Assembly (NCBI RefSeq): GCF_002980555.1 | Contig: NZ_PVBT01000001.1 | Location: forward strand, 1,302,001-1,366,000 | Length of the DNA: 64,000 nucleotides | Source of the DNA: Phyllobacterium myrsinacearum | GTDB taxonomy: Bacteria > Pseudomonadota > Alphaproteobacteria > Rhizobiales > Rhizobiaceae | Direction of reading: 5' to 3' | In this document: one piece after another, positions 1 to 64,000 of the stretch | How the letters are laid out: each line of letters opens with the position of its first letter | Position numbering within the stretch: position 1 is the first letter of the stretch | The notes under the pieces: model-generated | Databases searched by the model: none | Seen by the model: only the letters and a program-made list of their open reading frames with translations | Told to the model about the DNA's origin: nothing | Made by a program: the position numbers and the translations under genes

Positions 1-236
1 ATGGCGGCGATGAAGATGGTGATGCGCGCGCCGTAGATCATGCGGGACAACAGGTCGCGGCCGAGATTGTCCGTGCCGAGCCAATACTTTGCCGACATGG
101 GCTCCCAGACATCGCCGACGGTTTCGCCAACGGAATAAGGCGCAACCCATGGCGCGAAAATGGCCGCGAACAGGAAGACCGCCGTGATGATCAGGCCGAT
201 CCAGGCGCTGATGGGGATGTTCTTAACATTCAGCAT
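1..236 (-). CDS. DppC-type ABC permease, N-terminal part (cut by window edge)
   Basis: Inner-membrane permease of a dipeptide/oligopeptide-type ABC importer. Only the first 78 or so codons are present, reading leftward off the window. The start is the ATG at 236. The N-terminus carries one hydrophobic segment (ITAVFLFAAIFAPWVAPYS) followed by the family signature region with LGTDNLGRDLLSRMIYG, which is typical of DppC/OppC proteins. It lies 9 bp downstream of the DppB-like gene on the same strand, so the two permeases are almost certainly co-translated. The substrate cannot be read from this fragment. Confidence 0.9.
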   Translation of the reverse strand, partial: MLNVKNIPISAWIGLIITAVFLFAAIFAPWVAPYSVGETVGDVWEPMSAKYWLGTDNLGRDLLSRMIYGARITIFIAA

Positions 237-245
237 GGCGCGGCC

Positions 246-1205
246 TCACTTGGGATGTCTGAGGCGGGGATTGGAAACAATCGCCACGATGTCAGCAATG
301 ATGTTGAGGGTGATGTAAACGGCGGCGAACACCAGCCCGCAGGCCTGAACGACCGGCACGTCGCGCTTGGCCACGTGGTCGACCAGATATTGCCCCATGC
401 CGGGATAGACAAAAATCACCTCGACCACGACGACGCCGACGACGAGGAAGGCAAGATTGAGCATGACCACATTGACGATCGGCGCGATGGCGTTGGGGAA
501 AGCATGGCGGGCGATGATCTGAAACGGCGTCAGACCCTTCAGCTCCGCCGTTTCGATATAGGCCGATTGCATGACATTGAGAATGGCCGCCCGGGTCATG
601 CGCATCATATGCGCGAGGACGACGAGGGTCAGCACCGTCACCGGCAGGGCAATGGCGCTCAGCCTTTCGCCGAGCGGCATGCCGTCATAGACGGTCGAGA
701 CGCTCGGAAACCATTGCAGGCGCACGGCGACGAAATAGATCAGGAGATAACCGGTAAAGAACTCCGGCAGCGACGTCGATGCGAGGCCGAGGCCGGAGAT
801 GATCTTGTCCACCCAGCCATTGCGGTAGCGCACGGCCAAGAGGCCGAGGGCGATGGCGAGCGGAATGGAAACCACTGCCGCCCAGAAGGCGAGAAACAGG
901 GTGTTCCACAACCGCCCCTTGAGCGAGGATGCGATGTCCTGTCCACTGGAAAGCGCCGTGCCGAGATCGCCGGTCAATATGCCGCCGAGCCAATGCAGGT
1001 AGCGGATATAAGCCGGATCGTTCAGCCCCATGTCACGCCGCAGGTTTTCCAATGCCTCCGGTGTGGCCGACTGGCCGAGAATGGATTGCGCCACGTCTCC
1101 CGGCAATATCTGGGTGCCTGCGAAAATCAGCACCGAGACGGCCAGGAGAAGGAGAAGGCCCATCGCAATGCGCTGGGCCACCAGTTTGAGGACAGGACCG
1201 CTCAT
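246..1205 (-). CDS. DppB-type peptide ABC transporter permease
   Basis: Inner-membrane permease of 319 residues, normal length for the DppB/OppB/NikB family. The opening hydrophobic helix leads into an ILPGDVAQSILGQ stretch, the usual DppB N-terminal signature, followed by several further membrane segments. An EAA-type loop (ETAELKGLTPFQIIARHAFP, around residues 218-237) is the contact site for the ATPase. The ATG at 1205 lies 11 bp after the stop of the binding-protein gene, and the DppC-like gene follows, giving the order binding protein, DppB, DppC. The ATPase genes would lie beyond the window. Peptide or opine-like substrates are possible. Confidence 0.92.
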   Translation of the reverse strand: MSGPVLKLVAQRIAMGLLLLLAVSVLIFAGTQILPGDVAQSILGQSATPEALENLRRDMGLNDPAYIRYLHWLGGILTGDLGTALSSGQDIASSLKGRLWNTLFLAFWAAVVSIPLAIALGLLAVRYRNGWVDKIISGLGLASTSLPEFFTGYLLIYFVAVRLQWFPSVSTVYDGMPLGERLSAIALPVTVLTLVVLAHMMRMTRAAILNVMQSAYIETAELKGLTPFQIIARHAFPNAIAPIVNVVMLNLAFLVVGVVVVEVIFVYPGMGQYLVDHVAKRDVPVVQACGLVFAAVYITLNIIADIVAIVSNPRLRHPK

Positions 1206-1216
1206 CCGCCCCGGCC

Positions 1217-2806
1217 TTAGGCGTTCAGCCAGCAGCGGGACAAGGCATAGCCGCCACTCATTTCCTGATTGCCGTCCTTCACCCAGCCGCCAACCTTGGC
1301 GCTGGTGGCGTCGATGAAGTCGTTGAACATCGGCACGATGACGCCGCCCTCGTCGCGTACCGTCACCGACATGTCGCGATACATCTGCTTGCGCTTGGCA
1401 GGATCGAGTTCGGCGCGCGCGGCGATCAATGTCTTGTCGAACTTTTCATTGAAGAAGCGCGTGTCGTTCCAGTCGGCGGTGGACAGATAGGCGGTCGAAT
1501 ACATCTGGTCCTGGGTCGGACGCCCGCCCCAATAGGATGTCGAGAACGGCTGCTTGTTCCAGACTTCCGACCAGTAGCCGTCGCCCGGCTCACGCTTGAC
1601 CTCGATCTTGATGCCGGCCTTGGCCGCACTCTGCTGGTACAGCTGCGCCGCATCGATGGCGCCGGGGAAGGCAACGTCAGACGTGCGCAGCAGCACCGCG
1701 CCGTCATGGCCGGATTTCTTGAAGTGGAAGGCCGCCTTGTCGGGATCGTAGGCGCGCTGTTCGATATCGTCGGAGAACAGCGGATAGGCCTTGTTGATCG
1801 GGAAATCATTGCCGACGGAGCCATAGCCGCGCAGGATTTTCTGCACCATGTCTTCGCGGTTCATGGCGTATTTCAGCGCCAGGCGCAGGTCGTTATTGTT
1901 GAACGGTGCGGTGTTGCAATGGGCGATGAAGACATAGTGCCCCTTGCCCGCGACGTTCTGGATGGTCACTCCCGGCACGCGCTTGACCAGATCGACGATT
2001 TTCGGCTCGACGCGGTTGATCATGTGCACCTGGCCGGACTGCAACGCAGCCGTGCGGGCGGTGGCATCGTTGATGACGATGATTTCGATCTGCGCCGCAT
2101 GGCCGCGCTTGTCGCCATCCCAGTAATTGGCAAATTTCTCGCCGATGTGCCGCACGCCCGGCTCGTCCTTGACCACCTTGTAGGGGCCAGTGCCGATACC
2201 GGCGGTGGGCTTGTCCTTGCCGCCGTTCGGCTGGATCATCAGATGGTAGTCATCCATCAGGAACGGCAGGTCGGCATTGGCCTCTTTCAGTGTGAAAACA
2301 ACGGTATCGCCGTCTTTCTTTACATTGTCGATGCCCTTCATGACCCCAAGGGCGCCGGATTTTGAATTGGCATCGGAGTGGCGCTCCATCGTGGCCACGA
2401 CGTCATCGGCAGTCATCTCCTTGCCATTGTGAAACTGCACGCCCTTGCGGATCTTGAAGGTCCAGACCTTGGCATCGGGGGTTGAACCCCACTCCGTAGC
2501 CAATTTGGGGTTGAGTGTGCCATCGGCCTGAATTTCAACGAGCTGTTCGCCCCACTGGCGGCCGAATTTGTACGGCACCTGGCTCTGCCATGTCGCGGGG
2601 TCCATGCTGTCGGTCGAAGCACCACCCTGCATGCCGGCTTTCAGCGTGCCGCCCTTGACCGGGCCTTCGGCCAGAGCCGCGCTCGACAGCAAAGAATTGG
2701 CAAAAACCGTGGTGACGCCGAGGGCGGCGGCACGGCCGAGAAAATCACGCCGCGACAGATGTCCGCGGGCGACCTTGCGGCTCAGATAATCGAGTTCTTT
2801 TGACAT
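1217..2806 (-). CDS. Peptide/opine-type ABC transporter substrate-binding protein (SBP family 5)
   Basis: Periplasmic solute-binding protein of about 529 residues, the usual size for SBP_bac_5 (DppA/OppA) proteins. The N-terminus has a twin-arginine signal (LSRRDFLGRAA, residues 17-27) followed by a hydrophobic stretch ending near SSAALA, so export by Tat is likely. Internal family features include WTFKIRKGVQFHNGKEMTADD. I place the start at ATG 2806 because GGGGA lies about 7 bp upstream; an ATG at 2812 is also possible. It is the first gene of the importer, 115 bp downstream of the CocE hydrolase, whose product may be the transported ligand. Confidence 0.9.
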   Translation of the reverse strand: MSKELDYLSRKVARGHLSRRDFLGRAAALGVTTVFANSLLSSAALAEGPVKGGTLKAGMQGGASTDSMDPATWQSQVPYKFGRQWGEQLVEIQADGTLNPKLATEWGSTPDAKVWTFKIRKGVQFHNGKEMTADDVVATMERHSDANSKSGALGVMKGIDNVKKDGDTVVFTLKEANADLPFLMDDYHLMIQPNGGKDKPTAGIGTGPYKVVKDEPGVRHIGEKFANYWDGDKRGHAAQIEIIVINDATARTAALQSGQVHMINRVEPKIVDLVKRVPGVTIQNVAGKGHYVFIAHCNTAPFNNNDLRLALKYAMNREDMVQKILRGYGSVGNDFPINKAYPLFSDDIEQRAYDPDKAAFHFKKSGHDGAVLLRTSDVAFPGAIDAAQLYQQSAAKAGIKIEVKREPGDGYWSEVWNKQPFSTSYWGGRPTQDQMYSTAYLSTADWNDTRFFNEKFDKTLIAARAELDPAKRKQMYRDMSVTVRDEGGVIVPMFNDFIDATSAKVGGWVKDGNQEMSGGYALSRCWLNA

Positions 2807-2927
2807 ACCCATTCCCCTTTTGTTGCTTGGAACGCCTGGCGTCCAAATTCGGTTTTTGTGAATTATGCGACTTGATACCCGTGAATTTCAACCGTCAGCG
2901 TAGCTTTTTAATCCGCTCCTCCAGCAA

Positions 2928-4940
2928 TCAGATGAATTGACGCGCGATCGTCTCGGCAAAATTCCGCTCGAAAACCAGCTCGTCATTTTCGTAGGCTTCG
3001 ATCCGGCCGGTCAGATGAAAGTTCGTCTTGTCCGAGCGCATCGTGGTGAAGGTTTCAGTGCGCACGCGCCATTCATCGCGGCCGGACAGTTCCGTCCAGT
3101 GCGTCTCGCCATAGGCGGACAGCGGATCATCCGCGTGGATTTCCCAGCGTTCGCGCGCCACGCTGCCATGGATGAGACCATGCTCCTTGTCGCGCGCCTC
3201 GCCGAAATCGTCCATGATCGACAGAATGATCTTGCCCGTGACCTGATCATGCTCGATCAGGCGGCTGTTCGTGCCCTTGCGCAGGATGTCGAGCTGCCAG
3301 GGCGATGCGGCTTCGGGCTCCGGAAAGGTCCATTCGTCGCCGGTGGCGAGATCGCGTGACGGCACATCGAGCGTGCCGGCATGCAGCGTCAAGCTGACCG
3401 CTTCCGGCGATGGCCAAACCATGGGCCAGTAGCTGGAGGAAACGGCAATGCGCAGCCGGTGCCCGGCGGGAACGCGGTAGGCGATGTCATCGAGCTTGAA
3501 GCGGATTTTGACCGGTTCGCCCGGCGAAAGCGCCTCGGGCTTTTCATGGCTGTCGCGATGGCACAGGTTGAACACGCCATAGGTGATGCGTGTCGATGCG
3601 CCATCGGGGTGCACATCGCACAGGCGTACGGCAACCATGGCAACGGGCTTGTCACTGGACAGCGTCAGGCTGATTTCCGGGGCACCGACAATGTCGACCG
3701 CTTTTTCCAGGATATCGCCGTCATAGCAGACCGACAGCGCGTCATCGCGGCGCTGGTCGCCGGGAAGCTCCGGGCCAAGCCAGATGGCGCAATATTCGCC
3801 GCCCATCATGCCGCAATCCTGCGGCGAGGCCACGAGATGGGAAAACGCCCCGCCCCGCTTCGCGCTCAGGGATTTGGCAGCGCCAAGGTGAAGCACTTCG
3901 CTGCGGATGGTTTTTGACGGCCATTGCGGCTCGGCAATCCAGCAGCCGGGACGCTCCGTATACCAGCTTTTCGGGCGGACCGACTCCATGAGATAGCCGC
4001 GATAGGCCGGATCGTTCTCGACACCCGTATCGATGTCCTTCAGCCAGCGGTCCCACCAGCGCAATGCCTCCTGCAGGAAGCCGATGCGCGGTTCCGGCAC
4101 GGCAAAATGCGGGTATTTGTGCACCCATGGCCCGACAATGCCTTTGACCGGGGCCTTGATCCCCTCCATCAGGCGTGGCACCGCGTTCTTGTAGGCATCA
4201 CCCCAGCCGCCAACGGCCAGCGTGGCGGCCTTGATGGTGGAAAAATCCTCGCAGACCGAGCCCCGCTTCCAGTAGGCGTCGCGCGTCTGGTGCGCCAGCC
4301 AGACGGCCGGCAGGAACGGTTCATGATCAAGCCGGTCCAGCCACATGCGGCGCCATTTGTCGCCAACCAGCATCGGATCGGGCGAGCGCGAGGAATAGGC
4401 GAGCATGGTCGCGCCCCATCCCAGATTCTCGTTGAGCAGAAGCCCGCCCTTGTAATGGATGTCGTCGGCATAGCGGTCGTCGGTGGAGCACAGCGTGATG
4501 ATGGCCTTCAGCGCTTGCGGTTGCAGCGCGGCCACCTGCAACGAATTGAACCCGCCCCAGGAAATGCCCATCATGCCGACCTTGCCCGATGACCAGGGCT
4601 GCGCCGCGATCCATTCGATCACCGCGCAGGCATCGTTCAGCTCCTGAACCGAATATTCATCCTCCATCAGCCCTTCGGAATCACCATTGCCGCGCATGTC
4701 GACGCGCAGGCAGGCATAGCCATGTCCGGCGATATAGGGATGGGTGAGATTGTCACGCGCCGTCGTGCCGTCGCGCTTGCGATAGGGCAGAAATTCGAGA
4801 ATGGCGGGAACCGGATTGTCGAGAGCGTCTTCGGGCATCCAGACCCGGGTCGACAGGCGGCAGCCATCGGGCAGGACAATACCCAGATCGGCGGTTTCTT
4901 TCACTTGGTGCTGAAATGTTTCGACTGTCCGCATTACCAT
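2928..4940 (-). CDS. CocE/NonD family hydrolase (X-Pro dipeptidyl-peptidase S15 type)
   Basis: Serine hydrolase of 670 residues with an alpha/beta-hydrolase domain and a C-terminal jelly-roll domain. The nucleophile elbow GISWGG is at residues 125-130 with Ser127. It is preceded by the oxyanion-region motif EFLPYRKRDGTT (49-60) and DMRGNGDSEG (81-90), both typical of CocE, glutaryl-7-ACA acylases and alpha-amino-acid ester hydrolases. There is no signal peptide, so it is probably cytoplasmic. It is the first gene of the strand-wise cluster that continues into the peptide-type importer, which suggests it cleaves an imported amide, ester or peptide. The true substrate is unknown. Confidence 0.88.
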   Translation of the reverse strand: MVMRTVETFQHQVKETADLGIVLPDGCRLSTRVWMPEDALDNPVPAILEFLPYRKRDGTTARDNLTHPYIAGHGYACLRVDMRGNGDSEGLMEDEYSVQELNDACAVIEWIAAQPWSSGKVGMMGISWGGFNSLQVAALQPQALKAIITLCSTDDRYADDIHYKGGLLLNENLGWGATMLAYSSRSPDPMLVGDKWRRMWLDRLDHEPFLPAVWLAHQTRDAYWKRGSVCEDFSTIKAATLAVGGWGDAYKNAVPRLMEGIKAPVKGIVGPWVHKYPHFAVPEPRIGFLQEALRWWDRWLKDIDTGVENDPAYRGYLMESVRPKSWYTERPGCWIAEPQWPSKTIRSEVLHLGAAKSLSAKRGGAFSHLVASPQDCGMMGGEYCAIWLGPELPGDQRRDDALSVCYDGDILEKAVDIVGAPEISLTLSSDKPVAMVAVRLCDVHPDGASTRITYGVFNLCHRDSHEKPEALSPGEPVKIRFKLDDIAYRVPAGHRLRIAVSSSYWPMVWPSPEAVSLTLHAGTLDVPSRDLATGDEWTFPEPEAASPWQLDILRKGTNSRLIEHDQVTGKIILSIMDDFGEARDKEHGLIHGSVARERWEIHADDPLSAYGETHWTELSGRDEWRVRTETFTTMRSDKTNFHLTGRIEAYENDELVFERNFAETIARQFI

Positions 4941-5129
4941 CTTTCGTCCTCACAGCGGAACTGAAAACAGATAACGCACACCGGGCAGAACACCCGGTGA
5001 AAACATCAATCCCATTTTCTCGTCTTTTGCGAGGTGTTCCTTTTGTGTCCTACTATGCGCATCTGCCCGGCCAGGCGGACCAAACACTTGCGACATATGT
5101 GGGGTCATTTGCGTCACGATGAAAAAGTC

Positions 5130-5969
5130 TCATCCAAGCCTCGATGGTATGAGCTTTTCCAGCCGCCGGAACAGGAAAACGATGATGCCGGTGATGACGA
5201 GATAACCGGCTGCCAGCAGCAGAAGCGGCTCATAGGTGATGTAGGTATCCTGCCTGACGCGCGAGGCCACGGAATAGAGATCGACGACCGTAATCGTCGC
5301 CACCAGGGGCGTCGATTTCAGCTGCAGGACCGCCTCGCCCGCCAGTGTCGGCAAGGCGCGGTGAATGGCCTGGGGCAGCCAGATGCGGCGGAAAATCGTA
5401 AAGCGGGGCATGCCGAAGGCACGGGCGGATTCCAGCTGCCCCTTGGGCACGCCGGCAAAGGCACCGCGCATGACCTCGCCCTCATAGCCCGCATAGGACA
5501 GGGAAAGCGCGAGAACGGCATAGGGCCATGCCTGCCGCAGATAGGGCCACAGGTCGGAGCCCCGTATCCACGGATATTGCGGAAACAGCGAGCCCAGGCC
5601 GTAATAGAGCAGCCAGAGCTGCAGGAGCAGCGGCGTGCCGCGGATGACCGTGCAGAACACGCGCGCGGGAACGGCGAGCACCGCGGGCCCGGCGGCCTGT
5701 GCCAGCCCAAGCGGAACCGCCAGCAGAAAACCGATGATCACCGTGACGACCAGTATCCAGATCGTCCGCCACAGGCCCTGCAGGATCAGATCGCCGTAAT
5801 TGGGCAGCCAGTCCCAGCGCATGAAAAAGATGGCAGAAGCGACAAGCGCAAGGCCGATGAGGATGAGGACGATGCGGTGCGGCGGCAGTTTTCGCGCCTG
5901 ACCGCTGGTGTCGCGGTCCTTGTGGATCGGGAATGTCTCGATCGGCGTTTCCAGCGGCGTCTCGGTCAT
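5130..5969 (-). CDS. Basic-amino-acid-type ABC transporter permease (HisM/ArtM-like)
   Basis: Inner-membrane permease of 279 residues from the polar amino acid (HisMQ) family. After an unusually long hydrophilic N-terminus come several membrane helices and the family loop with a GMPRFTIFRRIWLPQAIH motif. The start is ATG 5969, whose A is shared with the stop codon of the upstream permease (TGATG), indicating translational coupling. In-frame start codons further upstream would overlap that gene more. It is the last gene of a four-gene importer (ATPase, binding protein, two permeases). Its neighbours in the guanidino block suggest an arginine-like ligand. Confidence 0.9.
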   Translation of the reverse strand: MTETPLETPIETFPIHKDRDTSGQARKLPPHRIVLILIGLALVASAIFFMRWDWLPNYGDLILQGLWRTIWILVVTVIIGFLLAVPLGLAQAAGPAVLAVPARVFCTVIRGTPLLLQLWLLYYGLGSLFPQYPWIRGSDLWPYLRQAWPYAVLALSLSYAGYEGEVMRGAFAGVPKGQLESARAFGMPRFTIFRRIWLPQAIHRALPTLAGEAVLQLKSTPLVATITVVDLYSVASRVRQDTYITYEPLLLLAAGYLVITGIIVFLFRRLEKLIPSRLG

Positions 5970-6721
5970 CACCGCGCCTCCTTGACCGAAGGCATGCCGC
6001 GCCGTGCCCATTGCTCGACCTTGCCAAGGATGAGGTTGGAAAACAGGGTAATGGCGAGATAGAGGATACCGGCGGCGATGAAGAACAGGAAATAGGCTTT
6101 TGTCGTGCCCGCCGCCTGCCGTGTGACGAGCGTCAGCTCACTGAAACCGACAACCGCAAGCAGCGCCGTATCCTTGGTCGAGATCAGCCACAGATTGGCA
6201 AGCCCCGGCAGCGCATGCGGCAGCATGGCCGGCAGGGTGATGCGACGCATCATCAGCGCCGGCGGCATGCCATAGGCGCGCGCCGCCTCGATCTCGCCCT
6301 GCGGAATGGATTTGATGGCGCCGCGCAGCACCTCGGTTGCATAGGCTCCCTGCACGAAACCGAGAACCACGATCCCGGCGACAAGTCCGCTGATATCGAC
6401 GCGCTGATAGCCAAGACCTTCCAGCATCCGGTTGATCATGTCGGTACCGGCATAATAGAGCAAAAGGATCAGCACCAGTTCCGGCACGGCACGGACAATG
6501 GTGGTGTAGATGGCGGCGATGTCGCGCACCAGCGGGCCGCCATAAAGCTTGCCATAGGCGCCGACCGTGCCGATGAGCAAGCCCATGCCAAAGGCGCCGA
6601 CGGCGATCTGCAGCGAATTCGCCAGACCGCGCAGAAGATTGCCGCCCCATCCCGGCGGATTGGGTGACAAAAGGTCGAACATGCCGGCTATTGCGGCGGG
6701 AGCAATCGATGCGTCGGCCAA
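5969..6721 (-). CDS. Basic-amino-acid-type ABC transporter permease (HisQ/ArtQ-like)
   Basis: Inner-membrane permease of about 250 residues in the HisMQ family. It has the N-terminal GGNLLRGLANSLQIAVGAF helix, the motif RAVPELVLILLLYYAG, and the EAA loop with GEIEAARAYGMPPALMMRR. The start is read as TTG 6721 because GAGGA lies about 4 bp upstream; the next in-frame ATG (6682) has a poor ribosome binding site but would still give a full family core. Its stop overlaps the start of the second permease by one base. It belongs to the same operon as the binding protein and the ATPase. Confidence 0.9.
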   Translation of the reverse strand: MADASIAPAAIAGMFDLLSPNPPGWGGNLLRGLANSLQIAVGAFGMGLLIGTVGAYGKLYGGPLVRDIAAIYTTIVRAVPELVLILLLYYAGTDMINRMLEGLGYQRVDISGLVAGIVVLGFVQGAYATEVLRGAIKSIPQGEIEAARAYGMPPALMMRRITLPAMLPHALPGLANLWLISTKDTALLAVVGFSELTLVTRQAAGTTKAYFLFFIAAGILYLAITLFSNLILGKVEQWARRGMPSVKEAR

Positions 6722-6803
6722 GCCGTCCTCGATTCAGAACAATGAAATGCGTTGCGTTAAACGGAAGGAACGGAGCAGGCCAAAACCTGCTCCGAACAGC
6801 GGC

Positions 6804-7583
6804 CTAGCCGCCGTAAATATCGAAGTTGAAATATTTCTTCGAAATCTCGTCATACTTGCCGTTGGCGCGGATGTCCTTGATGGCCGCATTGATCTTGGTC
6901 TTCAGCTCCGTGTCGCCCTTGCGCAGGCCAACACCAACGCCGGGTCCGAGCACTTCCAGATCGGGGGCAACCTTGCCCTTGATCTCGCAGCAGGCCCTGC
7001 CCGCATCGGTCTGGGCGAAGGTCTCGAGCGCCAGCGAATCCGCCTGCGTCGCGTCGATGCGTCCGGCGGCCAGATCCTGATTGGCCTCGTCTTGTGTCTG
7101 GTATTCCTTGATCTCGGCGGCGGTCGCGGCAAAATGCTTCTTCGCATAGGCCTGATGGATGGTCGACACCTGAACACCGAGCACCTTGCCCTTCAAACCT
7201 TCCGGTGAGGCGTCCATCTTGACGTCCTTCGAACCGAGAATGACCGTGGGCGTGTTGTAATATTTATCGGAGAAATCGATCGTCTTCTCGCGCTCCGGTG
7301 TGATCGACATGGAGGCGGTGATCATATCGATCTTCTTGGTGGTCAGCGCCGGAATGATGCCATCCCACGACACGGGCGTGATGACACAATCAAGCTTGGC
7401 CTGCGCGCAGATGGCAAGGGCGATATCGACTTCCCAGCCTTCCCATTTGCCCGAGGCATCCGGCGAGGCGAAGGGCGGATAGGGTTCGGCGGCGATGCCG
7501 ACCTTGACCTGTTCAGCGCTGGCGACTCCCATTCCGGCAACCAGCACAGCGGCGGCAACCGCTGATTTCAAGAAAGCTTTCAT
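6804..7583 (-). CDS. Periplasmic amino-acid-binding protein (SBP family 3, ArgT/HisJ-like)
   Basis: Binding protein of 259 residues. A Sec signal peptide (MKAFLKSAVAAAVLVAGMGV then ASA) precedes a mature start near EQVKVGIAAEPYPPF. Family hallmarks include GWEVDIALAIC, the ligand-site segment MITASMSITPEREKTIDFSD, and a C-terminal GKYDEISKKYF. Mature SBP3 proteins of this shape bind lysine, arginine, ornithine, histidine or opines. ATG 7583 is chosen because GGAG sits 6 bp upstream. It is the second gene of the importer operon. An arginine-type ligand is inferred from the adjacent arginine catabolic genes, not read from binding-site residues. Confidence 0.9.
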   Translation of the reverse strand: MKAFLKSAVAAAVLVAGMGVASAEQVKVGIAAEPYPPFASPDASGKWEGWEVDIALAICAQAKLDCVITPVSWDGIIPALTTKKIDMITASMSITPEREKTIDFSDKYYNTPTVILGSKDVKMDASPEGLKGKVLGVQVSTIHQAYAKKHFAATAAEIKEYQTQDEANQDLAAGRIDATQADSLALETFAQTDAGRACCEIKGKVAPDLEVLGPGVGVGLRKGDTELKTKINAAIKDIRANGKYDEISKKYFNFDIYGG

Positions 7584-7643
7584 TCCTATCTCCATTTCTC
7601 TTTATTGTTCCCCAGGATTATTCCCTGTATTTTTTCATGCGAC

Positions 7644-8468
7644 TTATGAAACAGTGCGGATAAACTGCTTCAAACGTTCAGATTTTGGTGATCCGAACAA
7701 TTCTTCCGGCGGCCCCTCTTCTTCGACAATGCCGTTGTGCAGATACATGACATGGCTCGCCACTTCCCGGGCGAATTTCATCTCATGGGTGACGAGAAGC
7801 ATGGTCCGCCCCTCCTTGGCGAGGTCGCCGATGACCTTCAGCACCTCCCCGACCAGTTCCGGATCGAGCGCGGAGGTCGGCTCGTCGAACAGCATGACGC
7901 GCGGCTGGATGGCCAGCGCACGGGCAATGGCGCCGCGCTGCTGCTGGCCGCCGGAGAGAAAGGCGGGATAGACATCGCGCTTGGCCGACAGCCCGACCCG
8001 CTCCAGCAGCTGTTCGCCGATGGCCATGGCCTCGTCGCGCTTCATGCCCAGCACATGAACCGGCACTTCGATGACATTCTGGATCAGGGTCATGTGCTGC
8101 CAGAGATTGAAATTCTGGAACACCATGCCGAGGCGGCTGCGGATGCGCTCGATCTGGCGCCGGTTGGCGGGGTACTGGCCGCCCTCGCCGTCGCTGACCA
8201 TCTGCACGTCCTCGCCATTGATGCGAATGACGCCGCTCGTCGGGTTTTCGAGGAAGTTGATGCAGCGCAGGAAGGTGGATTTGCCCGAGCCGCTGCCGCC
8301 GATCATGGCGACCACGTCGCCGTCCCTGGCTGTCAGCGAAACGCCCTTGAGAACCTCAAGGGCGCCAAATTTCTTGTGCAGGTTCCAGACGTGGATGGCT
8401 TCGGCCCGTTCGGCCGCACCGGGTTGGAGCGGGTCCGTGGCAACGGATGCGCGCAACGCCTCCGTCAT
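7644..8468 (-). CDS. Amino acid ABC transporter ATP-binding protein (HisP/ArtP-like)
   Basis: Cytoplasmic ATPase of 274 residues. Walker A is GGSGSGKST (57-65), the ABC signature is LSGGQQQRGAIARAL, Walker B is VMLFDEPTSALD, and the H-loop is VTHEMKFAR. An insertion containing GEDVQMVSDGEGGQ is typical of the HisP/OccP subfamily. About 20 residues before the conserved core (TDPLQPGAAERAEAIHVW) are poorly conserved, so the true start could be slightly internal. It is the first gene of the four-gene importer and is divergent from the DDAH-like gene, with 170 bp between them that probably hold both promoters. Confidence 0.93.
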   Translation of the reverse strand: MTEALRASVATDPLQPGAAERAEAIHVWNLHKKFGALEVLKGVSLTARDGDVVAMIGGSGSGKSTFLRCINFLENPTSGVIRINGEDVQMVSDGEGGQYPANRRQIERIRSRLGMVFQNFNLWQHMTLIQNVIEVPVHVLGMKRDEAMAIGEQLLERVGLSAKRDVYPAFLSGGQQQRGAIARALAIQPRVMLFDEPTSALDPELVGEVLKVIGDLAKEGRTMLLVTHEMKFAREVASHVMYLHNGIVEEEGPPEELFGSPKSERLKQFIRTVS

Positions 8469-8573
8469 TGCTGGGTTCCCATGGGTTGTCTTGCACCTGC
8501 TGTCATGACACCGTTCGTTTCTGCCTGTTTTGTCAGCATGAGGCCAAACTGCCTAATTTAGGGCATCACACCA

Positions 8574-8602
8574 CTTGCGCTCTAATTATGCAAGCGTATA
8601 AA
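8574..8602 (+). promoter_or_regulatory. Candidate promoter with inverted repeat ahead of the guanidino catabolic operon
   Basis: A TTGCGC box (8575-8580) and a TATAAA box (8597-8602) are 16 bp apart, about 37 bp upstream of the ATG at 8639. The inverted repeat CTTGC/GCAAG (8574-8578 and 8590-8594) fills the spacer and would let a bound repressor block RNA polymerase. The operon's own TetR/BetI-like regulator is an obvious candidate. This is read from sequence only. Confidence 0.4.
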
Positions 8603-8638
8603 TACTCCCATAAGCAATTTTTACGAGAGAGCAGTCGC

Positions 8639-9511
8639 ATGAGCGCATTCGGTTCCCAGTCCATGGCCCTTCCCCTGAAACGCGTCATCATGCGCATGCC
8701 TGACCGCGTCATGGCGGGCGCCGAACGCGACGTCTGGCATTACGGTCCGCAGTTCGATCCGCGCCGCGCATCCGAACAGCACCGCGTCTTTGCCGGTCTC
8801 GTGGCCCAGTCTGGCGCCGATATCACCTGGATCAGGGACGGCAATGACGGATTGTCGGATTCCGTGTTCACCCACGATCCCTCTCTCGTCACCGACAAGG
8901 GCGCGATTCTCCTGCGCATGGGCAAATCCCTGCGCCTCGACGAGACGGACCTGCACCACGAAACCTACAGCCAGATGGATGTGCCGGTGCTCGGCCGTAT
9001 CGTCGCGCCGGGCACCGTCGAGGGCGGCGACTGCGTCTGGGTCGACAGCAAGACGCTGGCCATCGGCCGCGGCGTGCGCACCAATCAGGCCGGTATCGAG
9101 CAGATGGCCGCCATCCTCGAGCCGCTTGGCGTCACCGTCCTCGGGTTCGACCTGCCGCTGTGGCAGGGCGAAGAGGCCTGCCTGCACCTGATGTCGATCA
9201 TCTCGCCGCTCGCCGAAGACCTCGCGCTGGTGCATCTGCCGCTTTTGCCCGCTGCCTTCTACCAGCTGCTGAAGGAGCGCGGCATCCGCCTGATCGCCGC
9301 GCCGGAAGACGAATTTGCCGCCAGCAACGGCCTCAACCTCAACGTTTTGCCGACGGCGCCCTATGAAGTCATCGCCGTGGCGGGCTTTGAAAAAACCAAA
9401 GCGGCCATGGAAGCCGCAGGCTGCACCGTGACAACCTTCGAAGCCGATGCGCTGTGCATTGCCTGCGAGGGCGGCCCGACCTGCCTCACCCGCCCGGTTT
9501 TCCGGCAATGA
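8639..9511 (+). CDS. DDAH/arginine-deiminase-like amidinohydrolase
   Basis: Hydrolase of 290 residues from the amidinotransferase (guanidino-group-modifying) superfamily, the group of dimethylarginine dimethylaminohydrolase and arginine deiminase. Visible features are the acidic DGLSDSVFTHDPS segment, GTVEGGDCVW, the catalytic-His region EACLHLMS and the C-terminal nucleophile Cys in EGGPTCLTRPV. The expected reaction is attack on a guanidinium carbon, releasing an amine or ammonia and leaving a ureido product such as citrulline. The start is ATG 8639; the frame is open upstream but has no better start. It is translationally coupled by ATGA to the TetR gene. The exact substrate is not determined. 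Confidence 0.85.
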   Translation: MSAFGSQSMALPLKRVIMRMPDRVMAGAERDVWHYGPQFDPRRASEQHRVFAGLVAQSGADITWIRDGNDGLSDSVFTHDPSLVTDKGAILLRMGKSLRLDETDLHHETYSQMDVPVLGRIVAPGTVEGGDCVWVDSKTLAIGRGVRTNQAGIEQMAAILEPLGVTVLGFDLPLWQGEEACLHLMSIISPLAEDLALVHLPLLPAAFYQLLKERGIRLIAAPEDEFAASNGLNLNVLPTAPYEVIAVAGFEKTKAAMEAAGCTVTTFEADALCIACEGGPTCLTRPVFRQ

Positions 9512-10164
9512 ACGCACAATCGGCCACACGCAAAACTTTTCGCCGCGAAGGCGAGGACAAGCGCCGCGAGGATCTGATCGCCGCGACGCTGGAATGTGTG
9601 GCCGAGCGCGGCCTCGCCGGGGCGACCGTGCGCGAAATCGCCCAGCGGGCCGACGTCACGCCGGGACTGATCCGCTATTACTTCCCGACCAAGGACGACC
9701 TGATCGGCGCCGCCTACCGCGCCGTGATGAACCGCATGACCGTACAGGCCAGCGATGCCTTGCAGAATGCCGCCGACGATCCGCGTTCGCGCCTGCAGGC
9801 CTTCGTTACCGCCAATCTCGGCGAACCGATCATGGACCCGCACAACCTCTCGCTGTGGGCGGGTTTCATCGCGCTGGTGCATGCCGATCCCGCCATGGCC
9901 TCTGCCCACCACGACGGCTATCTCGGCTTTCGCGACGAGCTGGAAATCCTCATCCGCGAGGCGCTGCGCGCCGCCGGAAAACCGGCCGAACACAACCATA
10001 CCCGCCGCCATGCCATCGCTATCAATGCGATCATCGACGGATTGTGGCTGGAAGGCTGCCTTGCCGGCGATATTTTCGACGATGGGGAATTGGCGGAAAC
10101 CGGGGTTGCCGCTATTGAAGCCGTACTGGGAATTTCATTACAAGCTGAAGGAGGCGCCCAATGA
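9508..10164 (+). CDS. TetR family regulator (BetI-like)
   Basis: DNA-binding repressor of 218 residues. The N-terminal helix-turn-helix is at about residues 40-60 (TVREIAQRADVTPGLIRYYF, with the typical YYF recognition-helix end followed by TKDDL). The C-terminal ligand domain contains the PHNLSLWAGFIALVHADPAM region and an HAIAINAIIDGLWLEGCL helix, as in BetI-type proteins. ATG 9508 overlaps the preceding stop by 4 bp, and its own stop overlaps the aminotransferase start, so it sits inside the operon it probably controls. The effector is likely a substrate or product of the guanidino pathway, which is inference. Confidence 0.88.
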   Translation: MNAQSATRKTFRREGEDKRREDLIAATLECVAERGLAGATVREIAQRADVTPGLIRYYFPTKDDLIGAAYRAVMNRMTVQASDALQNAADDPRSRLQAFVTANLGEPIMDPHNLSLWAGFIALVHADPAMASAHHDGYLGFRDELEILIREALRAAGKPAEHNHTRRHAIAINAIIDGLWLEGCLAGDIFDDGELAETGVAAIEAVLGISLQAEGGAQ

Positions 10165-11351
10165 TGCGCTATGCGTCTGTGACTGATCGTCTGGCCGGTC
10201 TGGGATCGGATAAATGGGCCGTGCATATCCGGGCGCGCGAAATGAAGCGCGCCGGTCATGAGATCATTGAGCTGACCATCGGCGAACCCGATATTCCGAC
10301 CCCGACCGACATGCTTGACGTGGCTGAACATGCCATGCGCACTGGCCGCACCGGCTATTCGAATGGCCGGGGCGAACCCGGCGTTCTCGCGGCGCTTTCG
10401 GCAAAGTATACCGCACGCACCGGCCGGGCCATCGGGCCGGAACACATCCTGTGCTTTCCCGGCACCCAGACCGCGCTGTCGCTCGTTATGCTCGGCCTTG
10501 CCGAGGAAGGCGACGAGATCATCACCGGCGATCCGCTCTATGCCACCTATGACGGCGTCGTCCGCGCCACCGGTGCAACCCGCGTGTCCGTGCCGCTGCG
10601 GCCGGAAAACGGTTTCCGCATGCAGGCAGCCGATCTGGAAAAGGCGGTAACACCGAAATCCCGTGTTCTCCTCCTCAATACCCCGCACAACCCGACCGGG
10701 GCGGTGCTGAGCGCAAAGGAAGTGGCCGAGATCGGCGAGGTCTGCCGCAGACACAATCTGTGGATCGTCTCCGACGAGGTCTACGAACTGCTGATCTTCG
10801 ATGGCAGTTTTGCCTCGCCGCTCGACCAGCCGGAACTCGCCGACCGGACGATTGCGGTTGCCTCCATTTCCAAATCCCATGCCGCACCGGGTTTCCGCAG
10901 CGGCTGGTGCGTCGGTCCGGCGGAGTTCACGCAGAAATTGCTGCCGCTGTCCGAATCCATGCTGTTCGGCGTCCAGCCCTTCATCGCCGACATGACTGCC
11001 TATGCCCTCGGCCAGCCATCGGCCGCTGCTGCGACGATGCGCGAGAGCTATTTCCGCCGCGCCCAGCTGATTTCAAAACGGCTCGACGGCATTGCCGGCA
11101 TCGGCGCCGACGTGCCGCAGGCAGGCATGTTCATTCTCGCCGACATCCGCGCCACGGGATTGAGCGGCAATGATTTCGCCATGCGCCTTCTTGAGGAAGA
11201 GCACGTGGCCGTCATGCCCGGCGAATCCTTCGGCGACAATCTCGCCGGCTATCTGCGGCTCAGCCTCAGCGTCGCCGACGACAAGATCGATGCCGCCTGC
11301 GCCGGGATCGTCCGCCTCGCAACCCGCCTCCAGCAACGGAAATCCGCATGA
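10161..11351 (+). CDS. aruH: Arginine:pyruvate aminotransferase-like class I aminotransferase
   Basis: PLP enzyme of 396 residues, fold type I. The PLP lysine is K238 in SISKSHAAPGFRSGW, with SDEVYE at 204-209 and NTPHNPTG at 173-180. The order and wording of the motifs resemble AruH, which moves the alpha-amino group of arginine to pyruvate to give 2-ketoarginine. The neighbouring TPP decarboxylase of the same pathway supports this. A GGAGG lies 7 bp before ATG 10161; ATG 10164 is equally possible. It overlaps the next gene by ATGA. The gene name rests on similarity recalled from memory plus context. Confidence 0.8.
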   Translation: MMRYASVTDRLAGLGSDKWAVHIRAREMKRAGHEIIELTIGEPDIPTPTDMLDVAEHAMRTGRTGYSNGRGEPGVLAALSAKYTARTGRAIGPEHILCFPGTQTALSLVMLGLAEEGDEIITGDPLYATYDGVVRATGATRVSVPLRPENGFRMQAADLEKAVTPKSRVLLLNTPHNPTGAVLSAKEVAEIGEVCRRHNLWIVSDEVYELLIFDGSFASPLDQPELADRTIAVASISKSHAAPGFRSGWCVGPAEFTQKLLPLSESMLFGVQPFIADMTAYALGQPSAAAATMRESYFRRAQLISKRLDGIAGIGADVPQAGMFILADIRATGLSGNDFAMRLLEEEHVAVMPGESFGDNLAGYLRLSLSVADDKIDAACAGIVRLATRLQQRKSA

Positions 11352-12934
11352 CCACGGTTGGTGAAGCCCTCGTCCATCTGCTCGAATCCTACGATGTCGA
11401 TACCGTCTTCGGCATTCCCGGTGTTCACACCATCGAACTCTATCGCGGTCTTGCCGCGTCGAAAATCCGGCACATCACGCCGCGCCATGAACAGGGCGCG
11501 GGCTTCATGGCCGATGGCTATGCGCGGGCGACCGGCAAGCCCGGCGTCGCCTTCGTCATCACGGGCCCTGGCATCACCAACACGATCACCGCGATGGGTC
11601 AGGCGCGCGCCGATTCCATTCCCATGCTGGTGATCTCGGGCGTCAACCAGCGGGACTCGCTCGGCAAGGGCATGGGCTTCCTGCATGAATTGCCCAATCA
11701 GCGCGCCATGCTGCAGACGGTTGCGATGTTCTCGCATCGCATTGAAAAAGCGGATGAATTGCCCATCGTGCTCGCTCGTTCCTTTGCCTTGTTCGCCTCG
11801 CGGCGTCCCGGCCCCGTGCATATCGAGATACCGCTCGACGTGATGGCACAGCCGCTCGATGGCGCGAGCCGCCAGCTGTCGGACGCGCCGATCCCGCAGG
11901 CATCGGCCGAAACCATGGCGGAACTCACCCGCCAGTGCCTTGCGGCGGAACGGCCGGTCATCCTTATTGGCGGCGGCGCCAAGGGGGCGGCGGCGGAACT
12001 CAAGGATCTGGCGGAGAAGCTGGATGCACCTGTGATCGCAACCACCAATGCGCGCGGTATCCTGCACAATCACCCGCTGCTGATCCCGGCCAGCGCCAGC
12101 CTCACCGCCGTACGCAATCTTCTTGCGGAAAGCGATCTTGTCCTTGCCATCGGCACAGAAATGGGGCCGACCGACTATGACATGTATGGCGATGGCGGTT
12201 TTCCCGAGCTGAAACGTCTGGTGCGCATCGACATCGATGCGGGACAGCTCGACCGCCGCCCCGCCTTCATGCCCATCGAGGCTTCGGCCAGGGAGACGGT
12301 CAGCGCGCTTGCCGCCACCTTGCCCACGCGGCGCAACACGAAGTCCGGCGAAGACCGCGCCCGCGCCACCCGCGATGCGGCATGGGCCGAGATCGGTCCG
12401 CGCACGCAAAGCCATGTGCGCTTTCTGAATATCCTGCGCGACACGCTGCCGGGCTCACTCATCGTCGGGGATTCCACCCAGGCCATCTATTCCGGCAATC
12501 TCTATTACGACCATGACCGCACCGGCGGCTGGTTCAATGCGGCGACCGGCTTCGGCGCGCTCGGCTTCGGCCCGCCCGCCGCCATCGGTGCGGCCCTTGG
12601 GAAGCCCGAGACGTCGACGATCTGCATTGTCGGCGACGGCGGATTTCAGTTCGTCCTCGGCGAACTCGGCGCAGCCGTCGATGAGAAGGTCCCGGTCATT
12701 TTCGTGGTCTGGAACAATCAGGGCTATCAGGAAATCGAGCGCGCCATGCGCGATGTCCACATCAATCCGGTGGGCGTGCGCCCCTCGGCACCCGATTACC
12801 TGAAAATCGCCGAAGCCTATGGCGTGGCTGCGCAAAAGCTGAAAACGTTGGAAGAACTGCCCGCCGCCATGCTGAAAGCCAAGGCAAGCGGACAGCCCTA
12901 TCTGATTGAAATCGATGAAACATTGATTGGTTGA
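11348..12934 (+). CDS. aruI: 5-guanidino-2-oxopentanoate (2-ketoarginine) decarboxylase-like TPP enzyme
   Basis: Thiamine-diphosphate enzyme of 528 residues with the acetolactate-synthase domain order: N-terminal pyrimidine-binding, central, C-terminal pyrophosphate-binding. The catalytic glutamate is in PRHEQGAGFMADGYAR, and the TPP/Mg motif runs from GDGGFQFVLGELG to VVWNNQGYQEIE. No acetolactate synthase small subunit is nearby, and the gene is coupled to an AruH-like aminotransferase. The best reading is therefore AruI, which decarboxylates 2-ketoarginine to 4-guanidinobutanal. Its TGA stop lies inside a hairpin that probably terminates both this gene and the convergent aldehyde dehydrogenase. 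Confidence 0.8.
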   Translation: MTTVGEALVHLLESYDVDTVFGIPGVHTIELYRGLAASKIRHITPRHEQGAGFMADGYARATGKPGVAFVITGPGITNTITAMGQARADSIPMLVISGVNQRDSLGKGMGFLHELPNQRAMLQTVAMFSHRIEKADELPIVLARSFALFASRRPGPVHIEIPLDVMAQPLDGASRQLSDAPIPQASAETMAELTRQCLAAERPVILIGGGAKGAAAELKDLAEKLDAPVIATTNARGILHNHPLLIPASASLTAVRNLLAESDLVLAIGTEMGPTDYDMYGDGGFPELKRLVRIDIDAGQLDRRPAFMPIEASARETVSALAATLPTRRNTKSGEDRARATRDAAWAEIGPRTQSHVRFLNILRDTLPGSLIVGDSTQAIYSGNLYYDHDRTGGWFNAATGFGALGFGPPAAIGAALGKPETSTICIVGDGGFQFVLGELGAAVDEKVPVIFVVWNNQGYQEIERAMRDVHINPVGVRPSAPDYLKIAEAYGVAAQKLKTLEELPAAMLKAKASGQPYLIEIDETLIG

Positions 12935-12953
12935 TGGCTTTACGCCATCAACC
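12929..12953. terminator. Bidirectional hairpin between aruI-like and aldehyde dehydrogenase genes
   Basis: A perfect 10-bp stem, GGTTGATGGC (12929-12938) with GCCATCAACC (12944-12953), surrounds a 5-base loop. The stem includes the stop codon of the plus-strand gene, and the convergent minus-strand gene ends 11 bp further on. No long T-run follows, so the termination strength is uncertain. Confidence 0.55.
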
Positions 12954-12964
12954 ATTTCTGCCCG

Positions 12965-14389
12965 TTACGGCCGGTGGATGGTCTTGACCTCGAGAAAGTC
13001 TTCCAGACCGAATTTGCCGCCCTCGCGGCCATTGCCTGACTGCTTGTAGCCGCCGAACGGGCTGCCATAGCGATGCGGTCCGCCATTGATATGCACCATG
13101 CCGGCCTTCAGCCTTGACGCCACGCGCTCGGCACGCTTGGCGTCCCCCGTCTGCACATAGGCGGCAAGGCCGTAGGGCGTATCATTGGCGATGGCGATGG
13201 CTTCTTCCTCCGTATCGAACGGAATGAGCGAAAGCACCGGCCCGAACACTTCTTCCCGCGCAATGCGCATATCGTTGCGCACATCGGCAAAGATGGTGGG
13301 ACGGACGAAATAGCCGGTTTCAAACCCCTCCGGCTTGCCTGCACCGCCGACCAGCACGCGCGCGCCTTCGGAAATGCCCGCTTCGATCAGGTTCTGCACC
13401 CGGCCATACTGGATATGGCTGACAAGCGGGCCGATATGATCGCCCTCTTCCTGCGGATCGCCGACCTGTGCCTGTCTGCCCGTGGCTTCGGCGATTTTCA
13501 CCGCCTTGTCATAGACCGAGCGCTGCACCAGCATGCGCGTCGGCGCATCGCAGGACTGGCCGCTATTGTTGAAGCATTCGAGCACGCTGCCCGCGACGCG
13601 ATCCTCCAGATCGGCATCCTCGAACACGATGTTGGGTGACTTGCCGCCCAGTTCCAGCGTGACGCGCTTGACCGTTTCCGCCGCATCCTTGCTGACGGCG
13701 ATGCCGGCGCGGGTGGAACCGGTGAACGACATCATGTCGACGTCTTTGTGCTTGGACAAGGCGGCGCCGACGGTCGCACCGTCGCCATTGACGAGATTGA
13801 AGACGCCAGCCGGAAAGCCTGCCTCATCCACCATTTCAGCATAGAGCAGTGCATTGAGCGGCGTGAACTCGCTCGGCTTCAGCACGCAGGTGCTGCCGGT
13901 GGCGAGAACCGGGACGACCTTTAGCGCGATCTGGTTGATCGGCCAGTTCCACGGCGTGATCAGCCCGCACACGCCGATGGGCTCGCGCACCAAAAGATCG
14001 CCGTTCGGCAGTTCCTCGCGCATGTGCAGTGCTTTCAACGCATCGATAAAGCCCTGGAGGTGGCCGACGCCGACATCCGCCTGCTGCTGCGTGCTCATGG
14101 TGATCGGCGCGCCGAGTTCCAGCGTGATGGTTTTTGCCATCTCGTCATAGCGGCGCTTGTAGATCGCGAGCAGCTTTTCCAAAAGCGCCAGCCGCTCTTC
14201 CACCGATGTGCGGCTATAGGTCTGAAAGGCGGTTTTCGCCGCAGCCACGGCGCGGTCGATATCGGCTGCCGTGCCCATGGAAATGACAGCGACCGGTTTT
14301 TCCGTCGCCGGGTTGATCACATCGAGATCATTGGCCTTGAGAGGCGGCACCCACGCGCCATTGATATAGAAATCCCGCTTGATGAGCAT
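12965..14389 (-). CDS. Aldehyde dehydrogenase (probable 4-guanidinobutyraldehyde dehydrogenase)
   Basis: NAD(P)-dependent aldehyde dehydrogenase of 474 residues. Catalytic residues are visible: C280 in FNNSGQSC, E246 in LELGGK, and N148 in TPWNWPIN, with the cofactor-loop sequence SFTGSTRAG at 221-229. It is a standard soluble class enzyme. It lies convergent to the AruI-like gene, so the likely role is oxidation of 4-guanidinobutanal to 4-guanidinobutyrate. The guanidinobutyrase needed next is not in the window. Other omega-amino or betaine aldehydes cannot be excluded from sequence alone. Confidence 0.85.
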   Translation of the reverse strand: MLIKRDFYINGAWVPPLKANDLDVINPATEKPVAVISMGTAADIDRAVAAAKTAFQTYSRTSVEERLALLEKLLAIYKRRYDEMAKTITLELGAPITMSTQQQADVGVGHLQGFIDALKALHMREELPNGDLLVREPIGVCGLITPWNWPINQIALKVVPVLATGSTCVLKPSEFTPLNALLYAEMVDEAGFPAGVFNLVNGDGATVGAALSKHKDVDMMSFTGSTRAGIAVSKDAAETVKRVTLELGGKSPNIVFEDADLEDRVAGSVLECFNNSGQSCDAPTRMLVQRSVYDKAVKIAEATGRQAQVGDPQEEGDHIGPLVSHIQYGRVQNLIEAGISEGARVLVGGAGKPEGFETGYFVRPTIFADVRNDMRIAREEVFGPVLSLIPFDTEEEAIAIANDTPYGLAAYVQTGDAKRAERVASRLKAGMVHINGGPHRYGSPFGGYKQSGNGREGGKFGLEDFLEVKTIHRP

Positions 14390-14499
14390 CGTCGCCTCCT
14401 CGTGAATGCTGTTCGTCCCGCAAATGGTATGGGGCTTTTCGCCCGGTTGCTAGAAGGAAAAACGACGGAAAGTTTATGTGGTGGCCGACTATCGCTATC

Positions 14500-14657
14500 A
14501 CCCCCCTCTGGGCTGCCACCCATCTCCCCCACAAGGGGGGAGATCATCTTTCACAATGGTTTCAGCCAACCTTCAACGTTGAAAATGATACGGAATCATT
14601 GATGTCAATGTGATCTCCCCCCTTGTGGGGGAGATGTCCGGCAGGACAGAGGGGGGT
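14500..14657. repeat. Paired C/G-rich palindromic intergenic element, copy 1
   Basis: Two near-complementary arms, each containing a hairpin of the type CTCCCCC-ACAA-GGGGGGAG, lie about 60 bp apart. The outer ends are CCCCCCTCTGGGCTG and CAGGACAGAGGGGGG, so the whole 158 bp can also fold as one large cruciform. It shares the inner motif TTTCAGCCAA with related elements at 46071, 47249 and 57174. It resembles the RIME or REP-like intergenic mosaics known from rhizobia; the family name is inference. It fills most of the 278-bp gap between the aldehyde dehydrogenase and the next gene. Confidence 0.85.
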
Positions 14658-14667
14658 AAAACCACTC

Positions 14668-15603
14668 TCACCCCGCCGAGCGCACCAGCGCCTGCGCCAT
14701 GCAGTGAATGCCGCCGCCGGTTTTGGAAATCTCGCTCATATCCACCGCCGCCACCTCGAATCCGCGCGCGCGCAGCTTGCCGATCAGCGTCCTGCTCGAC
14801 GACGGCGCGATGATCCGGTCCTTGCCCAGCGCCATGAAATTGCAGCCGAGATTCATCGTGTCCTCAAACGGCACGTCGATGATCTCGTGGCCCTTGGCTT
14901 TCAGCCAGTCGACAATATCAGGCTCCGTGCAGGCAAGGCACACGGCGGTCAGTTTTGGCGCGATCGGCACCACCATCAGGTCGATATGCACGTAGTACTC
15001 GTCGATGAAGGCAAGGCGCGTCTCCCAGCCTTCCCGGCGGAACCATTCCTCCACCTGCCGCGCGCCCTCTTCCTGCGTGCGGGCGCCGCCGCAGCCGATA
15101 AGGACGCAGCCCTCCTCGATCACGTTGAAATCACCGCCCTCGAAGGTGCCTGCGGTCACCATGTCATAGATGGGGATGCCAAGCTTTTCGTAGGTGCGGA
15201 TCGCGGCGTAATTCTCGCCGCGCCGCCACCAGTTGGCCATGGCGGTGATGATGGCGCCATAGGGCGTCATGACGCTGGAATCGCGGGAATAGACCTGCAT
15301 CGGCAGTTCCGGTTCCGGCTCGTGCCAGTGGATTTTCACGCCGAAATGCTCATAGGCGGCAACCAGTTCCTTGTGCTGGGCCTGTGCGGTCTGAATATTG
15401 CACGGCGCCTCGCGCAGATGCTTGCGCGACAGCGAGCTTGTCGCCATGTGGCGCAGGAAGGCGGGCGAGCCCAAAAGGACATCGGTCAGCGGGTCGGTTT
15501 CGTTGCGAAAGCCCCAGCCTTTCAGCGGTTGTGTACCGCCGTTCGGATCGCGGCGTTTGAGCGTGAAAACATCGCTGTCAAAACCCTGTTCATGGCGTGT
15601 CAT
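14668..15603 (-). CDS. Amidinotransferase/arginine-deiminase-family enzyme, second paralogue
   Basis: Enzyme of 311 residues from the guanidino-group-modifying superfamily. The acidic segment is QVYSRDSSVMTP, followed by TAGTFEGGDFNVI, the catalytic His in EYYVHIDLM, and the nucleophile Cys301 in GGGIHCMAQ. It is only distantly similar to the DDAH-like protein at 8639, so the two probably act on different substrates. Family members include glycine amidinotransferases, DDAH and related hydrolases. The stop is 10 bp from the palindromic element. It lies 15 bp downstream of the M20 amidohydrolase and is probably in one transcript with it. Confidence 0.82.
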   Translation of the reverse strand: MTRHEQGFDSDVFTLKRRDPNGGTQPLKGWGFRNETDPLTDVLLGSPAFLRHMATSSLSRKHLREAPCNIQTAQAQHKELVAAYEHFGVKIHWHEPEPELPMQVYSRDSSVMTPYGAIITAMANWWRRGENYAAIRTYEKLGIPIYDMVTAGTFEGGDFNVIEEGCVLIGCGGARTQEEGARQVEEWFRREGWETRLAFIDEYYVHIDLMVVPIAPKLTAVCLACTEPDIVDWLKAKGHEIIDVPFEDTMNLGCNFMALGKDRIIAPSSSRTLIGKLRARGFEVAAVDMSEISKTGGGIHCMAQALVRSAG

Positions 15604-15618
15604 TGGTTCGTCTCCTCG

Positions 15619-17208
15619 TCAGGGGCGCGTGGGTATCCACCAGTCCCGCCCGCGTGCAGTGGTCACATATTCCGGCCAGCGGAAATGAATCGGCGGCTCG
15701 TAGTCGCACAGGGGTGCGATCCAGTTGGAGCCGCCAATGCCGCCGCCGGTGCGTTGGATGAATTCGTCCTTTGCCTTGTCCCTCGCCTCGCCATCCTCAA
15801 GCAGGCGCAGCGCGGTCAGCGCCACCGTCTTGGCGGCGGTCAGCACCATCGGATCGATCGTCGCCGAAATACCGCCGAGCGCATTCATCACCCAGCCCGG
15901 ATAGGCAAAACCTTTCGGTGCCTTCAAGGCGGGCCGCGCCACGTAGAACCGTACGGTGGGTGCATGCCATGTCATGTCGGTATAATCGTCGGAGGTGGAA
16001 TTGATCTGCGACGGCGGCAGGTCGCGGCGCAGGATCGCCTCGGCTTCCCGAGGCGCGATCAATGCCTCGCATTCATCGAGAAACGGGTTCTGCATCGCAT
16101 CGATTCCGGCATTCACCTGAATCTCCCGCGCAACCGCCTTTGCCGCCTCGTTCCAGCGCGGCGCGCCGACAGCCTGCAGGGCATCCCATGTCACTTCGGC
16201 CATGGCATGGTTGGCAAGGCCCGGTCGTGACTTGCACACCCAGTGCCGCTCCACCCGGCAGCCGGTCATGGCGGCGGCGTGTTCGGCATTGCGGTCGAGC
16301 ACGGTGGTGACACGTTCGGCCATGGCAATGTCAGGCACGCGCATCATGTACTGGATTTCGGCAAGCCCGGCGGGCAGATTGTCCGCCGTCGCCTGCCCTG
16401 CCGTCAGGATCGCCTCGCTGATCGACCAGCCGCCCTGATGCGGCAGCATGGAATCGCGCAGCGCCTTGGAGGCCATGTACATCATCATCAGCGCATCGTT
16501 GGCGCCGGGTGCGCGCACCGCCGAATGGGATTGCGGGATCGGCGCGCCATCGCTGAGCCCCCAGCCCTCCGGCTGGTCGCAGACAAAGCGGTAAATCATC
16601 GAATAGGCGGCGCCGCAATGCGTCTCCCAGCGCACCGTATTGCACAGCGGCAGCATGTAGAACGGATGAAACGAGATCATCCCGTCCAGCCCGTCATAAT
16701 AGCCCTTGGCGGCATGGATGGGTTTCGAGCCCCGCACCTTTTCGGCGGGTTCGCCGGTGAAGCGCAGCGTGCCTGCAATGCCATGTTTTTCCATGGCGGC
16801 TTTTGTTGCCAGCAACCCGCCCAGACTGGAAATGCCGAGGCCGGAATGCGGGTCCGTGTGGCCACCCGCATGCTCGTTTAGGCCGGGTCTTGGCCGTTTG
16901 ACCGTGGCCGCGTCCTGGCAGTTGCCGGGGACCGCATCATATTCCGCATACATGCCGATGACAGGGGATTTGCCTGTCATTCCCGCCCTGTTGGACCAGT
17001 GCGCGCAGAATGCCGTGGGCATGCCGCCGGATCCAACCTCGACGTCGAAACCTTCGCGGCGCAGCAGCGCCACATACCAGTCCGCCGATTGATATTCGCG
17101 CCAGGCGGTTTCACCGAAGCCGAAAATGGTGCGCGTCCACGCCGACAGGTCGGCCTGATGCGCGTCGACAAAATCCAGCGCTGTGCTTCCTGCTGCCGTG
17201 ATCACCAT
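15619..17208 (-). CDS. M20-family metallo-amidohydrolase (AbgB-like)
   Basis: Zinc amidohydrolase of about 529 residues from the M20 peptidase/AbgB group. Metal-binding signatures are GMYAEYDAVPG, then a GHTDPHSGLG segment with the expected His, and FTGEPAEKVRGSKP. A dimerisation domain follows, then a late IDPMVLTAAKTVALTALRL stretch. ATG 17208 is chosen because GGGGAG lies 4 bp upstream; upstream codons lie in the divergent regulator's promoter region. It is expected to split an acyl-amino-acid or aminobenzoyl-glutamate-like amide. The LysR gene divergent to it is a likely regulator. The substrate is unknown. Confidence 0.83.
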   Translation of the reverse strand: MVITAAGSTALDFVDAHQADLSAWTRTIFGFGETAWREYQSADWYVALLRREGFDVEVGSGGMPTAFCAHWSNRAGMTGKSPVIGMYAEYDAVPGNCQDAATVKRPRPGLNEHAGGHTDPHSGLGISSLGGLLATKAAMEKHGIAGTLRFTGEPAEKVRGSKPIHAAKGYYDGLDGMISFHPFYMLPLCNTVRWETHCGAAYSMIYRFVCDQPEGWGLSDGAPIPQSHSAVRAPGANDALMMMYMASKALRDSMLPHQGGWSISEAILTAGQATADNLPAGLAEIQYMMRVPDIAMAERVTTVLDRNAEHAAAMTGCRVERHWVCKSRPGLANHAMAEVTWDALQAVGAPRWNEAAKAVAREIQVNAGIDAMQNPFLDECEALIAPREAEAILRRDLPPSQINSTSDDYTDMTWHAPTVRFYVARPALKAPKGFAYPGWVMNALGGISATIDPMVLTAAKTVALTALRLLEDGEARDKAKDEFIQRTGGGIGGSNWIAPLCDYEPPIHFRWPEYVTTARGRDWWIPTRP

Positions 17209-17315
17209 GCATCTCCCCGTTGCGGCGAGATAATCATCTGGAAGGCGGGACAAAAAGTGATATGTTTTTTCAAAACGTGCAAATTCCATTCACCTCATCA
17301 GCCGGAAACCCATCC

Positions 17316-18206
17316 ATGCGCATTCCTTCCACGCAGGCCCTGCGATCACTTGAAAGTTTTGCAAGGCACGGCAGCGTCTGGCGTGCGGCGGAAGAGCTGC
17401 ATCTGACCCGCAGTGCCGTCAGCCATCAGCTGCGCCTCCTCGAGCGCGATCTTGGCTTTGAACTGTTGCAGCGCGACGGCAAGGGCGTGGCGCTCACGCC
17501 GCGCGGCCGCAAATATGCCAATGACGTGCGCAAGGCGCTGATTGTCATCGACGATGCGGGCGGCAGGCAGAGCCCGGCGGGTGTCGGCGGATCGCTGTGC
17601 GTGAGTTCGACGGCTGGTTTTGCGTCGCTGTGGCTGTGCACCCATATCGCCGAGTTTCAGGAGAAATATCCCGATGTCGCGCTGCGCATCGTCACGCCGC
17701 GCAAGCTCGACGACGTCACTGATTCCACTGTCGATATTTTTATAGCCTTCGGCGACGGCAACTGGCCGAACCGCGCGGTGGAACTGCTGTGCGAGGTGGA
17801 ATTCACGCCGCTGTGCAGCCCGGTGCTGCTCAACAAGATCGGCGGTATTGCCGAGCCAAGAGACCTGTTGCGCGCGCCGCTGCTGCATCTGGGCGATTTC
17901 GAGGACTGGACCCGCTGGATGGCGCTGGCCAATGTCGAGAACCCGGATTCGGAGCGCGGCATCATCTTTTCCGACATGAACCTTGTCTATTCCGCCGCCA
18001 TCACGGCGCAGGGCGTTGCCATGGGCGATGAACTCACCTGCCGCAAAGCCATGAAGGCAGGTCAACTCATCCGTCCGTTCGACCTCGGCATCAAGTCGCC
18101 AAAGTCGTATTTTCTCGTCACGGATTTCGCCAAGATCGAGCATCCGGCCCAGCTGGCGTTCACGGAATGGCTGAAATCGCGCCTGTCGCAAACGCGCAAC
18201 GCATGA
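17316..18206 (+). CDS. LysR family transcriptional regulator (GcvA-like)
   Basis: Regulator of 296 residues. The N-terminal winged helix-turn-helix is at about residues 8-65, beginning TQALRSLESFARHGSVWRAA with LTRSAVSHQLRLLERDLGFE as the recognition region. The C-terminal effector domain resembles GcvA-type proteins (WTRWMALANVENPDSERG, then FSDMNLVYSAAITAQGVAMG). I use ATG 17316 as start because the conserved HTH begins right after it; an earlier ATG at 17262 is in frame. It is divergent from the M20 hydrolase operon (107 bp apart) and upstream of the polyamine-type importer, so it may control either. Confidence 0.88.
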   Translation: MRIPSTQALRSLESFARHGSVWRAAEELHLTRSAVSHQLRLLERDLGFELLQRDGKGVALTPRGRKYANDVRKALIVIDDAGGRQSPAGVGGSLCVSSTAGFASLWLCTHIAEFQEKYPDVALRIVTPRKLDDVTDSTVDIFIAFGDGNWPNRAVELLCEVEFTPLCSPVLLNKIGGIAEPRDLLRAPLLHLGDFEDWTRWMALANVENPDSERGIIFSDMNLVYSAAITAQGVAMGDELTCRKAMKAGQLIRPFDLGIKSPKSYFLVTDFAKIEHPAQLAFTEWLKSRLSQTRNA

Positions 18207-18332
18207 AGCCAGGAATAACATCTGCTCATGCTGGCGTGAATTTCATTCACGTATCGCGGCAATATATTTCAATTGTCGTCACCGGAGATTGTGCCTAGGC
18301 TTTCCCGAAAAGCAGGGGAAAGAGGTCAATCA

Positions 18333-19439
18333 ATGCCTCAACGCATGCAACTGGGCGACGCGAAAGCCGCCGAGATCAAGGCTGTTTCCATTGGCAAGAC
18401 ATTCGGTGCATTCCGTGCGCTGAAGGATTTGTCGCTCGACATCGGACGCGGCGAGTTTCTCACCCTTCTCGGTCCGTCCGGGTCGGGCAAGACCACCTTC
18501 CTGATGATCCTTGCCGGCTTCACCGCGCCGAGCGAAGGCCGCCTGATGATGGACGGCCGGGATATTACCGACGTGCCGGCCGAAGACCGCTCCTACGGCA
18601 TGGTGTTCCAGGGCTACGCCCTGTTCCCGCACCTGACGGTTGAACAGAATATTGCCTTCCCGCTCAAGGTACGCGGTCGCTCCGCAGCCGACATCAAGCG
18701 CCGCGTCGGTGAAATGGTGGAGCGGGTCGGCCTCATTGGGCACGAGAAAAAGCTGCCGGCAAAACTCTCCGGCGGCCAGCAGCAGCGCGTGGCGCTCGCC
18801 CGGGCACTGGCTTTCGAACCCTCGGTGCTGCTGCTGGACGAGCCGTTCTCGGCCCTCGACAAGAATCTGCGCGAAATGATGCAGGAGGAAGTCAAACGGC
18901 TGCATCAGGAAACCGGCACGACGTTCGTGTTCGTCACGCATGACCAGTCGGAGGCGCTCGCTTTGTCCTCGCGCGTGGCTATTTTCAACCATGGCGAGCT
19001 TTTGCAGGTCGGACGCCCGCAGGATGTCTATGAGCGGCCTGAAAACCGCTTCGTTGCGGAGTTTCTTGGCGAGATCAACCTTTTGCCGCTCGACGCCCTG
19101 CGGCTCGACGGCGACAGCGCCGCCGGACAATTCGAGGACAGAACCATCGTGCTGGCCCGGACAAATCCGCAGATCGGGCCGAAAGCCGTTGCCGCCGTGC
19201 GCCCTGAGCATATGACCATCGCGGCAGCGCCGCAGAATGCCGGGCACAACGCCATTGCCTGCCGGGTCGAGGATGCGACCTATCTCGGCGCAGTCACCCG
19301 CTATCACCTGAAGACCCGCACTGGCGCGTCCATTGCCGTGTCGATGCCGACGGTGGCAACGCCGCCTTTTGCCCACCGCGCCGATGTCTGGGTGTCCTGG
19401 CCCGTAGAACAGGGATTTTTGCTGCCGCACCAGACCTAG
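18333..19439 (+). CDS. Polyamine-type ABC transporter ATP-binding protein (PotA-like)
   Basis: ATPase of 368 residues. Walker A is GPSGSGKTT, Q-loop VFQGYALFPHLTV, signature LSGGQQQRVALARAL, Walker B VLLLDEPFSALDK and H-loop VTHDQSEAL. A C-terminal TOBE domain (about residues 275-365) is typical of PotA/FbpC-type ATPases. ATG 18333 is preceded by AAAGAGG at a good distance. It is the first of four importer genes on the plus strand. An arginine, putrescine or other polyamine-like ligand is plausible given the guanidino genes upstream, but this is inference. Confidence 0.92.
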   Translation: MPQRMQLGDAKAAEIKAVSIGKTFGAFRALKDLSLDIGRGEFLTLLGPSGSGKTTFLMILAGFTAPSEGRLMMDGRDITDVPAEDRSYGMVFQGYALFPHLTVEQNIAFPLKVRGRSAADIKRRVGEMVERVGLIGHEKKLPAKLSGGQQQRVALARALAFEPSVLLLDEPFSALDKNLREMMQEEVKRLHQETGTTFVFVTHDQSEALALSSRVAIFNHGELLQVGRPQDVYERPENRFVAEFLGEINLLPLDALRLDGDSAAGQFEDRTIVLARTNPQIGPKAVAAVRPEHMTIAAAPQNAGHNAIACRVEDATYLGAVTRYHLKTRTGASIAVSMPTVATPPFAHRADVWVSWPVEQGFLLPHQT

Positions 19440-19484
19440 AACCATGCATACGGAATGTGACAATAACAATCCCAGGGGAACACA

Positions 19485-20600
19485 ATGGATCACGCATTTC
19501 AAAAAGACTGCCTTGAAATACTGGCTGAAAAGGTGGAACGCGGCGAGATCAGCCGCCGCCGGTTCACCCAGATGGCCGCAATGCTGCTGGCGGGTGCGCC
19601 TGCCTTCATGCGCTCGAACCGGGCACTGGCTCAGGCGAAAGACCTGGTGCTGGTCAACTGGGGCGGCGATGCCATGACCGCCTATGACAAGGCCTATGGC
19701 CAGCCCTTCGCCAAGGAGAGCGGCATTGCCGTCAAGATGGACGGTTCCGGGCCGACGGAAGGCGCCATCACCGCCCAGTTCAAGAGCGGCAAGCCCAGCT
19801 GGGACCTGATGGACATCGATCCCTTCTCCGGCATTACCTTGGGCAAGCAGGGTATGCTCGAGCCCATCGACTATGCCATTGTCGACAGGCACAAGATGCG
19901 CCCCGGCTTCGGCTGGGACCATGCGGCATCGACCTATTTCTTCTCCTACATCATCGCCTATGACTCGTCGAAATTCGGCGATCAGGTGCCAACCGGCATG
20001 GCCGACTTTTTCGATGTGAAAAAATTCCCCGGCAAGCGCTCGCTCTACAAATGGGGTTCGGCCATGTGGGAAGCGGCGCTGATGGCCGATGGCGTCGCAC
20101 CGGAAAAGCTTTATCCGCTCGACCTGAAGCGCGCCCATGACAAGATCGCCGCTTTCAAGGAAAACGTCGTTGCCTATTGGGGCGGCGGTGCGGAAAGCCA
20201 GTCCGTGCTCATGGACGGCGAAGCCTCGATGGCGCTGATCTGGTCGACCCGCGCGCAACTGCTCGAACAGGATTCCGGCGGCAACATTAAGTTCGTCTGG
20301 GATCAGGGCCTGATTTCACCCGGTGCCCTCGCCGTGATGAAAAACAATCCCGGCGGCAAGGACAATGCGATGAAGTTCATCGCCAGCGCGCAGACGCCGG
20401 AACGCCAGCTGCAGATGTTCGAGCTGCTGGGCCAGGGCCCGGCCAATCCGGCCACCGATGCGCTCATTCCCGCCGACAAGAAGCGCGTCAACTGCGTCGA
20501 TCCGGCCAATATGGCCAAGCAGATTCCGCTGAACATGGAATGGTATGCGGAACACTATGCCTCGGCTTTCGACGAATACACGAAAGTCATCTCGGCTTGA
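19485..20600 (+). CDS. Periplasmic binding protein, spermidine/putrescine type (PotD-like), Tat signal
   Basis: Extracellular solute-binding protein of 371 residues. The signal carries a twin arginine in EISRRRFTQMAAMLLAGAPA, so it is probably exported by Tat. Mature features include LVLVNWGGDAMTAYDKAYG near the start and GGGAESQSVLMDGEASMALI, matching SBP_bac_8/PotD-like proteins. It is the second gene of the operon, 45 bp after the ATPase. A strong hairpin follows its stop codon, which could raise its mRNA level relative to the permeases. The ligand is unknown. Confidence 0.9.
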   Translation: MDHAFQKDCLEILAEKVERGEISRRRFTQMAAMLLAGAPAFMRSNRALAQAKDLVLVNWGGDAMTAYDKAYGQPFAKESGIAVKMDGSGPTEGAITAQFKSGKPSWDLMDIDPFSGITLGKQGMLEPIDYAIVDRHKMRPGFGWDHAASTYFFSYIIAYDSSKFGDQVPTGMADFFDVKKFPGKRSLYKWGSAMWEAALMADGVAPEKLYPLDLKRAHDKIAAFKENVVAYWGGGAESQSVLMDGEASMALIWSTRAQLLEQDSGGNIKFVWDQGLISPGALAVMKNNPGGKDNAMKFIASAQTPERQLQMFELLGQGPANPATDALIPADKKRVNCVDPANMAKQIPLNMEWYAEHYASAFDEYTKVISA

Positions 20601-20609
20601 GCATCGTTT

Positions 20610-20638
20610 GGTGATCTCCCCTTGCGGGGGAGATCACC
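20610..20638. promoter_or_regulatory. Strong intra-operon hairpin after the binding-protein gene
   Basis: A perfect 12-bp stem, GGTGATCTCCCC (20610-20621) with GGGGAGATCACC (20627-20638), encloses a 5-base loop. No T-run follows. Such hairpins between binding-protein and permease genes commonly protect the upstream mRNA from 3' decay. The core also resembles the C/G-rich arms of the dispersed palindromes elsewhere in the window. Confidence 0.6.
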
Positions 20639-20670
20639 GGCCGCATTCTGACGTGCAACGGGAAATTTGA

Positions 20671-21501
20671 ATGGGAAAATCGGCGACATCACGAACAATC
20701 CTGCTGCTTGCGCCGCTGCTGCTGTTTCTCGGGCTTGCCTATGTGGTGCCGTTTCTGGGTGTCATCAGATGGAGTGTCACCCTGCCTGAACCGGGGCTTG
20801 GACAATATCACGCCGTGCTCACCGATCCGCTCGTGCAGTCCGTGTTCATCCGCACGCTCCGCATCTGTCTCATCGTCACCGCTGCCGTGCTTGTCATGGC
20901 CTATGCCATCGCCTATGTCTGGGTGCGCGGAACACCGGCGCAGCGCATGCTGGCGGAATTCTGCATTCTCGTGCCCTTCTGGATTTCCGTGCTGACCCGT
21001 GCCTTCGGCTGGCTGGCGCTTCTCTCCAATCGTGGCCTGATCAACACCTGGCTGCAGGCGGCTGGCATCATCAGCGAACCGCTGGCCCTTGCCCGCAACG
21101 AGTTCGGCGTCGTCATCGGCATGACGCATTTCCTCATTCCCTTCGCGGTCTTTCCCATTGCCTCGGCCATGCGCGCCATTGACGAGCGCGTGCTTCTGGC
21201 GGCGCGCGGCATGGGCGCCTCGCGCAGCCGCATCTTCTGGAGCGTGTTCGTGCCGCTGACCTATGGCGGCCTGATCGGCGCGGCGCTGATCGTCTTCGTC
21301 TTCGCCCTCGGTTTCTTCGTCACCCCGGCCATTCTCGGCGGCGGCCGCAGCGTCATGGTGGCGGAACTGGTGTATCTGCGGATTTTCCAAAGTCCCGACT
21401 GGGGGCTCGGTGCGGCGATCAGCGTGGTGCTGGTGCTGTTCATCGGCATCCTGCTCGCGCTGATGCGGCGCTTCATCAAACCCGCGCATCTGGTGGGCTG
21501 A
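20671..21501 (+). CDS. Polyamine-type ABC transporter permease (PotB-like)
   Basis: Inner-membrane permease of 276 residues with an N-terminal helix (TILLLAPLLLFLGLAYVVPF) and about five more membrane spans. The EAA loop includes DERVLLAARGMGASRSRIFW, matching PotB/PotH-type permeases. It follows the binding-protein gene by 70 bp, including the hairpin, and precedes the second permease by 3 bp. It forms the heterodimeric channel with that permease, energised by the PotA-like ATPase. Confidence 0.92.
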   Translation: MGKSATSRTILLLAPLLLFLGLAYVVPFLGVIRWSVTLPEPGLGQYHAVLTDPLVQSVFIRTLRICLIVTAAVLVMAYAIAYVWVRGTPAQRMLAEFCILVPFWISVLTRAFGWLALLSNRGLINTWLQAAGIISEPLALARNEFGVVIGMTHFLIPFAVFPIASAMRAIDERVLLAARGMGASRSRIFWSVFVPLTYGGLIGAALIVFVFALGFFVTPAILGGGRSVMVAELVYLRIFQSPDWGLGAAISVVLVLFIGILLALMRRFIKPAHLVG

Positions 21502-21504
21502 CCC

Positions 21505-22317
21505 ATGCAGTCATCCCGTCCCGGTCCCGTCCTCCTGATCATTGCCACCGCCGTCGCGCTGTTCCTGCTGATGCCGCTTCTGGCCGTCGTGCCCGTCTCC
21601 TTCACGCCGCAGCGGTTTCTGTCGATGCCGGCGGGCACGCTGTCGCTGCGGCATTATCAGGCGCTCATCGACAATCCCGCATGGGGGCAAAGCGTGCTGC
21701 TCAGCCTGCGCATCGGCCTTCTTTCCAGCGCCATCGCAACGGTGCTGGCCACGCTGTTCGGCCTCGGCATCTGGATGTTCCAGCCACGCTTTTCCGCGCT
21801 GCTCATCGGCTTCGTGCTGCTGCCGCTGATCGTCCCGCCCGTCGTGTCGGCCATGACGCTGTATTTCCTCATGACGACGCTTTCCGCCTTCAACAGCTTT
21901 ATCGGCTACGACACATGGATCGGCGTGGCGCTGGCCCATGCGGTGATGATCACGCCGTTTGCCGTGGTGCTTATCCTCGTGGCGCTGTTTCAGGTGGACC
22001 GGCGCATCGATCTCGCCGCCCGCGGCCTCGGTGCTGATCTCACCACCCGCGCCTTCCGCATTATCATTCCCAACATCAAGTTCGGCATCGCCACGGCGGC
22101 GCTTCTGTCCTTCGTGCTGTCCTGGGAGGAGATTGGCGTCACCCTGTTCATCACCAGCGTCAACGCCATCACGCTGCCACGCCTGATGTGGATGGGCCTG
22201 CGCGACAATATTGATCCTGCCATCGCCGCCATTTCCGTGCTTCTGATCATCGTCACCGCAGTCATCCTCGCCCTGAGGATTTTTATCGAACGGCGCGGGA
22301 CATCGGAGACAAAATGA
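21505..22317 (+). CDS. Polyamine-type ABC transporter permease (PotC-like)
   Basis: Inner-membrane permease of 270 residues with membrane helices at both ends and an EAA loop around DRRIDLAARGLGADLTTRAF. The VPVSFTPQRFLSMPAGTLSL segment after helix 1 is typical of PotC/PotI-type permeases. Its last codons overlap the start of the FAD oxidase gene by ATGA, so transport and the oxidase are probably produced together. This is the fourth and last membrane-transport gene of the operon. Confidence 0.92.
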   Translation: MQSSRPGPVLLIIATAVALFLLMPLLAVVPVSFTPQRFLSMPAGTLSLRHYQALIDNPAWGQSVLLSLRIGLLSSAIATVLATLFGLGIWMFQPRFSALLIGFVLLPLIVPPVVSAMTLYFLMTTLSAFNSFIGYDTWIGVALAHAVMITPFAVVLILVALFQVDRRIDLAARGLGADLTTRAFRIIIPNIKFGIATAALLSFVLSWEEIGVTLFITSVNAITLPRLMWMGLRDNIDPAIAAISVLLIIVTAVILALRIFIERRGTSETK

Positions 22318-23696
22318 TTGCAGATGACATTGTAGCGGCGCTTGCAGCCATCACCGGCCCGGCGGCAATCAAGACCGGCGATGCCTTGCGGGCCATTCAT
22401 CCGGGCTCCGATCCGCACAATCTCGACGCGGGGCTGATGGTCACCCCGCAGACTGTCGAACAGGTCAGCGCCATCGTCAAATTCTGCAACGGCAACCGGA
22501 TCGCCATTGTCCCGCATGGCGGGCGCACCGGCCTTGCCGGGGGCGCCGTCTCGCACAAAGATGAAATCATCCTGTCGCTGGCCGCGCTCAACCGGATTGA
22601 ATCCGTGGAAGCGGCGGCGGGAACTGCCATCGTCGAATGCGGCGTCACCCTGCAGGCGCTGCAGGAGGAAGCCGCCAAGGCCGGGCTTACCACCGGCATC
22701 GATATCCCCTCGCGCGGCAGTGCCACCATCGGCGGCATGATTTCCACCAATGCGGGCGGCATGGAGGCGTTCCGGCTCGGCGTCATGCGCCAGCGCGTGC
22801 TGGGGCTCGACGTGGTCCTGCCCGATGGCTCCGTCATGAGCGATCTCGCCGAGGTGACCAAAAGCAATGAGGGATATGACCTGAAGCAGCTTTTCATCGG
22901 CGCGGAAGGCACGCTCGGCATTGTCACCCGGGCCGTCATCGCGCTGACGCCGGTCGACCGGTTTACCGCCACCGCGCTCGTCGCCTGCCCGTCTGCCGCA
23001 GCGGCGGTGTCGCTGTTCCAGACACTCCGGCAGAACCGCGCGCTGCGTCTGCTGCGCACGGAATTCATGGCGCACACCTATTTTAGCCTTGCCGTCGAAG
23101 CCCTCGGCCCCGCGTCGCTCGCCGCATTCACCCAGGCGCCCGTCTATCTCATTGTCGAAAGCGAAGGCCTTACCCAGGAAGCCGCGCAATCGGCGCTGGA
23201 AGAGGCGCTTGGCGCTGCCATCGAAACGGGACTGGTGCTCGATGCCATCATTGCCCAGAGCGGCAAGGAGCGGAACGACATCTGGAACATCCGCGAAGAC
23301 AGCAATGTCATCACCCGCGCCTATCCGCATGGCTACTGGTTCGACATTTCGGTGCCGCTGCAGCATCTGGATGCCTATCTCAGACAGTTCGACGGGGGTG
23401 TCGCGGCGCTTGGCGCCGATGTCAGAGGTTTTGCCTTCGGCCATCTTGGCGACGGCAATCTGCATATCTGCGTGGCAGGCGAAGACGAGAATCCGCACAA
23501 GGATGCGGTGAAGGACATCGTCTATGCCAATATCAGGCAGATGGGCGGCTCCTTCTCCGCCGAGCATGGCATCGGCCTGGAAAAGATGCCGGAACTGCAG
23601 GCGCTGGCCGATCCGGTAAAACTTGCCCTGATGCGGACGATCAAGCAAACGATCGATCCGAACGGCATCATGAACCCCGGCAAGGTTGTTGGCTGA
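22314..23696 (+). CDS. FAD-binding oxidase/dehydrogenase (GlcD/D-2-hydroxyacid dehydrogenase-like)
   Basis: Flavoprotein of 460 residues with an N-terminal PCMH-type FAD domain (PHGGRTGLAGGAVSHKDEII, then DIPSRGSATIGGMISTNAGG and SNEGYDLKQLFIGAEGTLGI) and a C-terminal FAD-oxidase C domain (GHLGDGNLHI, then SAEHGIGLEKM). Such enzymes oxidise 2-hydroxy acids such as glycolate, D-lactate or 2-hydroxyglutarate. It is translationally coupled to the PotC-like permease, so the imported compound probably yields a hydroxy acid. Which hydroxy acid is not visible from sequence. Confidence 0.87.
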   Translation: MIADDIVAALAAITGPAAIKTGDALRAIHPGSDPHNLDAGLMVTPQTVEQVSAIVKFCNGNRIAIVPHGGRTGLAGGAVSHKDEIILSLAALNRIESVEAAAGTAIVECGVTLQALQEEAAKAGLTTGIDIPSRGSATIGGMISTNAGGMEAFRLGVMRQRVLGLDVVLPDGSVMSDLAEVTKSNEGYDLKQLFIGAEGTLGIVTRAVIALTPVDRFTATALVACPSAAAAVSLFQTLRQNRALRLLRTEFMAHTYFSLAVEALGPASLAAFTQAPVYLIVESEGLTQEAAQSALEEALGAAIETGLVLDAIIAQSGKERNDIWNIREDSNVITRAYPHGYWFDISVPLQHLDAYLRQFDGGVAALGADVRGFAFGHLGDGNLHICVAGEDENPHKDAVKDIVYANIRQMGGSFSAEHGIGLEKMPELQALADPVKLALMRTIKQTIDPNGIMNPGKVVG

Positions 23697-23889
23697 CCAT
23701 GTCGCGGAGAACAAAGCATGTGGCGCGTTCGGGCTTCTCGGGCACCCCGTGCAAGGTTATCGTTTCAGCCATGGTCCAGCCTTTTTTCCATCGGCTTTGT
23801 GCAGGCCGGGTGCAGTTCCTGCGTCCGGTGCATCTGCGGATGACCATCTCCACCACAAGCATCATAAAATCAACAAAAGGGGTTCTCAC

Positions 23890-24891
23890 ATGAAGACACT
23901 ATTGATGAGCAGCGTCATGGCCTTCGCCCTGATGGGTGCCGCCGGTGCGGCGTCGGCGGCCGAGTGCGGTGACGTGACCATCGCCAGCATGAACTGGCAA
24001 TCGGCCGAGGTTCTCGCCAATCTTGACAAGATCATTCTCAACAAGGGCTATGGCTGCAATGCCGATATCGTGCAGGGCGATACCATTCCGACCCTGACAT
24101 CGATGACCGAAAAGGGCCAGCCGGACATCGCTCCCGAAGGCTGGGTCGATTTCATGCGCGATATTCTCGACAAGGCCGTTGCCGACGGCAAGCTCGTCTA
24201 TACCGGGAAATCCCTGTCGGATGGCGGCGTGCAGGGCTGGTGGATCCCGAAATACCTCGCCGACGCCCATCCCGATATCAAGACCATCGATGATGCGCTG
24301 AAACATCCCGAACTGTTCCCGGCACCGGAAGATGCCTCCAAGGGCGCTGTCTTCAACGGCCCTCCCGGCTGGGGCGGCACGCTGGCCACCACCCAGTTCT
24401 TCAAGGCCTATGATGCGGAGAAGAAGGGTTTTACGCTGGTTGACACCGGATCGGCCGCAGGCCTCGACGGGTCATTGGCCAAGGCCTATGAACGCAAGCA
24501 GGGCTGGGTCGGCTATTACTGGGAACCCACCGCCCTCCTCGGCAAGTACCAGATGGTCAGGCTTGATCACGGTGTGCCTTTCGATGCGGCGGAATGGAAG
24601 CGCTGCAACACTGTCGCCGATTGCGCCGACCCGAAGAAGAATGCCTGGGAACTGGCCGAAGTGGACACGGTCGTCACCAAAAAATTCAGCGAAAAGTCCG
24701 GCCCGGTCATGGACTATCTGAAGGCGCGGTCCTGGTCGAACAAAACCGTCAATGAGTTGCTCGCCTGGATGACCGACAATCAGGCAACCGGCGAAGACGG
24801 CGCAAAATACTTCCTCAAGAACCACGAGGACATCTGGACCAAATGGGTCAGCGCCGACGTGGCCGCCAAGGTCAAGGCTTCGCTGAAGTAA
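23890..24891 (+). CDS. Glycine-betaine/choline-type ABC substrate-binding protein (OpuAC/ProX-like)
   Basis: Periplasmic protein of 333 residues. A signal peptide (MKTLLMSSVMAFALMGAAGA then ASAAEC) leads to a mature OpuAC domain with VTIASMNWQSAEVLANLDKI. Aromatic residues suited to a quaternary-ammonium cage are visible in APEGWVDFM, GVQGWWIPKY and GWVGYYWEPTALLGKY. ATG 23890 is chosen since the signal begins there. No cognate permease or ATPase is adjacent, so it is either an orphan or shares the neighbouring transporter. It is convergent with the demethylase-like gene, which points to betaine or N-methyl substrates. Confidence 0.88.
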   Translation: MKTLLMSSVMAFALMGAAGAASAAECGDVTIASMNWQSAEVLANLDKIILNKGYGCNADIVQGDTIPTLTSMTEKGQPDIAPEGWVDFMRDILDKAVADGKLVYTGKSLSDGGVQGWWIPKYLADAHPDIKTIDDALKHPELFPAPEDASKGAVFNGPPGWGGTLATTQFFKAYDAEKKGFTLVDTGSAAGLDGSLAKAYERKQGWVGYYWEPTALLGKYQMVRLDHGVPFDAAEWKRCNTVADCADPKKNAWELAEVDTVVTKKFSEKSGPVMDYLKARSWSNKTVNELLAWMTDNQATGEDGAKYFLKNHEDIWTKWVSADVAAKVKASLK

Positions 24892-24910
24892 CACTAGCTG
24901 ACGTCATTTA

Positions 24911-25085
24911 TCTCCCCCCTTGTGGGGGAGAAAGCGATTTCAGCATCTTAGCCTCTTGGCTAAGTGCTAGAAATCGCAAGAGAGGGGATTTTGGAAGAAC
25001 ACGAGTTCCCCTCTCTTGGATTTTCTAAGGATTTAGCAAAGGGGCTAAATCCAAGAAAATCCCTTCTCTGCCTCAAGGGGAGAGA
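24911..25085. repeat. Composite palindromic element: three long hairpins between short C/G palindromes
   Basis: The 233-bp gap between two convergent genes is filled by ordered inverted repeats. A short C/G palindrome (24911-24931) is followed by a hairpin with GCGATTTC/GAAATCGC ends and a CTTAGCC/GGCTAAG top (24934-24977). Next comes AAGAGAGGGGA/TCCCCTCTCTT (24978-25017), then a two-tier hairpin with GGATTTTCT/AGAAAATCC and GGATTTAGC/GCTAAATCC (25018-25062). A short A/G-rich palindrome (about 25065-25085) closes it. It may act as a bidirectional terminator, but it is much longer than a terminator needs to be. Confidence 0.85.
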
Positions 25086-25124
25086 TACCCAATCCCGCCC
25101 GGCGGCGACTTCACATGACAATCA

Positions 25125-27170
25125 TTAAAAGCGGATGGCGTAACGCAGCCCGTCATAGATGGCGGCATGGATGTTGCGGGCGTGCACCGCATCGCCGATC
25201 CGCAACAGATCGAACTGTCCTTCGGCATGGCGCTGCGGGAAAATGGCGCCACCATTGACCAGATTGCCGTAATCCACCGCACCGCCATTGCGCGACAGCG
25301 GCTTTAATTCCCGGTAGAGATCGTCGATCGGCAAGGTGCCGTGCTCGACAACCACCTGATCCACCAGCCGTTCCTCGCGATAATCCGGATCGAAATCCGA
25401 GCCCAGTGTCGCGACAAGCTGATTGCCGTTGCGGGCGACGCTGATCAGCCGCGTGTTGATGGTCACCCGCACCCCGTGCTCGTGGAATGCGCGCATATAG
25501 GGCACATGGTTCATGCCGCCCATTTCAGGCGCGAAGAACCGCTCCGGGCTGACGAGTTCAAGCCTTGCGCCGGCGCGCGCGATCATTTCCGCCGCGCTCA
25601 TGCCCTGATGGCCGCCATTGTCGTCATAGAGCAGCACCGTTTCGCCCGGTTTCACCGCGCCCGCCAGGATATCCCAGCTTGAGGTGACCAGCTCGCCGCC
25701 CGCCGCCAGGGGCGGGTTTTGCGGCAGCCCGCCGGTGGCGATCACCACCACGTCGGGGGAAAGCCCAAGCACATCGCCGGATTCGGCCCAGACATTGTAG
25801 CGCAGGGAAACACCCAGCCGCTGCAGCTCTTCCAGCCGCCAGTCGACAATGCCGATCATCTCCTTGCGCCGCGGATTCTGCGCGGCAAGACGCACCTGCC
25901 CGCCCGCGTGGTCCGAGGCCTCCAGCACGGTGACGCTGTGCCCGCTTTCGGCCGCAACACGCGCCGCTTCCAGCCCGGCTGGCCCCGCCCCGACAACAAC
26001 GACAGTCCGGCTCTTTGCCGCTTTGGCGACGGTGTGCGGCATGGTGCCTTCGCGGCCGGTCGCCGCATTGTGGATGCACAGCGCCTCGCCGCCCTCATAG
26101 ATGCGGTCGAGGCAATAGGTCGCGCCAACGCAGGGGCGGATGCGATGTTCCTCGCCCGCCTCGATTTTCCGCACGATATGCGGATCGGCGATATGGGCGC
26201 GGGTCATGCCGACCATATCAAGCTTGCCCTCGGCGACGGCATGGCGGGCCGTGGCCACATCGGCGATGCGCGCCGCGTGAAAGACCGGAAACTTTGTTTC
26301 CTGCCGGATGTCCCCGGCAAAATCCAGATGCGGCGACGAGCGCATGCCCTGCACTGGAATGACCTCGTTGAGCGCCGCATCCGTATCGATATGGCCGCGA
26401 ATGATGTTGAGAAAATCGAACTTGCCCGATGCCGCGATGCGCCGGGCAATCTCCACGCCCTCCTGCCGCGACAGGCCCTGCTCCCAGTCCTCGTCGGCGA
26501 CCATGCGGATGCCGACGATGAAATCGGGACCGACGGACCGGCGCACCGCGTCGATCACCGCCCAGGTGAAGCGCAGGCGGTTGTCGAGCGAACCGCCATA
26601 TTCATCCTCGCGCCGATTGGTGGCGGGCGACCAAAACCCGTCCATGAGATGGCCGTAGGCTTCGAACTCGATGCCGTCGAGCCCAGCGGCCTGCATGCGC
26701 TGCGCCGCTGACGCATAATCGGCAATGATCCGTTCGAGATCCCAGTCTTCGGCCTCTTTCGGAAAAGCCCGGTGAGCAGGCTCGCGCACCGGCGAGGCGG
26801 AAACCACGGGCAGCCAGTCCGCCTTGTTCCAGCTGGTGCGGCGGCCGAGATGCGTCAGCTGGATCATCACGGCGGCGCCGTGTTCATGACAGTCATCGGC
26901 CAGCTCGCGCAGCCAGGGCACGATCTCGTCCTTATACGCATGCAGATTGCCGAAGGCCGGCGGCGACTCGCGCGAGACAACAGCCGACCCCGCCGTCATT
27001 GTCAGAGCGATGCCGCCCTTGGCCTTCTCCACATGATAGAGCCGGTAGCGGGTCTTCGGCATTCCATCTTCCGAATAGGCGGGCTCGTGGCTGGTCGACA
27101 TCAGACGGTTTTTCAGGCGTAGATGTTTCAGCTGATAGGGCTGTAGAAGCGGATCGGCATGTGCGGACAA
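25125..27170 (-). CDS. Old-Yellow-Enzyme-type flavin oxidoreductase fused to NAD(P)/FAD domain (N-methylproline demethylase/TMADH-like)
   Basis: Multi-domain flavoenzyme of about 681 residues. Residues 1-360 form the FMN TIM barrel (with MIQLTHLGRRT and GLDGIEFEAYGHLMDGFWSP), and a Rossmann domain follows (TVVVVGAGPAGLEAARVAAE). The Fe-S region reads RPCVGATYC then 11 residues then C. Compared with trimethylamine dehydrogenase, this keeps three of four cluster cysteines. The family oxidatively demethylates amines such as dimethylglycine or N-methylproline. The start is TTG 27170 with a weak binding site; no in-frame ATG precedes the conserved core. It is convergent with a betaine-type binding protein. 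Confidence 0.83.
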   Translation of the reverse strand: MSAHADPLLQPYQLKHLRLKNRLMSTSHEPAYSEDGMPKTRYRLYHVEKAKGGIALTMTAGSAVVSRESPPAFGNLHAYKDEIVPWLRELADDCHEHGAAVMIQLTHLGRRTSWNKADWLPVVSASPVREPAHRAFPKEAEDWDLERIIADYASAAQRMQAAGLDGIEFEAYGHLMDGFWSPATNRREDEYGGSLDNRLRFTWAVIDAVRRSVGPDFIVGIRMVADEDWEQGLSRQEGVEIARRIAASGKFDFLNIIRGHIDTDAALNEVIPVQGMRSSPHLDFAGDIRQETKFPVFHAARIADVATARHAVAEGKLDMVGMTRAHIADPHIVRKIEAGEEHRIRPCVGATYCLDRIYEGGEALCIHNAATGREGTMPHTVAKAAKSRTVVVVGAGPAGLEAARVAAESGHSVTVLEASDHAGGQVRLAAQNPRRKEMIGIVDWRLEELQRLGVSLRYNVWAESGDVLGLSPDVVVIATGGLPQNPPLAAGGELVTSSWDILAGAVKPGETVLLYDDNGGHQGMSAAEMIARAGARLELVSPERFFAPEMGGMNHVPYMRAFHEHGVRVTINTRLISVARNGNQLVATLGSDFDPDYREERLVDQVVVEHGTLPIDDLYRELKPLSRNGGAVDYGNLVNGGAIFPQRHAEGQFDLLRIGDAVHARNIHAAIYDGLRYAIRF

Positions 27171-27439
27171 TGGTCTCGGTTCCCGTTGTTTTCCGCGATC
27201 CTACAGCGGGAATCACCCGACGGGTTTCTCCCACGCGACTTAAAGTGGTGCGGATTCGTCAGATGCGTGCCGCGGCTTGTCCACCTTGTGGTTGCAACGC
27301 AAAATGCACCGGCATTCACAACGGCTTGATCGCAAAGAAATTCCCTAAATCCGCTCCGCCGCGCCGCGTCTACGTCATGGATGAAAATTTTTCATACCCG
27401 TTTCACATGGATGCAACCAACAGCGGAGAGATGATCCCG

Positions 27440-27904
27440 ATGATCAGTGAAATCACCTGCCCGGACGACAAGAGCGCCCTGTGCGCCGATATCATGAGCG
27501 GCCTGCCGGAATGGTTCGAGGAGCCGGACGGCATTGCTGCCTGCGCCGGTCTGGTAACGGGCCTGCCCGTCCTTGCCCATACGGACAGCGGAACCCGCAC
27601 GGGTTTCATTGCGCTCAAATACCATCCGCCGGCGGCGGCGGAAATTTTTGTGATCGCCACACGCCGGGAATTTCATGGCCGGGGAATCGGCCATTCCCTC
27701 CTCAAAGCCGCCGAAGCCCATGCGCGGCGGTCCGGCTGTTCCCTGCTGACGGTCAAGACGCTGGCGCCGCGCGGCCGGCATGAACCGCATCTCGACAGCA
27801 CGCGCGCCTTCTACGGGCGCAACGGTTTTCTCAAGGCGGAAATCTTCCCCACATTGTGGGCGGAAGGCCATCCATGCCTCTTTTTGGTCAAACCGCTGCA
27901 TTAG
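27440..27904 (+). CDS. GNAT family N-acetyltransferase
   Basis: Acetyltransferase of about 154 residues. The acetyl-CoA motif is in ATRREFHGRGIGHSLLKAAE (the R-x-x-G-x-G/A form), followed by a late STRAFYGRNGFLKAE stretch typical of the GNAT C-terminal half. ATG 27440 is chosen because GGAGAG lies 9 bp upstream; ATGs at 27431, 27407 and 27377 are in frame. The acetyl acceptor is unknown. It stands alone between the demethylase-like gene and the export ABC pair. The 270 bp before it show no other gene. Confidence 0.82.
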   Translation: MISEITCPDDKSALCADIMSGLPEWFEEPDGIAACAGLVTGLPVLAHTDSGTRTGFIALKYHPPAAAEIFVIATRREFHGRGIGHSLLKAAEAHARRSGCSLLTVKTLAPRGRHEPHLDSTRAFYGRNGFLKAEIFPTLWAEGHPCLFLVKPLH

Positions 27905-28088
27905 GCGATCACCGCAAATCTCCTGTCCGGAGCCGGTTTTGATCGAGCCATCGGCGTGCTATTGCGCTCTACGGTGTTGATGAAATGCGATGCGGCTTGG
28001 AATTGTTCCGGCAACGGGTGTATAGGCAGGTCCGGCAGGGCCTTGCCGGCATAGCAAAGCCGTATTTGAGAGAAAGACGCGCGTCGAC

Positions 28089-28895
28089 ATGACCATAGCG
28101 AATTCGCGGAAAATCACCGCCTGGGAAGACATCACGGCTGCCGTGGGCAATTTTCATCTGGCGGCGCTGCTCGGCTGGCAGGACGTGGCGCAGCGCTACC
28201 GGCGCTCCAGCGTCGGCGCCTTCTGGCTGACCATCAACATGGGCGTGCTCATCGGCGCCATGGGCCTGATATTCGGCACCATTTTCCGCTCGCCCATGTC
28301 CGAGTTCCTCCCCTTCATCTGCGTCGGCCTCATCCTGTGGGGCTATTTTTCGCAGCTGATCAACGAGGGCTGCCTCAGCTTCATCTCCAACACCGAGACG
28401 ATGCTGCAATTGCCGCTGCCGTTCTTCACCTATGTCCTGCGCACCTGGTGGCGCAACTCGATCATCCTGTTCCACAACATCATTATTTTCCCCATCGTGC
28501 TGCTGCTGTTCGGCAAGTTCATGGGATGGACGGCGCTGCTGGTCTTCCCGGCCTTCTTTCTCGTCTCGCTCAACCTTCTGTGGATGATGGTGGTGCTGGC
28601 GGTGGTGTGCACGCGCTACCGCGATCTGACGCAGATCATTCAGAACGTCATGCAGGTCGGCATGTATGTGACGCCCATCATGTGGCAGCCGCACCAACTG
28701 CCGGCGGACAAATCCATGCTGATGCTGGATCTCAACCCCTTCTACCACCTTGTCAGCGTGATCCGCGAGCCGCTGCTCGGACAGATGGGCACCCCGCTCA
28801 ACTGGGGCGTGGTTGCCGGCATGGCTGTCATCGGATGGGGCATCGCCCTGCTTTTCCTCAACCGCTACCGCTCGCGCATCACCTATTGGCTCTAG
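28089..28895 (+). CDS. ABC-2 type polysaccharide export permease (Wzm/KpsM-like)
   Basis: Inner-membrane export permease of 268 residues with six predicted spans, in the ABC-2 family. The N-terminal motif VAQRYRRSSVGAFWLTINMG is the usual Wzm/KpsM/RfbA entry. It would form the channel for an undecaprenyl-linked O-antigen, capsule or teichoic-acid-like polymer. It pairs with the ATPase 42 bp downstream. No glycosyltransferase gene is beside it, so the polymer is unknown and is probably made elsewhere in the genome. Confidence 0.88.
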   Translation: MTIANSRKITAWEDITAAVGNFHLAALLGWQDVAQRYRRSSVGAFWLTINMGVLIGAMGLIFGTIFRSPMSEFLPFICVGLILWGYFSQLINEGCLSFISNTETMLQLPLPFFTYVLRTWWRNSIILFHNIIIFPIVLLLFGKFMGWTALLVFPAFFLVSLNLLWMMVVLAVVCTRYRDLTQIIQNVMQVGMYVTPIMWQPHQLPADKSMLMLDLNPFYHLVSVIREPLLGQMGTPLNWGVVAGMAVIGWGIALLFLNRYRSRITYWL

Positions 28896-28937
28896 GCCCT
28901 TTCGGCACGCCCCACCCCTTTTCCTGCGAAGGCCAAC

Positions 28938-29684
28938 ATGACTTCAATGATTCTCGACAATGTCACCGTGGATTTTCCGATCTACAACGCGAAAAGCCGG
29001 TCGCTCAAGAACCAGGTCATGAGTCTGGCCACCGGCGGCACCATCGGCTCGAACGCCGAAGGCCATGTGGTCATCCGCGGGCTGGAGGCCATCAGCCTCA
29101 CCCTGAACGAGGGCGAGCGGCTCGGCCTGATCGGGCACAATGGCTCGGGAAAGACCACGCTCCTGCGGGTGATGAGCGGCGTGTATTATCCCTCGGGCGG
29201 GCGCATCGCCATCAACGGCAAATGCACCTCGCTGATCAACATCTCGCTGGGCATCGACCCGGAAGCCACGGGCCGCGAAAACATCCGCATCCGCGGTGCT
29301 CTCCTCGGCTTTTCCAAGCGCGAGATGGCGGCCAAGCAGGCGGAGATCGAGGCATTCTCCGAGCTCGGCAATTTTCTCGACATGCCGGTCAGGACCTATT
29401 CGACCGGCATGCAGCTGCGCCTGGCCTTTTCGATCTCGACCGTCATCCAGCCGGAAATCCTGATCATGGATGAATGGCTGGCGGCGGGCGATGAAAGCTT
29501 TCAGAACAAGGCCAATGAGCGCCTGCACGACCTCGTCAACAAGACCAGGATCCTGATCATCGCCAGCCACTCCAGACAGTTGCTCCTGGCCAATTGCAGC
29601 CGTATCGTCTGGCTCGAACATGGCAAGGTCAAGATGGATGGAGATGCCGAAACCGTCGCCAATGCCTATTTCGGCCACCAATAG
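28938..29684 (+). CDS. Polysaccharide export ABC ATP-binding protein (Wzt/KpsT-like)
   Basis: ATPase of 248 residues. Walker A is GHNGSGKTT, the signature region is TYSTGMQLRLAFSISTVIQP, Walker B is ILIMDEWLAAGD and the H-loop is IASHSR. The divergent signature (YSTGM rather than LSGGQ) and the INISLGIDPEATGRENIRIR segment are typical of Wzt/KpsT proteins. The C-terminal carbohydrate-binding extension of Wzt is absent, so it is a KpsT-length form. It forms a two-gene unit with the permease just upstream. Confidence 0.9.
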   Translation: MTSMILDNVTVDFPIYNAKSRSLKNQVMSLATGGTIGSNAEGHVVIRGLEAISLTLNEGERLGLIGHNGSGKTTLLRVMSGVYYPSGGRIAINGKCTSLINISLGIDPEATGRENIRIRGALLGFSKREMAAKQAEIEAFSELGNFLDMPVRTYSTGMQLRLAFSISTVIQPEILIMDEWLAAGDESFQNKANERLHDLVNKTRILIIASHSRQLLLANCSRIVWLEHGKVKMDGDAETVANAYFGHQ

Positions 29685-29806
29685 CGCACGTCGCGGCGTA
29701 GGCCAGTAGGGCGCGCTCGACATGCGGCGGAAGGATAGCGCCTCCTGACACTATGCTGTCAGGACCCCTGTTGTATGCGGGACCATCACAATGAAGGGAC
29801 CATTCC

Positions 29807-31078
29807 ATGCATAAGGCCGACATGAACCGTCTTTTCGAAAGATTATGGCACGGCGAAGCGGCCATGGAAGAATGGAGCGCGGCCGTTGCCGGCGGTTCAG
29901 CGCACGCGGTCCACGACGATATGATCGTTGTCTCGACGCATTACGTGGTTGGCAATGTCACGGCAATCCGCACCGGCGCCGGGCTGGTGCTCGTCGATAC
30001 TGGCGGCAGGGAAACTGCACGGGAAACGCTCGGCGTGATCCGCCGCTGGGATAGCAGCCCCATCCACACGGTCATCTACACCCATGGTCATATCGACCAC
30101 ACATGGGGAGCCCGTCTTCTGGATGAGGAAGCGGACGTCAACGGCGTTGCTCGCCCGCGCATCGTTGCACACCGCAACATATTGCAGCGCTTCGCGCGTT
30201 ATGATCAGTCACAGGATCTGAACAGTCTCATCATGGGACGTCAGTTCAACAAAGCCGGCTATGTCTTCCCCGGCGAGCACCGGCGTCCGGATGAAGTCTA
30301 TGACGATCAGCTTTGCCTCGATGTCGGCGGCCTGCGCATCGAACTGACACACGGGCGCGGCGAAACGGATGATGCGACCTTTGTCTGGCTGCCGCAGAAG
30401 AAAATCCTGGTCAGCGGTGATTTTGTCATTTGGGTGTTCCCGAACGCCGGCAATCCGCGCAAAGTCCAGCGATATCCGCAGGATTGGGCGGCGACGCTTC
30501 GGAAAATGCATGCGCTTGAGCCCAACATCCTGGTTCCCGGCCATGGACCGGTCGTTTCAGGCGCCGCCCGCGTGGCTGAGATGCTGGATGACGCCGCCAG
30601 CGCCCTGGAGAGCCTTGTCAATCAGACACTTGAGCGAATGAACAGGGGAGAGACACTGAATTCAATCCTGCACAGTGTCCGCGCGCCTTCGGAGCTTCTC
30701 GGCAAACCCTATCTCCTGCCGAAATATGACGATCCCGCCTTTGTCGTGCGCAGCGTCTGGCACCTCTATGCCGGATGGTTTGACGGAAACCCCGCGCACC
30801 TCAAGCCGGCGGCTGACCAGGACCTCGGCCGGGAAATCGCACACCTTGCGGGCGGTGTGGGAAACCTGGCGAAACAAGCCGAAGCGCTGCGGGCCGCGGG
30901 CCAGATGCGCGTGGCCGCACACCTGATCGAATTTGCCGTGGCCGCCGCCCCGCAGGACAAGGCGGTTCACCGTGTCCGGGCAGCCATCTATGCCGACTGC
31001 ATCGACGCGGAGACGTCCTTGATCGGCAAGGCGATCCTGGCCTATTCACTGCGCGAGTCCGAAGAACACCTGCAATAG
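29807..31078 (+). CDS. MBL-fold metallo-hydrolase with alkyl-sulfatase-type dimerisation region
   Basis: Protein of 423 residues. The zinc motif THGHIDH is at residues 92-98, followed by the downstream metal ligands in HGRGETDDATFVW and VPGHGPVVSG. The C-terminal half (WHLYAGWFDGNPAHLKP) matches the alkyl-sulfatase dimerisation domain. It may hydrolyse alkyl sulfate esters or another ester or lactone. No signal peptide is seen, unlike secreted SdsA1-type enzymes, so it is probably cytoplasmic. It stands alone, and the substrate is uncertain. Confidence 0.83.
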   Translation: MHKADMNRLFERLWHGEAAMEEWSAAVAGGSAHAVHDDMIVVSTHYVVGNVTAIRTGAGLVLVDTGGRETARETLGVIRRWDSSPIHTVIYTHGHIDHTWGARLLDEEADVNGVARPRIVAHRNILQRFARYDQSQDLNSLIMGRQFNKAGYVFPGEHRRPDEVYDDQLCLDVGGLRIELTHGRGETDDATFVWLPQKKILVSGDFVIWVFPNAGNPRKVQRYPQDWAATLRKMHALEPNILVPGHGPVVSGAARVAEMLDDAASALESLVNQTLERMNRGETLNSILHSVRAPSELLGKPYLLPKYDDPAFVVRSVWHLYAGWFDGNPAHLKPAADQDLGREIAHLAGGVGNLAKQAEALRAAGQMRVAAHLIEFAVAAAPQDKAVHRVRAAIYADCIDAETSLIGKAILAYSLRESEEHLQ

Positions 31079-31109
31079 CAGGCTCAGGCGGCAAATGGCC
31101 AGGCTGCGT

Positions 31110-31691
31110 TCAAGGCAGGGATATGCCGTAAATCCCCGCATCGTTGATGTGGACCGGTCCGGCCCTTTTGCCGGAATAGGCGTTATTCTGCGCACCGAAC
31201 TTTTTTTCGAGGGCTTCGGTTACCTTGCGATCGTCCTCGCCATCCGGATTACCCATTGCATTGATGACGGTTTCCAGGGAAAGACCGAGATCCTTCAGGC
31301 CGAGACCTTCCTCGAGCCCGTCGATAATCTTTTCACCGCCCTGATGCAGTTTCAGCGCCAGAAACGCGATCTTGACGGCCTTGAAGTAGTCCGTCTTGGT
31401 TGCATATTTGGACTCATCGACATTCAACGCCTCTCCGGTGCGCTCGAACAGCTCGATCTTGATCTGATTGATGCTTGGACGGCTGTTCGCACCGAACATC
31501 GATTCAAAGACCTTTGAACGCGCCTGGCCTGTCAGAGGATTGGCGCTGGAGGCTTCGTCCCCCGCAACACCGTTGGCAATGGCCACGAGATTGTCCGCCC
31601 TGCTCCGTCTGCTTTCCTGCGAAGACAACAGATCAGCCGACTGCTGAAGAATGAGCGAAGCGACATTCGTTGCGGAAGAAATCGATGTCAT
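31110..31691 (-). CDS. Hypothetical protein, 193 residues, cysteine-free
   Basis: I do not recognise this family. The protein starts with a Ser/Ala-rich stretch (MTSISSATNVASLILQQSAD), has a charged central helix region (SINQIKIELFERTGEALNVD), a Lys/Leu-rich helical part (TDYFKAVKIAFLALKLHQGG) and a short C-terminus ending IYGISLP. It has no cysteine, no signal peptide and no membrane segment. It is convergent with the MBL hydrolase (31 bp apart). A secreted or surface-associated helical protein is possible but unsupported. ATG 31691 is a clean start. Confidence 0.65.
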   Translation of the reverse strand: MTSISSATNVASLILQQSADLLSSQESRRSRADNLVAIANGVAGDEASSANPLTGQARSKVFESMFGANSRPSINQIKIELFERTGEALNVDESKYATKTDYFKAVKIAFLALKLHQGGEKIIDGLEEGLGLKDLGLSLETVINAMGNPDGEDDRKVTEALEKKFGAQNNAYSGKRAGPVHINDAGIYGISLP

Positions 31692-31872
31692 GTGTAATCC
31701 CCGGTTTGCGCAGACTTGGCTTGCACGCAGTCATGGTGGATGAGTCGATGGATATTGTCACGTGGCGGCGCAGTTTTCTTTAATTCTATAGATTTTGATT
31801 AAGGTTTTGATAATTTTCAAAGTAATAAACGGCGCTTGCCCGACCACTGTTCCTTCGGCTTGCTTCCCCGGC

Positions 31873-32190
31873 TTACAATTTGACACCCGGCAGCCTGCTG
31901 GCCTGCACGATCCAATCCGCGATGAGGGCTTCATCCAGCACATCGTTCTCGCGGATATGGACATAGCGCGTCCCTTCCATCTTCGAGCTGACGGGCGGAA
32001 CAGGCGTCAGTGACGTCCCGCGCAGGAAGGTCAACTGCACGTAGTTCCTGTAGCAATACATGGCGAAGAACCGGCCATCTTCCTTGCCGTAAAGCGGCGT
32101 GTTCCATTTGACCGCTTTCTGCACATCCGGGCAGACCCGCGTGACAATGGCATCGATGCGCTGTCCGATCTGCCTTTTCCAGCCGGGCAT
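31873..32190 (-). pseudogene. DUF1801/YdhG-like protein, probably N-terminally truncated
   Basis: The reading frame gives 105 residues starting MPGWKRQIGQRIDAIV, with the family core VKWNTPLYGKEDGRFFAMYC and a C-terminal half ending near RLPGVKL. DUF1801 proteins usually begin 20-40 residues earlier, with a YIAxMPxW-type motif. Here that motif is in frame (TAT ATC GCC GCC just before the ATG), but a TAG at 32214-32216 cuts it off from any upstream start. It is either a truncated but expressed form or a pseudogene by nonsense mutation. Its function in the family is unknown. Confidence 0.6.
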
Positions 32191-32344
32191 GGCGGCGATA
32201 TAGGCCGGACCCTAGCACACCGCGCGCCGTGCCGGAATGGCCGTCAGACGGTAACGAGAACGGCGCAAGTAGGGACATCGTTGTCACCTTGATTTCCTGG
32301 CGTAGCAGTTGTTGGATACTGTTTGTATTCTGGAGGCCAAACAA

Positions 32345-32707
32345 ATGACAAAGCACAAGTCATCATTGCCACCATCAACGGGTGAAACAGGAACCGGTCA
32401 ATACTTTGATCGGAACGAATCCGTGAAAGTCAGGTGGCCTTTTGGTATCGAAGTAATCAGGATACATATTCCGCGTGACTGTCATTACAAAGTAAAATTG
32501 GCCCCCACCGACGAGAACGAATACAATGTCGACGTCATTACAAGCCGCGCACTGACGCGCGCCGAGAAGGATTGTATTGCGACGGCGTATTATGAAACGA
32601 CGCCCTTTGTCCTGGAGTCCGATATCACATTCGTGGCTGCGCAGCGCGGTTTTACCAACGGCGTGCCCGACGAGGAGTGGACGACCAACAGCGGCCCGAG
32701 TTTTTGA
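32345..32707 (+). CDS. Hypothetical protein, 120 residues
   Basis: I do not recognise this protein. It is soluble, with a Ser/Thr-rich N-terminus, a central beta-rich part (VRWPFGIEVIRIHIPRDCHY) and a C-terminus containing GFTNGVPDEEW. ATG 32345 is preceded by CTGGAGG at a suitable distance, a strong binding site that supports expression. It lies convergent to the GGDEF gene (12 bp apart). Codon use is a little less GC-rich than its neighbours. Confidence 0.6.
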   Translation: MTKHKSSLPPSTGETGTGQYFDRNESVKVRWPFGIEVIRIHIPRDCHYKVKLAPTDENEYNVDVITSRALTRAEKDCIATAYYETTPFVLESDITFVAAQRGFTNGVPDEEWTTNSGPSF

Positions 32708-32719
32708 CCTGACCAGCGG

Positions 32720-33880
32720 TCACACCGCAAGCTCGACTCGGTTTTTGCCATTGGATTTGGCGATGTAAAGGGCTTCATCGGCGCGCCGCAGCACGTCGGC
32801 AAAGCTCGCATCCTTGGACCGGTTGACGGCAGCGCCGATGGAAACCGTGACGGGAATGGTCATGGTGTTGACGGTGAACGGATCGGATTCAACCAACCGG
32901 CGGATGCGTTCCGCTGCTGCTTTCGCCTCCAGTTCGCTCAGTCCGCCGAAAAGCACGACGAATTCTTCGCCGCCGGAACGGGAAACCAGGTCCGATTTAC
33001 CGACACCGCTTTGCAGCCTGGAGGCCACGTGTATCAGCGCCTTGTCGCCGATCTCGTGCCCATAGGTATCGTTGATCGCCTTGAATGCATCGATGTCAAG
33101 GACAGCAAGCGCCAGCCCGTCCGTGCGCTTCGACGCCTCGAGAAAGCGCTCATTGCCGATTTCCGTCAGCGTCCGCCTGTTGGGCAGGCCCGTGAGGTAA
33201 TCGGTCGACGCGGCAAACTCCCATTGCCGCCGGATATGTTCCGTACACATCAGCACGAATGTCGTCGTGCCGATGATGGGCAATACGGTCATGAACAGCG
33301 GCGTGATGGGATTGAGCGAACTGGCATTGCCCGCCACGTTGAAATCCGGCGGCAGCTGCATCTGGAAGTAATAGATCGCCCGCAAGACCGTAAAAGCCGT
33401 GACGACGGAGAAAATGAAGGCCAGCATTTTCCGGCTGAGGGCAGCATCCCGGTGGGCGTTTTGCGTCAGCGTCCGGACGCTGGACATCATCAGCCAGACC
33501 CAGACAATCGAAACGATGATGAGTCTTGCCTCGAAGACCGGATGAACCGCCGAGTACCACAAGACCCCGAGGATTCCGCATGCCGCCGGCGCCAGGATCA
33601 GGGCATTCACCGGCGCGCCATAGAATGTCCTGAGCGACCACTGATAGGCCGTCAGGCCGAGCAGAAAGGCGCAATTGGCGGTCATGATGGAAACCAGGGC
33701 GGGGACAAGCGTTCCGAAAGCGAACACGGTACAACCAATCGCGATGAGCAGCGTTCCGGCCAGCCAGCGCATGGCTGCCGGTTGCAGCATCTTCGGAACA
33801 TCGCGGTAGATGACCGCCAGCACGGCGCTGTTGGCCAGTATCAACAGCGAGACGGTGCTGAATATGGTCCTTGAATCCAT
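32720..33880 (-). CDS. Membrane-anchored diguanylate cyclase (GGDEF)
   Basis: Protein of 386 residues. The N-terminal about 200 residues hold roughly six hydrophobic segments and so form a membrane sensor region of unknown ligand. The C-terminal GGDEF domain has the active-site loop GGEEF at residues 303-307, a form compatible with cyclic-di-GMP synthesis from two GTP. The inhibitory I-site RxxD, five residues upstream, is replaced by GKSD, so product inhibition is probably lost. It is a single gene. Confidence 0.9.
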   Translation of the reverse strand: MDSRTIFSTVSLLILANSAVLAVIYRDVPKMLQPAAMRWLAGTLLIAIGCTVFAFGTLVPALVSIMTANCAFLLGLTAYQWSLRTFYGAPVNALILAPAACGILGVLWYSAVHPVFEARLIIVSIVWVWLMMSSVRTLTQNAHRDAALSRKMLAFIFSVVTAFTVLRAIYYFQMQLPPDFNVAGNASSLNPITPLFMTVLPIIGTTTFVLMCTEHIRRQWEFAASTDYLTGLPNRRTLTEIGNERFLEASKRTDGLALAVLDIDAFKAINDTYGHEIGDKALIHVASRLQSGVGKSDLVSRSGGEEFVVLFGGLSELEAKAAAERIRRLVESDPFTVNTMTIPVTVSIGAAVNRSKDASFADVLRRADEALYIAKSNGKNRVELAV

Positions 33881-34047
33881 GGAACGGGAACGCCTCGATC
33901 GCTTTGCAGGAGAGGTATCCGGGACATGGCGGCGGTCAATGCTTGCCCGGCCGGGCTCCCACCCTCTTTCCGCCTAGAGATAACCGATATTGCTTTAGAA
34001 TTGGTAGCGGCGTCCATGCGGATGATGACGGGCCTGCCCCCGTCGCC

Positions 34048-34785
34048 TCATTCTGCCATCGCCGCGTTCAGCAATCCCTGGATCAGCCTGGAATTCACAC
34101 CATCAGGATTGTGCAAACCGTAATTGTCATACCATTGCTGGGGCGCTTCGGGGTGTGGCCCGACCAAAGTCGCGCTGCCTTTGCCAAATGCGTAACGAGC
34201 AGCCGCCAGATCACCATTCTGATAATGGGCAAGTTCCCGGAAACCTGAATGCGCATGATTTTTGGGCAGATGCGGACCATCCTGAAAATATGTCCACAAC
34301 GACGCCCCTTCCCATTGGATCGGCACCACGTGATCGCCGATATCGGACACGGAAAACCCCGGCCGCCCGACCTCGGAATCCGTTTCTCCTTTGACGATGT
34401 CAAAGCCCAAATCCGTACCGAGATACGCGCCCATGCAAATTCCAAAATACCGGCCGCCTTTGGATACGAAATCCCTGACGGCCTGGATGCCCGCCTTGCC
34501 CAGGCTTCTCCTTGCCCCGTCAATGTCCTGTCCGCCGCCGGGTTGCACATATAAGGACGCTCCAATGAAGCTGGATGGCACCAGCTTCAGCTGTTCATTG
34601 GGGCCGATGAATTTAACATCGAAGTGGAAGCTGCTGTTCCTCAGGGCTTCGGCGGCCGCGGATGAACAATCATCACAACCGGCAGGCCCGCGATATACGA
34701 GCGCAACGGCCGATGGCGATGCATTGGCGGAGGCATTCAACACAAGAAAACATGCGAGAAGTGCGTATTTTGCGGCGCTGAACAT
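34048..34785 (-). CDS. Secreted BPL_N (biotin-protein-ligase N-terminal-like) domain protein
   Basis: Protein of 245 residues with an N-terminal signal peptide (MFSAAKYALLACFLVLNASA then NA) and a DJ-1/PfpI-like glutamine-amidotransferase-fold domain of the BPL_N type. The nucleophile-elbow region is GGRYFGICMGAYLG with Cys, and the family segment is YVQPGGGQDIDGARRSL. Eukaryotic BPL_N domains are intracellular, whereas here it is periplasmic. The function is unknown. It is flanked by gaps and not in an operon. Confidence 0.75.
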   Translation of the reverse strand: MFSAAKYALLACFLVLNASANASPSAVALVYRGPAGCDDCSSAAAEALRNSSFHFDVKFIGPNEQLKLVPSSFIGASLYVQPGGGQDIDGARRSLGKAGIQAVRDFVSKGGRYFGICMGAYLGTDLGFDIVKGETDSEVGRPGFSVSDIGDHVVPIQWEGASLWTYFQDGPHLPKNHAHSGFRELAHYQNGDLAAARYAFGKGSATLVGPHPEAPQQWYDNYGLHNPDGVNSRLIQGLLNAAMAE

Positions 34786-34896
34786 CAGAACAATTCCTTT
34801 GGAGTGATGCGGTGTGATCTACCCTAAATCGAATTGCGGTTTAATTTTGAGAAGGGACCAGCCAGCGGAAGCTGCACGGTATGACGACGTCTAGAA

Positions 34897-37800
34897 TCAG
34901 AATCTCAGCCCTGCCTTTGCATTGAAGCCATGACGAATGGCGCCGCCTTCTCCAAGGGTAGTGTTGTAGGCAAGGCCGAGATTCAGCCCCTGGTCGAGCA
35001 CCACGTCAAAACCAACGCCCAATCGAACCGCGTTGCGAACGCTGCCATCCCCCTTGAGGCTGAACAACGGGCCGCCGGACCAATCGATGTAACTCAGGTC
35101 AATGTCGCTCGCATTCGCCATGTCGTAACGCCATTCAGCCTTGAGGCTCGGCGTGAATGTGTAGCCGGTGAAACGATAGGTATAATCCGTCTCGAAACCC
35201 ACGATGGCAACGAGTGAATTCACGCTCTGACTACCGAAGCGCAGGCTGCTTGATCCGCCATCCCTTTCGTTGAAGGCGTCGAGCTTGGTCCAGGACGCAT
35301 CGATCCCGGCATAGGGGGTGAAATAGAGGGCGTCCCGGCTTATTTCATAACCGGCCTTCACGCTGCCGAACACCTGCTGGCCATCGCGGGAACCATAGGC
35401 AAAACCGCCACCGTCGGTCAGGTAACGTCTGCTGTCGAAGGAAAGAGCGCCATAGCCGAGCACGGCTTCCAGATAGGTGTTCTTGACCGGCCGCCAGCTC
35501 GCATAGGTGCCGATGCTCCAGCTTTCACCTTCGCTGCGCGTGCCGTTGCGGCCAATATCCGTCCTGTCCCTGCCGTAACCAAGACCGATACCGGCGGTCA
35601 ACCGTTCGTCGAAACGGTAATCCAGTCCGGCACTGACACCGGAAGTTGTAAAATCCCGGCCCGATCCGGCGGATTTGCCGGATGTGTCGCCAAACTCGAC
35701 CTGACCGGCTGTCCAGACGCCGAAGCGGGATGGAACGGGCTTTTCCGCGACCACTTTGTTGAACGGCTCGGCTGGCCGGGTTCGTCTCGGCTCCGTGAAG
35801 AACCCGAGCGGCGTTGCATCGGCCGGATCGCGCCGGTCCTTTGCCTGTTCGTCACTTCGAGGCGTGTTCAGGCTGATACCCTGGCTGGACTCATTGCCGC
35901 CGCCCCGGCGCAGTTGGCGTAACCGGTCGCTATAATTCGACAGCTGGGCATCGGCAAACCGCCGCGCGCCCTCGGCCTGGGCATTGACGATACCGATGAC
36001 TTCCGCGTCCCTTGATGGATCGGCTCTTGCTGTCACGGTAATCGTGACATTGGCCGGAGCCGATGTGGTGAAAGCATTGCCAAGCGTGTAGCTGACCGTC
36101 GCGACACCACTGAACGCGGCGGCGGGTGCAAAATCCAGCTGGAAAGCCCGGTTGCCACCATCGCCGCTGTCGCGAATGTTTGCGGTGCCTGACCCCGATG
36201 GACTGAGCGACACCATTGTCGCAGCGGTAAACGGGCCGCCGGTGGCGCCTTCCGTCAGGTTTACCGTCACCGGTGTTCCCGCCCGTGTGGTGACGGAATG
36301 GGCCGCGGCCACCGGCAGCGGATTGACCGTCAGCGTAATCATGGCGGGCGGCGACGTTCCGAACGCGTTGCTCAACGTATAACCGATGCTGACCGCGCCT
36401 GATGCATCTGCTGGCGGCGTGTAGGTAATGGTGGTGCCCGACACGGTTGCACTGCCAAAAGCCGGAGGGGCAACAATGGCGGCTCCTGTGAACGGACCGC
36501 CGGTGGCGCCGGCCGTCAGGTTTACCGTTACCGGTGTTCCCGCCCGTGTGGTGACGGAATGGGCCGCGGCCACCGGCAGCGGATTGACCGTCAGCGTAAT
36601 CGTGGCGGGCGGCGACGTTCCGAACGCATTGCTCAAGGTATAACCGATGCTGACCGCGCCTGATGCATCGGCTGGCGGCGTGTAGGTAATGGTGGTGCCC
36701 GACACGGTCGCGCTGCCAAAAGCCGGAGGGGCGACAATGGCCGCCCCCGTGAAAGGGCCGCCGGTGGCGCCTTCCGTCAGGTTTACCGTCACCGGCGTTC
36801 CCGCCCGTGTGGTGACGGAATGGGCCGCGGCCACCGGCAGCGGATTGACCGTCAGCGTAATCGTGGCGGGCGGCGACGTTCCGAACGCGTTGCTCAAGGT
36901 ATAACCGATGCTGACCGCACCAGACGCCCCTGCTGGCGCGATATAGGTAATGGTGGTGCCCGATACGGTCGCACTGCCAAAAGCCGGAGGGGTAACAATG
37001 GCCGCCCCCGTGAAAGGGCCGCCGGTGGCGCCTTCCGTCAGGTTTACCGTCACCGGCGTTCCCGCCCGTGTGGTGACGGAATGGGCCGCGGCCACCGGCA
37101 GCGGATTGACCGTCAGCGTAATCATGGCGGGCGGCGACGTTCCGAACGCGTTGCTTAAGGTATAGCCGATGCTGACCGCGCCTGATGCATCGGCTGGCGC
37201 GATATAGGTAATGGTGGTGCCCGATACGGTCGCGCTGCCAAAAGCCGGAGGGGTAACAATGGCCGCCCCCGTGAAAGGGCCGCCGGTGGCGCCTTCCGTC
37301 GTGTCAATGGTGATGGCATGTCCAGCCATCGTTGCAGCGCTATGCGCAGCGGCGACCGGGACAGCCAGCGGCGATACGGTAATGGTGACCGTCGCCGGGG
37401 CAGAGGTGCCGCCCGGCCCGGTGGCGCTATAGGTGAAGGTATCGGTGCCGAAGAAGTTTTGGGCCGGGGTATACACGGCGTTAAGACCGTTCACGGCCAC
37501 CGTGCCATGCAAAGGCGCGCTGGTGACGGCAATGGAGGTTATTGGGCCGCCATCGTTGGCAATCACGGGAATGGTGACGGCCTGGTTGGCCAAGGTTGCG
37601 GCGGCATCGGCGACCGCAACCGGTACGGCCTGATTGATTACCAATGTGTAGGCCTGAGCGCCGTTGTTACCCAGAATGTCGGTGGCGGTTACAGTGACAT
37701 TGAACGCCCCAGCCGCAGTGGGCGTTCCCGACAAAACGCCCGCGCTGCTTAACGTTATGCCATTCGGCAACGCCCCCGACGTGATCGCAAACCTATAGGG

Positions 37801-38871
37801 CGCAGTCCCGCCAGTCGCCGTCAGTGTCTGTGAAGAGCTGACGCCGGATTTGCCGCTGGAAAGGGTTGATGGCGACAGGACGATGATGACCGGCGGCGCA
37901 TTGACCACCAGCGAATAATTATTCGTGGCGGAAAACGGCGTGCCGGGGCCCGTGCTGCTGTCCGTCGCCCGCACGCTGAAAGGGAAAGTACCGCTGACAG
38001 TTGGCGTCCCCGACAATACTCCTGTCGCAGCATTGAGCGTTATGCCCGCGGGGAATGAGCCGCCCGCGAGCGAAAAGGTGTAGGGGGCTGTGCCACCACT
38101 GGCAGAGAATGTCTGGCTATAACCGGAACCAGAACTGGCATACGGCAGCGTCGGCCCTGCCGGACTTAACGTCACTGTTAATTGCGATACAGTCAGTGTG
38201 AAAAGCTGGCCGGTTCTGAAGGGGCCATCACCGGTGCTGCTGTCGGTCGCACTCACGGTTATGGAATAGCTGCCTTGAAGCTGTGGAACCCCGGAGATGG
38301 TCACGCTGTTCGCAGTTAGTGCAGTGATGGACAAACCAGATGGGATACCGGAGATGAAAAAGCCGCTGTAAGGCTCCTGTCCACCAGAGAAAGTGTAGGT
38401 CTGCGTATATGGGGTGCCAACCCGGGCGGAATGCGGTGACGATGGCGTGATAGTAACACTAGGCGGTGAGACCGTCACTGAAACTATGGCTGGAGCCGAC
38501 GTTCCGTCCAGGTTGGTGGCGGTATAGGTGAAACTGTCAGGTCCGGCATAGCCGCGTACCGGCGTGTAGGTGATCGACGTTCCGGATGCTGACGCAGTCC
38601 CATGCGCTGCAGCGCCTGCGACCGCTACTGATGTCGGCGCGCCGCCGCCAATACTGAGTGTTACAGAATTGGCAGTGCTGCCATAGTCGACGGTGACCCT
38701 TGCGGGATTTGCAACCGGCGCTGTCTGGGCCTGCGACAAAGCGGGCCAGAATACGGCCAAACAGACGAAGAACAGCAATCCCGCCCATAGCGCCGGACGC
38801 GCACCACATACCTGCCGGTGGGGGGCTAATCCCTCCGGCCCATTCGATCTCGGCATTGTTCCCCGCCCCAT
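34897..38871 (-). CDS. Autotransporter adhesin with Ig-like/cadherin-like repeats
   Basis: Large surface protein of 1324 residues. An extended signal region (hydrophobic near LLFFVCLAVFWPALSQAQT, residues 32-50) leads to a cadherin-like domain (about 50-130) and several putative Ig domains (PIG type, with FSVRATDSS-like motifs, 135-415). A further Ig-like unit follows, then a block of near-identical 87-residue repeats (about 517-890). A C-terminal autotransporter beta-barrel of about 278 residues ends in GLRF with the terminal Phe needed for outer-membrane insertion. It is a classical type V adhesin-like protein. The start could be ATG 38871 or 38856. Confidence 0.88.
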   Translation of the reverse strand: MGRGTMPRSNGPEGLAPHRQVCGARPALWAGLLFFVCLAVFWPALSQAQTAPVANPARVTVDYGSTANSVTLSIGGGAPTSVAVAGAAAHGTASASGTSITYTPVRGYAGPDSFTYTATNLDGTSAPAIVSVTVSPPSVTITPSSPHSARVGTPYTQTYTFSGGQEPYSGFFISGIPSGLSITALTANSVTISGVPQLQGSYSITVSATDSSTGDGPFRTGQLFTLTVSQLTVTLSPAGPTLPYASSGSGYSQTFSASGGTAPYTFSLAGGSFPAGITLNAATGVLSGTPTVSGTFPFSVRATDSSTGPGTPFSATNNYSLVVNAPPVIIVLSPSTLSSGKSGVSSSQTLTATGGTAPYRFAITSGALPNGITLSSAGVLSGTPTAAGAFNVTVTATDILGNNGAQAYTLVINQAVPVAVADAAATLANQAVTIPVIANDGGPITSIAVTSAPLHGTVAVNGLNAVYTPAQNFFGTDTFTYSATGPGGTSAPATVTITVSPLAVPVAAAHSAATMAGHAITIDTTEGATGGPFTGAAIVTPPAFGSATVSGTTITYIAPADASGAVSIGYTLSNAFGTSPPAMITLTVNPLPVAAAHSVTTRAGTPVTVNLTEGATGGPFTGAAIVTPPAFGSATVSGTTITYIAPAGASGAVSIGYTLSNAFGTSPPATITLTVNPLPVAAAHSVTTRAGTPVTVNLTEGATGGPFTGAAIVAPPAFGSATVSGTTITYTPPADASGAVSIGYTLSNAFGTSPPATITLTVNPLPVAAAHSVTTRAGTPVTVNLTAGATGGPFTGAAIVAPPAFGSATVSGTTITYTPPADASGAVSIGYTLSNAFGTSPPAMITLTVNPLPVAAAHSVTTRAGTPVTVNLTEGATGGPFTAATMVSLSPSGSGTANIRDSGDGGNRAFQLDFAPAAAFSGVATVSYTLGNAFTTSAPANVTITVTARADPSRDAEVIGIVNAQAEGARRFADAQLSNYSDRLRQLRRGGGNESSQGISLNTPRSDEQAKDRRDPADATPLGFFTEPRRTRPAEPFNKVVAEKPVPSRFGVWTAGQVEFGDTSGKSAGSGRDFTTSGVSAGLDYRFDERLTAGIGLGYGRDRTDIGRNGTRSEGESWSIGTYASWRPVKNTYLEAVLGYGALSFDSRRYLTDGGGFAYGSRDGQQVFGSVKAGYEISRDALYFTPYAGIDASWTKLDAFNERDGGSSSLRFGSQSVNSLVAIVGFETDYTYRFTGYTFTPSLKAEWRYDMANASDIDLSYIDWSGGPLFSLKGDGSVRNAVRLGVGFDVVLDQGLNLGLAYNTTLGEGGAIRHGFNAKAGLRF
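36200..37320. repeat. Tandem 261-bp repeats inside the autotransporter gene
   Basis: The same 261-bp unit (87 codons) recurs with successive landmarks at about 36257, 36518, 36779 and 37040, plus partial units on each side. Copies are nearly identical: inner changes are mostly single bases such as GTC/GTT or CCT/CCC. Unit boundaries on the minus strand begin PVAAAHSVTTRAGTPVTVNL. Near identity suggests recent expansion or gene conversion and a likely variable copy number between strains. Confidence 0.93.
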
Positions 38872-39068
38872 TGCATCCCCAACGCAACCATCATCCGTAA
38901 TGTGGGCCGTTCATTCCATCAATACGGCAGATGCCGTAGTTCGCCGCTATTGTGCCGGGAACCGGAGAGACCATGGCGATGGCAGGATGGCTGCCAGCCG
39001 GAAATGCAATAGGGCAGCCGTTGGGCTGCCCTATTCTGCAATGATTTCAATCTTGTAGAGAAACCAAA

Positions 39069-39153
39069 TGGTGCGGTCGAGAAGACTCGAACTTCCACGT
39101 CTTGCGACACAGCGACCTCAACGCTGCGCGTCTACCAATTCCGCCACGACCGC
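39069..39153 (-). tRNA. tRNA-Leu (anticodon GAG)
   Basis: An 85-nt gene reading leftward. The acceptor stem GCGGTCG pairs with CGACCGC next to discriminator A and an encoded CCA. The anticodon stem CAGCG/CGCTG flanks the loop TTGAGGT, giving anticodon GAG for leucine codons CUC/CUU. A long variable arm (type II tRNA) and the T-loop sequence GTTCGAGTC are also visible. It stands alone between the autotransporter and lipB. Confidence 0.95.
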
Positions 39154-39422
39154 ACTGTGGTAGAAGCCGAACGTGTCGGCTCGCGGCATGTAGCAAATGA
39201 ATTTCAGTGAAACAAGCCCTGTCGGCAATAAACCCGAATGTTTTTCACAAAGCCCGGTGAAACTTATGCCGCACCCCGCACACTGGAAATCTTCCAGGAA
39301 AAAGTCCATATGCGGCTCACCATCTTTATCCCACGGGAATCGGCGCTTTGATGGCCGCAAACGGCCCCATCCGCCGTCATTCATCCGGGATGAAGCGACA
39401 GCCGAAAGTTTGGTTTCCGATC

Positions 39423-40139
39423 ATGAAGAACAACCGCGACGATCTCGCCTCCGCGTTTTTTGCCCAAAGCGATTCCCCGAAGGTGGAGTGGCGCGTCGCC
39501 GATGGGCTGACCGATTACGATACCGCCCTCGCCTTCATGGAAGACCGCGTCGCGGCGATTCGCGCCGGCACGGCCGCAGAACTGGTGTGGCTGGTCGAAC
39601 ATCCGCCGCTCTATACCGCCGGCACCAGCGCCAAGGCGGGCGACCTTCTGGCTGCCGACCGCTTTCCCGTCTATGCCACGGGGCGCGGCGGCGAATACAC
39701 CTATCACGGTCCCGGCCAGCGCGTGGCCTATGTCATGCTCGACCTGAAGCGGCGGCGCGAGGATATCCGCGCCTTCGTGGCGGCGCTGGAGCAATGGATC
39801 ATTGCCACGCTTGGCGCGTTCAACGTGCGCGGCGAGCGGCGCGAGGACCGCGTCGGCGTCTGGGTGACACGGCCGGAACGCCCGCCGCTGCCGGACGGGT
39901 CTCCCGCCGAAGACAAGATCGCCGCTATCGGCATCCGCCTGCGCAAATGGGTGAGCTTTCACGGCATCTCGATCAACGTGGAACCCGAACTCGCCCATTT
40001 CGACGGCATCGTGCCGTGCGGCGTGCGCGGCCATGGCGTGACCAGCCTCGTCGATCTCGGCCTGCCCGTCGGGATGGACGATCTCGACCGGGCGCTGCGG
40101 GACGCATTCGAACCCGTGTTCGGGCCGGTCGAACGCTAG
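39423..40139 (+). CDS. lipB: Octanoyl-[acyl carrier protein]:protein N-octanoyltransferase
   Basis: Protein of 238 residues that transfers octanoyl groups from ACP to lipoyl domains, the first step of lipoate assembly. Conserved elements are [37 protein letters not shown], the catalytic lysine in [10 protein letters not shown] and the catalytic cysteine in [17 protein letters not shown] 39423 is chosen; earlier in-frame ATGs add residues not found in the family. It would supply the lipoyl domain of the E2 protein encoded further right. No operon partner is visible. Confidence 0.93.
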
Positions 40140-40152
40140 CCGGTCTGCAGAA

Positions 40153-42165
<2,013 letters not shown>

Positions 42166-42263
42166 TTTTATGGACCTCCCGCACAAAATGCGCCTCTGGT
42201 TCTATTGCCAATGGCGGATTTGCTCAACTGCTATTGTCGGTGCTTTCCTGGAAAGCGGACCGC

Positions 42264-43190
42264 TTAATTGAAAGCGGGCTCCGGCGATTTCTGCTTTTTT
42301 CCCTCGCGCCAGACGATATAGGCGCCCGAGGCAATGATGATGGCGATGCCCACCCATTTCGACGCCGTCGGAAACTCCCGGAACACGAACAGGCCGATGA
42401 TGACGGCCATGACGATTTCCAGATACTGGAACGGCGCCAGGAGCGATGCGGGCGCAAGGCGCGATGCCTGCACCACGAGGAGATGCCCGCCCGTGGCAAT
42501 CGCGCCAATGGCAAACAGAAGAAACCATGACATGCCAGTCGCGGGCGTGCCCAGCGTCATGTCACTGACGCCGAAGGCCGCGCCGAGGAACAGGGCGACG
42601 ACCACCGTCACCGTACCGCCGATGCCCGCATAGAGCTGCATGACCAGCGGCGTGTCGTGCACGCCCAGGCGGCGGTTGAGAATGAGATAGACCGCAAACA
42701 GCGCCGCCGTGCCCAGCGGCAGCAGCGAGATCCAGCCGAACAGCTCCCAGCTGGGCTGGATGACGATGAGCGTGCCGATGAAACCGATGGCAACGGCAAT
42801 GCGCCGGCGCCAGCCGACGGTTTCCTTCAGCACCACGGCCGAGAGCAGCGTCAGCATCAGCGGCTCGACGAAAAACACCGCCATCGCGTCGGCGAGCGGC
42901 ATGTATTTGACGGCGGCAAAGAAGCACAGGCTGCCGATGCCCATCAGAAAACCGCGCAGCAGGTTGCCCCAGAGGTTGTGCGGCTTGAGCGAGCGCATGC
43001 CGGTCAGCGCCATGATGATCAGCATGGTCAGCACCGTTTGGACGACGAAACGCGACAGCGTCACCGTGGCGGGCGGCAGGCTGTCCACCGTCGACAGCCA
43101 TTTGGCGATGGCATCCATCATCGGCAGGATGAACATCGCACCGGCCATCGTTCCGACGCCCCTCATTTGCGGCGAGGTTGTGTTTTCCAT
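42264..43190 (-). CDS. EamA/DMT family transporter
   Basis: Inner-membrane protein of 308 residues with ten hydrophobic segments in two homologous halves, typical of drug/metabolite transporters (EamA). The C-terminal half has the usual LFAIGAIATGGHLLVVQASR and FQYLEIVMAVIIGLFVFREF stretches. ATG 43190 gives the family length; an earlier in-frame start exists at 43259. EamA proteins export amino acids or other small metabolites. The substrate is unknown. It lies between pccA and the XRE gene with no operon. Confidence 0.88.
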   Translation of the reverse strand: MENTTSPQMRGVGTMAGAMFILPMMDAIAKWLSTVDSLPPATVTLSRFVVQTVLTMLIIMALTGMRSLKPHNLWGNLLRGFLMGIGSLCFFAAVKYMPLADAMAVFFVEPLMLTLLSAVVLKETVGWRRRIAVAIGFIGTLIVIQPSWELFGWISLLPLGTAALFAVYLILNRRLGVHDTPLVMQLYAGIGGTVTVVVALFLGAAFGVSDMTLGTPATGMSWFLLFAIGAIATGGHLLVVQASRLAPASLLAPFQYLEIVMAVIIGLFVFREFPTASKWVGIAIIIASGAYIVWREGKKQKSPEPAFN

Positions 43191-43374
43191 GGTGCGGCCT
43201 TTCCGGGACAAATGGCTCAGGTGGGCCTTCAGCCATATCGGCTCTGTGAAAAAATGCAATCATCCGCATAATGCAAAATGAAAGCAAAATGCCGCCGGAT
43301 TTGACTTTTCTGCTTCCAAATGGTGCAAAAGCTTTCGTCTACACTTTAAAAACAAGAAAAAGATGGAGAAACCC

Positions 43375-43755
43375 ATGAATTTCATCTCCAACATCATCAC
43401 GGCCATGCCCGACACGGACACGTTGGGCGGCCGTCTTTCCCGCGCCCGCGACGCCAAATCCATGTCGGTGGCGGAACTTGGCGTGCGTGTCGGCGTCAAG
43501 CCGGAAACCATCGCCGCCTGGGAATCCGACCGGTCGGAGCCCGGCGTCAACCGCCTGTTCATGCTGGCCGGCTCGCTCGGGGTGACGCAGACCTGGCTCA
43601 TTCACGGCGTCGGACAATCGCCCGACGAGAGCGATGCGGCGGACGAAAACCGCCTGCTGAAAAGCCAGATCGCCAATCTCAAGGCCCTGCACCGGGAGCT
43701 GGGCGAGCGGATCGAAGAGCTGGAAAAAGCCGTCCTGCGCCTCAAAGCCGCTTGA
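43375..43755 (+). CDS. Small XRE-family transcriptional regulator with coiled coil
   Basis: Protein of 126 residues. The XRE helix-turn-helix is at about residues 18-75 (RLSRARDAKSMSVAELGVRV and GVKPETIAAWESDRSEPGVN). A C-terminal heptad-rich helix (NRLLKSQIANLKALHRELGE) suggests dimerisation by coiled coil. ATG 43375 is chosen because GATGGAG lies about 7 bp upstream. It lies 142 bp upstream of parE in the same direction. The regulon is unknown. Confidence 0.85.
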   Translation: MNFISNIITAMPDTDTLGGRLSRARDAKSMSVAELGVRVGVKPETIAAWESDRSEPGVNRLFMLAGSLGVTQTWLIHGVGQSPDESDAADENRLLKSQIANLKALHRELGERIEELEKAVLRLKAA

Positions 43756-43897
43756 AACTGAGGGTTTACTTGGGGTTTAACGGCATAGTTCTGTGGTGAA
43801 CCCCGGAACAGATCGCGAACGCCCATCGCGTTTCCCTGCGAAGCATGTCAAGATTGCTGGTGATTCGCAGCCCCTGTAGCATTGGCCAAAATACGAT

Positions 43898-45991
43898 ATG
43901 GATGATAATAACGACCTCTTTTCAGCGGTAGTCAAAACAGCCCGGGAACGCCAGGCGGCGGTGGACCAGACCAAGGTCGAACCAGCCGCGACGCCGGTGG
44001 CGCCGCCTGTCAAAATCGCCCCGGCTGCTTCCGCGAAGGCGCCGCCGCGCGCGGCGCCCGACGGCAGCTATAACGCCGCGGATATCGAAGTTCTTGAAGG
44101 TCTGGAGCCTGTCCGCCGCCGTCCCGGCATGTATATTGGCGGCACGGATGAGCGGGCGCTGCACCATCTCTTTGCCGAAGTCATCGACAACGCGATGGAC
44201 GAGGCCGTGGCCGGCCATGCCAACTTCATCGACATCGACCTCAATGAAAACGGCTATCTCTCGGTCACCGACAATGGCCGCGGCATTCCCATCGATCCGC
44301 ATCCCAAATTCAAGGACAAATCGGCACTGGAAGTGATCATGACGACGCTTCACTCCGGCGGCAAGTTCGACTCCAAGGTCTACGAGACCTCGGGCGGCCT
44401 GCACGGGGTCGGTGTCTCGGTGGTCAATGCCCTGTCGGATCATGTCGAGATCGAAGTCGCGCGCAACCGGCGTCTTTACCGCCAGCGCTTTTCCCGCGGC
44501 AAGCCGCTGGGACCGCTGGAAGATGCCGGCGAAGTGCACAACCGGCGCGGAACCCGCGTGACGTTCCACCCGGATGCCGAGATTTTCGGTCAGGGTGCGA
44601 AATTTGATCCGGCGCGCCTCTACAAGATGGCCCGGTCAAAGGCCTACCTCTTCGGCGGTGTGGAAATCCGCTGGAACTGCGCGCCATCGCTGCTCGATCC
44701 GAAAGACCCGACGCCCGACAAGGCGGTTTTCCATTTTCCCGGCGGGTTGAAGGATTATCTCGCCGCCTCGCTCGGCAAGGATTTTCAGATCACCCGCGAA
44801 ATGTTCGCGGGCAAGACCGAAAAATCCGGCGGGCACGGCGCTCTGGAATGGGCGGTGGCCTGGTATGGCGGCGACGGTTTTGTCAATTCCTACTGCAACA
44901 CGATTCCCACGGGCGAAGGCGGCACGCACGAGGCGGGCCTGCGCATCGCCCTCACCCGCGGCCTGAAAGCCTATGCGGAGCTGACCGGCAACAAGCGCGC
45001 CTCGATCATCACCACCGATGATGTGATGATCTCGTCGGCGGCCATGCTGTCGGTGTTCATCCGCGAGCCGGAATTCGTCGGCCAGACCAAGGACAAGCTG
45101 GCCACGGTCGAGGCGCAGCGCATTGTCGAAAACGCCATCCGCGATCCGTTCGACCACTGGCTTGCCGCCTCGCCGCAGGAGGCGTCGAAGCTGCTGGACT
45201 GGGTGGTGGAACGTGCCGACGAGCGCGTCAAGCGCCGTCAGGAAAAGGAAGTCAACCGCAAGTCGGCGGTGCGCAAGCTGCGCCTGCCGGGAAAACTCGC
45301 CGATTGCACCCAGACCGGCGCGCTGGGCGCTGAAATCTTCATCGTCGAGGGTGATTCCGCTGGCGGATCGGCCAAGCAGGCGCGGGACCGCGCCACGCAG
45401 GCGGTGCTGCCGCTGCGCGGCAAGATCCTCAACGTGGTCAGTGCCGGCCGGGAAAAGATGACGGCCAACCAGCAGATCGGCGACCTGATCCAGGCGCTGG
45501 GCTGCGGCACGCGGTCAAAATACCGCGACGAGGATTTGCGCTATGACCGCGTCATCATCATGACCGACGCCGACGTCGACGGCGCGCACATCGCCTCGCT
45601 GCTCATCACCTTCTTCTATCAGGAAATGCCCGAGCTCATCCGCAACGGCCACCTGTTCCTCGGCGTGCCGCCGCTGTACCGCCTCGCCCAGGGCGGCAAG
45701 GTCGCCTATGCCCGGGATGACGCGCACAAGGACGAACTCTTGCGCACGCTGTTCACCGGCAAGGGCAAGATCGAGATCGGACGCTTCAAGGGCCTTGGCG
45801 AAATGCGCGCCGACCAGCTCAAGGAAACGACCATGGACCGCCGGAAGCGCACGCTTTTGCGGGTGCAGATCGACGAGGAATGGATCGAGGAAACAAAACT
45901 CGCGGTCGACGACCTGATGGGCACCAAGCCGGAAGCCCGCTTCCGCTTCATCCAGGACCGTGCCGCCTTCGTGGAAGAGCTGGACATCTGA
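43898..45991 (+). CDS. parE: DNA topoisomerase IV subunit B
   Basis: Type IIA topoisomerase ATPase subunit of 697 residues. The GHKL ATP site has EVIDNAMDEAVAGHA, DNGRGIPID and YETSGGLHGVGVSVVNALS; the TOPRIM domain has EGDSAGGSAKQARDRATQAV and DADVDGAHIASLLITFF. The length and the N-terminal extension fit ParE rather than GyrB. It works with ParC, which is not in this window, to separate chromosomes. It is transcribed alone. The sequence is ordinary for Hyphomicrobiales. Confidence 0.96.
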   Translation: MDDNNDLFSAVVKTARERQAAVDQTKVEPAATPVAPPVKIAPAASAKAPPRAAPDGSYNAADIEVLEGLEPVRRRPGMYIGGTDERALHHLFAEVIDNAMDEAVAGHANFIDIDLNENGYLSVTDNGRGIPIDPHPKFKDKSALEVIMTTLHSGGKFDSKVYETSGGLHGVGVSVVNALSDHVEIEVARNRRLYRQRFSRGKPLGPLEDAGEVHNRRGTRVTFHPDAEIFGQGAKFDPARLYKMARSKAYLFGGVEIRWNCAPSLLDPKDPTPDKAVFHFPGGLKDYLAASLGKDFQITREMFAGKTEKSGGHGALEWAVAWYGGDGFVNSYCNTIPTGEGGTHEAGLRIALTRGLKAYAELTGNKRASIITTDDVMISSAAMLSVFIREPEFVGQTKDKLATVEAQRIVENAIRDPFDHWLAASPQEASKLLDWVVERADERVKRRQEKEVNRKSAVRKLRLPGKLADCTQTGALGAEIFIVEGDSAGGSAKQARDRATQAVLPLRGKILNVVSAGREKMTANQQIGDLIQALGCGTRSKYRDEDLRYDRVIIMTDADVDGAHIASLLITFFYQEMPELIRNGHLFLGVPPLYRLAQGGKVAYARDDAHKDELLRTLFTGKGKIEIGRFKGLGEMRADQLKETTMDRRKRTLLRVQIDEEWIEETKLAVDDLMGTKPEARFRFIQDRAAFVEELDI

Positions 45992-46070
45992 GTTTTGGCG
46001 ATGGAACCTGTTTCAAATGGCGGTGCTTTGCATCGCCATTTTGTTTTGGGGGATGCGCTCATTAGCTCTC

Positions 46071-46228
46071 ACCCCCCTCTGGGCTGCCGCCCATCTCCCC
46101 CACAAGGGGAGAGATCAGCTTTCATCATTGTTCAGGCCAATTTCCAACGCCACAGAACAAGCAAAGCCGTTCATGCCGATGTGATCTCCCCCCTTGTGGG
46201 GGAGATGTCCGGCAGGACAGAGGGGGGT
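46071..46228. repeat. Paired C/G-rich palindromic element, copy 2
   Basis: Same architecture as the element at 14500: CCCCCCTCTGGGCTGCC, a CTCCCCCACAAGGGGAGAG hairpin, a spacer containing TTCAGGCCAA, then GATCTCCCCCCTTGTGGG and a final ACAGAGGGGGG. It lies downstream of parE and directly touches the dispersed repeat beginning at 46247. Confidence 0.85.
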
Positions 46229-46246
46229 GAAACGTCATTTGGCTGA

Positions 46247-46366
46247 AACTTATCCACCACGTCCCAACCTCGCTCATTCCCGGTGTGTCTTTCCGGCGGG
46301 AATGCTTCCGGAAACCTTCGAAAGTCAGGAAAGGACCGGCACTCCATTTCGCAGGCAAAACCTGCG
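46247..46366. repeat. Dispersed intergenic repeat R, copy 1
   Basis: About 120 bp beginning AACTTATCCACCACGTCCCA and containing TTTCCGGCGGGAATGCTTCC. Near copies lie at 47457-47542 and 48851-48971. Read on the minus strand it can give a spurious peptide with CRSFPDFRRFPEAFPPER, so it may be annotated as a false ORF. The rest of the gap up to the MarR gene (46367-46643) holds no gene I can support. Confidence 0.8.
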
Positions 46367-46643
46367 GAATTCTTCGAGGCCTTTAAAACCGCTGTTTCCA
46401 AGGCACGCATCGTTGCCGTCCCAACACTTTGTTCAGGAGACCGGCGATACAACCTGCCGGCGGATCCGGGTTTGCCTTCTGCATCGACGCGGACAGCATT
46501 GCCGCCCCGCTTCCAAGGCGGCAATAGGCAAGGATGATCATGAGGTTATCCTCTGGCGCCTGTGTCATACGATGCTCCCTCTATCCGCCGAACAACCGGA
46601 TATGCATTCTGTTGCTCGAGGCAAAAATGAGATAATGTTCTCG

Positions 46644-46678
46644 CCATATATAAATGTATGCAACACACATATATATGG
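46644..46678. promoter_or_regulatory. Candidate MarR operator (9-bp inverted repeat)
   Basis: CCATATATA (46644-46652) and TATATATGG (46670-46678) form a perfect inverted repeat with a 17-bp spacer, ending 6 bp before the MarR start codon. Position and symmetry fit an autoregulatory operator for the MarR protein encoded next. Confidence 0.5.
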
Positions 46679-46684
46679 GAAAAC

Positions 46685-47203
46685 ATGAGTCCACAACTGG
46701 TTAATATGCTGGGAGCCTTGTCACTGGCGCTTGCCGATGCACAAATTGAGGCAGTTCAAAAAGCGAGCGGGATCGGAACCGCTGGCTGCGCAACACTTGT
46801 CGCCTTGGGCCATTATCCCAACCTCACCATCCGGGAGATTGCGACAATCGCAGGCCTCAGTCACTCTGTCATTGTGCGGACGGTTGAAGCGCTGGTCGGT
46901 GCCGGGCTCATCACCAAGGCGCCCGGCAAGGACAAACGCGAAGTCACGTCGCACCTGACACCCGAAGGCAAGCGGCTTCGCGACGACCTCATTCACGCAA
47001 GGGAATCCGTTCTCAAAAAAGCGCTCATCACCCTCTCCCCGCAAAATCAGGACGTTCTTCATGGCCTGGTGAGCCAGATGCTGGAGAACATGACCACGAG
47101 CCGGGACCAATCCGATCATCTTTGCAGATTGTGCGACGAGGATGCCTGCGGCCCCGATTGTCCCGTTGAAATGCGTGTGCGAGGCATGCACGGGGACGGG
47201 TGA
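46685..47203 (+). CDS. MarR family regulator with C-terminal cysteine cluster
   Basis: Regulator of 172 residues. The winged helix-turn-helix is at about residues 50-110 (LTIREIATIAGLSHSVIVRT, then GLITKAPGKDKREVTSHLTP). The C-terminus has four clustered cysteines in LCRLCDEDACGPDCPVE, which could bind a metal or sense thiol oxidation. ATG 46685 is used; an upstream in-frame ATG at 46658 lies inside the inverted repeat. It is flanked on both sides by matching repeats. Its targets are unknown. Confidence 0.85.
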   Translation: MSPQLVNMLGALSLALADAQIEAVQKASGIGTAGCATLVALGHYPNLTIREIATIAGLSHSVIVRTVEALVGAGLITKAPGKDKREVTSHLTPEGKRLRDDLIHARESVLKKALITLSPQNQDVLHGLVSQMLENMTTSRDQSDHLCRLCDEDACGPDCPVEMRVRGMHGDG

Positions 47204-47248
47204 TTTGCAGGGGGTTTTGTTTTTGAGGTAAGCGCTCAGTGGTGCTTT

Positions 47249-47439
47249 ACCCCCTCTGGGCTGCCGCCCTCCGGGGCGAGCCACGGGTCTCGCCCGTCCT
47301 TCGCCCCCCCCCACAAGGGGGGAGATAAGCTTTCAGAGCTGTTTCAGCTAATCTTCAAGGGTGAAAGTTGACCGAGATGGTTGATGCCGATGTGATCTCC
47401 CCCCTTGTGGGGGAGATGTCCGGCAGGACAGAGGGGGGT
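47249..47439. repeat. Paired C/G-rich palindromic element, copy 3 (with inserted segment)
   Basis: Same architecture as copies 1 and 2, but the left arm contains an extra segment (CCGGGGCGAGCCACGGGTCT followed by CGCCCGTCC) between CTGGGCTGCCGCC and the C-run hairpin. The right arm, GATCTCCCCCCTTGTGGG through ACAGAGGGGGG, is intact. It is followed within 20 bp by dispersed repeat R copy 2. Confidence 0.85.
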
Positions 47440-47456
47440 GAAACGCGATTGGATCA

Positions 47457-47542
47457 AACTTATCCAACACACCCCAACCTCGCTCATTCCCGGTGTGTCT
47501 TTCCGGCGGGAATGCTTCCTCACCCCTCAAAAGTCGGGAAAA
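47457..47542. repeat. Dispersed intergenic repeat R, copy 2 (shorter)
   Basis: About 86 bp beginning AACTTATCCAACACACCCCA and matching copy 1 through TTTCCGGCGGGAATGCTTCC, after which it diverges and ends earlier. With the adjoining palindrome arm, roughly 140 bp are shared with the sequence left of the MarR gene. Confidence 0.8.
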
Positions 47543-47574
47543 GGAAACGCAGCAGACGGAGCGGCGTCACGCAC

Positions 47575-47991
47575 TCATTTGTGCCTTGTGCGAATACGAT
47601 CAAGCATGTCAGCAATCACGTGATGCGGCTTTGATTTCATTATGGAATGCACGCCATCAATGCAATCTATCATATAGGTATGATATTCATCATAGGCGTC
47701 ATAACCCAAATATCCCAATATAGATGTGTCATCCAAAAAACAGACACCGAATATTTTCCGGCCGCCATCAAATAGAGAATATTTCACATTGCACGATTCA
47801 TGCACAACTGGCATGCGCACCAAATGAACCCCTTGTGATCTTATGGATTGATCATCGTTAAGCCACGCATAATGCGTATAGGTATGGACATGGTGAACAT
47901 CGTTGATATTCCGGATGTCTTTTTCTCCATAATTTGACAGAAGGTCCCTTTCGGCATCCCCTGTCAAATGTATGTTCTTGACTATTTCCAC
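47575..47991 (-). CDS. Hypothetical AT-rich protein, 138 residues (immunity-like paralogue A)
   Basis: I do not recognise this family. The protein starts at GTG 47991 and runs to 138 residues. It shares its N-terminus (VKNIHLTGDAERDLLSNYG) and a C-terminal block (KIFGVCFLDDTSILGYLGY, then HVIADMLDRIRTRHK) with the broken paralogue at 48100-48561. The region is visibly richer in A and T than flanking genes, a sign of transfer. Its position after a remnant of a small peptide frame, its size and its tandem duplication resemble immunity proteins of bacteriocin or contact-inhibition systems; this is inference only. Confidence 0.6.
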   Translation of the reverse strand: MEIVKNIHLTGDAERDLLSNYGEKDIRNINDVHHVHTYTHYAWLNDDQSIRSQGVHLVRMPVVHESCNVKYSLFDGGRKIFGVCFLDDTSILGYLGYDAYDEYHTYMIDCIDGVHSIMKSKPHHVIADMLDRIRTRHK

Positions 47992-47997
47992 TGACTA

Positions 47998-48084
47998 TCA
48001 AACCTGATCTAGCTTATGTGCTGGGCTTGCTGGAGGGCCATGCAAGCATCCGCTTGATGCCGCGACTGAGGGGCCGCGAACCAT
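47998..48084 (-). other. Remnant resembling the 3' part of the micro-peptide gene (28 codons)
   Basis: Between the two paralogous AT-rich genes, a short frame (ATG 48084 to TGA 47998) matches, at DNA level, the end of the peptide region that precedes the other paralogue. Both contain GCATC, an ATG, CCTCCA, then a CTAG and AGGTTTG just before the next gene. No leader with Gly-Gly is preserved here. I read it as the decayed tail of a duplicated peptide-plus-downstream-gene unit, with low confidence that it is expressed. Confidence 0.35.
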
Positions 48085-48099
48085 GGGCCTGGCACCTGA

Positions 48100-48561
48100 T
48101 TATAGCTTGTTTGAATATTTTGAGCGAACCTGATCGAGCATTTCGGCAATCAACGAAACGTTTTCCGAACTCGTAATGAGATTTATTCCATCAACGTAAT
48201 CAATGACATAGCTATATTTTTCGTTGTAGGTAAATATCCCGATATAGCCCTTTCGACAAGGAATGACGCCGCTAACCCTTACGCCGAAAATCTTCTGATT
48301 ATTATCAAAGTACGAAAATACATAATCATTAGCATCCTCAAAAAACTTTGTATTCTTTTGGAAAATGAAGTATCCACGCCTTTCAATTAATTTCGATTGA
48401 TATTTCAGCATATCTTCAAAGGAAGAACCTCCTTTAAAAATACCTCTATACTAATACACATTTATACAGTTTGCATCTCCATATTTATTTATATTATTAA
48501 TATCATAGTTTGACAGAAGATGATTTAGAGCATTATCCGTCAAAGCTATGTTTTTTACCAT
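48100..48561 (-). pseudogene. AT-rich paralogue B interrupted by one in-frame amber codon
   Basis: From ATG 48561 the frame reads VKNIALTDNALNHLLSNY, homologous to paralogue A, for 36 codons. It then meets TAG at 48451-48453, continues in the same frame through MLKYQSKLIERRG (ATG 48411), KIFGVRVSG and ends YSNKL at 48100. Removing the single TAG gives a protein of about 152 residues. It is either a recent pseudogene, a sequencing error, or a gene read from the internal ATG 48411. An AAAGGAGG lies upstream of that ATG but too far (16 bp) for good use. Confidence 0.7.
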
Positions 48562-48579
48562 TTTCTTCAAATGCCAAAC

Positions 48580-48654
48580 CTAGATTGTCTGAGGCGCTGC
48601 TGTTGTTGGAGGACATTCGCAGCCGATCAGATGCGGGCCGTAATCAAAACCACC
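48580..48654 (-). other. Possible frameshifted core region of the double-glycine peptide
   Basis: If one base is dropped just after the Gly-Gly codons of the micro-ORF (near 48655), the frame stays open for 24 codons. It starts GGFDYGPHLIGCECPP and ends with TAG at 48580, only 18 bp before the start of paralogue B. The stretch contains two cysteines in GCEC. This would give a precursor of about 40 residues, the usual size for small double-glycine peptides. Whether the shift is a mutation or a sequencing error cannot be told here. Confidence 0.35.
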
Positions 48655-48703
48655 AATCGCCGCCCCATACGAGATCGAGTTCGGCCTCCGTCAATTCACG
48701 CAT
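48644..48703 (-). CDS. Micro-ORF encoding a double-glycine-leader-like peptide (19 codons)
   Basis: ATG 48703 is preceded by GCGAAAGGAGATGAC, a near-perfect ribosome binding site. The encoded peptide MRELTEAELDLVWGGDWWF follows the pattern of double-glycine leaders (M-x-E-L-T, x-x-E-L-D-x-V, then Gly-Gly). These guide cleavage by ABC-transporter peptidases in class II bacteriocins and related peptides. The frame stops four residues after Gly-Gly, so the core is missing or frameshifted. It lies 82 bp upstream of paralogue B on the same strand. No C39-peptidase transporter is in the window. Confidence 0.55.
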   Translation of the reverse strand: MRELTEAELDLVWGGDWWF

Positions 48704-48850
48704 GTCATCTCCTTTCGCAAAAGTACGCAACAGGATGGGTGTCGCGCTCAAAAGATGACTGAATTTATCCATTTTTAAAATTCGCAGTCCTACCTAGGTA
48801 GCGCGAACCACGCATGATGGTCCTGCCAGCCCGTTCGAAAAAATCACGCC

Positions 48851-48971
48851 AACTTATCCACGTTCTCCCATCCTCGCTTATCCTTCTCCTCGTCCTTTCC
48901 GGCGGGAATGCTTCCGGAAACCTTCGAAAGTCGGGAAAGGACCGGCACTTCATTCCGCAGGCAAAACCTGT
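48851..48971. repeat. Dispersed intergenic repeat R, copy 3
   Basis: About 121 bp beginning AACTTATCCACGTTCTCCCA and rejoining copy 1 at TTTCCGGCGGGAATGCTTCC through GGCAAAACCTG. The gap 48704-49237 between the micro-peptide gene and lpd otherwise contains only this repeat and GC-rich sequence with no gene I can support. Confidence 0.8.
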
Positions 48972-49237
48972 AGGGATGAGGAGGTTGCGCTGAGGCTGTC
49001 CGCGTTTCTGATGAGGAAACAGGGCAGAACAGGCAAGACCTGAAATCGCCGGGGCGGGTGGTCCCAGGATCGCAAGCATAGCATACAGACTACCCCAAGA
49101 CCCGCGTTCCCAGGGACCGCCCGTCTTTCCTCTTTTGCAATGGCCAGATGCGATCGCGGGCGTGGCAAGGCAATGCCGCGCCCGGCGCATATGCAAAGGG
49201 CGCCGTTTCCGGCGCCCTTGATATGAAGACAGATTGT

Positions 49238-50635
49238 CTAGATGTGCAGCGCGTGGCCCAGCGCCTTGAGCGCGGCTTCCTGAAACCCCTCGCCCTGCGT
49301 CGGATGCGCGTGGATGGTTCCGGCGATGTCTTCCAGCCGCGCGCCCATTTCCATGGCCAGCGCAAACGAAGCCGACAATTCGGAGACACCATGGCCGACG
49401 GCCTGGATGCCGAGGATGAGATGGTTGCTGGCGGCAGCCACCACCCGGACAAAACCCTCCTCGCCTTCCTTGGTCATGGCGCGGCCATTGGCGGCAAAGG
49501 GGAACATCCCGATCTTGACCTCGTGCCCGGCCTGCTTGGCCTCGTCGGGCGACAGGCCCACCGAGACGATTTCCGGATCGGTGAAGCAGACGGCGGCAAT
49601 GGCCCGCTTGTCCCAGCTGCGGTTTTCGCCCGCGACGATCTCCGCCACCATTTCGCCCTGCGCCATGGCGCGGTGCGCGAGCATCGGCTCGCCGGTGACA
49701 TCGCCGATGGCGTAGACGCCGCGCATGGAGGTGCGGCACTTGTCGTCAATGCGGACAAAGCGGCCATCCATGTCGATATCGATCTCTTCCAGCCCCCAGC
49801 CCGCGGTGACCGGCTTGCGTCCGACCGTCACCAGGATCTTGTCGGCGGCAATGCGCTCGTCCTTGCCATCGGCGGTTTCGATCAACAGCGCATCGCCCTT
49901 GCTGCTCACGCCCTTGGCCTTGGCGCCGGTGAGAACGGTGATGCCGAGCGTGTTCAGGTGCTTGACCACCGGGCGCGTCAGCTCCGCATCATATTGCGGC
50001 AGAACTTTTGACTGGGCTTCGACCACGGTGACCTTGGAGCCAAGCTTGGCATAGGCCGTGCCGAGTTCGAGGCCGATATAGCCGCCGCCGACCACGACGA
50101 GCTTTTCCGGAACGTCCGGCAGCGAAAGCGCTTCGGTCGAGGAAATGACATTGCCGCCGAACGGCAGCGACGGCACCTCGACCGGCGTCGACCCCGTGGC
50201 GATGACGACGTTTTCGGCGCGGATGATCTGCAGGCCGGTCAGCGTTTCCACCTCGATGGTCTTGCCGTCGCGGAAGCGGGCCTTGCCGGTGACGATCTTG
50301 ACATTTGCCTTCTTGAGCAAGCCGGCAACGCCGTTGTTGAGGCGGCTGACAATACCATCCTTCCAAGCGATGGTTTTGCTGAAATCGATGGCCGGTTCGG
50401 CAAGCGAGATGCCGAGCGGCGTCTGCCGGGCGGCGAAATGCGCCACCTTGGCGAATTCATCGGCGGCGTGGATCAGCGCCTTGGACGGAATGCAGCCGAC
50501 GAGCAGGCAGGTGCCGCCGACCTTCGCCGCCTCGACGATCACCGTATCGACATTGAGCTGTCCGGCGCGGATGGCGCAGACATAGCCACCGGGGCCAGCA
50601 CCGATGACCAGCAGCTTGCAGGAAATATCTTTCAT
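49238..50635 (-). CDS. lpdA: Dihydrolipoyl dehydrogenase (E3) of the branched-chain complex
   Basis: FAD disulfide oxidoreductase of 465 residues that re-oxidises the lipoyl arm and reduces NAD. The FAD site is VIGAGPGGYVCAIRAGQL; the redox pair is C43 and C48 in GGTCLLVGCIPSKAL; the NAD site is LVVVGGGYIGLELGTAYAKL; and the C-terminal acid-base motif is TIHAHPTQGEGF. It is the last gene of the bkd-type operon, starting 4 bp after the E2 gene ends, so it is the dedicated E3 (LpdV-like) of this complex. Confidence 0.95.
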   Translation of the reverse strand: MKDISCKLLVIGAGPGGYVCAIRAGQLNVDTVIVEAAKVGGTCLLVGCIPSKALIHAADEFAKVAHFAARQTPLGISLAEPAIDFSKTIAWKDGIVSRLNNGVAGLLKKANVKIVTGKARFRDGKTIEVETLTGLQIIRAENVVIATGSTPVEVPSLPFGGNVISSTEALSLPDVPEKLVVVGGGYIGLELGTAYAKLGSKVTVVEAQSKVLPQYDAELTRPVVKHLNTLGITVLTGAKAKGVSSKGDALLIETADGKDERIAADKILVTVGRKPVTAGWGLEEIDIDMDGRFVRIDDKCRTSMRGVYAIGDVTGEPMLAHRAMAQGEMVAEIVAGENRSWDKRAIAAVCFTDPEIVSVGLSPDEAKQAGHEVKIGMFPFAANGRAMTKEGEEGFVRVVAAASNHLILGIQAVGHGVSELSASFALAMEMGARLEDIAGTIHAHPTQGEGFQEAALKALGHALHI

Positions 50636-50639
50636 CGGA

Positions 50640-51935
50640 TCACCCCTCCACGAATATCAGCGCTGGCGTTTCGAGCAGCGTCTTGATCCGCTGAATGAAG
50701 ACTGCGGCGTCCCAGCCGTCGATCACCCGGTGATCGAAGCTTGAGGACAGGTTCATCATCTTGCGCGGAATGAAGGCCGCGCCGTCCCATACCGGCCGGG
50801 TCATCATCTTGTTGACGCCGATGATGGCGACTTCCGGATAGTTGATCACGGGCGTCGTGACGATGCCGCCCATGCTGCCCAGCGAGGTGATGGTGATGGT
50901 CGAACCGGTCAGCTGCTCGCGCGTTGCCGTGCCGGTCTTGGCCGCTTCCGCCAGAAGATTGACCTCGGCGGCACAGCCCCACAGATCGCGCGCTTCCGCA
51001 TGCTTGACCACGGGAACCACAAGGCCGGACGGTGTCTGCGCGGCAATGCCAATATGCACCCCGCCATGCTGGTGAATGACATTGGCGTCATCGTCATAAA
51101 GCGCATTCAGCTGCGGCTGTTCGGCAATGGCCTTCACCATGGCGCGCATCAGGAACGGCAGCAGCGTCAGTTTCGGCTGGTCTGCGCGCTTTTTGCCGTT
51201 GAGCAGGGCACGCAGTTCCTCCAGCGAGGTAACATCGATCTCCTCGACATAGGTGATGTGCGGGATGTGCGATTTGGCAATCGCCATCTTTTCCGCAATC
51301 TTGCGGCGCAGGCCCACCACCTTGATCTCCTTGACCGACGTGTCCGGCGCAAGACCGGAGACCACCGGCTTTTGCGCACCACGGGCAAAGAAACTGTCGA
51401 GATCTTCATGGGTAATGCGCCCGGCCGGACCGGTGCCGGTCACCTGGCGCAGGTCGACGCCCGCTTCCCGTGCCCGCAGGCGCACCGCAGGCGGAGCCAG
51501 CGGCTTGTCACCCTCGGCGCGCGGTGCCCCGATGGCGAGCGGCGCGGCGGCTGGCGCGTGGACAACCGGAGCAGCGGGCTTTTCAGGCTTTGCAGCCTTG
51601 ATTTCCGGTTTTGGCTCTGCCTTGGCGGGCTGGGGTTTTGGTTCTTCCGCCTTGGCGGGCTTGGCCGGTTCGGCAGCGGGGGCATGGCCCTCGCCTTCGA
51701 CTTTCAGGCGGATGATCGGCGAACCGATGGCGATCACCTGTCCGATCTCGCCGCCCAGCCAGAGGATTTCACCGTCGACCGGGGATGGAATTTCCACGGT
51801 CGCCTTGTCGGTCATGACGGCGGCAAGGATCATGTCCTCGCGCACGAGATCACCGACCTTCACATGCCATTCGACGAGTTCGGCTTCTGCAACGCCTTCA
51901 CCGACATCCGGCAGCTTGATGACAAATTCACCCAT
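50640..51935 (-). CDS. bkdB: Branched-chain 2-oxoacid dehydrogenase E2 (lipoyl acyltransferase)
   Basis: Protein of 431 residues. The N-terminal lipoyl domain carries the lipoylation lysine K44 in MTDKATVEIPSP. A Pro/Ala/Lys-rich linker (about 85-140) leads to a small E1/E3-binding domain (LAPPAVRLRAREAGVDLRQV) and a catalytic domain ending with the SSFDHRVIDGWDAA motif. It transfers the acyl group from E1 to CoA and forms the core of the complex. It follows the E1-beta gene by 9 bp. Its lipoyl group would be made by the LipB route encoded at 39423. Confidence 0.93.
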   Translation of the reverse strand: MGEFVIKLPDVGEGVAEAELVEWHVKVGDLVREDMILAAVMTDKATVEIPSPVDGEILWLGGEIGQVIAIGSPIIRLKVEGEGHAPAAEPAKPAKAEEPKPQPAKAEPKPEIKAAKPEKPAAPVVHAPAAAPLAIGAPRAEGDKPLAPPAVRLRAREAGVDLRQVTGTGPAGRITHEDLDSFFARGAQKPVVSGLAPDTSVKEIKVVGLRRKIAEKMAIAKSHIPHITYVEEIDVTSLEELRALLNGKKRADQPKLTLLPFLMRAMVKAIAEQPQLNALYDDDANVIHQHGGVHIGIAAQTPSGLVVPVVKHAEARDLWGCAAEVNLLAEAAKTGTATREQLTGSTITITSLGSMGGIVTTPVINYPEVAIIGVNKMMTRPVWDGAAFIPRKMMNLSSSFDHRVIDGWDAAVFIQRIKTLLETPALIFVEG

Positions 51936-51944
51936 CGTCTGCTC

Positions 51945-52958
51945 CTACCCTTCCAGCGTTTCAAGGAATGCACGGCCAACGCGCGCGGGACCCGGAAAAT
52001 AGTCCCACTCCTGCGCATGCGGATAGGGCGTATCCCAGCCCGTCACCCGCGCCACCGGCGCTTCCAGATTGTAGAAACAATGCTGCTGGACCAGTGCGGC
52101 GAGTTCCGCACCGAAACCGGAGGTCAGCGTTGCCTCATGCACGATGACGCAGCGGCCCGTCTTGGTGACGGATTCAACGATGGTTTCCAGATCGAGCGGC
52201 AGCAGCGTGCGCAGATCGATGATCTCCGCGTCGATGCCGGTCTCCTCGGCGGCGGCTTCCGCCACATAGACCATCGTGCCATAGGCCAGCACGGTCAGCT
52301 GTTTGCCCTCGCGGCGCTTGATGGCCTTGCCCAGCGGCACCGTATAGTGCCCATCCGGCACCTCGCCCAGTTCATGCTTCGACCACGGCGTCACCGGGCG
52401 GTCATGATGGCCGTCGAACGGACCGTTATAGAGCCGCTTCGGCTCGAGGAAGATCACCGGGTCCGGGTCTTCGATGGATGAAATCAGCAGGCCCTTGGCA
52501 TCATGCGGATTGGACGGCACGACCACCTTCAGACCGGAAACATGCGTGAACAGCGCTTCCGGGCTCTGGCTGTGGGTCTGGCCGCCGAAAATACCGCCGC
52601 CCGCCGGCATGCGGATGACGATCGGCGCGGTAAAGCCGCCATTGGAACGGTAGCGCAGGCGCGCGGCTTCCGAGACGATCTGGTCATAGGCCGGATAGAC
52701 ATAGTCGGCGAACTGGATTTCAACGCAGGGTTTCAGGCCATAGGCCGCCATGCCGATGGCGGCGCCGACGATACCGCCTTCGCTGATCGGGGCATCGAAA
52801 CAGCGGGTCTTGCCGTATTTGGCCTGCAGCCCGTGGGTGCAGCGGAACACGCCGCCGAAGAAACCGACGTCTTCACCGAACACGACCACGTTGTCGTCGC
52901 GTTCCATCATCACATCCATCGCGTCACGGATGGCTTCAATCATTGTCTTACGCGGCAT
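51945..52958 (-). CDS. bkdA2: Branched-chain 2-oxoacid dehydrogenase E1 beta subunit
   Basis: TPP enzyme subunit of 337 residues with the transketolase-like pyrimidine-binding fold (ARLRYRSNGGFTAPIVIRMP, GQTHSQSPEALFTHVSGLKV) and a C-terminal transketolase domain. With E1-alpha it decarboxylates branched-chain 2-oxo acids made from valine, leucine and isoleucine. ATG 52958 lies 3 bp after the E1-alpha stop, so the two subunits are co-translated in equal amounts. Confidence 0.93.
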   Translation of the reverse strand: MPRKTMIEAIRDAMDVMMERDDNVVVFGEDVGFFGGVFRCTHGLQAKYGKTRCFDAPISEGGIVGAAIGMAAYGLKPCVEIQFADYVYPAYDQIVSEAARLRYRSNGGFTAPIVIRMPAGGGIFGGQTHSQSPEALFTHVSGLKVVVPSNPHDAKGLLISSIEDPDPVIFLEPKRLYNGPFDGHHDRPVTPWSKHELGEVPDGHYTVPLGKAIKRREGKQLTVLAYGTMVYVAEAAAEETGIDAEIIDLRTLLPLDLETIVESVTKTGRCVIVHEATLTSGFGAELAALVQQHCFYNLEAPVARVTGWDTPYPHAQEWDYFPGPARVGRAFLETLEG

Positions 52959-52961
52959 CCC

Positions 52962-54209
<1,248 letters not shown>

Positions 54210-54265
54210 TCAGCAGACCTCCCAGTCACGCGATGTTTGCGCACTCTACCATGAAATATTAGGTC

Positions 54266-54285
54266 AATAATACTGTCTTATTATT
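54266..54285. promoter_or_regulatory. AT-rich inverted repeat upstream of bkdA1
   Basis: AATAAT (54266-54271) and ATTATT (54280-54285) form a perfect inverted repeat with an 8-bp spacer, 57 bp upstream of the bkdA1 start. It may be a binding site for the operon's regulator, perhaps of the Lrp type known for bkd operons. The remaining 54286-54498 stretch holds no gene I can support. Confidence 0.3.
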
Positions 54286-54498
54286 CCGCCTTGCTCCCCG
54301 CAAATGCCGGCAAACATCAATATCCAGCGGCAACAACATGAAATCTATGATCATTCCGGCGCGGCTTCGGGACGGAGCCACGGCACTGCGCCGGAAAAAA
54401 GCAATTTTGCATCACGGAACACGCGGCGCGCATATTCATTCGTTCACGCAGGCATCTGATTTTGTAATCAAATATGCGCTCGTGGCGAAAAAGCCGGG

Positions 54499-55647
54499 TC
54501 AAGCGGCGGCGATGGCCAGTCCGTGGCTGCGCGCATTCTCCCGAATCGCTTCCAGGTAAATCTTGCGCAGGAGCGACTGCATGCCGTCATTGGCCGCGGT
54601 CAGGTCGTGCACCATTGCAGGCTTTTCCGGCGCCAGACGTTCCATCATGCGGCGGGTGACCTCCTGTGCCCCGATGGCCAGCTTGCCATTAGCGACATCA
54701 CGCCAGGCATGCAGCGCGACGCGCAGCGGCTGGTGCGTGCTGTCGGGCAGTCCGGCGGCACTGAACAGCGCGCCGAGGGCTGCATCGCGGCCATCGATCA
54801 GAAGATTGCGCACCCGGGCAAGATTATGCCCGGACAGCGCCACCAGAATGGCGCCAAAAAAATCGATCTTGCCGGAGGCAACGATGCGGATGACAAAGGC
54901 CGTGGTCAGGTCGCCGCGCAGCTGCAGATGCTCGATCAGCGCCGGATATTGCGCTGGCGGGGTTTCGGCAACCAGACTGATCGAGGCCTTGACGCAGGCT
55001 TCGCTGGTGATGCGCCGGGCGCGGCGCTCGCCCATCAGGGCCATGACCATATCCATCTGGCACAGGGCTTCGGCCACCCTGATCGCCAGCGCATGACGGC
55101 AATCGGCGGGCAAGCGGTCATCATCGGCGAGCAGCGAGCGGATATCAGCGACATGGCCAAGGCGCTCGACCAGACGGCGGAAGCTGATGTCGGCAATCTC
55201 GGCGCGGCTGTTGGCCAGCAGGTCGAGAATGGCAACCGGTTCGGCGATCTCGATCAGCGCCGCGCTGACGGCAAAGGACACCTTGGCCCTGCCCGCAATC
55301 ACCCTCTGGCTTTGCGCACAGCCCCCGGCAATGCAGTCGATCAGGTCGATATCGGTCAGCACGGTCGAGCGCGCCAGCATATAGGCGGCAATTTCCGCCT
55401 GGTCGCGCGAAAGGCTGGCGACGATGTGGGCGGGCGCATGGGCGCTTGTCGAAAAAGCTTCGGCCAGAGCAAGCCGCACCTTTGGCGACGGATCATCGAG
55501 CAGCAGCGTCAGCGCCGCCTCCGCCGCACAGCGGTCTTCGAAAGCGCGTCCGGTTTCAAGATAGACATGGGCCAGCGCCCCTGCGGCATGGCAACGCTGT
55601 GCCGCAGAAGCATGTCCGACCATCGCCAGATAATGCTGTATTGTCAT
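54499..55647 (-). CDS. DUF2336 family protein
   Basis: Protein of 382 residues, mostly alpha-helical with repeated short helices (LLLDDPSPKVRLALAEAFST, LLANSRAEIADISFRRLVER), consistent with HEAT-like repeats. DUF2336 is a family of alphaproteobacterial proteins of unknown function, some linked to general stress signalling. ATG 55647 is chosen over an upstream TTG. It is divergent from the MaoC gene (182 bp apart) and has no operon partner. Confidence 0.85.
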   Translation of the reverse strand: MTIQHYLAMVGHASAAQRCHAAGALAHVYLETGRAFEDRCAAEAALTLLLDDPSPKVRLALAEAFSTSAHAPAHIVASLSRDQAEIAAYMLARSTVLTDIDLIDCIAGGCAQSQRVIAGRAKVSFAVSAALIEIAEPVAILDLLANSRAEIADISFRRLVERLGHVADIRSLLADDDRLPADCRHALAIRVAEALCQMDMVMALMGERRARRITSEACVKASISLVAETPPAQYPALIEHLQLRGDLTTAFVIRIVASGKIDFFGAILVALSGHNLARVRNLLIDGRDAALGALFSAAGLPDSTHQPLRVALHAWRDVANGKLAIGAQEVTRRMMERLAPEKPAMVHDLTAANDGMQSLLRKIYLEAIRENARSHGLAIAAA

Positions 55648-55829
55648 GAATTTATACCCCAAGCCCTTATTGCAGCCAAGGCTAGCGGCAAAAGGTTTAC
55701 GATCGGTTCACCATGTCGATTAACCATGTTGTTTCGGCGCCGCGAGAGAACTTTGATCCTTCCCCGTTGCGAACCCGCCGAAGCCGCCCTAGTCTTTCGC
55801 CAAAAATCGCATCGAGGAGACGCCAGCAC

Positions 55830-56285
55830 ATGGCCGGACTGTATCTGGAAGAATTCGAAGTCGGGCACGTGTTCAATCACAGCCTGCGCAAGACCATCAC
55901 CGAGAGCGACAACATGCTGTTCTCGGTCATGACACTCAACACGCAGCCGCTGCACATCGATTTCGACTTCGCCGCCAAGACCGAATGGGGCAAGCCGCTG
56001 GTCAATTCGCTGTTCACGCTCGGCCTGATGATCGGCATTTCCGTCAATGACACCACCATCGGCACGACGATTGCCAATCTGGGCATGACCGACGTGACCT
56101 TCCCTGCCCCGCTGTTCCACGGCGATACGGTGCGGGTGGAGACAACGGTGCTTTCAACGCGGCCGTCCCAATCCAAGCCGGATCGCGGCGTCGTTGTGTT
56201 CGAGCATCGCGCCTACAACCAGAACGGCGTTCTCGTTGCCAAATGCACGCGTCAGGCGATGATGAAATCCAGGAGTGCTGCCTGA
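55830..56285 (+). CDS. MaoC family dehydratase
   Basis: Hot-dog-fold enzyme of 151 residues. A MaoC hydratase core is visible (TESDNMLFSVMTLNTQPLHI, with the Asp-x-x-x-x-His-type hydratase site, then DFDFAAKTEWGKPLVN). It is expected to hydrate an enoyl-CoA ester. GAGGAG lies about 10 bp before ATG 55830. Its stop overlaps the start of the CitE-like gene (TGATG), so the two probably act in sequence on acyl-CoA compounds. Confidence 0.85.
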   Translation: MAGLYLEEFEVGHVFNHSLRKTITESDNMLFSVMTLNTQPLHIDFDFAAKTEWGKPLVNSLFTLGLMIGISVNDTTIGTTIANLGMTDVTFPAPLFHGDTVRVETTVLSTRPSQSKPDRGVVVFEHRAYNQNGVLVAKCTRQAMMKSRSAA

Positions 56286-57154
56286 TGCGCTCGCTTTTGT
56301 TCGTGCCGGGCGATTCGGAAAAGAAGCTGGAAAAGGGTCTTGCCAGCGGCGCTGATGTGCTGCTGATCGATCTGGAAGATTCGGTCAGCGCCGAGCGCAA
56401 GCCCGCTGCCCGGCAGATCGCGGCGGATTTTCTTAAATCGAACCGGGACAAGAATTCACAACGCCTGTTCGTGCGCATCAATGATCTGGCGAGCGGGCTT
56501 GCCGATGCCGATCTCGAGGCGGTCATGCCATCGCTTCCCCACGGGATTCTGCTGCCCAAATCCAACAGCGGCAAGGATGTGACGCGGCTGTCGGCCAAGC
56601 TGAACGTGCACGAGGCCCATGCGGGCGCGCCGGAGGGGTCGACGCAGATTCTCGCCATTATCACCGAAACCGCGCTCGGCACCCTGTCGGCAGCCAGTTA
56701 TCCCGATGCATCGGCACGCCTCATCGGCCTCACCTGGGGCGCGGAAGACCTGTCGGCGGTCATTGGCGCACGTGCGGTGCGCGATGACAACGGGCGCTAT
56801 ACGGATGTTTTCCGGCTGGCGCGGGCGCTGACCGTTCTTGGCGCTTCGGCCGCCGATACCGCTGCCATCGATACGGTCTACATCAACTACAAGGACGATG
56901 CCGGGCTTGCCCGCGAATGCGCCGAGGCGGAGCGTGACGGCTTTACCGCCAAGCTCGCCATCCATCCGGCGCAGGTCCCGGTGATCAACGCCGTGTTCAC
57001 GCCCTCAGCCGAAGCGGTGGCACAGGCGCAAAAGATCATCCGGGCGTTCGCCGACGATCCCGCTGCGGGTGTCATCGGCATTGATGGGCTGATGTTCGAC
57101 CGCCCGCATCTGCGCCGGGCGGAACGGCTGATGGGACGGGTTGGTGCTGTTTAA
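56285..57154 (+). CDS. HpcH/HpaI aldolase / CitE-like acyl-CoA lyase
   Basis: TIM-barrel lyase of 289 residues. The family start is MRSLLFVPGDSEKKLEKGL, followed by LLIDLEDSVSAERKP, the metal-binding GAEDLSAVIGA region and IHPAQVPVIN near the end. Such proteins cleave malyl-CoA, citramalyl-CoA or related esters. It is translationally coupled to the MaoC dehydratase, suggesting a hydratase-lyase pair as in malyl-CoA or mesaconyl-CoA metabolism. The exact substrate is not shown. Confidence 0.85.
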   Translation: MRSLLFVPGDSEKKLEKGLASGADVLLIDLEDSVSAERKPAARQIAADFLKSNRDKNSQRLFVRINDLASGLADADLEAVMPSLPHGILLPKSNSGKDVTRLSAKLNVHEAHAGAPEGSTQILAIITETALGTLSAASYPDASARLIGLTWGAEDLSAVIGARAVRDDNGRYTDVFRLARALTVLGASAADTAAIDTVYINYKDDAGLARECAEAERDGFTAKLAIHPAQVPVINAVFTPSAEAVAQAQKIIRAFADDPAAGVIGIDGLMFDRPHLRRAERLMGRVGAV

Positions 57155-57173
57155 GTCGATAAGGGATGCAATT

Positions 57174-57331
57174 ACCCCCCTCTGCCCTGCCGGGCATCTC
57201 CCCCACAGGGGGGGAGATCACATTGGCATCAACGCTTTTGCGTTGTTCTTAATGTTGAAGATTGGCTGAAACAGCAATGACAGCTGATCTCCCCCCTTGT
57301 GGGGGAGATGGGCGGCAGCCCAGAGGGGGGT
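57174..57331. repeat. Paired C/G-rich palindromic element, copy 4 (inverted orientation)
   Basis: Same family as the elements at 14500, 46071 and 47249, but reading the other way: it opens with CCCCCCTCTGCCCTGCCGGG and ends with GGGCGGCAGCCCAGAGGGGG. The spacer contains AAGATTGGCTGAAAC, the complement of the shared TTTCAGCCAA core. It lies between the CitE-like gene and the convergent flavin reductase gene. Confidence 0.85.
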
Positions 57332-57347
57332 GTTTGCATTAACGCCT

Positions 57348-57953
57348 TCACCCCTCCCACTTCGGCCGGAACATCTGAAACGTTTCCGACACGGTTGCAA
57401 AGTCCATATAGCCAAGCCGCGACACCGGCTGCGCCTTGGTCATGTCGACAAGGCCGTTGGTCAGGATCGCCTCGTCGATGTGAACGCCGACGACTTCGCC
57501 GGTGACCATCAGTGCCTGCACCGGATTGCCATGGCGGTCGACGGGGTGACGGATGTCGGTGACGACGCATTCCAGCGTTGCAAAGGCTTCGGCCACGCGC
57601 GGCGCACCAATCAGCCTGCAATCGGCGGCATTGAGGCCGGCATAGTCGAACTCGCTGACGCCGCGCGGCGCATTGACCGATGTTTTGTTCATGGCCACCG
57701 ACAGATTGGCGCTGACGAGATTGGCGGCAAACTCCCGCGTTTCCTCGATGAAGGTGACGCTGTCCTTGCGCCCCTCCGAGGAAAACATGATCAGGCAGGG
57801 TTTCGTGCTGATCATGTTGAAGAAGGAATAGGGCGCCAGGTTGATTTTGCCCTCCGCCGAACGGCTGGATATCCAGCCGATGGGACGGGGCGAAACGATG
57901 GCCTTCAACGGATCATGCGGCAGGCCGTGGCCGTCCTCGAATTTGTAGAACAT
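57348..57953 (-). CDS. Flavin reductase family protein (DIM6/NTAB type)
   Basis: Flavin-binding protein of 201 residues with a split-barrel fold. Visible features are PRPIGWISSRSAEGKINLAP, FFNMISTKPCLIMFSS and a late VVGVHIDEAI stretch. Members reduce FMN or FAD with NAD(P)H, or act as FMN-dependent oxidoreductases. Together with the nitroreductase gene 6 bp upstream on the same strand it makes a small redox pair. The physiological partner is unknown. Confidence 0.87.
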   Translation of the reverse strand: MFYKFEDGHGLPHDPLKAIVSPRPIGWISSRSAEGKINLAPYSFFNMISTKPCLIMFSSEGRKDSVTFIEETREFAANLVSANLSVAMNKTSVNAPRGVSEFDYAGLNAADCRLIGAPRVAEAFATLECVVTDIRHPVDRHGNPVQALMVTGEVVGVHIDEAILTNGLVDMTKAQPVSRLGYMDFATVSETFQMFRPKWEG

Positions 57954-57959
57954 CGCGGC

Positions 57960-58541
57960 TCAGCCCTTCCACGGCCCGGCATATTCGGACAGGATATCCT
58001 TCACCTCGGGACGCGGGCGTTCCGGCACTTTCGCGTCGCAGCTGCCGATATGGACAAAACCGGCCACCCGCTCATGCGGCGCGAGGCCAAGCAGCGCCCG
58101 GCCCTTCTCATCGGATGAATACCAGTTGCTGATCCAGTTGGTGGCATAGCCAAGCCCGTTGGCCGCGTGGACGAGGTTCATCGCCGCCGCACCGGACGAC
58201 AGGAACTGTTCCCATTCCGGGATGTGATGATCGACCTTGGAGAAGATCACGCCGATGACCAGCGGCGCCCGGGCAAAGCGCTTCAGCTCCTGCTCGCGCC
58301 GCTGTTCGGTCAGCGGCCCTTCCCGTTCCTCGGCCAGGTCAGCGAGATATTTGCCGACCTCGACGCGCGCATCGCCGCGGTAAAGGACAAAACGCCAGGG
58401 CGTCAGGCGGCCGTGATCGGGCACGCGTGCGGCGATGCGGACCATGGTTTCGATCTCCGCATCGCTTGGACCGGGAAGGCCAATGGCGGAAATCGGGGTT
58501 GAGCTGCGCTGCGACAGAAAATCAATGATGGGAGAAGGCAT
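57960..58541 (-). CDS. Nitroreductase family protein
   Basis: FMN-dependent oxidoreductase of 193 residues, the size of small nitroreductases (RutE/YdjA type). The motif RVPDHGRLTPWRFVLYRGDA marks the FMN site, and GAAAMNLVHAANGLGYATNW is the usual dimer helix. It is first in a two-gene unit with the flavin reductase. Substrates could be nitro compounds, enones or quinones; none can be fixed from sequence. Confidence 0.87.
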   Translation of the reverse strand: MPSPIIDFLSQRSSTPISAIGLPGPSDAEIETMVRIAARVPDHGRLTPWRFVLYRGDARVEVGKYLADLAEEREGPLTEQRREQELKRFARAPLVIGVIFSKVDHHIPEWEQFLSSGAAAMNLVHAANGLGYATNWISNWYSSDEKGRALLGLAPHERVAGFVHIGSCDAKVPERPRPEVKDILSEYAGPWKG

Positions 58542-58665
58542 GAAACGGGGTACCAGATGCTGTTTTTCGAATGGGCGGACAATGTCGCGGTTTCACCGGC
58601 CGTGTAAAGTCATGATCGCGTGAAAAAGCCTTGAAATTGCCACCGGCTTCGGATCAAAACAGTGC

Positions 58666-59694
58666 ATGGGCATATTCGACACTCAGAAAGCGGGCTTCAG
58701 CTCCGGCGCATCCTGGATTTTGCAGGCGGCGCTGGCGGCAGCTCTCCTATCAACGGGCGCCTGGGCGCAGGCGCTCGCCCCCGAGATGGCCACGCCCGAC
58801 GTGGAATTGCCGTCTATCCCCAGCATCAACCAATATGCCAACCCGAAAGCCCCGGCCAACAATCCGCTTGCCACGGAGGCCGAGCTGGTCCTGTCGGCCA
58901 AACTGGCGGAGAACGGCGAAAACATCGGCCGCGGCCTCGTCTGGCGCGTGTTCGCGCCGGATGCCGATACGGATGGCAAGCTGCCATTGCTGGCCACGGC
59001 CAAGGGCGGCACGACATCGTTCAACCTCGCCCCCGGCAGCTATCTCGTGCATGTGGCCTTCGGCCGGGCGGGCGCCACCAAGCGCATCACCATGACCCGC
59101 GCCAAGCGCAACGAGACGATGATTCTCGATGCGGGCGGCGTCAAGCTCAACGCGGTTCTGTCGGGCGGCGCGCGCATTCCGCAGGACCAGCTGCGATTCT
59201 CCATCTATGAGGATCACGAGGATGCCAGCGGCGAACGCGCGCTCATCATTCCCGACGTCAAGCCGGAAAGCGTCGTGCGGCTGAATGCGGGGACCTATCA
59301 GATCGTCTCCAATTACGGCACGGCCAATGCGGTCATCCGCGCGGATATCCGTGTCGAGGCCGGCAAGATCACCGAGGCCAATGTGGAGCACCGGGCCGCG
59401 CAGCTAACGATGAAACTGGTGCGGGAAGCGGGCGGCGAAGCCCTTGCCGATACCGCCTGGTCGGTGCTGACGACCTCGGGCGACATCGTGCGCGAAAGCG
59501 TCGGCGCCTTTGCCTCCATCGTCCTGGCGGAAGGCGAATACGTCATCATCGCCAAGAACAAGGACAAGATTTACCAGCGCGATTTCAAGGTCGTCGCCGG
59601 GCGCAACCAGGATGTGGAACTTCTGGCGACCAATGGCGCCAGCGCCGCCTCCACCGCCAATCAGCCCGCCAGCGGCGACGATCCGCTGGACTGA
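58666..59694 (+). CDS. Exported protein of unknown function, 342 residues
   Basis: I recognise only general features. The N-terminus has a signal-like stretch (SWILQAALAAALLSTGAWAQ), followed by a beta-rich region with three related modules (LAPGSYLVHVAFG, LNAGTYQIVSNYG, LAEGEYVIIAKNK), each with an x-x-G-x-Y turn. These modules resemble carboxypeptidase-regulatory or Ig-like folds. The C-terminus is low-complexity (ASAASTANQPASGDDPLD). Its 3' end overlaps the convergent acyltransferase gene by 34 bp. A periplasmic or envelope role is likely. Confidence 0.75.
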   Translation: MGIFDTQKAGFSSGASWILQAALAAALLSTGAWAQALAPEMATPDVELPSIPSINQYANPKAPANNPLATEAELVLSAKLAENGENIGRGLVWRVFAPDADTDGKLPLLATAKGGTTSFNLAPGSYLVHVAFGRAGATKRITMTRAKRNETMILDAGGVKLNAVLSGGARIPQDQLRFSIYEDHEDASGERALIIPDVKPESVVRLNAGTYQIVSNYGTANAVIRADIRVEAGKITEANVEHRAAQLTMKLVREAGGEALADTAWSVLTTSGDIVRESVGAFASIVLAEGEYVIIAKNKDKIYQRDFKVVAGRNQDVELLATNGASAASTANQPASGDDPLD

Positions 59695-60509
59695 GGTTTG
59701 ACCGGAGCCAGCGCAAACACCGCGTCATACATATAATCCAGCAGGTGCTTGCGGTCGGCCAGCGGCGCCAGTTCCGGCCAGTCCATCGTCCGGCCGATGC
59801 GCACGGTGATGGCCTTGCCGGACAGTTTGCGGAATTCGCGGATGAGCAGCGAGATGCGCAGCGTCATCGAAATCTTGCTGGCGAGATGAAAAACCCGGCC
59901 ATTCTGCCCGCCGAAATAGACCGGAATGACCGACGCCTTGGCCTGCTGCACCAGCTTAGCCGGAAAAATCTTCCAGGGCAGATCCTCCGCCCGGCCAAAG
60001 CCCTTGGGCGCCGTGGCAACCCCGCCCGCCGGGAAGACGACGATGGTAACGCCCTCCTTCAACAGGCGTACCGCCTCATGGCGGGTGGCCATGTTCATCG
60101 CCACCGCTTCCTTGGTTTCGTCGAAGCAGACCGGCAGCGCATAGGGGCGGATTTCCGGCACCTTCATCAGATCGTTGTTGATGAGCACGCGGAACGGCCG
60201 GCCGAGCTGTTCGGCCAGCGCCAGCGCGGCGATGCCGTCGCCGATACCGAAGGGATGGTTGGCGACGATCACCAGGGGCGTATCGGGTACATGCTGCGGC
60301 GGCCACTGGTCCGCAACGTCGAGCCTGATGTTGATGAGGTCCATCATGCGGCAGAACACATCGATCCCCGCCGGGACGATGTCGGTGCGCCAGGCATTGT
60401 AGAGCCGGACATAGTGGTCGCGGCCGGACAGGCCTTCAATCGAACGGATCAGCCATTGGGTGATGCGCGACTGGGTGTCATTGGCGTAGGAGAGTTCTCT
60501 GAACTGCAC
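59661..60509 (-). CDS. Lysophospholipid acyltransferase family protein
   Basis: Membrane-associated acyltransferase of 282 residues. The catalytic motif is VIVANHPFGIGDG (an NH-x-x-x-x-x-D form), followed by the acceptor-binding segment VVFPAGGVATAPKGFG. Such proteins transfer acyl chains to glycerophosphate, ornithine lipids or related acceptors. The start is GTG 60509; an ATG is not available before the conserved region. It lies next to the insertion island whose left direct repeat begins 39 bp upstream. Its 3' end overlaps the exported-protein gene by 34 bp. Confidence 0.83.
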   Translation of the reverse strand: MQFRELSYANDTQSRITQWLIRSIEGLSGRDHYVRLYNAWRTDIVPAGIDVFCRMMDLINIRLDVADQWPPQHVPDTPLVIVANHPFGIGDGIAALALAEQLGRPFRVLINNDLMKVPEIRPYALPVCFDETKEAVAMNMATRHEAVRLLKEGVTIVVFPAGGVATAPKGFGRAEDLPWKIFPAKLVQQAKASVIPVYFGGQNGRVFHLASKISMTLRISLLIREFRKLSGKAITVRIGRTMDWPELAPLADRKHLLDYMYDAVFALAPVKPQSSGSSPLAG

Positions 60510-60547
60510 GATCGCATCCCGGCAAATAATGAAACGGCTGAATAGTC

Positions 60548-60600
60548 ACGCAACTCCATGACAACGTGATGAAAGTCACCACGCTGTCACAAAGCAATGG
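60548..60600. repeat. Left copy of a 53-bp direct repeat bracketing an island
   Basis: Fifty of 53 bases match 63279-63331. The repeat contains an inverted repeat (TGACAACGTG at 60560-60569 with CACGCTGTCA at 60581-60590, one mismatch). The right copy follows the thrS stop codon by only 7 bp. It therefore looks like a duplicated thrS terminator region, one copy left on each side of the inserted segment. Confidence 0.85.
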
Positions 60601-60610
60601 GTGGCATCTG

Positions 60611-60689
60611 CTAGTGGAACGAATTTGACATTCGCATCCCATTTGACATCACGCGGGGCAGGCGAATGTCAAATTCAAAGTTCCACTAG
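60611..60689. repeat. CTAGTGG-ended palindromic element 1
   Basis: Terminal inverted repeats of about 25 bp: CTAGTGGAACGAATTTGACA at the left and its complement ending TTCCACTAG at the right, around a 26-bp centre containing CCATTTGACAT. It can fold into one long hairpin. It is 23 bp from a second, related element. Confidence 0.85.
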
Positions 60690-60712
60690 AATTATAGACT
60701 TGCTAGTGGTCC

Positions 60713-60779
60713 TTCGATTCTGACATTTGCCTGAATGGCTGGTATCAAAGGGGTGCAAATGTCAGAATCGGACCACTAG
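60713..60779. repeat. CTAGTGG-ended palindromic element 2
   Basis: A second 67-bp palindrome with the same outer sequence, CTAGTGGTCC...GGACCACTAG, and an inner TTCTGACATTTGC/GCAAATGTCAGAA pair. It shares the outer heptamer and the TGACATT word with element 1 but not the rest. The region 60510-60845 between the acyltransferase and the RES gene holds these two elements and no gene. Confidence 0.85.
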
Positions 60780-60845
60780 ATTACTTTGTGAACTGGCGCA
60801 ACAGAGGACACATTTTATGACTCTTCTACGGCCACATGCCGCCTG

Positions 60846-61568
60846 TTACGTCACCGCCAAAACTGCTCCCGTGTCGTACTGACGCACAAAGTCGACCCGC
60901 GTGCCGTTCCAGTGATAACAATAGTGCCGTCCCTGGACGGGAATGGGTATCGCGTCCGGCCAGAAGATACCGATGCACCGTTGACCGCGCATTCGAACGC
61001 TGTTCCACAGGAGGCCATCGCTTCCCGCGGCCCGAAGCCCACGTCCCTCAACCTGCGAAGCGGTGTAATCGTGCGGATGAAGAACGTCGGGCACCGCGTT
61101 CACGTCGTCCAGTGCCCGGTCCAGGCTGCCCACCAGGACACGGAAGTCCGAGGTCCAGCCCGGAGACTGAGGTGTTGAACGCATGAATTCCTGATGGTGG
61201 TGTATGGTTTCGGCAACGGCGACTTCTTCACTGTCGCCTGCATAATAGATACCATAGCTTCCGTCCGTGAAGCGGCCCGGCCGCCCTGTGGAGCAATGGA
61301 CAAAGGGGGCCATGACATAACTGGCGCCGATGCCCGACACGCGACGGTGCGCGGGTACCTTGCCAAGATCGCCCACCTCAAATCGAATGCGCGGATTCGT
61401 TTTCGCCTCGACAGCGACCAGCGCCTCCCAGTCGCGCGGATCGGCGATGTCCTCGAACAAATCGATGGGCGGATAGATGGATCGGATAATGCGGTAGGTT
61501 TTGGGCCACTGTACCTGGGTTCGGACAGCAAGGCCACTTACCACGCACTGCGCTCCGCATCGAGCCAT
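60846..61568 (-). CDS. RES-domain toxin (NAD+-degrading toxin family)
   Basis: Toxin component of a RES-Xre type II toxin-antitoxin pair, 240 residues. The three residues that name the family are visible: Arg in TGRPGRFTDGS, Glu in EEVAVAETIHHH and Ser in LWNSVRMRG. Family members deplete NAD+, stopping growth. The gene overlaps the end of the antitoxin gene by 31 bp if ATG 61568 is used; a GTG at 61544 would leave a shorter overlap. It is the downstream gene of the pair, inside the bracketed island. Confidence 0.85.
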   Translation of the reverse strand: MARCGAQCVVSGLAVRTQVQWPKTYRIIRSIYPPIDLFEDIADPRDWEALVAVEAKTNPRIRFEVGDLGKVPAHRRVSGIGASYVMAPFVHCSTGRPGRFTDGSYGIYYAGDSEEVAVAETIHHHQEFMRSTPQSPGWTSDFRVLVGSLDRALDDVNAVPDVLHPHDYTASQVEGRGLRAAGSDGLLWNSVRMRGQRCIGIFWPDAIPIPVQGRHYCYHWNGTRVDFVRQYDTGAVLAVT

Positions 61569-61951
61569 TCACGCATTACCGCCAGATCAGAAAGCTCGCC
61601 TTGAAGCATCACATCGAGCGCTGACTTACCGCCAAAGGCCGTATTGGGCGCTTTAATCCACTCATATCCTCTTGCCGGGTCCTTAAACAGGTGCCGGACG
61701 CCCTTATGAATCCCCATCAGATGCGCCATCCGCATTTTCAGGTCTCGATCGACACGCCCTACATTGCCTTCTTTCCAACGCGCCCAGGTGCGGGCCGACA
61801 AACCACCGAGCAAGGTGCAGGCTTGTGCGTCGGTGAGTTTCCAGGCGTTGAAGAGGTTCACCGTCGTGCGGGCAAGCGCCCCTGCTTCCACATCGGTGAT
61901 TTCAGCAGATGACCGGTTGAATGGAGTCGAAGCGATAGGCTGGAGTTGCAT
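61538..61951 (-). CDS. Xre/MbcA/ParS-type antitoxin with DUF2384 toxin-binding domain
   Basis: Antitoxin of 137 residues that pairs with the RES toxin. The N-terminal half has an HTH-like region (WKLTDAQACTLLGGLSARTW), and the C-terminal DUF2384 region reads FGGKSALDVMLQGELSDLAV. ATG 61951 is chosen because GGGAGG sits 6 bp upstream. It is the first gene of the pair and probably represses their shared promoter. Upstream residues in frame are not conserved. Confidence 0.87.
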   Translation of the reverse strand: MQLQPIASTPFNRSSAEITDVEAGALARTTVNLFNAWKLTDAQACTLLGGLSARTWARWKEGNVGRVDRDLKMRMAHLMGIHKGVRHLFKDPARGYEWIKAPNTAFGGKSALDVMLQGELSDLAVMREWLDAERSAW

Positions 61952-62114
61952 GGCAACCTCCCTTTCTGGCATAAACCTAACAGATTATTGCCAATTGGCA
62001 AGAATTATTTCTTCGGACAGCTTTTGCGAAGGACAATCTCGTCGCGCTCCGTTGGATGCTTTTTGGGGGCCGATCAGATTAATCTTAACCGCTTCGACCC
62101 TTGCCATAGGCAAT

Positions 62115-63029
62115 TCAAGCTCCCGTTCTGACCGTGGCCTGCACTGCTGCTTTTTCACGGCGATCTCCTGCCCACATAATGAGCGAGGCTGTTAAAATCA
62201 AAACTCCACCGAGAAATTGCAGATATCCCAGGCGCTCGCCAATGATCAGGAACGCCAGACCTGCAGCCCACAAAGGTTCCAGTAAATAAGTAAACGATAC
62301 GAATACCGCAGACAGGTGCTTTTGAGCATATGTCGAGAACAAAACCGGCAGCATCGTCGTAAATATAGCCGAGTAAGCACCAACAAATACAAAGTCCCTG
62401 CTATGAAACACCTGAAGTGGCGCGGTTCCGATTCCAATATAAACAACAATCGCAAGTGCAGAAACCGTAAGCATTTGTGCTGCCCACAAGATCAGCGAAT
62501 TGGCTCTCTCCCCAGCCCGGCGTTCCAGCAATAGAATATAGAGAACAAAAACAGCCGTTGCGACAAATGCTAAAATGTCTCCACGCCAATTGCCACTGGC
62601 ATTGAAACCGCTGGAGATGAGGACCACTGCTCCAGCGAATGCAATAAGCGCGGCCAGAAGATGGCGCGATAGAAGCTCTATGCCGAAAACAAGCCATGCA
62701 GCGAAGACTGTCATGGGACCAATGAGTGCAGGATAAAAACCCGCGTTCGTCACCATCGTGAAAGAAATCGACCATACGCTTATGAACATGTTCAAAAACA
62801 ATACGGATCCCAGCAAGAGGCCTGAAACCACTGTATCTCTATCCAGTTCCTTCAGATGGAAGACGAGAATCCCAATGGAAATCGGAAACAAGAACAAGGC
62901 TTCAAGGGACAAAAAACTCCCCGCATCTATCCAGTCTAATGTCTTTGCGACAACGACATAGTAGCTTCCGGCGAGCGCCGGATTACACAAAATAGCCGCT
63001 CGCGGAAGAATATCGGAAAGATTTATCAA
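62115..63029 (-). CDS. EamA family transporter (AT-richer, inside the island)
   Basis: Inner-membrane protein of about 304 residues with ten hydrophobic segments and a second-half signature (SAIFTTMLPVLFSTYAQKHL, then FVSFTYLLEPLWAAGLAFLI), typical of EamA/DMT proteins. The start is read as TTG 63029 with GAGAGATT upstream; no ATG fits better. Base composition is lower in G+C than most neighbours, in line with acquisition. The substrate is unknown. It lies between the RES-Xre pair and the right direct repeat. Confidence 0.8.
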   Translation of the reverse strand: MINLSDILPRAAILCNPALAGSYYVVVAKTLDWIDAGSFLSLEALFLFPISIGILVFHLKELDRDTVVSGLLLGSVLFLNMFISVWSISFTMVTNAGFYPALIGPMTVFAAWLVFGIELLSRHLLAALIAFAGAVVLISSGFNASGNWRGDILAFVATAVFVLYILLLERRAGERANSLILWAAQMLTVSALAIVVYIGIGTAPLQVFHSRDFVFVGAYSAIFTTMLPVLFSTYAQKHLSAVFVSFTYLLEPLWAAGLAFLIIGERLGYLQFLGGVLILTASLIMWAGDRREKAAVQATVRTGA

Positions 63030-63278
63030 GATAATCTCTCAGCCGATTTCATGCCAAAGTGATTGAGAATCCGTCAGAGCAATTTTCAAGAACGACCCGC
63101 CAAAGTCGCCGGGATAGCATGAAACTGCTTCGTTTTCCCCGGCCATGGCGTGCCCATCCACATTGCATTTGTGGAGGCAGTTTATCAGGCGATGTGCATC
63201 CCAGGAATCCGCAGAGCTACCGAGGCATACAAGCCCGCCTTGCTCAGCGCCCACTGAAACAGCTGTATTAACCCGGCG

Positions 63279-63331
63279 CACGCAACGCCATGACAGCGTG
63301 ATGAACGTCACCACGCTGTCACAAAGCAATG
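63279..63331. repeat. Right copy of the 53-bp direct repeat (thrS terminator region)
   Basis: This matches 60548-60600 at 50 of 53 bases and contains a perfect 10-bp stem, TGACAGCGTG/CACGCTGTCA (63291-63300 and 63312-63321), 18 bp after the thrS stop on the minus strand, so it is probably the thrS terminator. The gap 63030-63278 between the EamA gene and this repeat holds no gene I can support. Confidence 0.85.
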
Positions 63332-63338
63332 TACGGAC

Positions 63339-64000
63339 TTACTGCGCCGCGGCGCGTAGCAGGTCCGGCGGCGTGGCTTCCTCGCCGAGCTGGCGGATCG
63401 CATCGTCAAGGCTGAGCGACGTCTGGTTCTGCGAACCCAGACGGCGCATGTTCACCGTCCGCTCCTCCGCCTCGCGCATGCCGCAGACGAGAATGACCGG
63501 GACCTTCTGCAGGGAGTGCTCGCGCACCTTGTAGTTGATCTTCTCATTGCGGAAGTCGGTGATGACCTGCAGCCCCGCCGCCTTCAGTTCCTTGGCGACC
63601 TGCCTGCCGTAATCGTCGGCTTCCGTGGTGATCGTGGCCACCACCACCTGCACCGGCGCAAACCACAGCGGCAGATGACCGGCAAAGTTCTCGATGAGAA
63701 TGCCGAGGAAGCGCTCCATCGAACCGCAGATGGCGCGGTGGATCATGACAGGCTGCTTCTTTTCCGACGTGGAGTCGATATAGAAGGCACCGAACCGCTC
63801 GGGCAGGTTGAAATCGACCTGCGTCGTGCCGCATTGCCATTCGCGGCCGATGGCGTCCTTCAGCGTGTATTCGAACTTGGGACCGTAGAAGGCACCCTCG
63901 CCCGGCAGAATGCCGGTCTTGATGTCGTTCGACTGTTTTTGGATCTGCTCCAGCACGCCCATCATCACGCTTTCAGCCCGATCCCACAACGCATCGGAAC
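63339..64000 (-). CDS. thrS: Threonyl-tRNA synthetase, C-terminal part (cut by window edge)
   Basis: About 220 C-terminal residues of class II ThrRS are present. They include the catalytic-core end with [15 protein letters not shown], motif 3 ([20 protein letters not shown]) and the anticodon-binding domain ([20 protein letters not shown], then [20 protein letters not shown]). It charges threonine to tRNA-Thr. The N-terminus lies beyond the window. Its end is 8 bp from the direct-repeat/terminator sequence that marks the right border of the inserted island. Confidence 0.96.

Follow-up and report, generated by a model that had tools for sequence, protein, structure and literature searches.

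The stretch of DNA analysed here, called the window, comprises 64,000 nucleotides of contig C1 of the host genome, Phyllobacterium myrsinacearum (G000; 5.44 Mb, 44 contigs). On its minus strand, from position 48703 to 48644, lies a 19-codon open reading frame that runs from ATG to TGA and translates as MRELTEAELDLVWGGDWWF, that is, a double-glycine leader, MRELTEAELDLVWGG, followed by DWWF and the stop. The ribosome binding site AAAGGAG stands 5 nt 5' of the ATG, and the frame and its site were confirmed as a preliminary description of this DNA had read them. The 90 nt in front of the start (48704..48793, minus strand), which contain this site, are common to the precursor gene of Phyllobacterium calauticae described below (75/90 nt identical). 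Further along the minus strand, two short pieces of 27 and 25 nt are probable remnants of the 3' end of a cargo sequence, judging from their identity to the end of the P. calauticae cargo (48590..48616, 19/27 nt; 48014..48038, 21/25 nt). An immunity-like gene comes after each of them, broken in the first case and open in the second. The broken paralogue (48100..48564, minus strand) carries one in-frame TAG, has a longest open piece of 103 aa (48100-48411) and is 34% identical to the intact gene (E 1.1e-12). The open gene (47575..47991, minus strand) has a GTG start and encodes a 138-aa protein that is soluble by hydropathy. An immunity-like gene downstream on the same strand had been predicted and is present, but the nearest one is the broken paralogue (about 48112-48564) and the gene at 47575-47991 comes second. 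The AT-rich patch mentioned in the preliminary description exists at 48100-48600 (33.5% GC, compared with 60.5% for the window), but the micro-ORF itself has 55% GC.

The double-glycine leader

The micro-ORF fits the pattern M-R-E-L-x3-E-[hydrophobic]-x2-V-x-G-G at its N terminus, with the ribosome site in front. This pattern, which was picked for the simulation test only once the motif had been seen, matched once in the window and not at all in 100 first-order Markov simulations of 64 kb. A 15-position profile was built from three leaders, those of the window, of P. calauticae and of a second host ORF. When run on the whole 5.4-Mb host genome it gave two matches at E<=1, the micro-ORF (E 1.1e-8) and the second ORF on contig C7 (E 3.7e-8), both of which are thus included in the profile; the P. 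calauticae precursor was matched with E 1.7e-8. Together with the P. calauticae homologue, this result upholds the assignment as a double-glycine leader. Among 13 other leaders from the genomes searched in this analysis, arginine is the second residue in all 13 and glutamate stands seventh before the last glycine in 12, and the window leader has both. It differs from all of them in the tryptophan directly before GG, a place taken by S, A, T, Y or N in the others. Short ORFs and motifs do arise by chance in long genomes, and the micro-ORF could in principle be such a chance frame with a leader-like sequence. The empty simulations, the profile search and the open homologue of the precursor gene that P. 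calauticae has at this site led us to reject this explanation, whose probability we regard as negligible.

The second host ORF (contig C7, L026:4088-4387, minus strand) encodes a Gly/Ser-rich product of 99 aa with a GG leader. It is followed after 7 nt by a 268-aa ORF (L026:3274-4080, minus strand) with a probable signal peptide; the protein gave no NCBIfam match at E<=0.1, and we take it to resemble the periplasmic ClpP-like group.

A longer in-frame start at 48772, which would give 42 aa, was ruled out because in P. calauticae this frame is interrupted there by a stop codon, so that the MRELT start is the shared one. A promoter and terminator scan around the locus gave nothing beyond what shuffled sequences give. 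Four residues follow GG in the window, compared with the tens of residues expected of a cargo, and a 12-nt match to P. calauticae directly after the leader (E 0.12) suggests that DWWF may be an out-of-frame reading of cargo sequence.

The syntenic locus of Phyllobacterium calauticae

The homologous locus was found in P. calauticae R2-JL (G004), on NZ_JAGENB010000006.1. As in the window, the interval is bounded by a marR-type gene and lpdA, and in P. calauticae it contains an 87-aa ORF that is intact and has a ribosome site of its own. Its product, MRELTEAELDMVSGG-APGRSG...SNEPGT, consists of the leader MRELTEAELDMVSGG and a 72-residue cargo. The ORF ends 22 nt before a co-directional 138-aa ORF whose product is 69% identical to that of the window gene at 47575-47991 (E 5.5e-60). 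An intact precursor beside a homologue of this gene, named in the preliminary description as the evidence to look for, is therefore present, and at the syntenic site. Comparison of the two DNA sequences gave three main colinear blocks, with most of the cargo missing in the window. The first block (136 nt, 85%) covers the upstream region and the leader, of which 39/45 nt are identical; the second (111 nt, 72%, E 5e-13) opens with the first cargo-end remnant and runs into the start of the broken immunity-like gene; the third (478 nt, 77%) opens with the second remnant and covers the open gene. The loss of the cargo sets in directly behind GG, and the decay that had been suspected at this locus is visible in the comparison.

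The intact syntenic ORF with the same leader and a 69%-identical partner makes it likely that the window carries a decayed precursor gene. The micro-ORF is probably the 5' remnant of a gene for an exported-peptide precursor with a GG leader, and the immunity-like gene has been retained. Homology, synteny and loss of the cargo at the locus are established at the level of sequence, and we infer export, cleavage, antibacterial action and immunity for the working form, kept as an open gene in P. calauticae. In that form the leader would direct the 87-aa precursor to an ABC exporter that contains a peptidase, cleavage after GG would release the 72-residue peptide, and the producer would be protected by the 138-aa protein that the next gene encodes. 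The window genome lacks most of the cargo just after the leader, the frame stops four residues later, and of the immunity-like genes one paralogue is broken and one gene is open. Orphan immunity genes elsewhere protect against related producers, and the retained gene may still do so here. Just one intact precursor is known, and its coding status therefore rests on its leader, ribosome site and position.

The leaders of the two genomes are separated by 3.5 synonymous and 2.5 nonsynonymous differences (p 0.02, from 10 synonymous sites and rounded counts). This synonymous excess, together with the preserved start, ribosome site and leader, speaks for the 19-aa ORF as a finished product, with the leader releasing just DWWF or the 19-mer itself acting as a signal or upstream regulator. 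We consider this very unlikely, since none of the 13 other leaders has tryptophan before GG, no exporter was found in the host or in P. calauticae, a broken paralogue and cargo remnants adjoin the ORF, and the pattern of leader differences also reflects the period before decay. For selection on the micro-ORF frame, raised in the preliminary description, the support is weak: synonymous differences are in excess, but six differences between two sequences are too few to conclude that the frame is under selection today.

The P. calauticae cargo is hydrophilic, with a largest 19-residue Kyte-Doolittle mean of 0.42, and contains one GxxxGxxxG motif; as many were present in 700 of 2000 shuffled cargoes. 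The precursor scored below the cut-offs of PF10439 (Bacteriocin_IIc; 11.4 vs 27.1 bits) and TIGR03949 (14.4 vs 21.5 bits). The search of the host genome with PF10439 gave 0 matches, and among 14 control genomes a match was obtained in one, Caulobacter vibrioides, under the cut-off. The searches with PF10439, the type of profile suggested earlier for a check, thus gave no match above the cut-off. The 138-aa partner had hydropathy values of 0.89 and 0.35 (soluble), compared with 2.75 and 2.35 for the hydrophobic neighbours of other P. calauticae GG precursors. Searches with the immunity-like protein gave no match at E<=1 in Pfam and NCBIfam and marginal matches in PHROGs (best E 0.001, a family of unknown function), and among PDB sequences the profile of the partner gave ten marginal matches (best E 0.3). 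Adjacency to the precursor gene is what suggests an immunity role for the 138-aa protein, and the soluble partner and hydrophilic cargo make a target other than the membrane possible. The same two properties, unlike those of membrane-active bacteriocins, and the lack of a match to any toxin or immunity family in these searches would also suit a GG-leader signalling or surface peptide, of which the P. calauticae pair and the window remnant would be representatives and in which the partner would have another role. This seems to us unlikely, as the layout is toxin-like: the precursor immediately precedes a partner that diverges fast, the partner has a second paralogue, and presence is patchy. The argument is one of layout and is not functional evidence.

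Divergence and distribution of the cassette

For the immunity-like gene, comparison of the window with P. calauticae gave dN 0.20, dS 0.74 and dN/dS 0.27 (synonymous vs nonsynonymous, p 1e-7), and these codon differences demonstrate that the partner gene has been under purifying selection since the two species, or their cassettes, separated. Synonymous divergence of the flanking genes was lower, dS being 0.21 for marR and 0.17 for lpdA (133 C-terminal codons compared), and the synonymous excess of the immunity-like gene over both flanks had a p of about 1e-5, from rounded counts. The 90 nt 5' of the leader start differ as much as the marR synonymous sites do (p 0.86). Taken together, the excess over the flanks and the marR-like divergence of the upstream sequence suggest an exchange or import of the cassette, with the upstream region as the resident part; it is also possible that the cassette alone has evolved faster. 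In the window the cassette is flanked by dispersed repeats (47499..47545 and 48895..48970), and copies also flank the P. calauticae cassette (L024:4528-4565 and L024:5700-5756, respectively). Such repeats, partly palindromic and with 49-nt arms that are 90% complementary, surround the marR gene and the cassette at 46022-46364, 47199-47545 and 48851-48970. They are possible recombination sites. A broader proposal, which we put forward tentatively, is that this is a polymorphic Phyllobacterium locus at which exchangeable cargo-plus-immunity cassettes are joined to a 5' region and a GG leader that are resident. The hydrophilic cargo would then act inside the target cell, and the soluble immunity protein, of no known family, would have become an orphan after loss of toxin and exporter.

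The immunity-like protein was found in two of 60 relatives, 21 of them of the same genus, and its profile in two of 394 genomes of the family, the host being counted in both cases; the two genomes are those of the host and P. calauticae, and no homologue was found outside them among the 394. A scan of named genome contigs, based on two short peptide patterns with which distant members could be missed, gave one immunity-like locus, that of P. calauticae. Neither plasmids nor viral contigs contained a match to the family. The precursor was found in one of the 21 genus genomes and in no plasmid. Among the 394 family genomes it was found in P. calauticae and at two further places, both probably due to chance, one inside a gidA-like coding region, named from its translation (G380, E 0.0039), and one inside a 1077-codon frame (G173, E 0.0062). 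When the lpdA flank was compared across the 21 genus genomes, leader, precursor and immunity-like sequences were detected in the host and P. calauticae only; of the 19 other flanks, 16 covered the full 1.5 kb and three were cut by contig ends. The marR-type neighbour was present in five of the 21 genomes at E<=1e-20, and in one genome (G012) it lay on the same contig as lpdA at a distance of more than 1 Mb.

Exporters and comparison with known systems

The preliminary description had proposed cleavage by a C39-peptidase ABC transporter, and this part of it was not borne out, as no catalytic C39 exporter was found in the host or P. calauticae drafts, which are about 99% complete. PF03412 (C39) matched 12 of the 21 genus genomes, with a single strong place in another Phyllobacterium genome (G007, E 2.3e-37), a weak match in the host (1.0e-5) and none in P. 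calauticae. The C39 domain of a transporter from the same family (G114) matched four of the 21, strongly in G007 (E 5.0e-57) and marginally in three others (0.002-0.007), with no match in the host or P. calauticae. The host C39-like protein is an HlyB-type exporter (TIGR01846, 916.2 bits vs a cut-off of 725.55) with isoleucine at the place of the cysteine of G007 and G114. The G007 exporter and membrane fusion protein (MFP), used as tblastn queries, had no match in the 20 kb around or beside the P. calauticae locus (L024 and L092) and, in the window, gave partial matches to the ATPase end alone, at least 18 kb away. The absence of an exporter from both drafts leaves secretion unexplained, even for the intact P. 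calauticae gene.

The HlyB-type exporter of the host, with its non-catalytic C39-like domain, is located on contig C9 (L025:600-5812) beside a large protein of at least 971 aa with many similar repeats, which is perhaps its type I substrate. In G007, a C39 transporter, an MFP-like ORF and four GG-leader ORFs of 42-71 aa, called by a loose pattern and a ribosome-site filter, lie within 16 kb (L091:598-8873), and this is the most complete cluster of its kind seen among the genus genomes here. G114 has a C39 transporter, an MFP (PF13437) and a GG-leader ORF, MRELNELEIDMISGG..., and the same leader type occurs near the C39 transporters of both genomes. Neither transporter reached an NCBIfam cut-off among the best 25 families, of which TIGR03796 was the best.

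Further GG-leader ORFs were observed in P. calauticae. On contig C44 (L080:6312-8320), a glycine-rich one, whose glycine-zipper content exceeds that of shuffled sequences (1/2000 reach it), is accompanied by a 102-aa ORF that includes a hydrophobic segment and by an MFP gene matched partly in one frame and partly in another. The 13 kb analysed at this locus gave no C39 transporter match, and the locus looks like a decayed cluster of the Cdz type discussed below. On contig C23 another GG-leader ORF precedes a hydrophobic 145-aa ORF. A fourth leader-profile match in this genome (C12, E 0.29, positions 5-12 only) was rejected, there being no leader ORF at that place.

The leader, too short for gene finders, was correctly read from the raw sequence and is confirmed by the sister genome. 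The locus draws attention to GG-leader peptides of Phyllobacterium, which have been little described, and adds a new precursor-partner pair that has no known relatives. It is also a natural example of an immunity-like gene that is still open where toxin and exporter are missing. Gram-negative bacteria have been screened genome-wide for GG leaders before; in a search of titles and abstract starts, no description of this peptide in Phyllobacterium was present among the matches listed.

The Cdz system of Caulobacter crescentus consists of CdzC/CdzD, CdzAB and CdzI, and Cdz-like precursors are defined by a length of 60-151 residues and a leader ending in G[G/A/S] (PMC5380434), with a CdzAB-type exporter expected within about 10 kb. 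The present system shares with it a small alphaproteobacterial precursor with an adjoining immunity-like gene; in length and leader the P. calauticae precursor (87 aa, GG) falls within the definition, whereas the 19-aa ORF of the window falls outside it. There are three differences from Cdz. Cdz toxins carry glycine zippers and CdzI is a membrane protein with three helices (PMC5380434), whereas the single GxxxGxxxG of the P. calauticae cargo does not exceed what shuffling produces and the 138-aa partner is soluble by hydropathy; and no CdzAB-type exporter was found within about 10 kb in the window or at the P. calauticae locus. Class II double-glycine bacteriocins (PF10439, TIGR03949) have the same leader pattern and cut site, but the P. 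calauticae precursor lies below both curated cut-offs and its cargo is hydrophilic. The C39 loci of G007 and G114 have leaders of the same pattern as the window leader and differ in possessing an exporter and in their other cargoes and neighbours. In pneumococcal blp loci with non-functional BlpAB, bacteriocin and immunity genes are kept despite the broken dedicated exporter, and such strains are reported to be able to use a second exporter, ComAB (PMC12150690), whereas none was found here. No homology to blp is claimed; the likeness to the pneumococcal case lies in the retention of genes without an exporter of their own.
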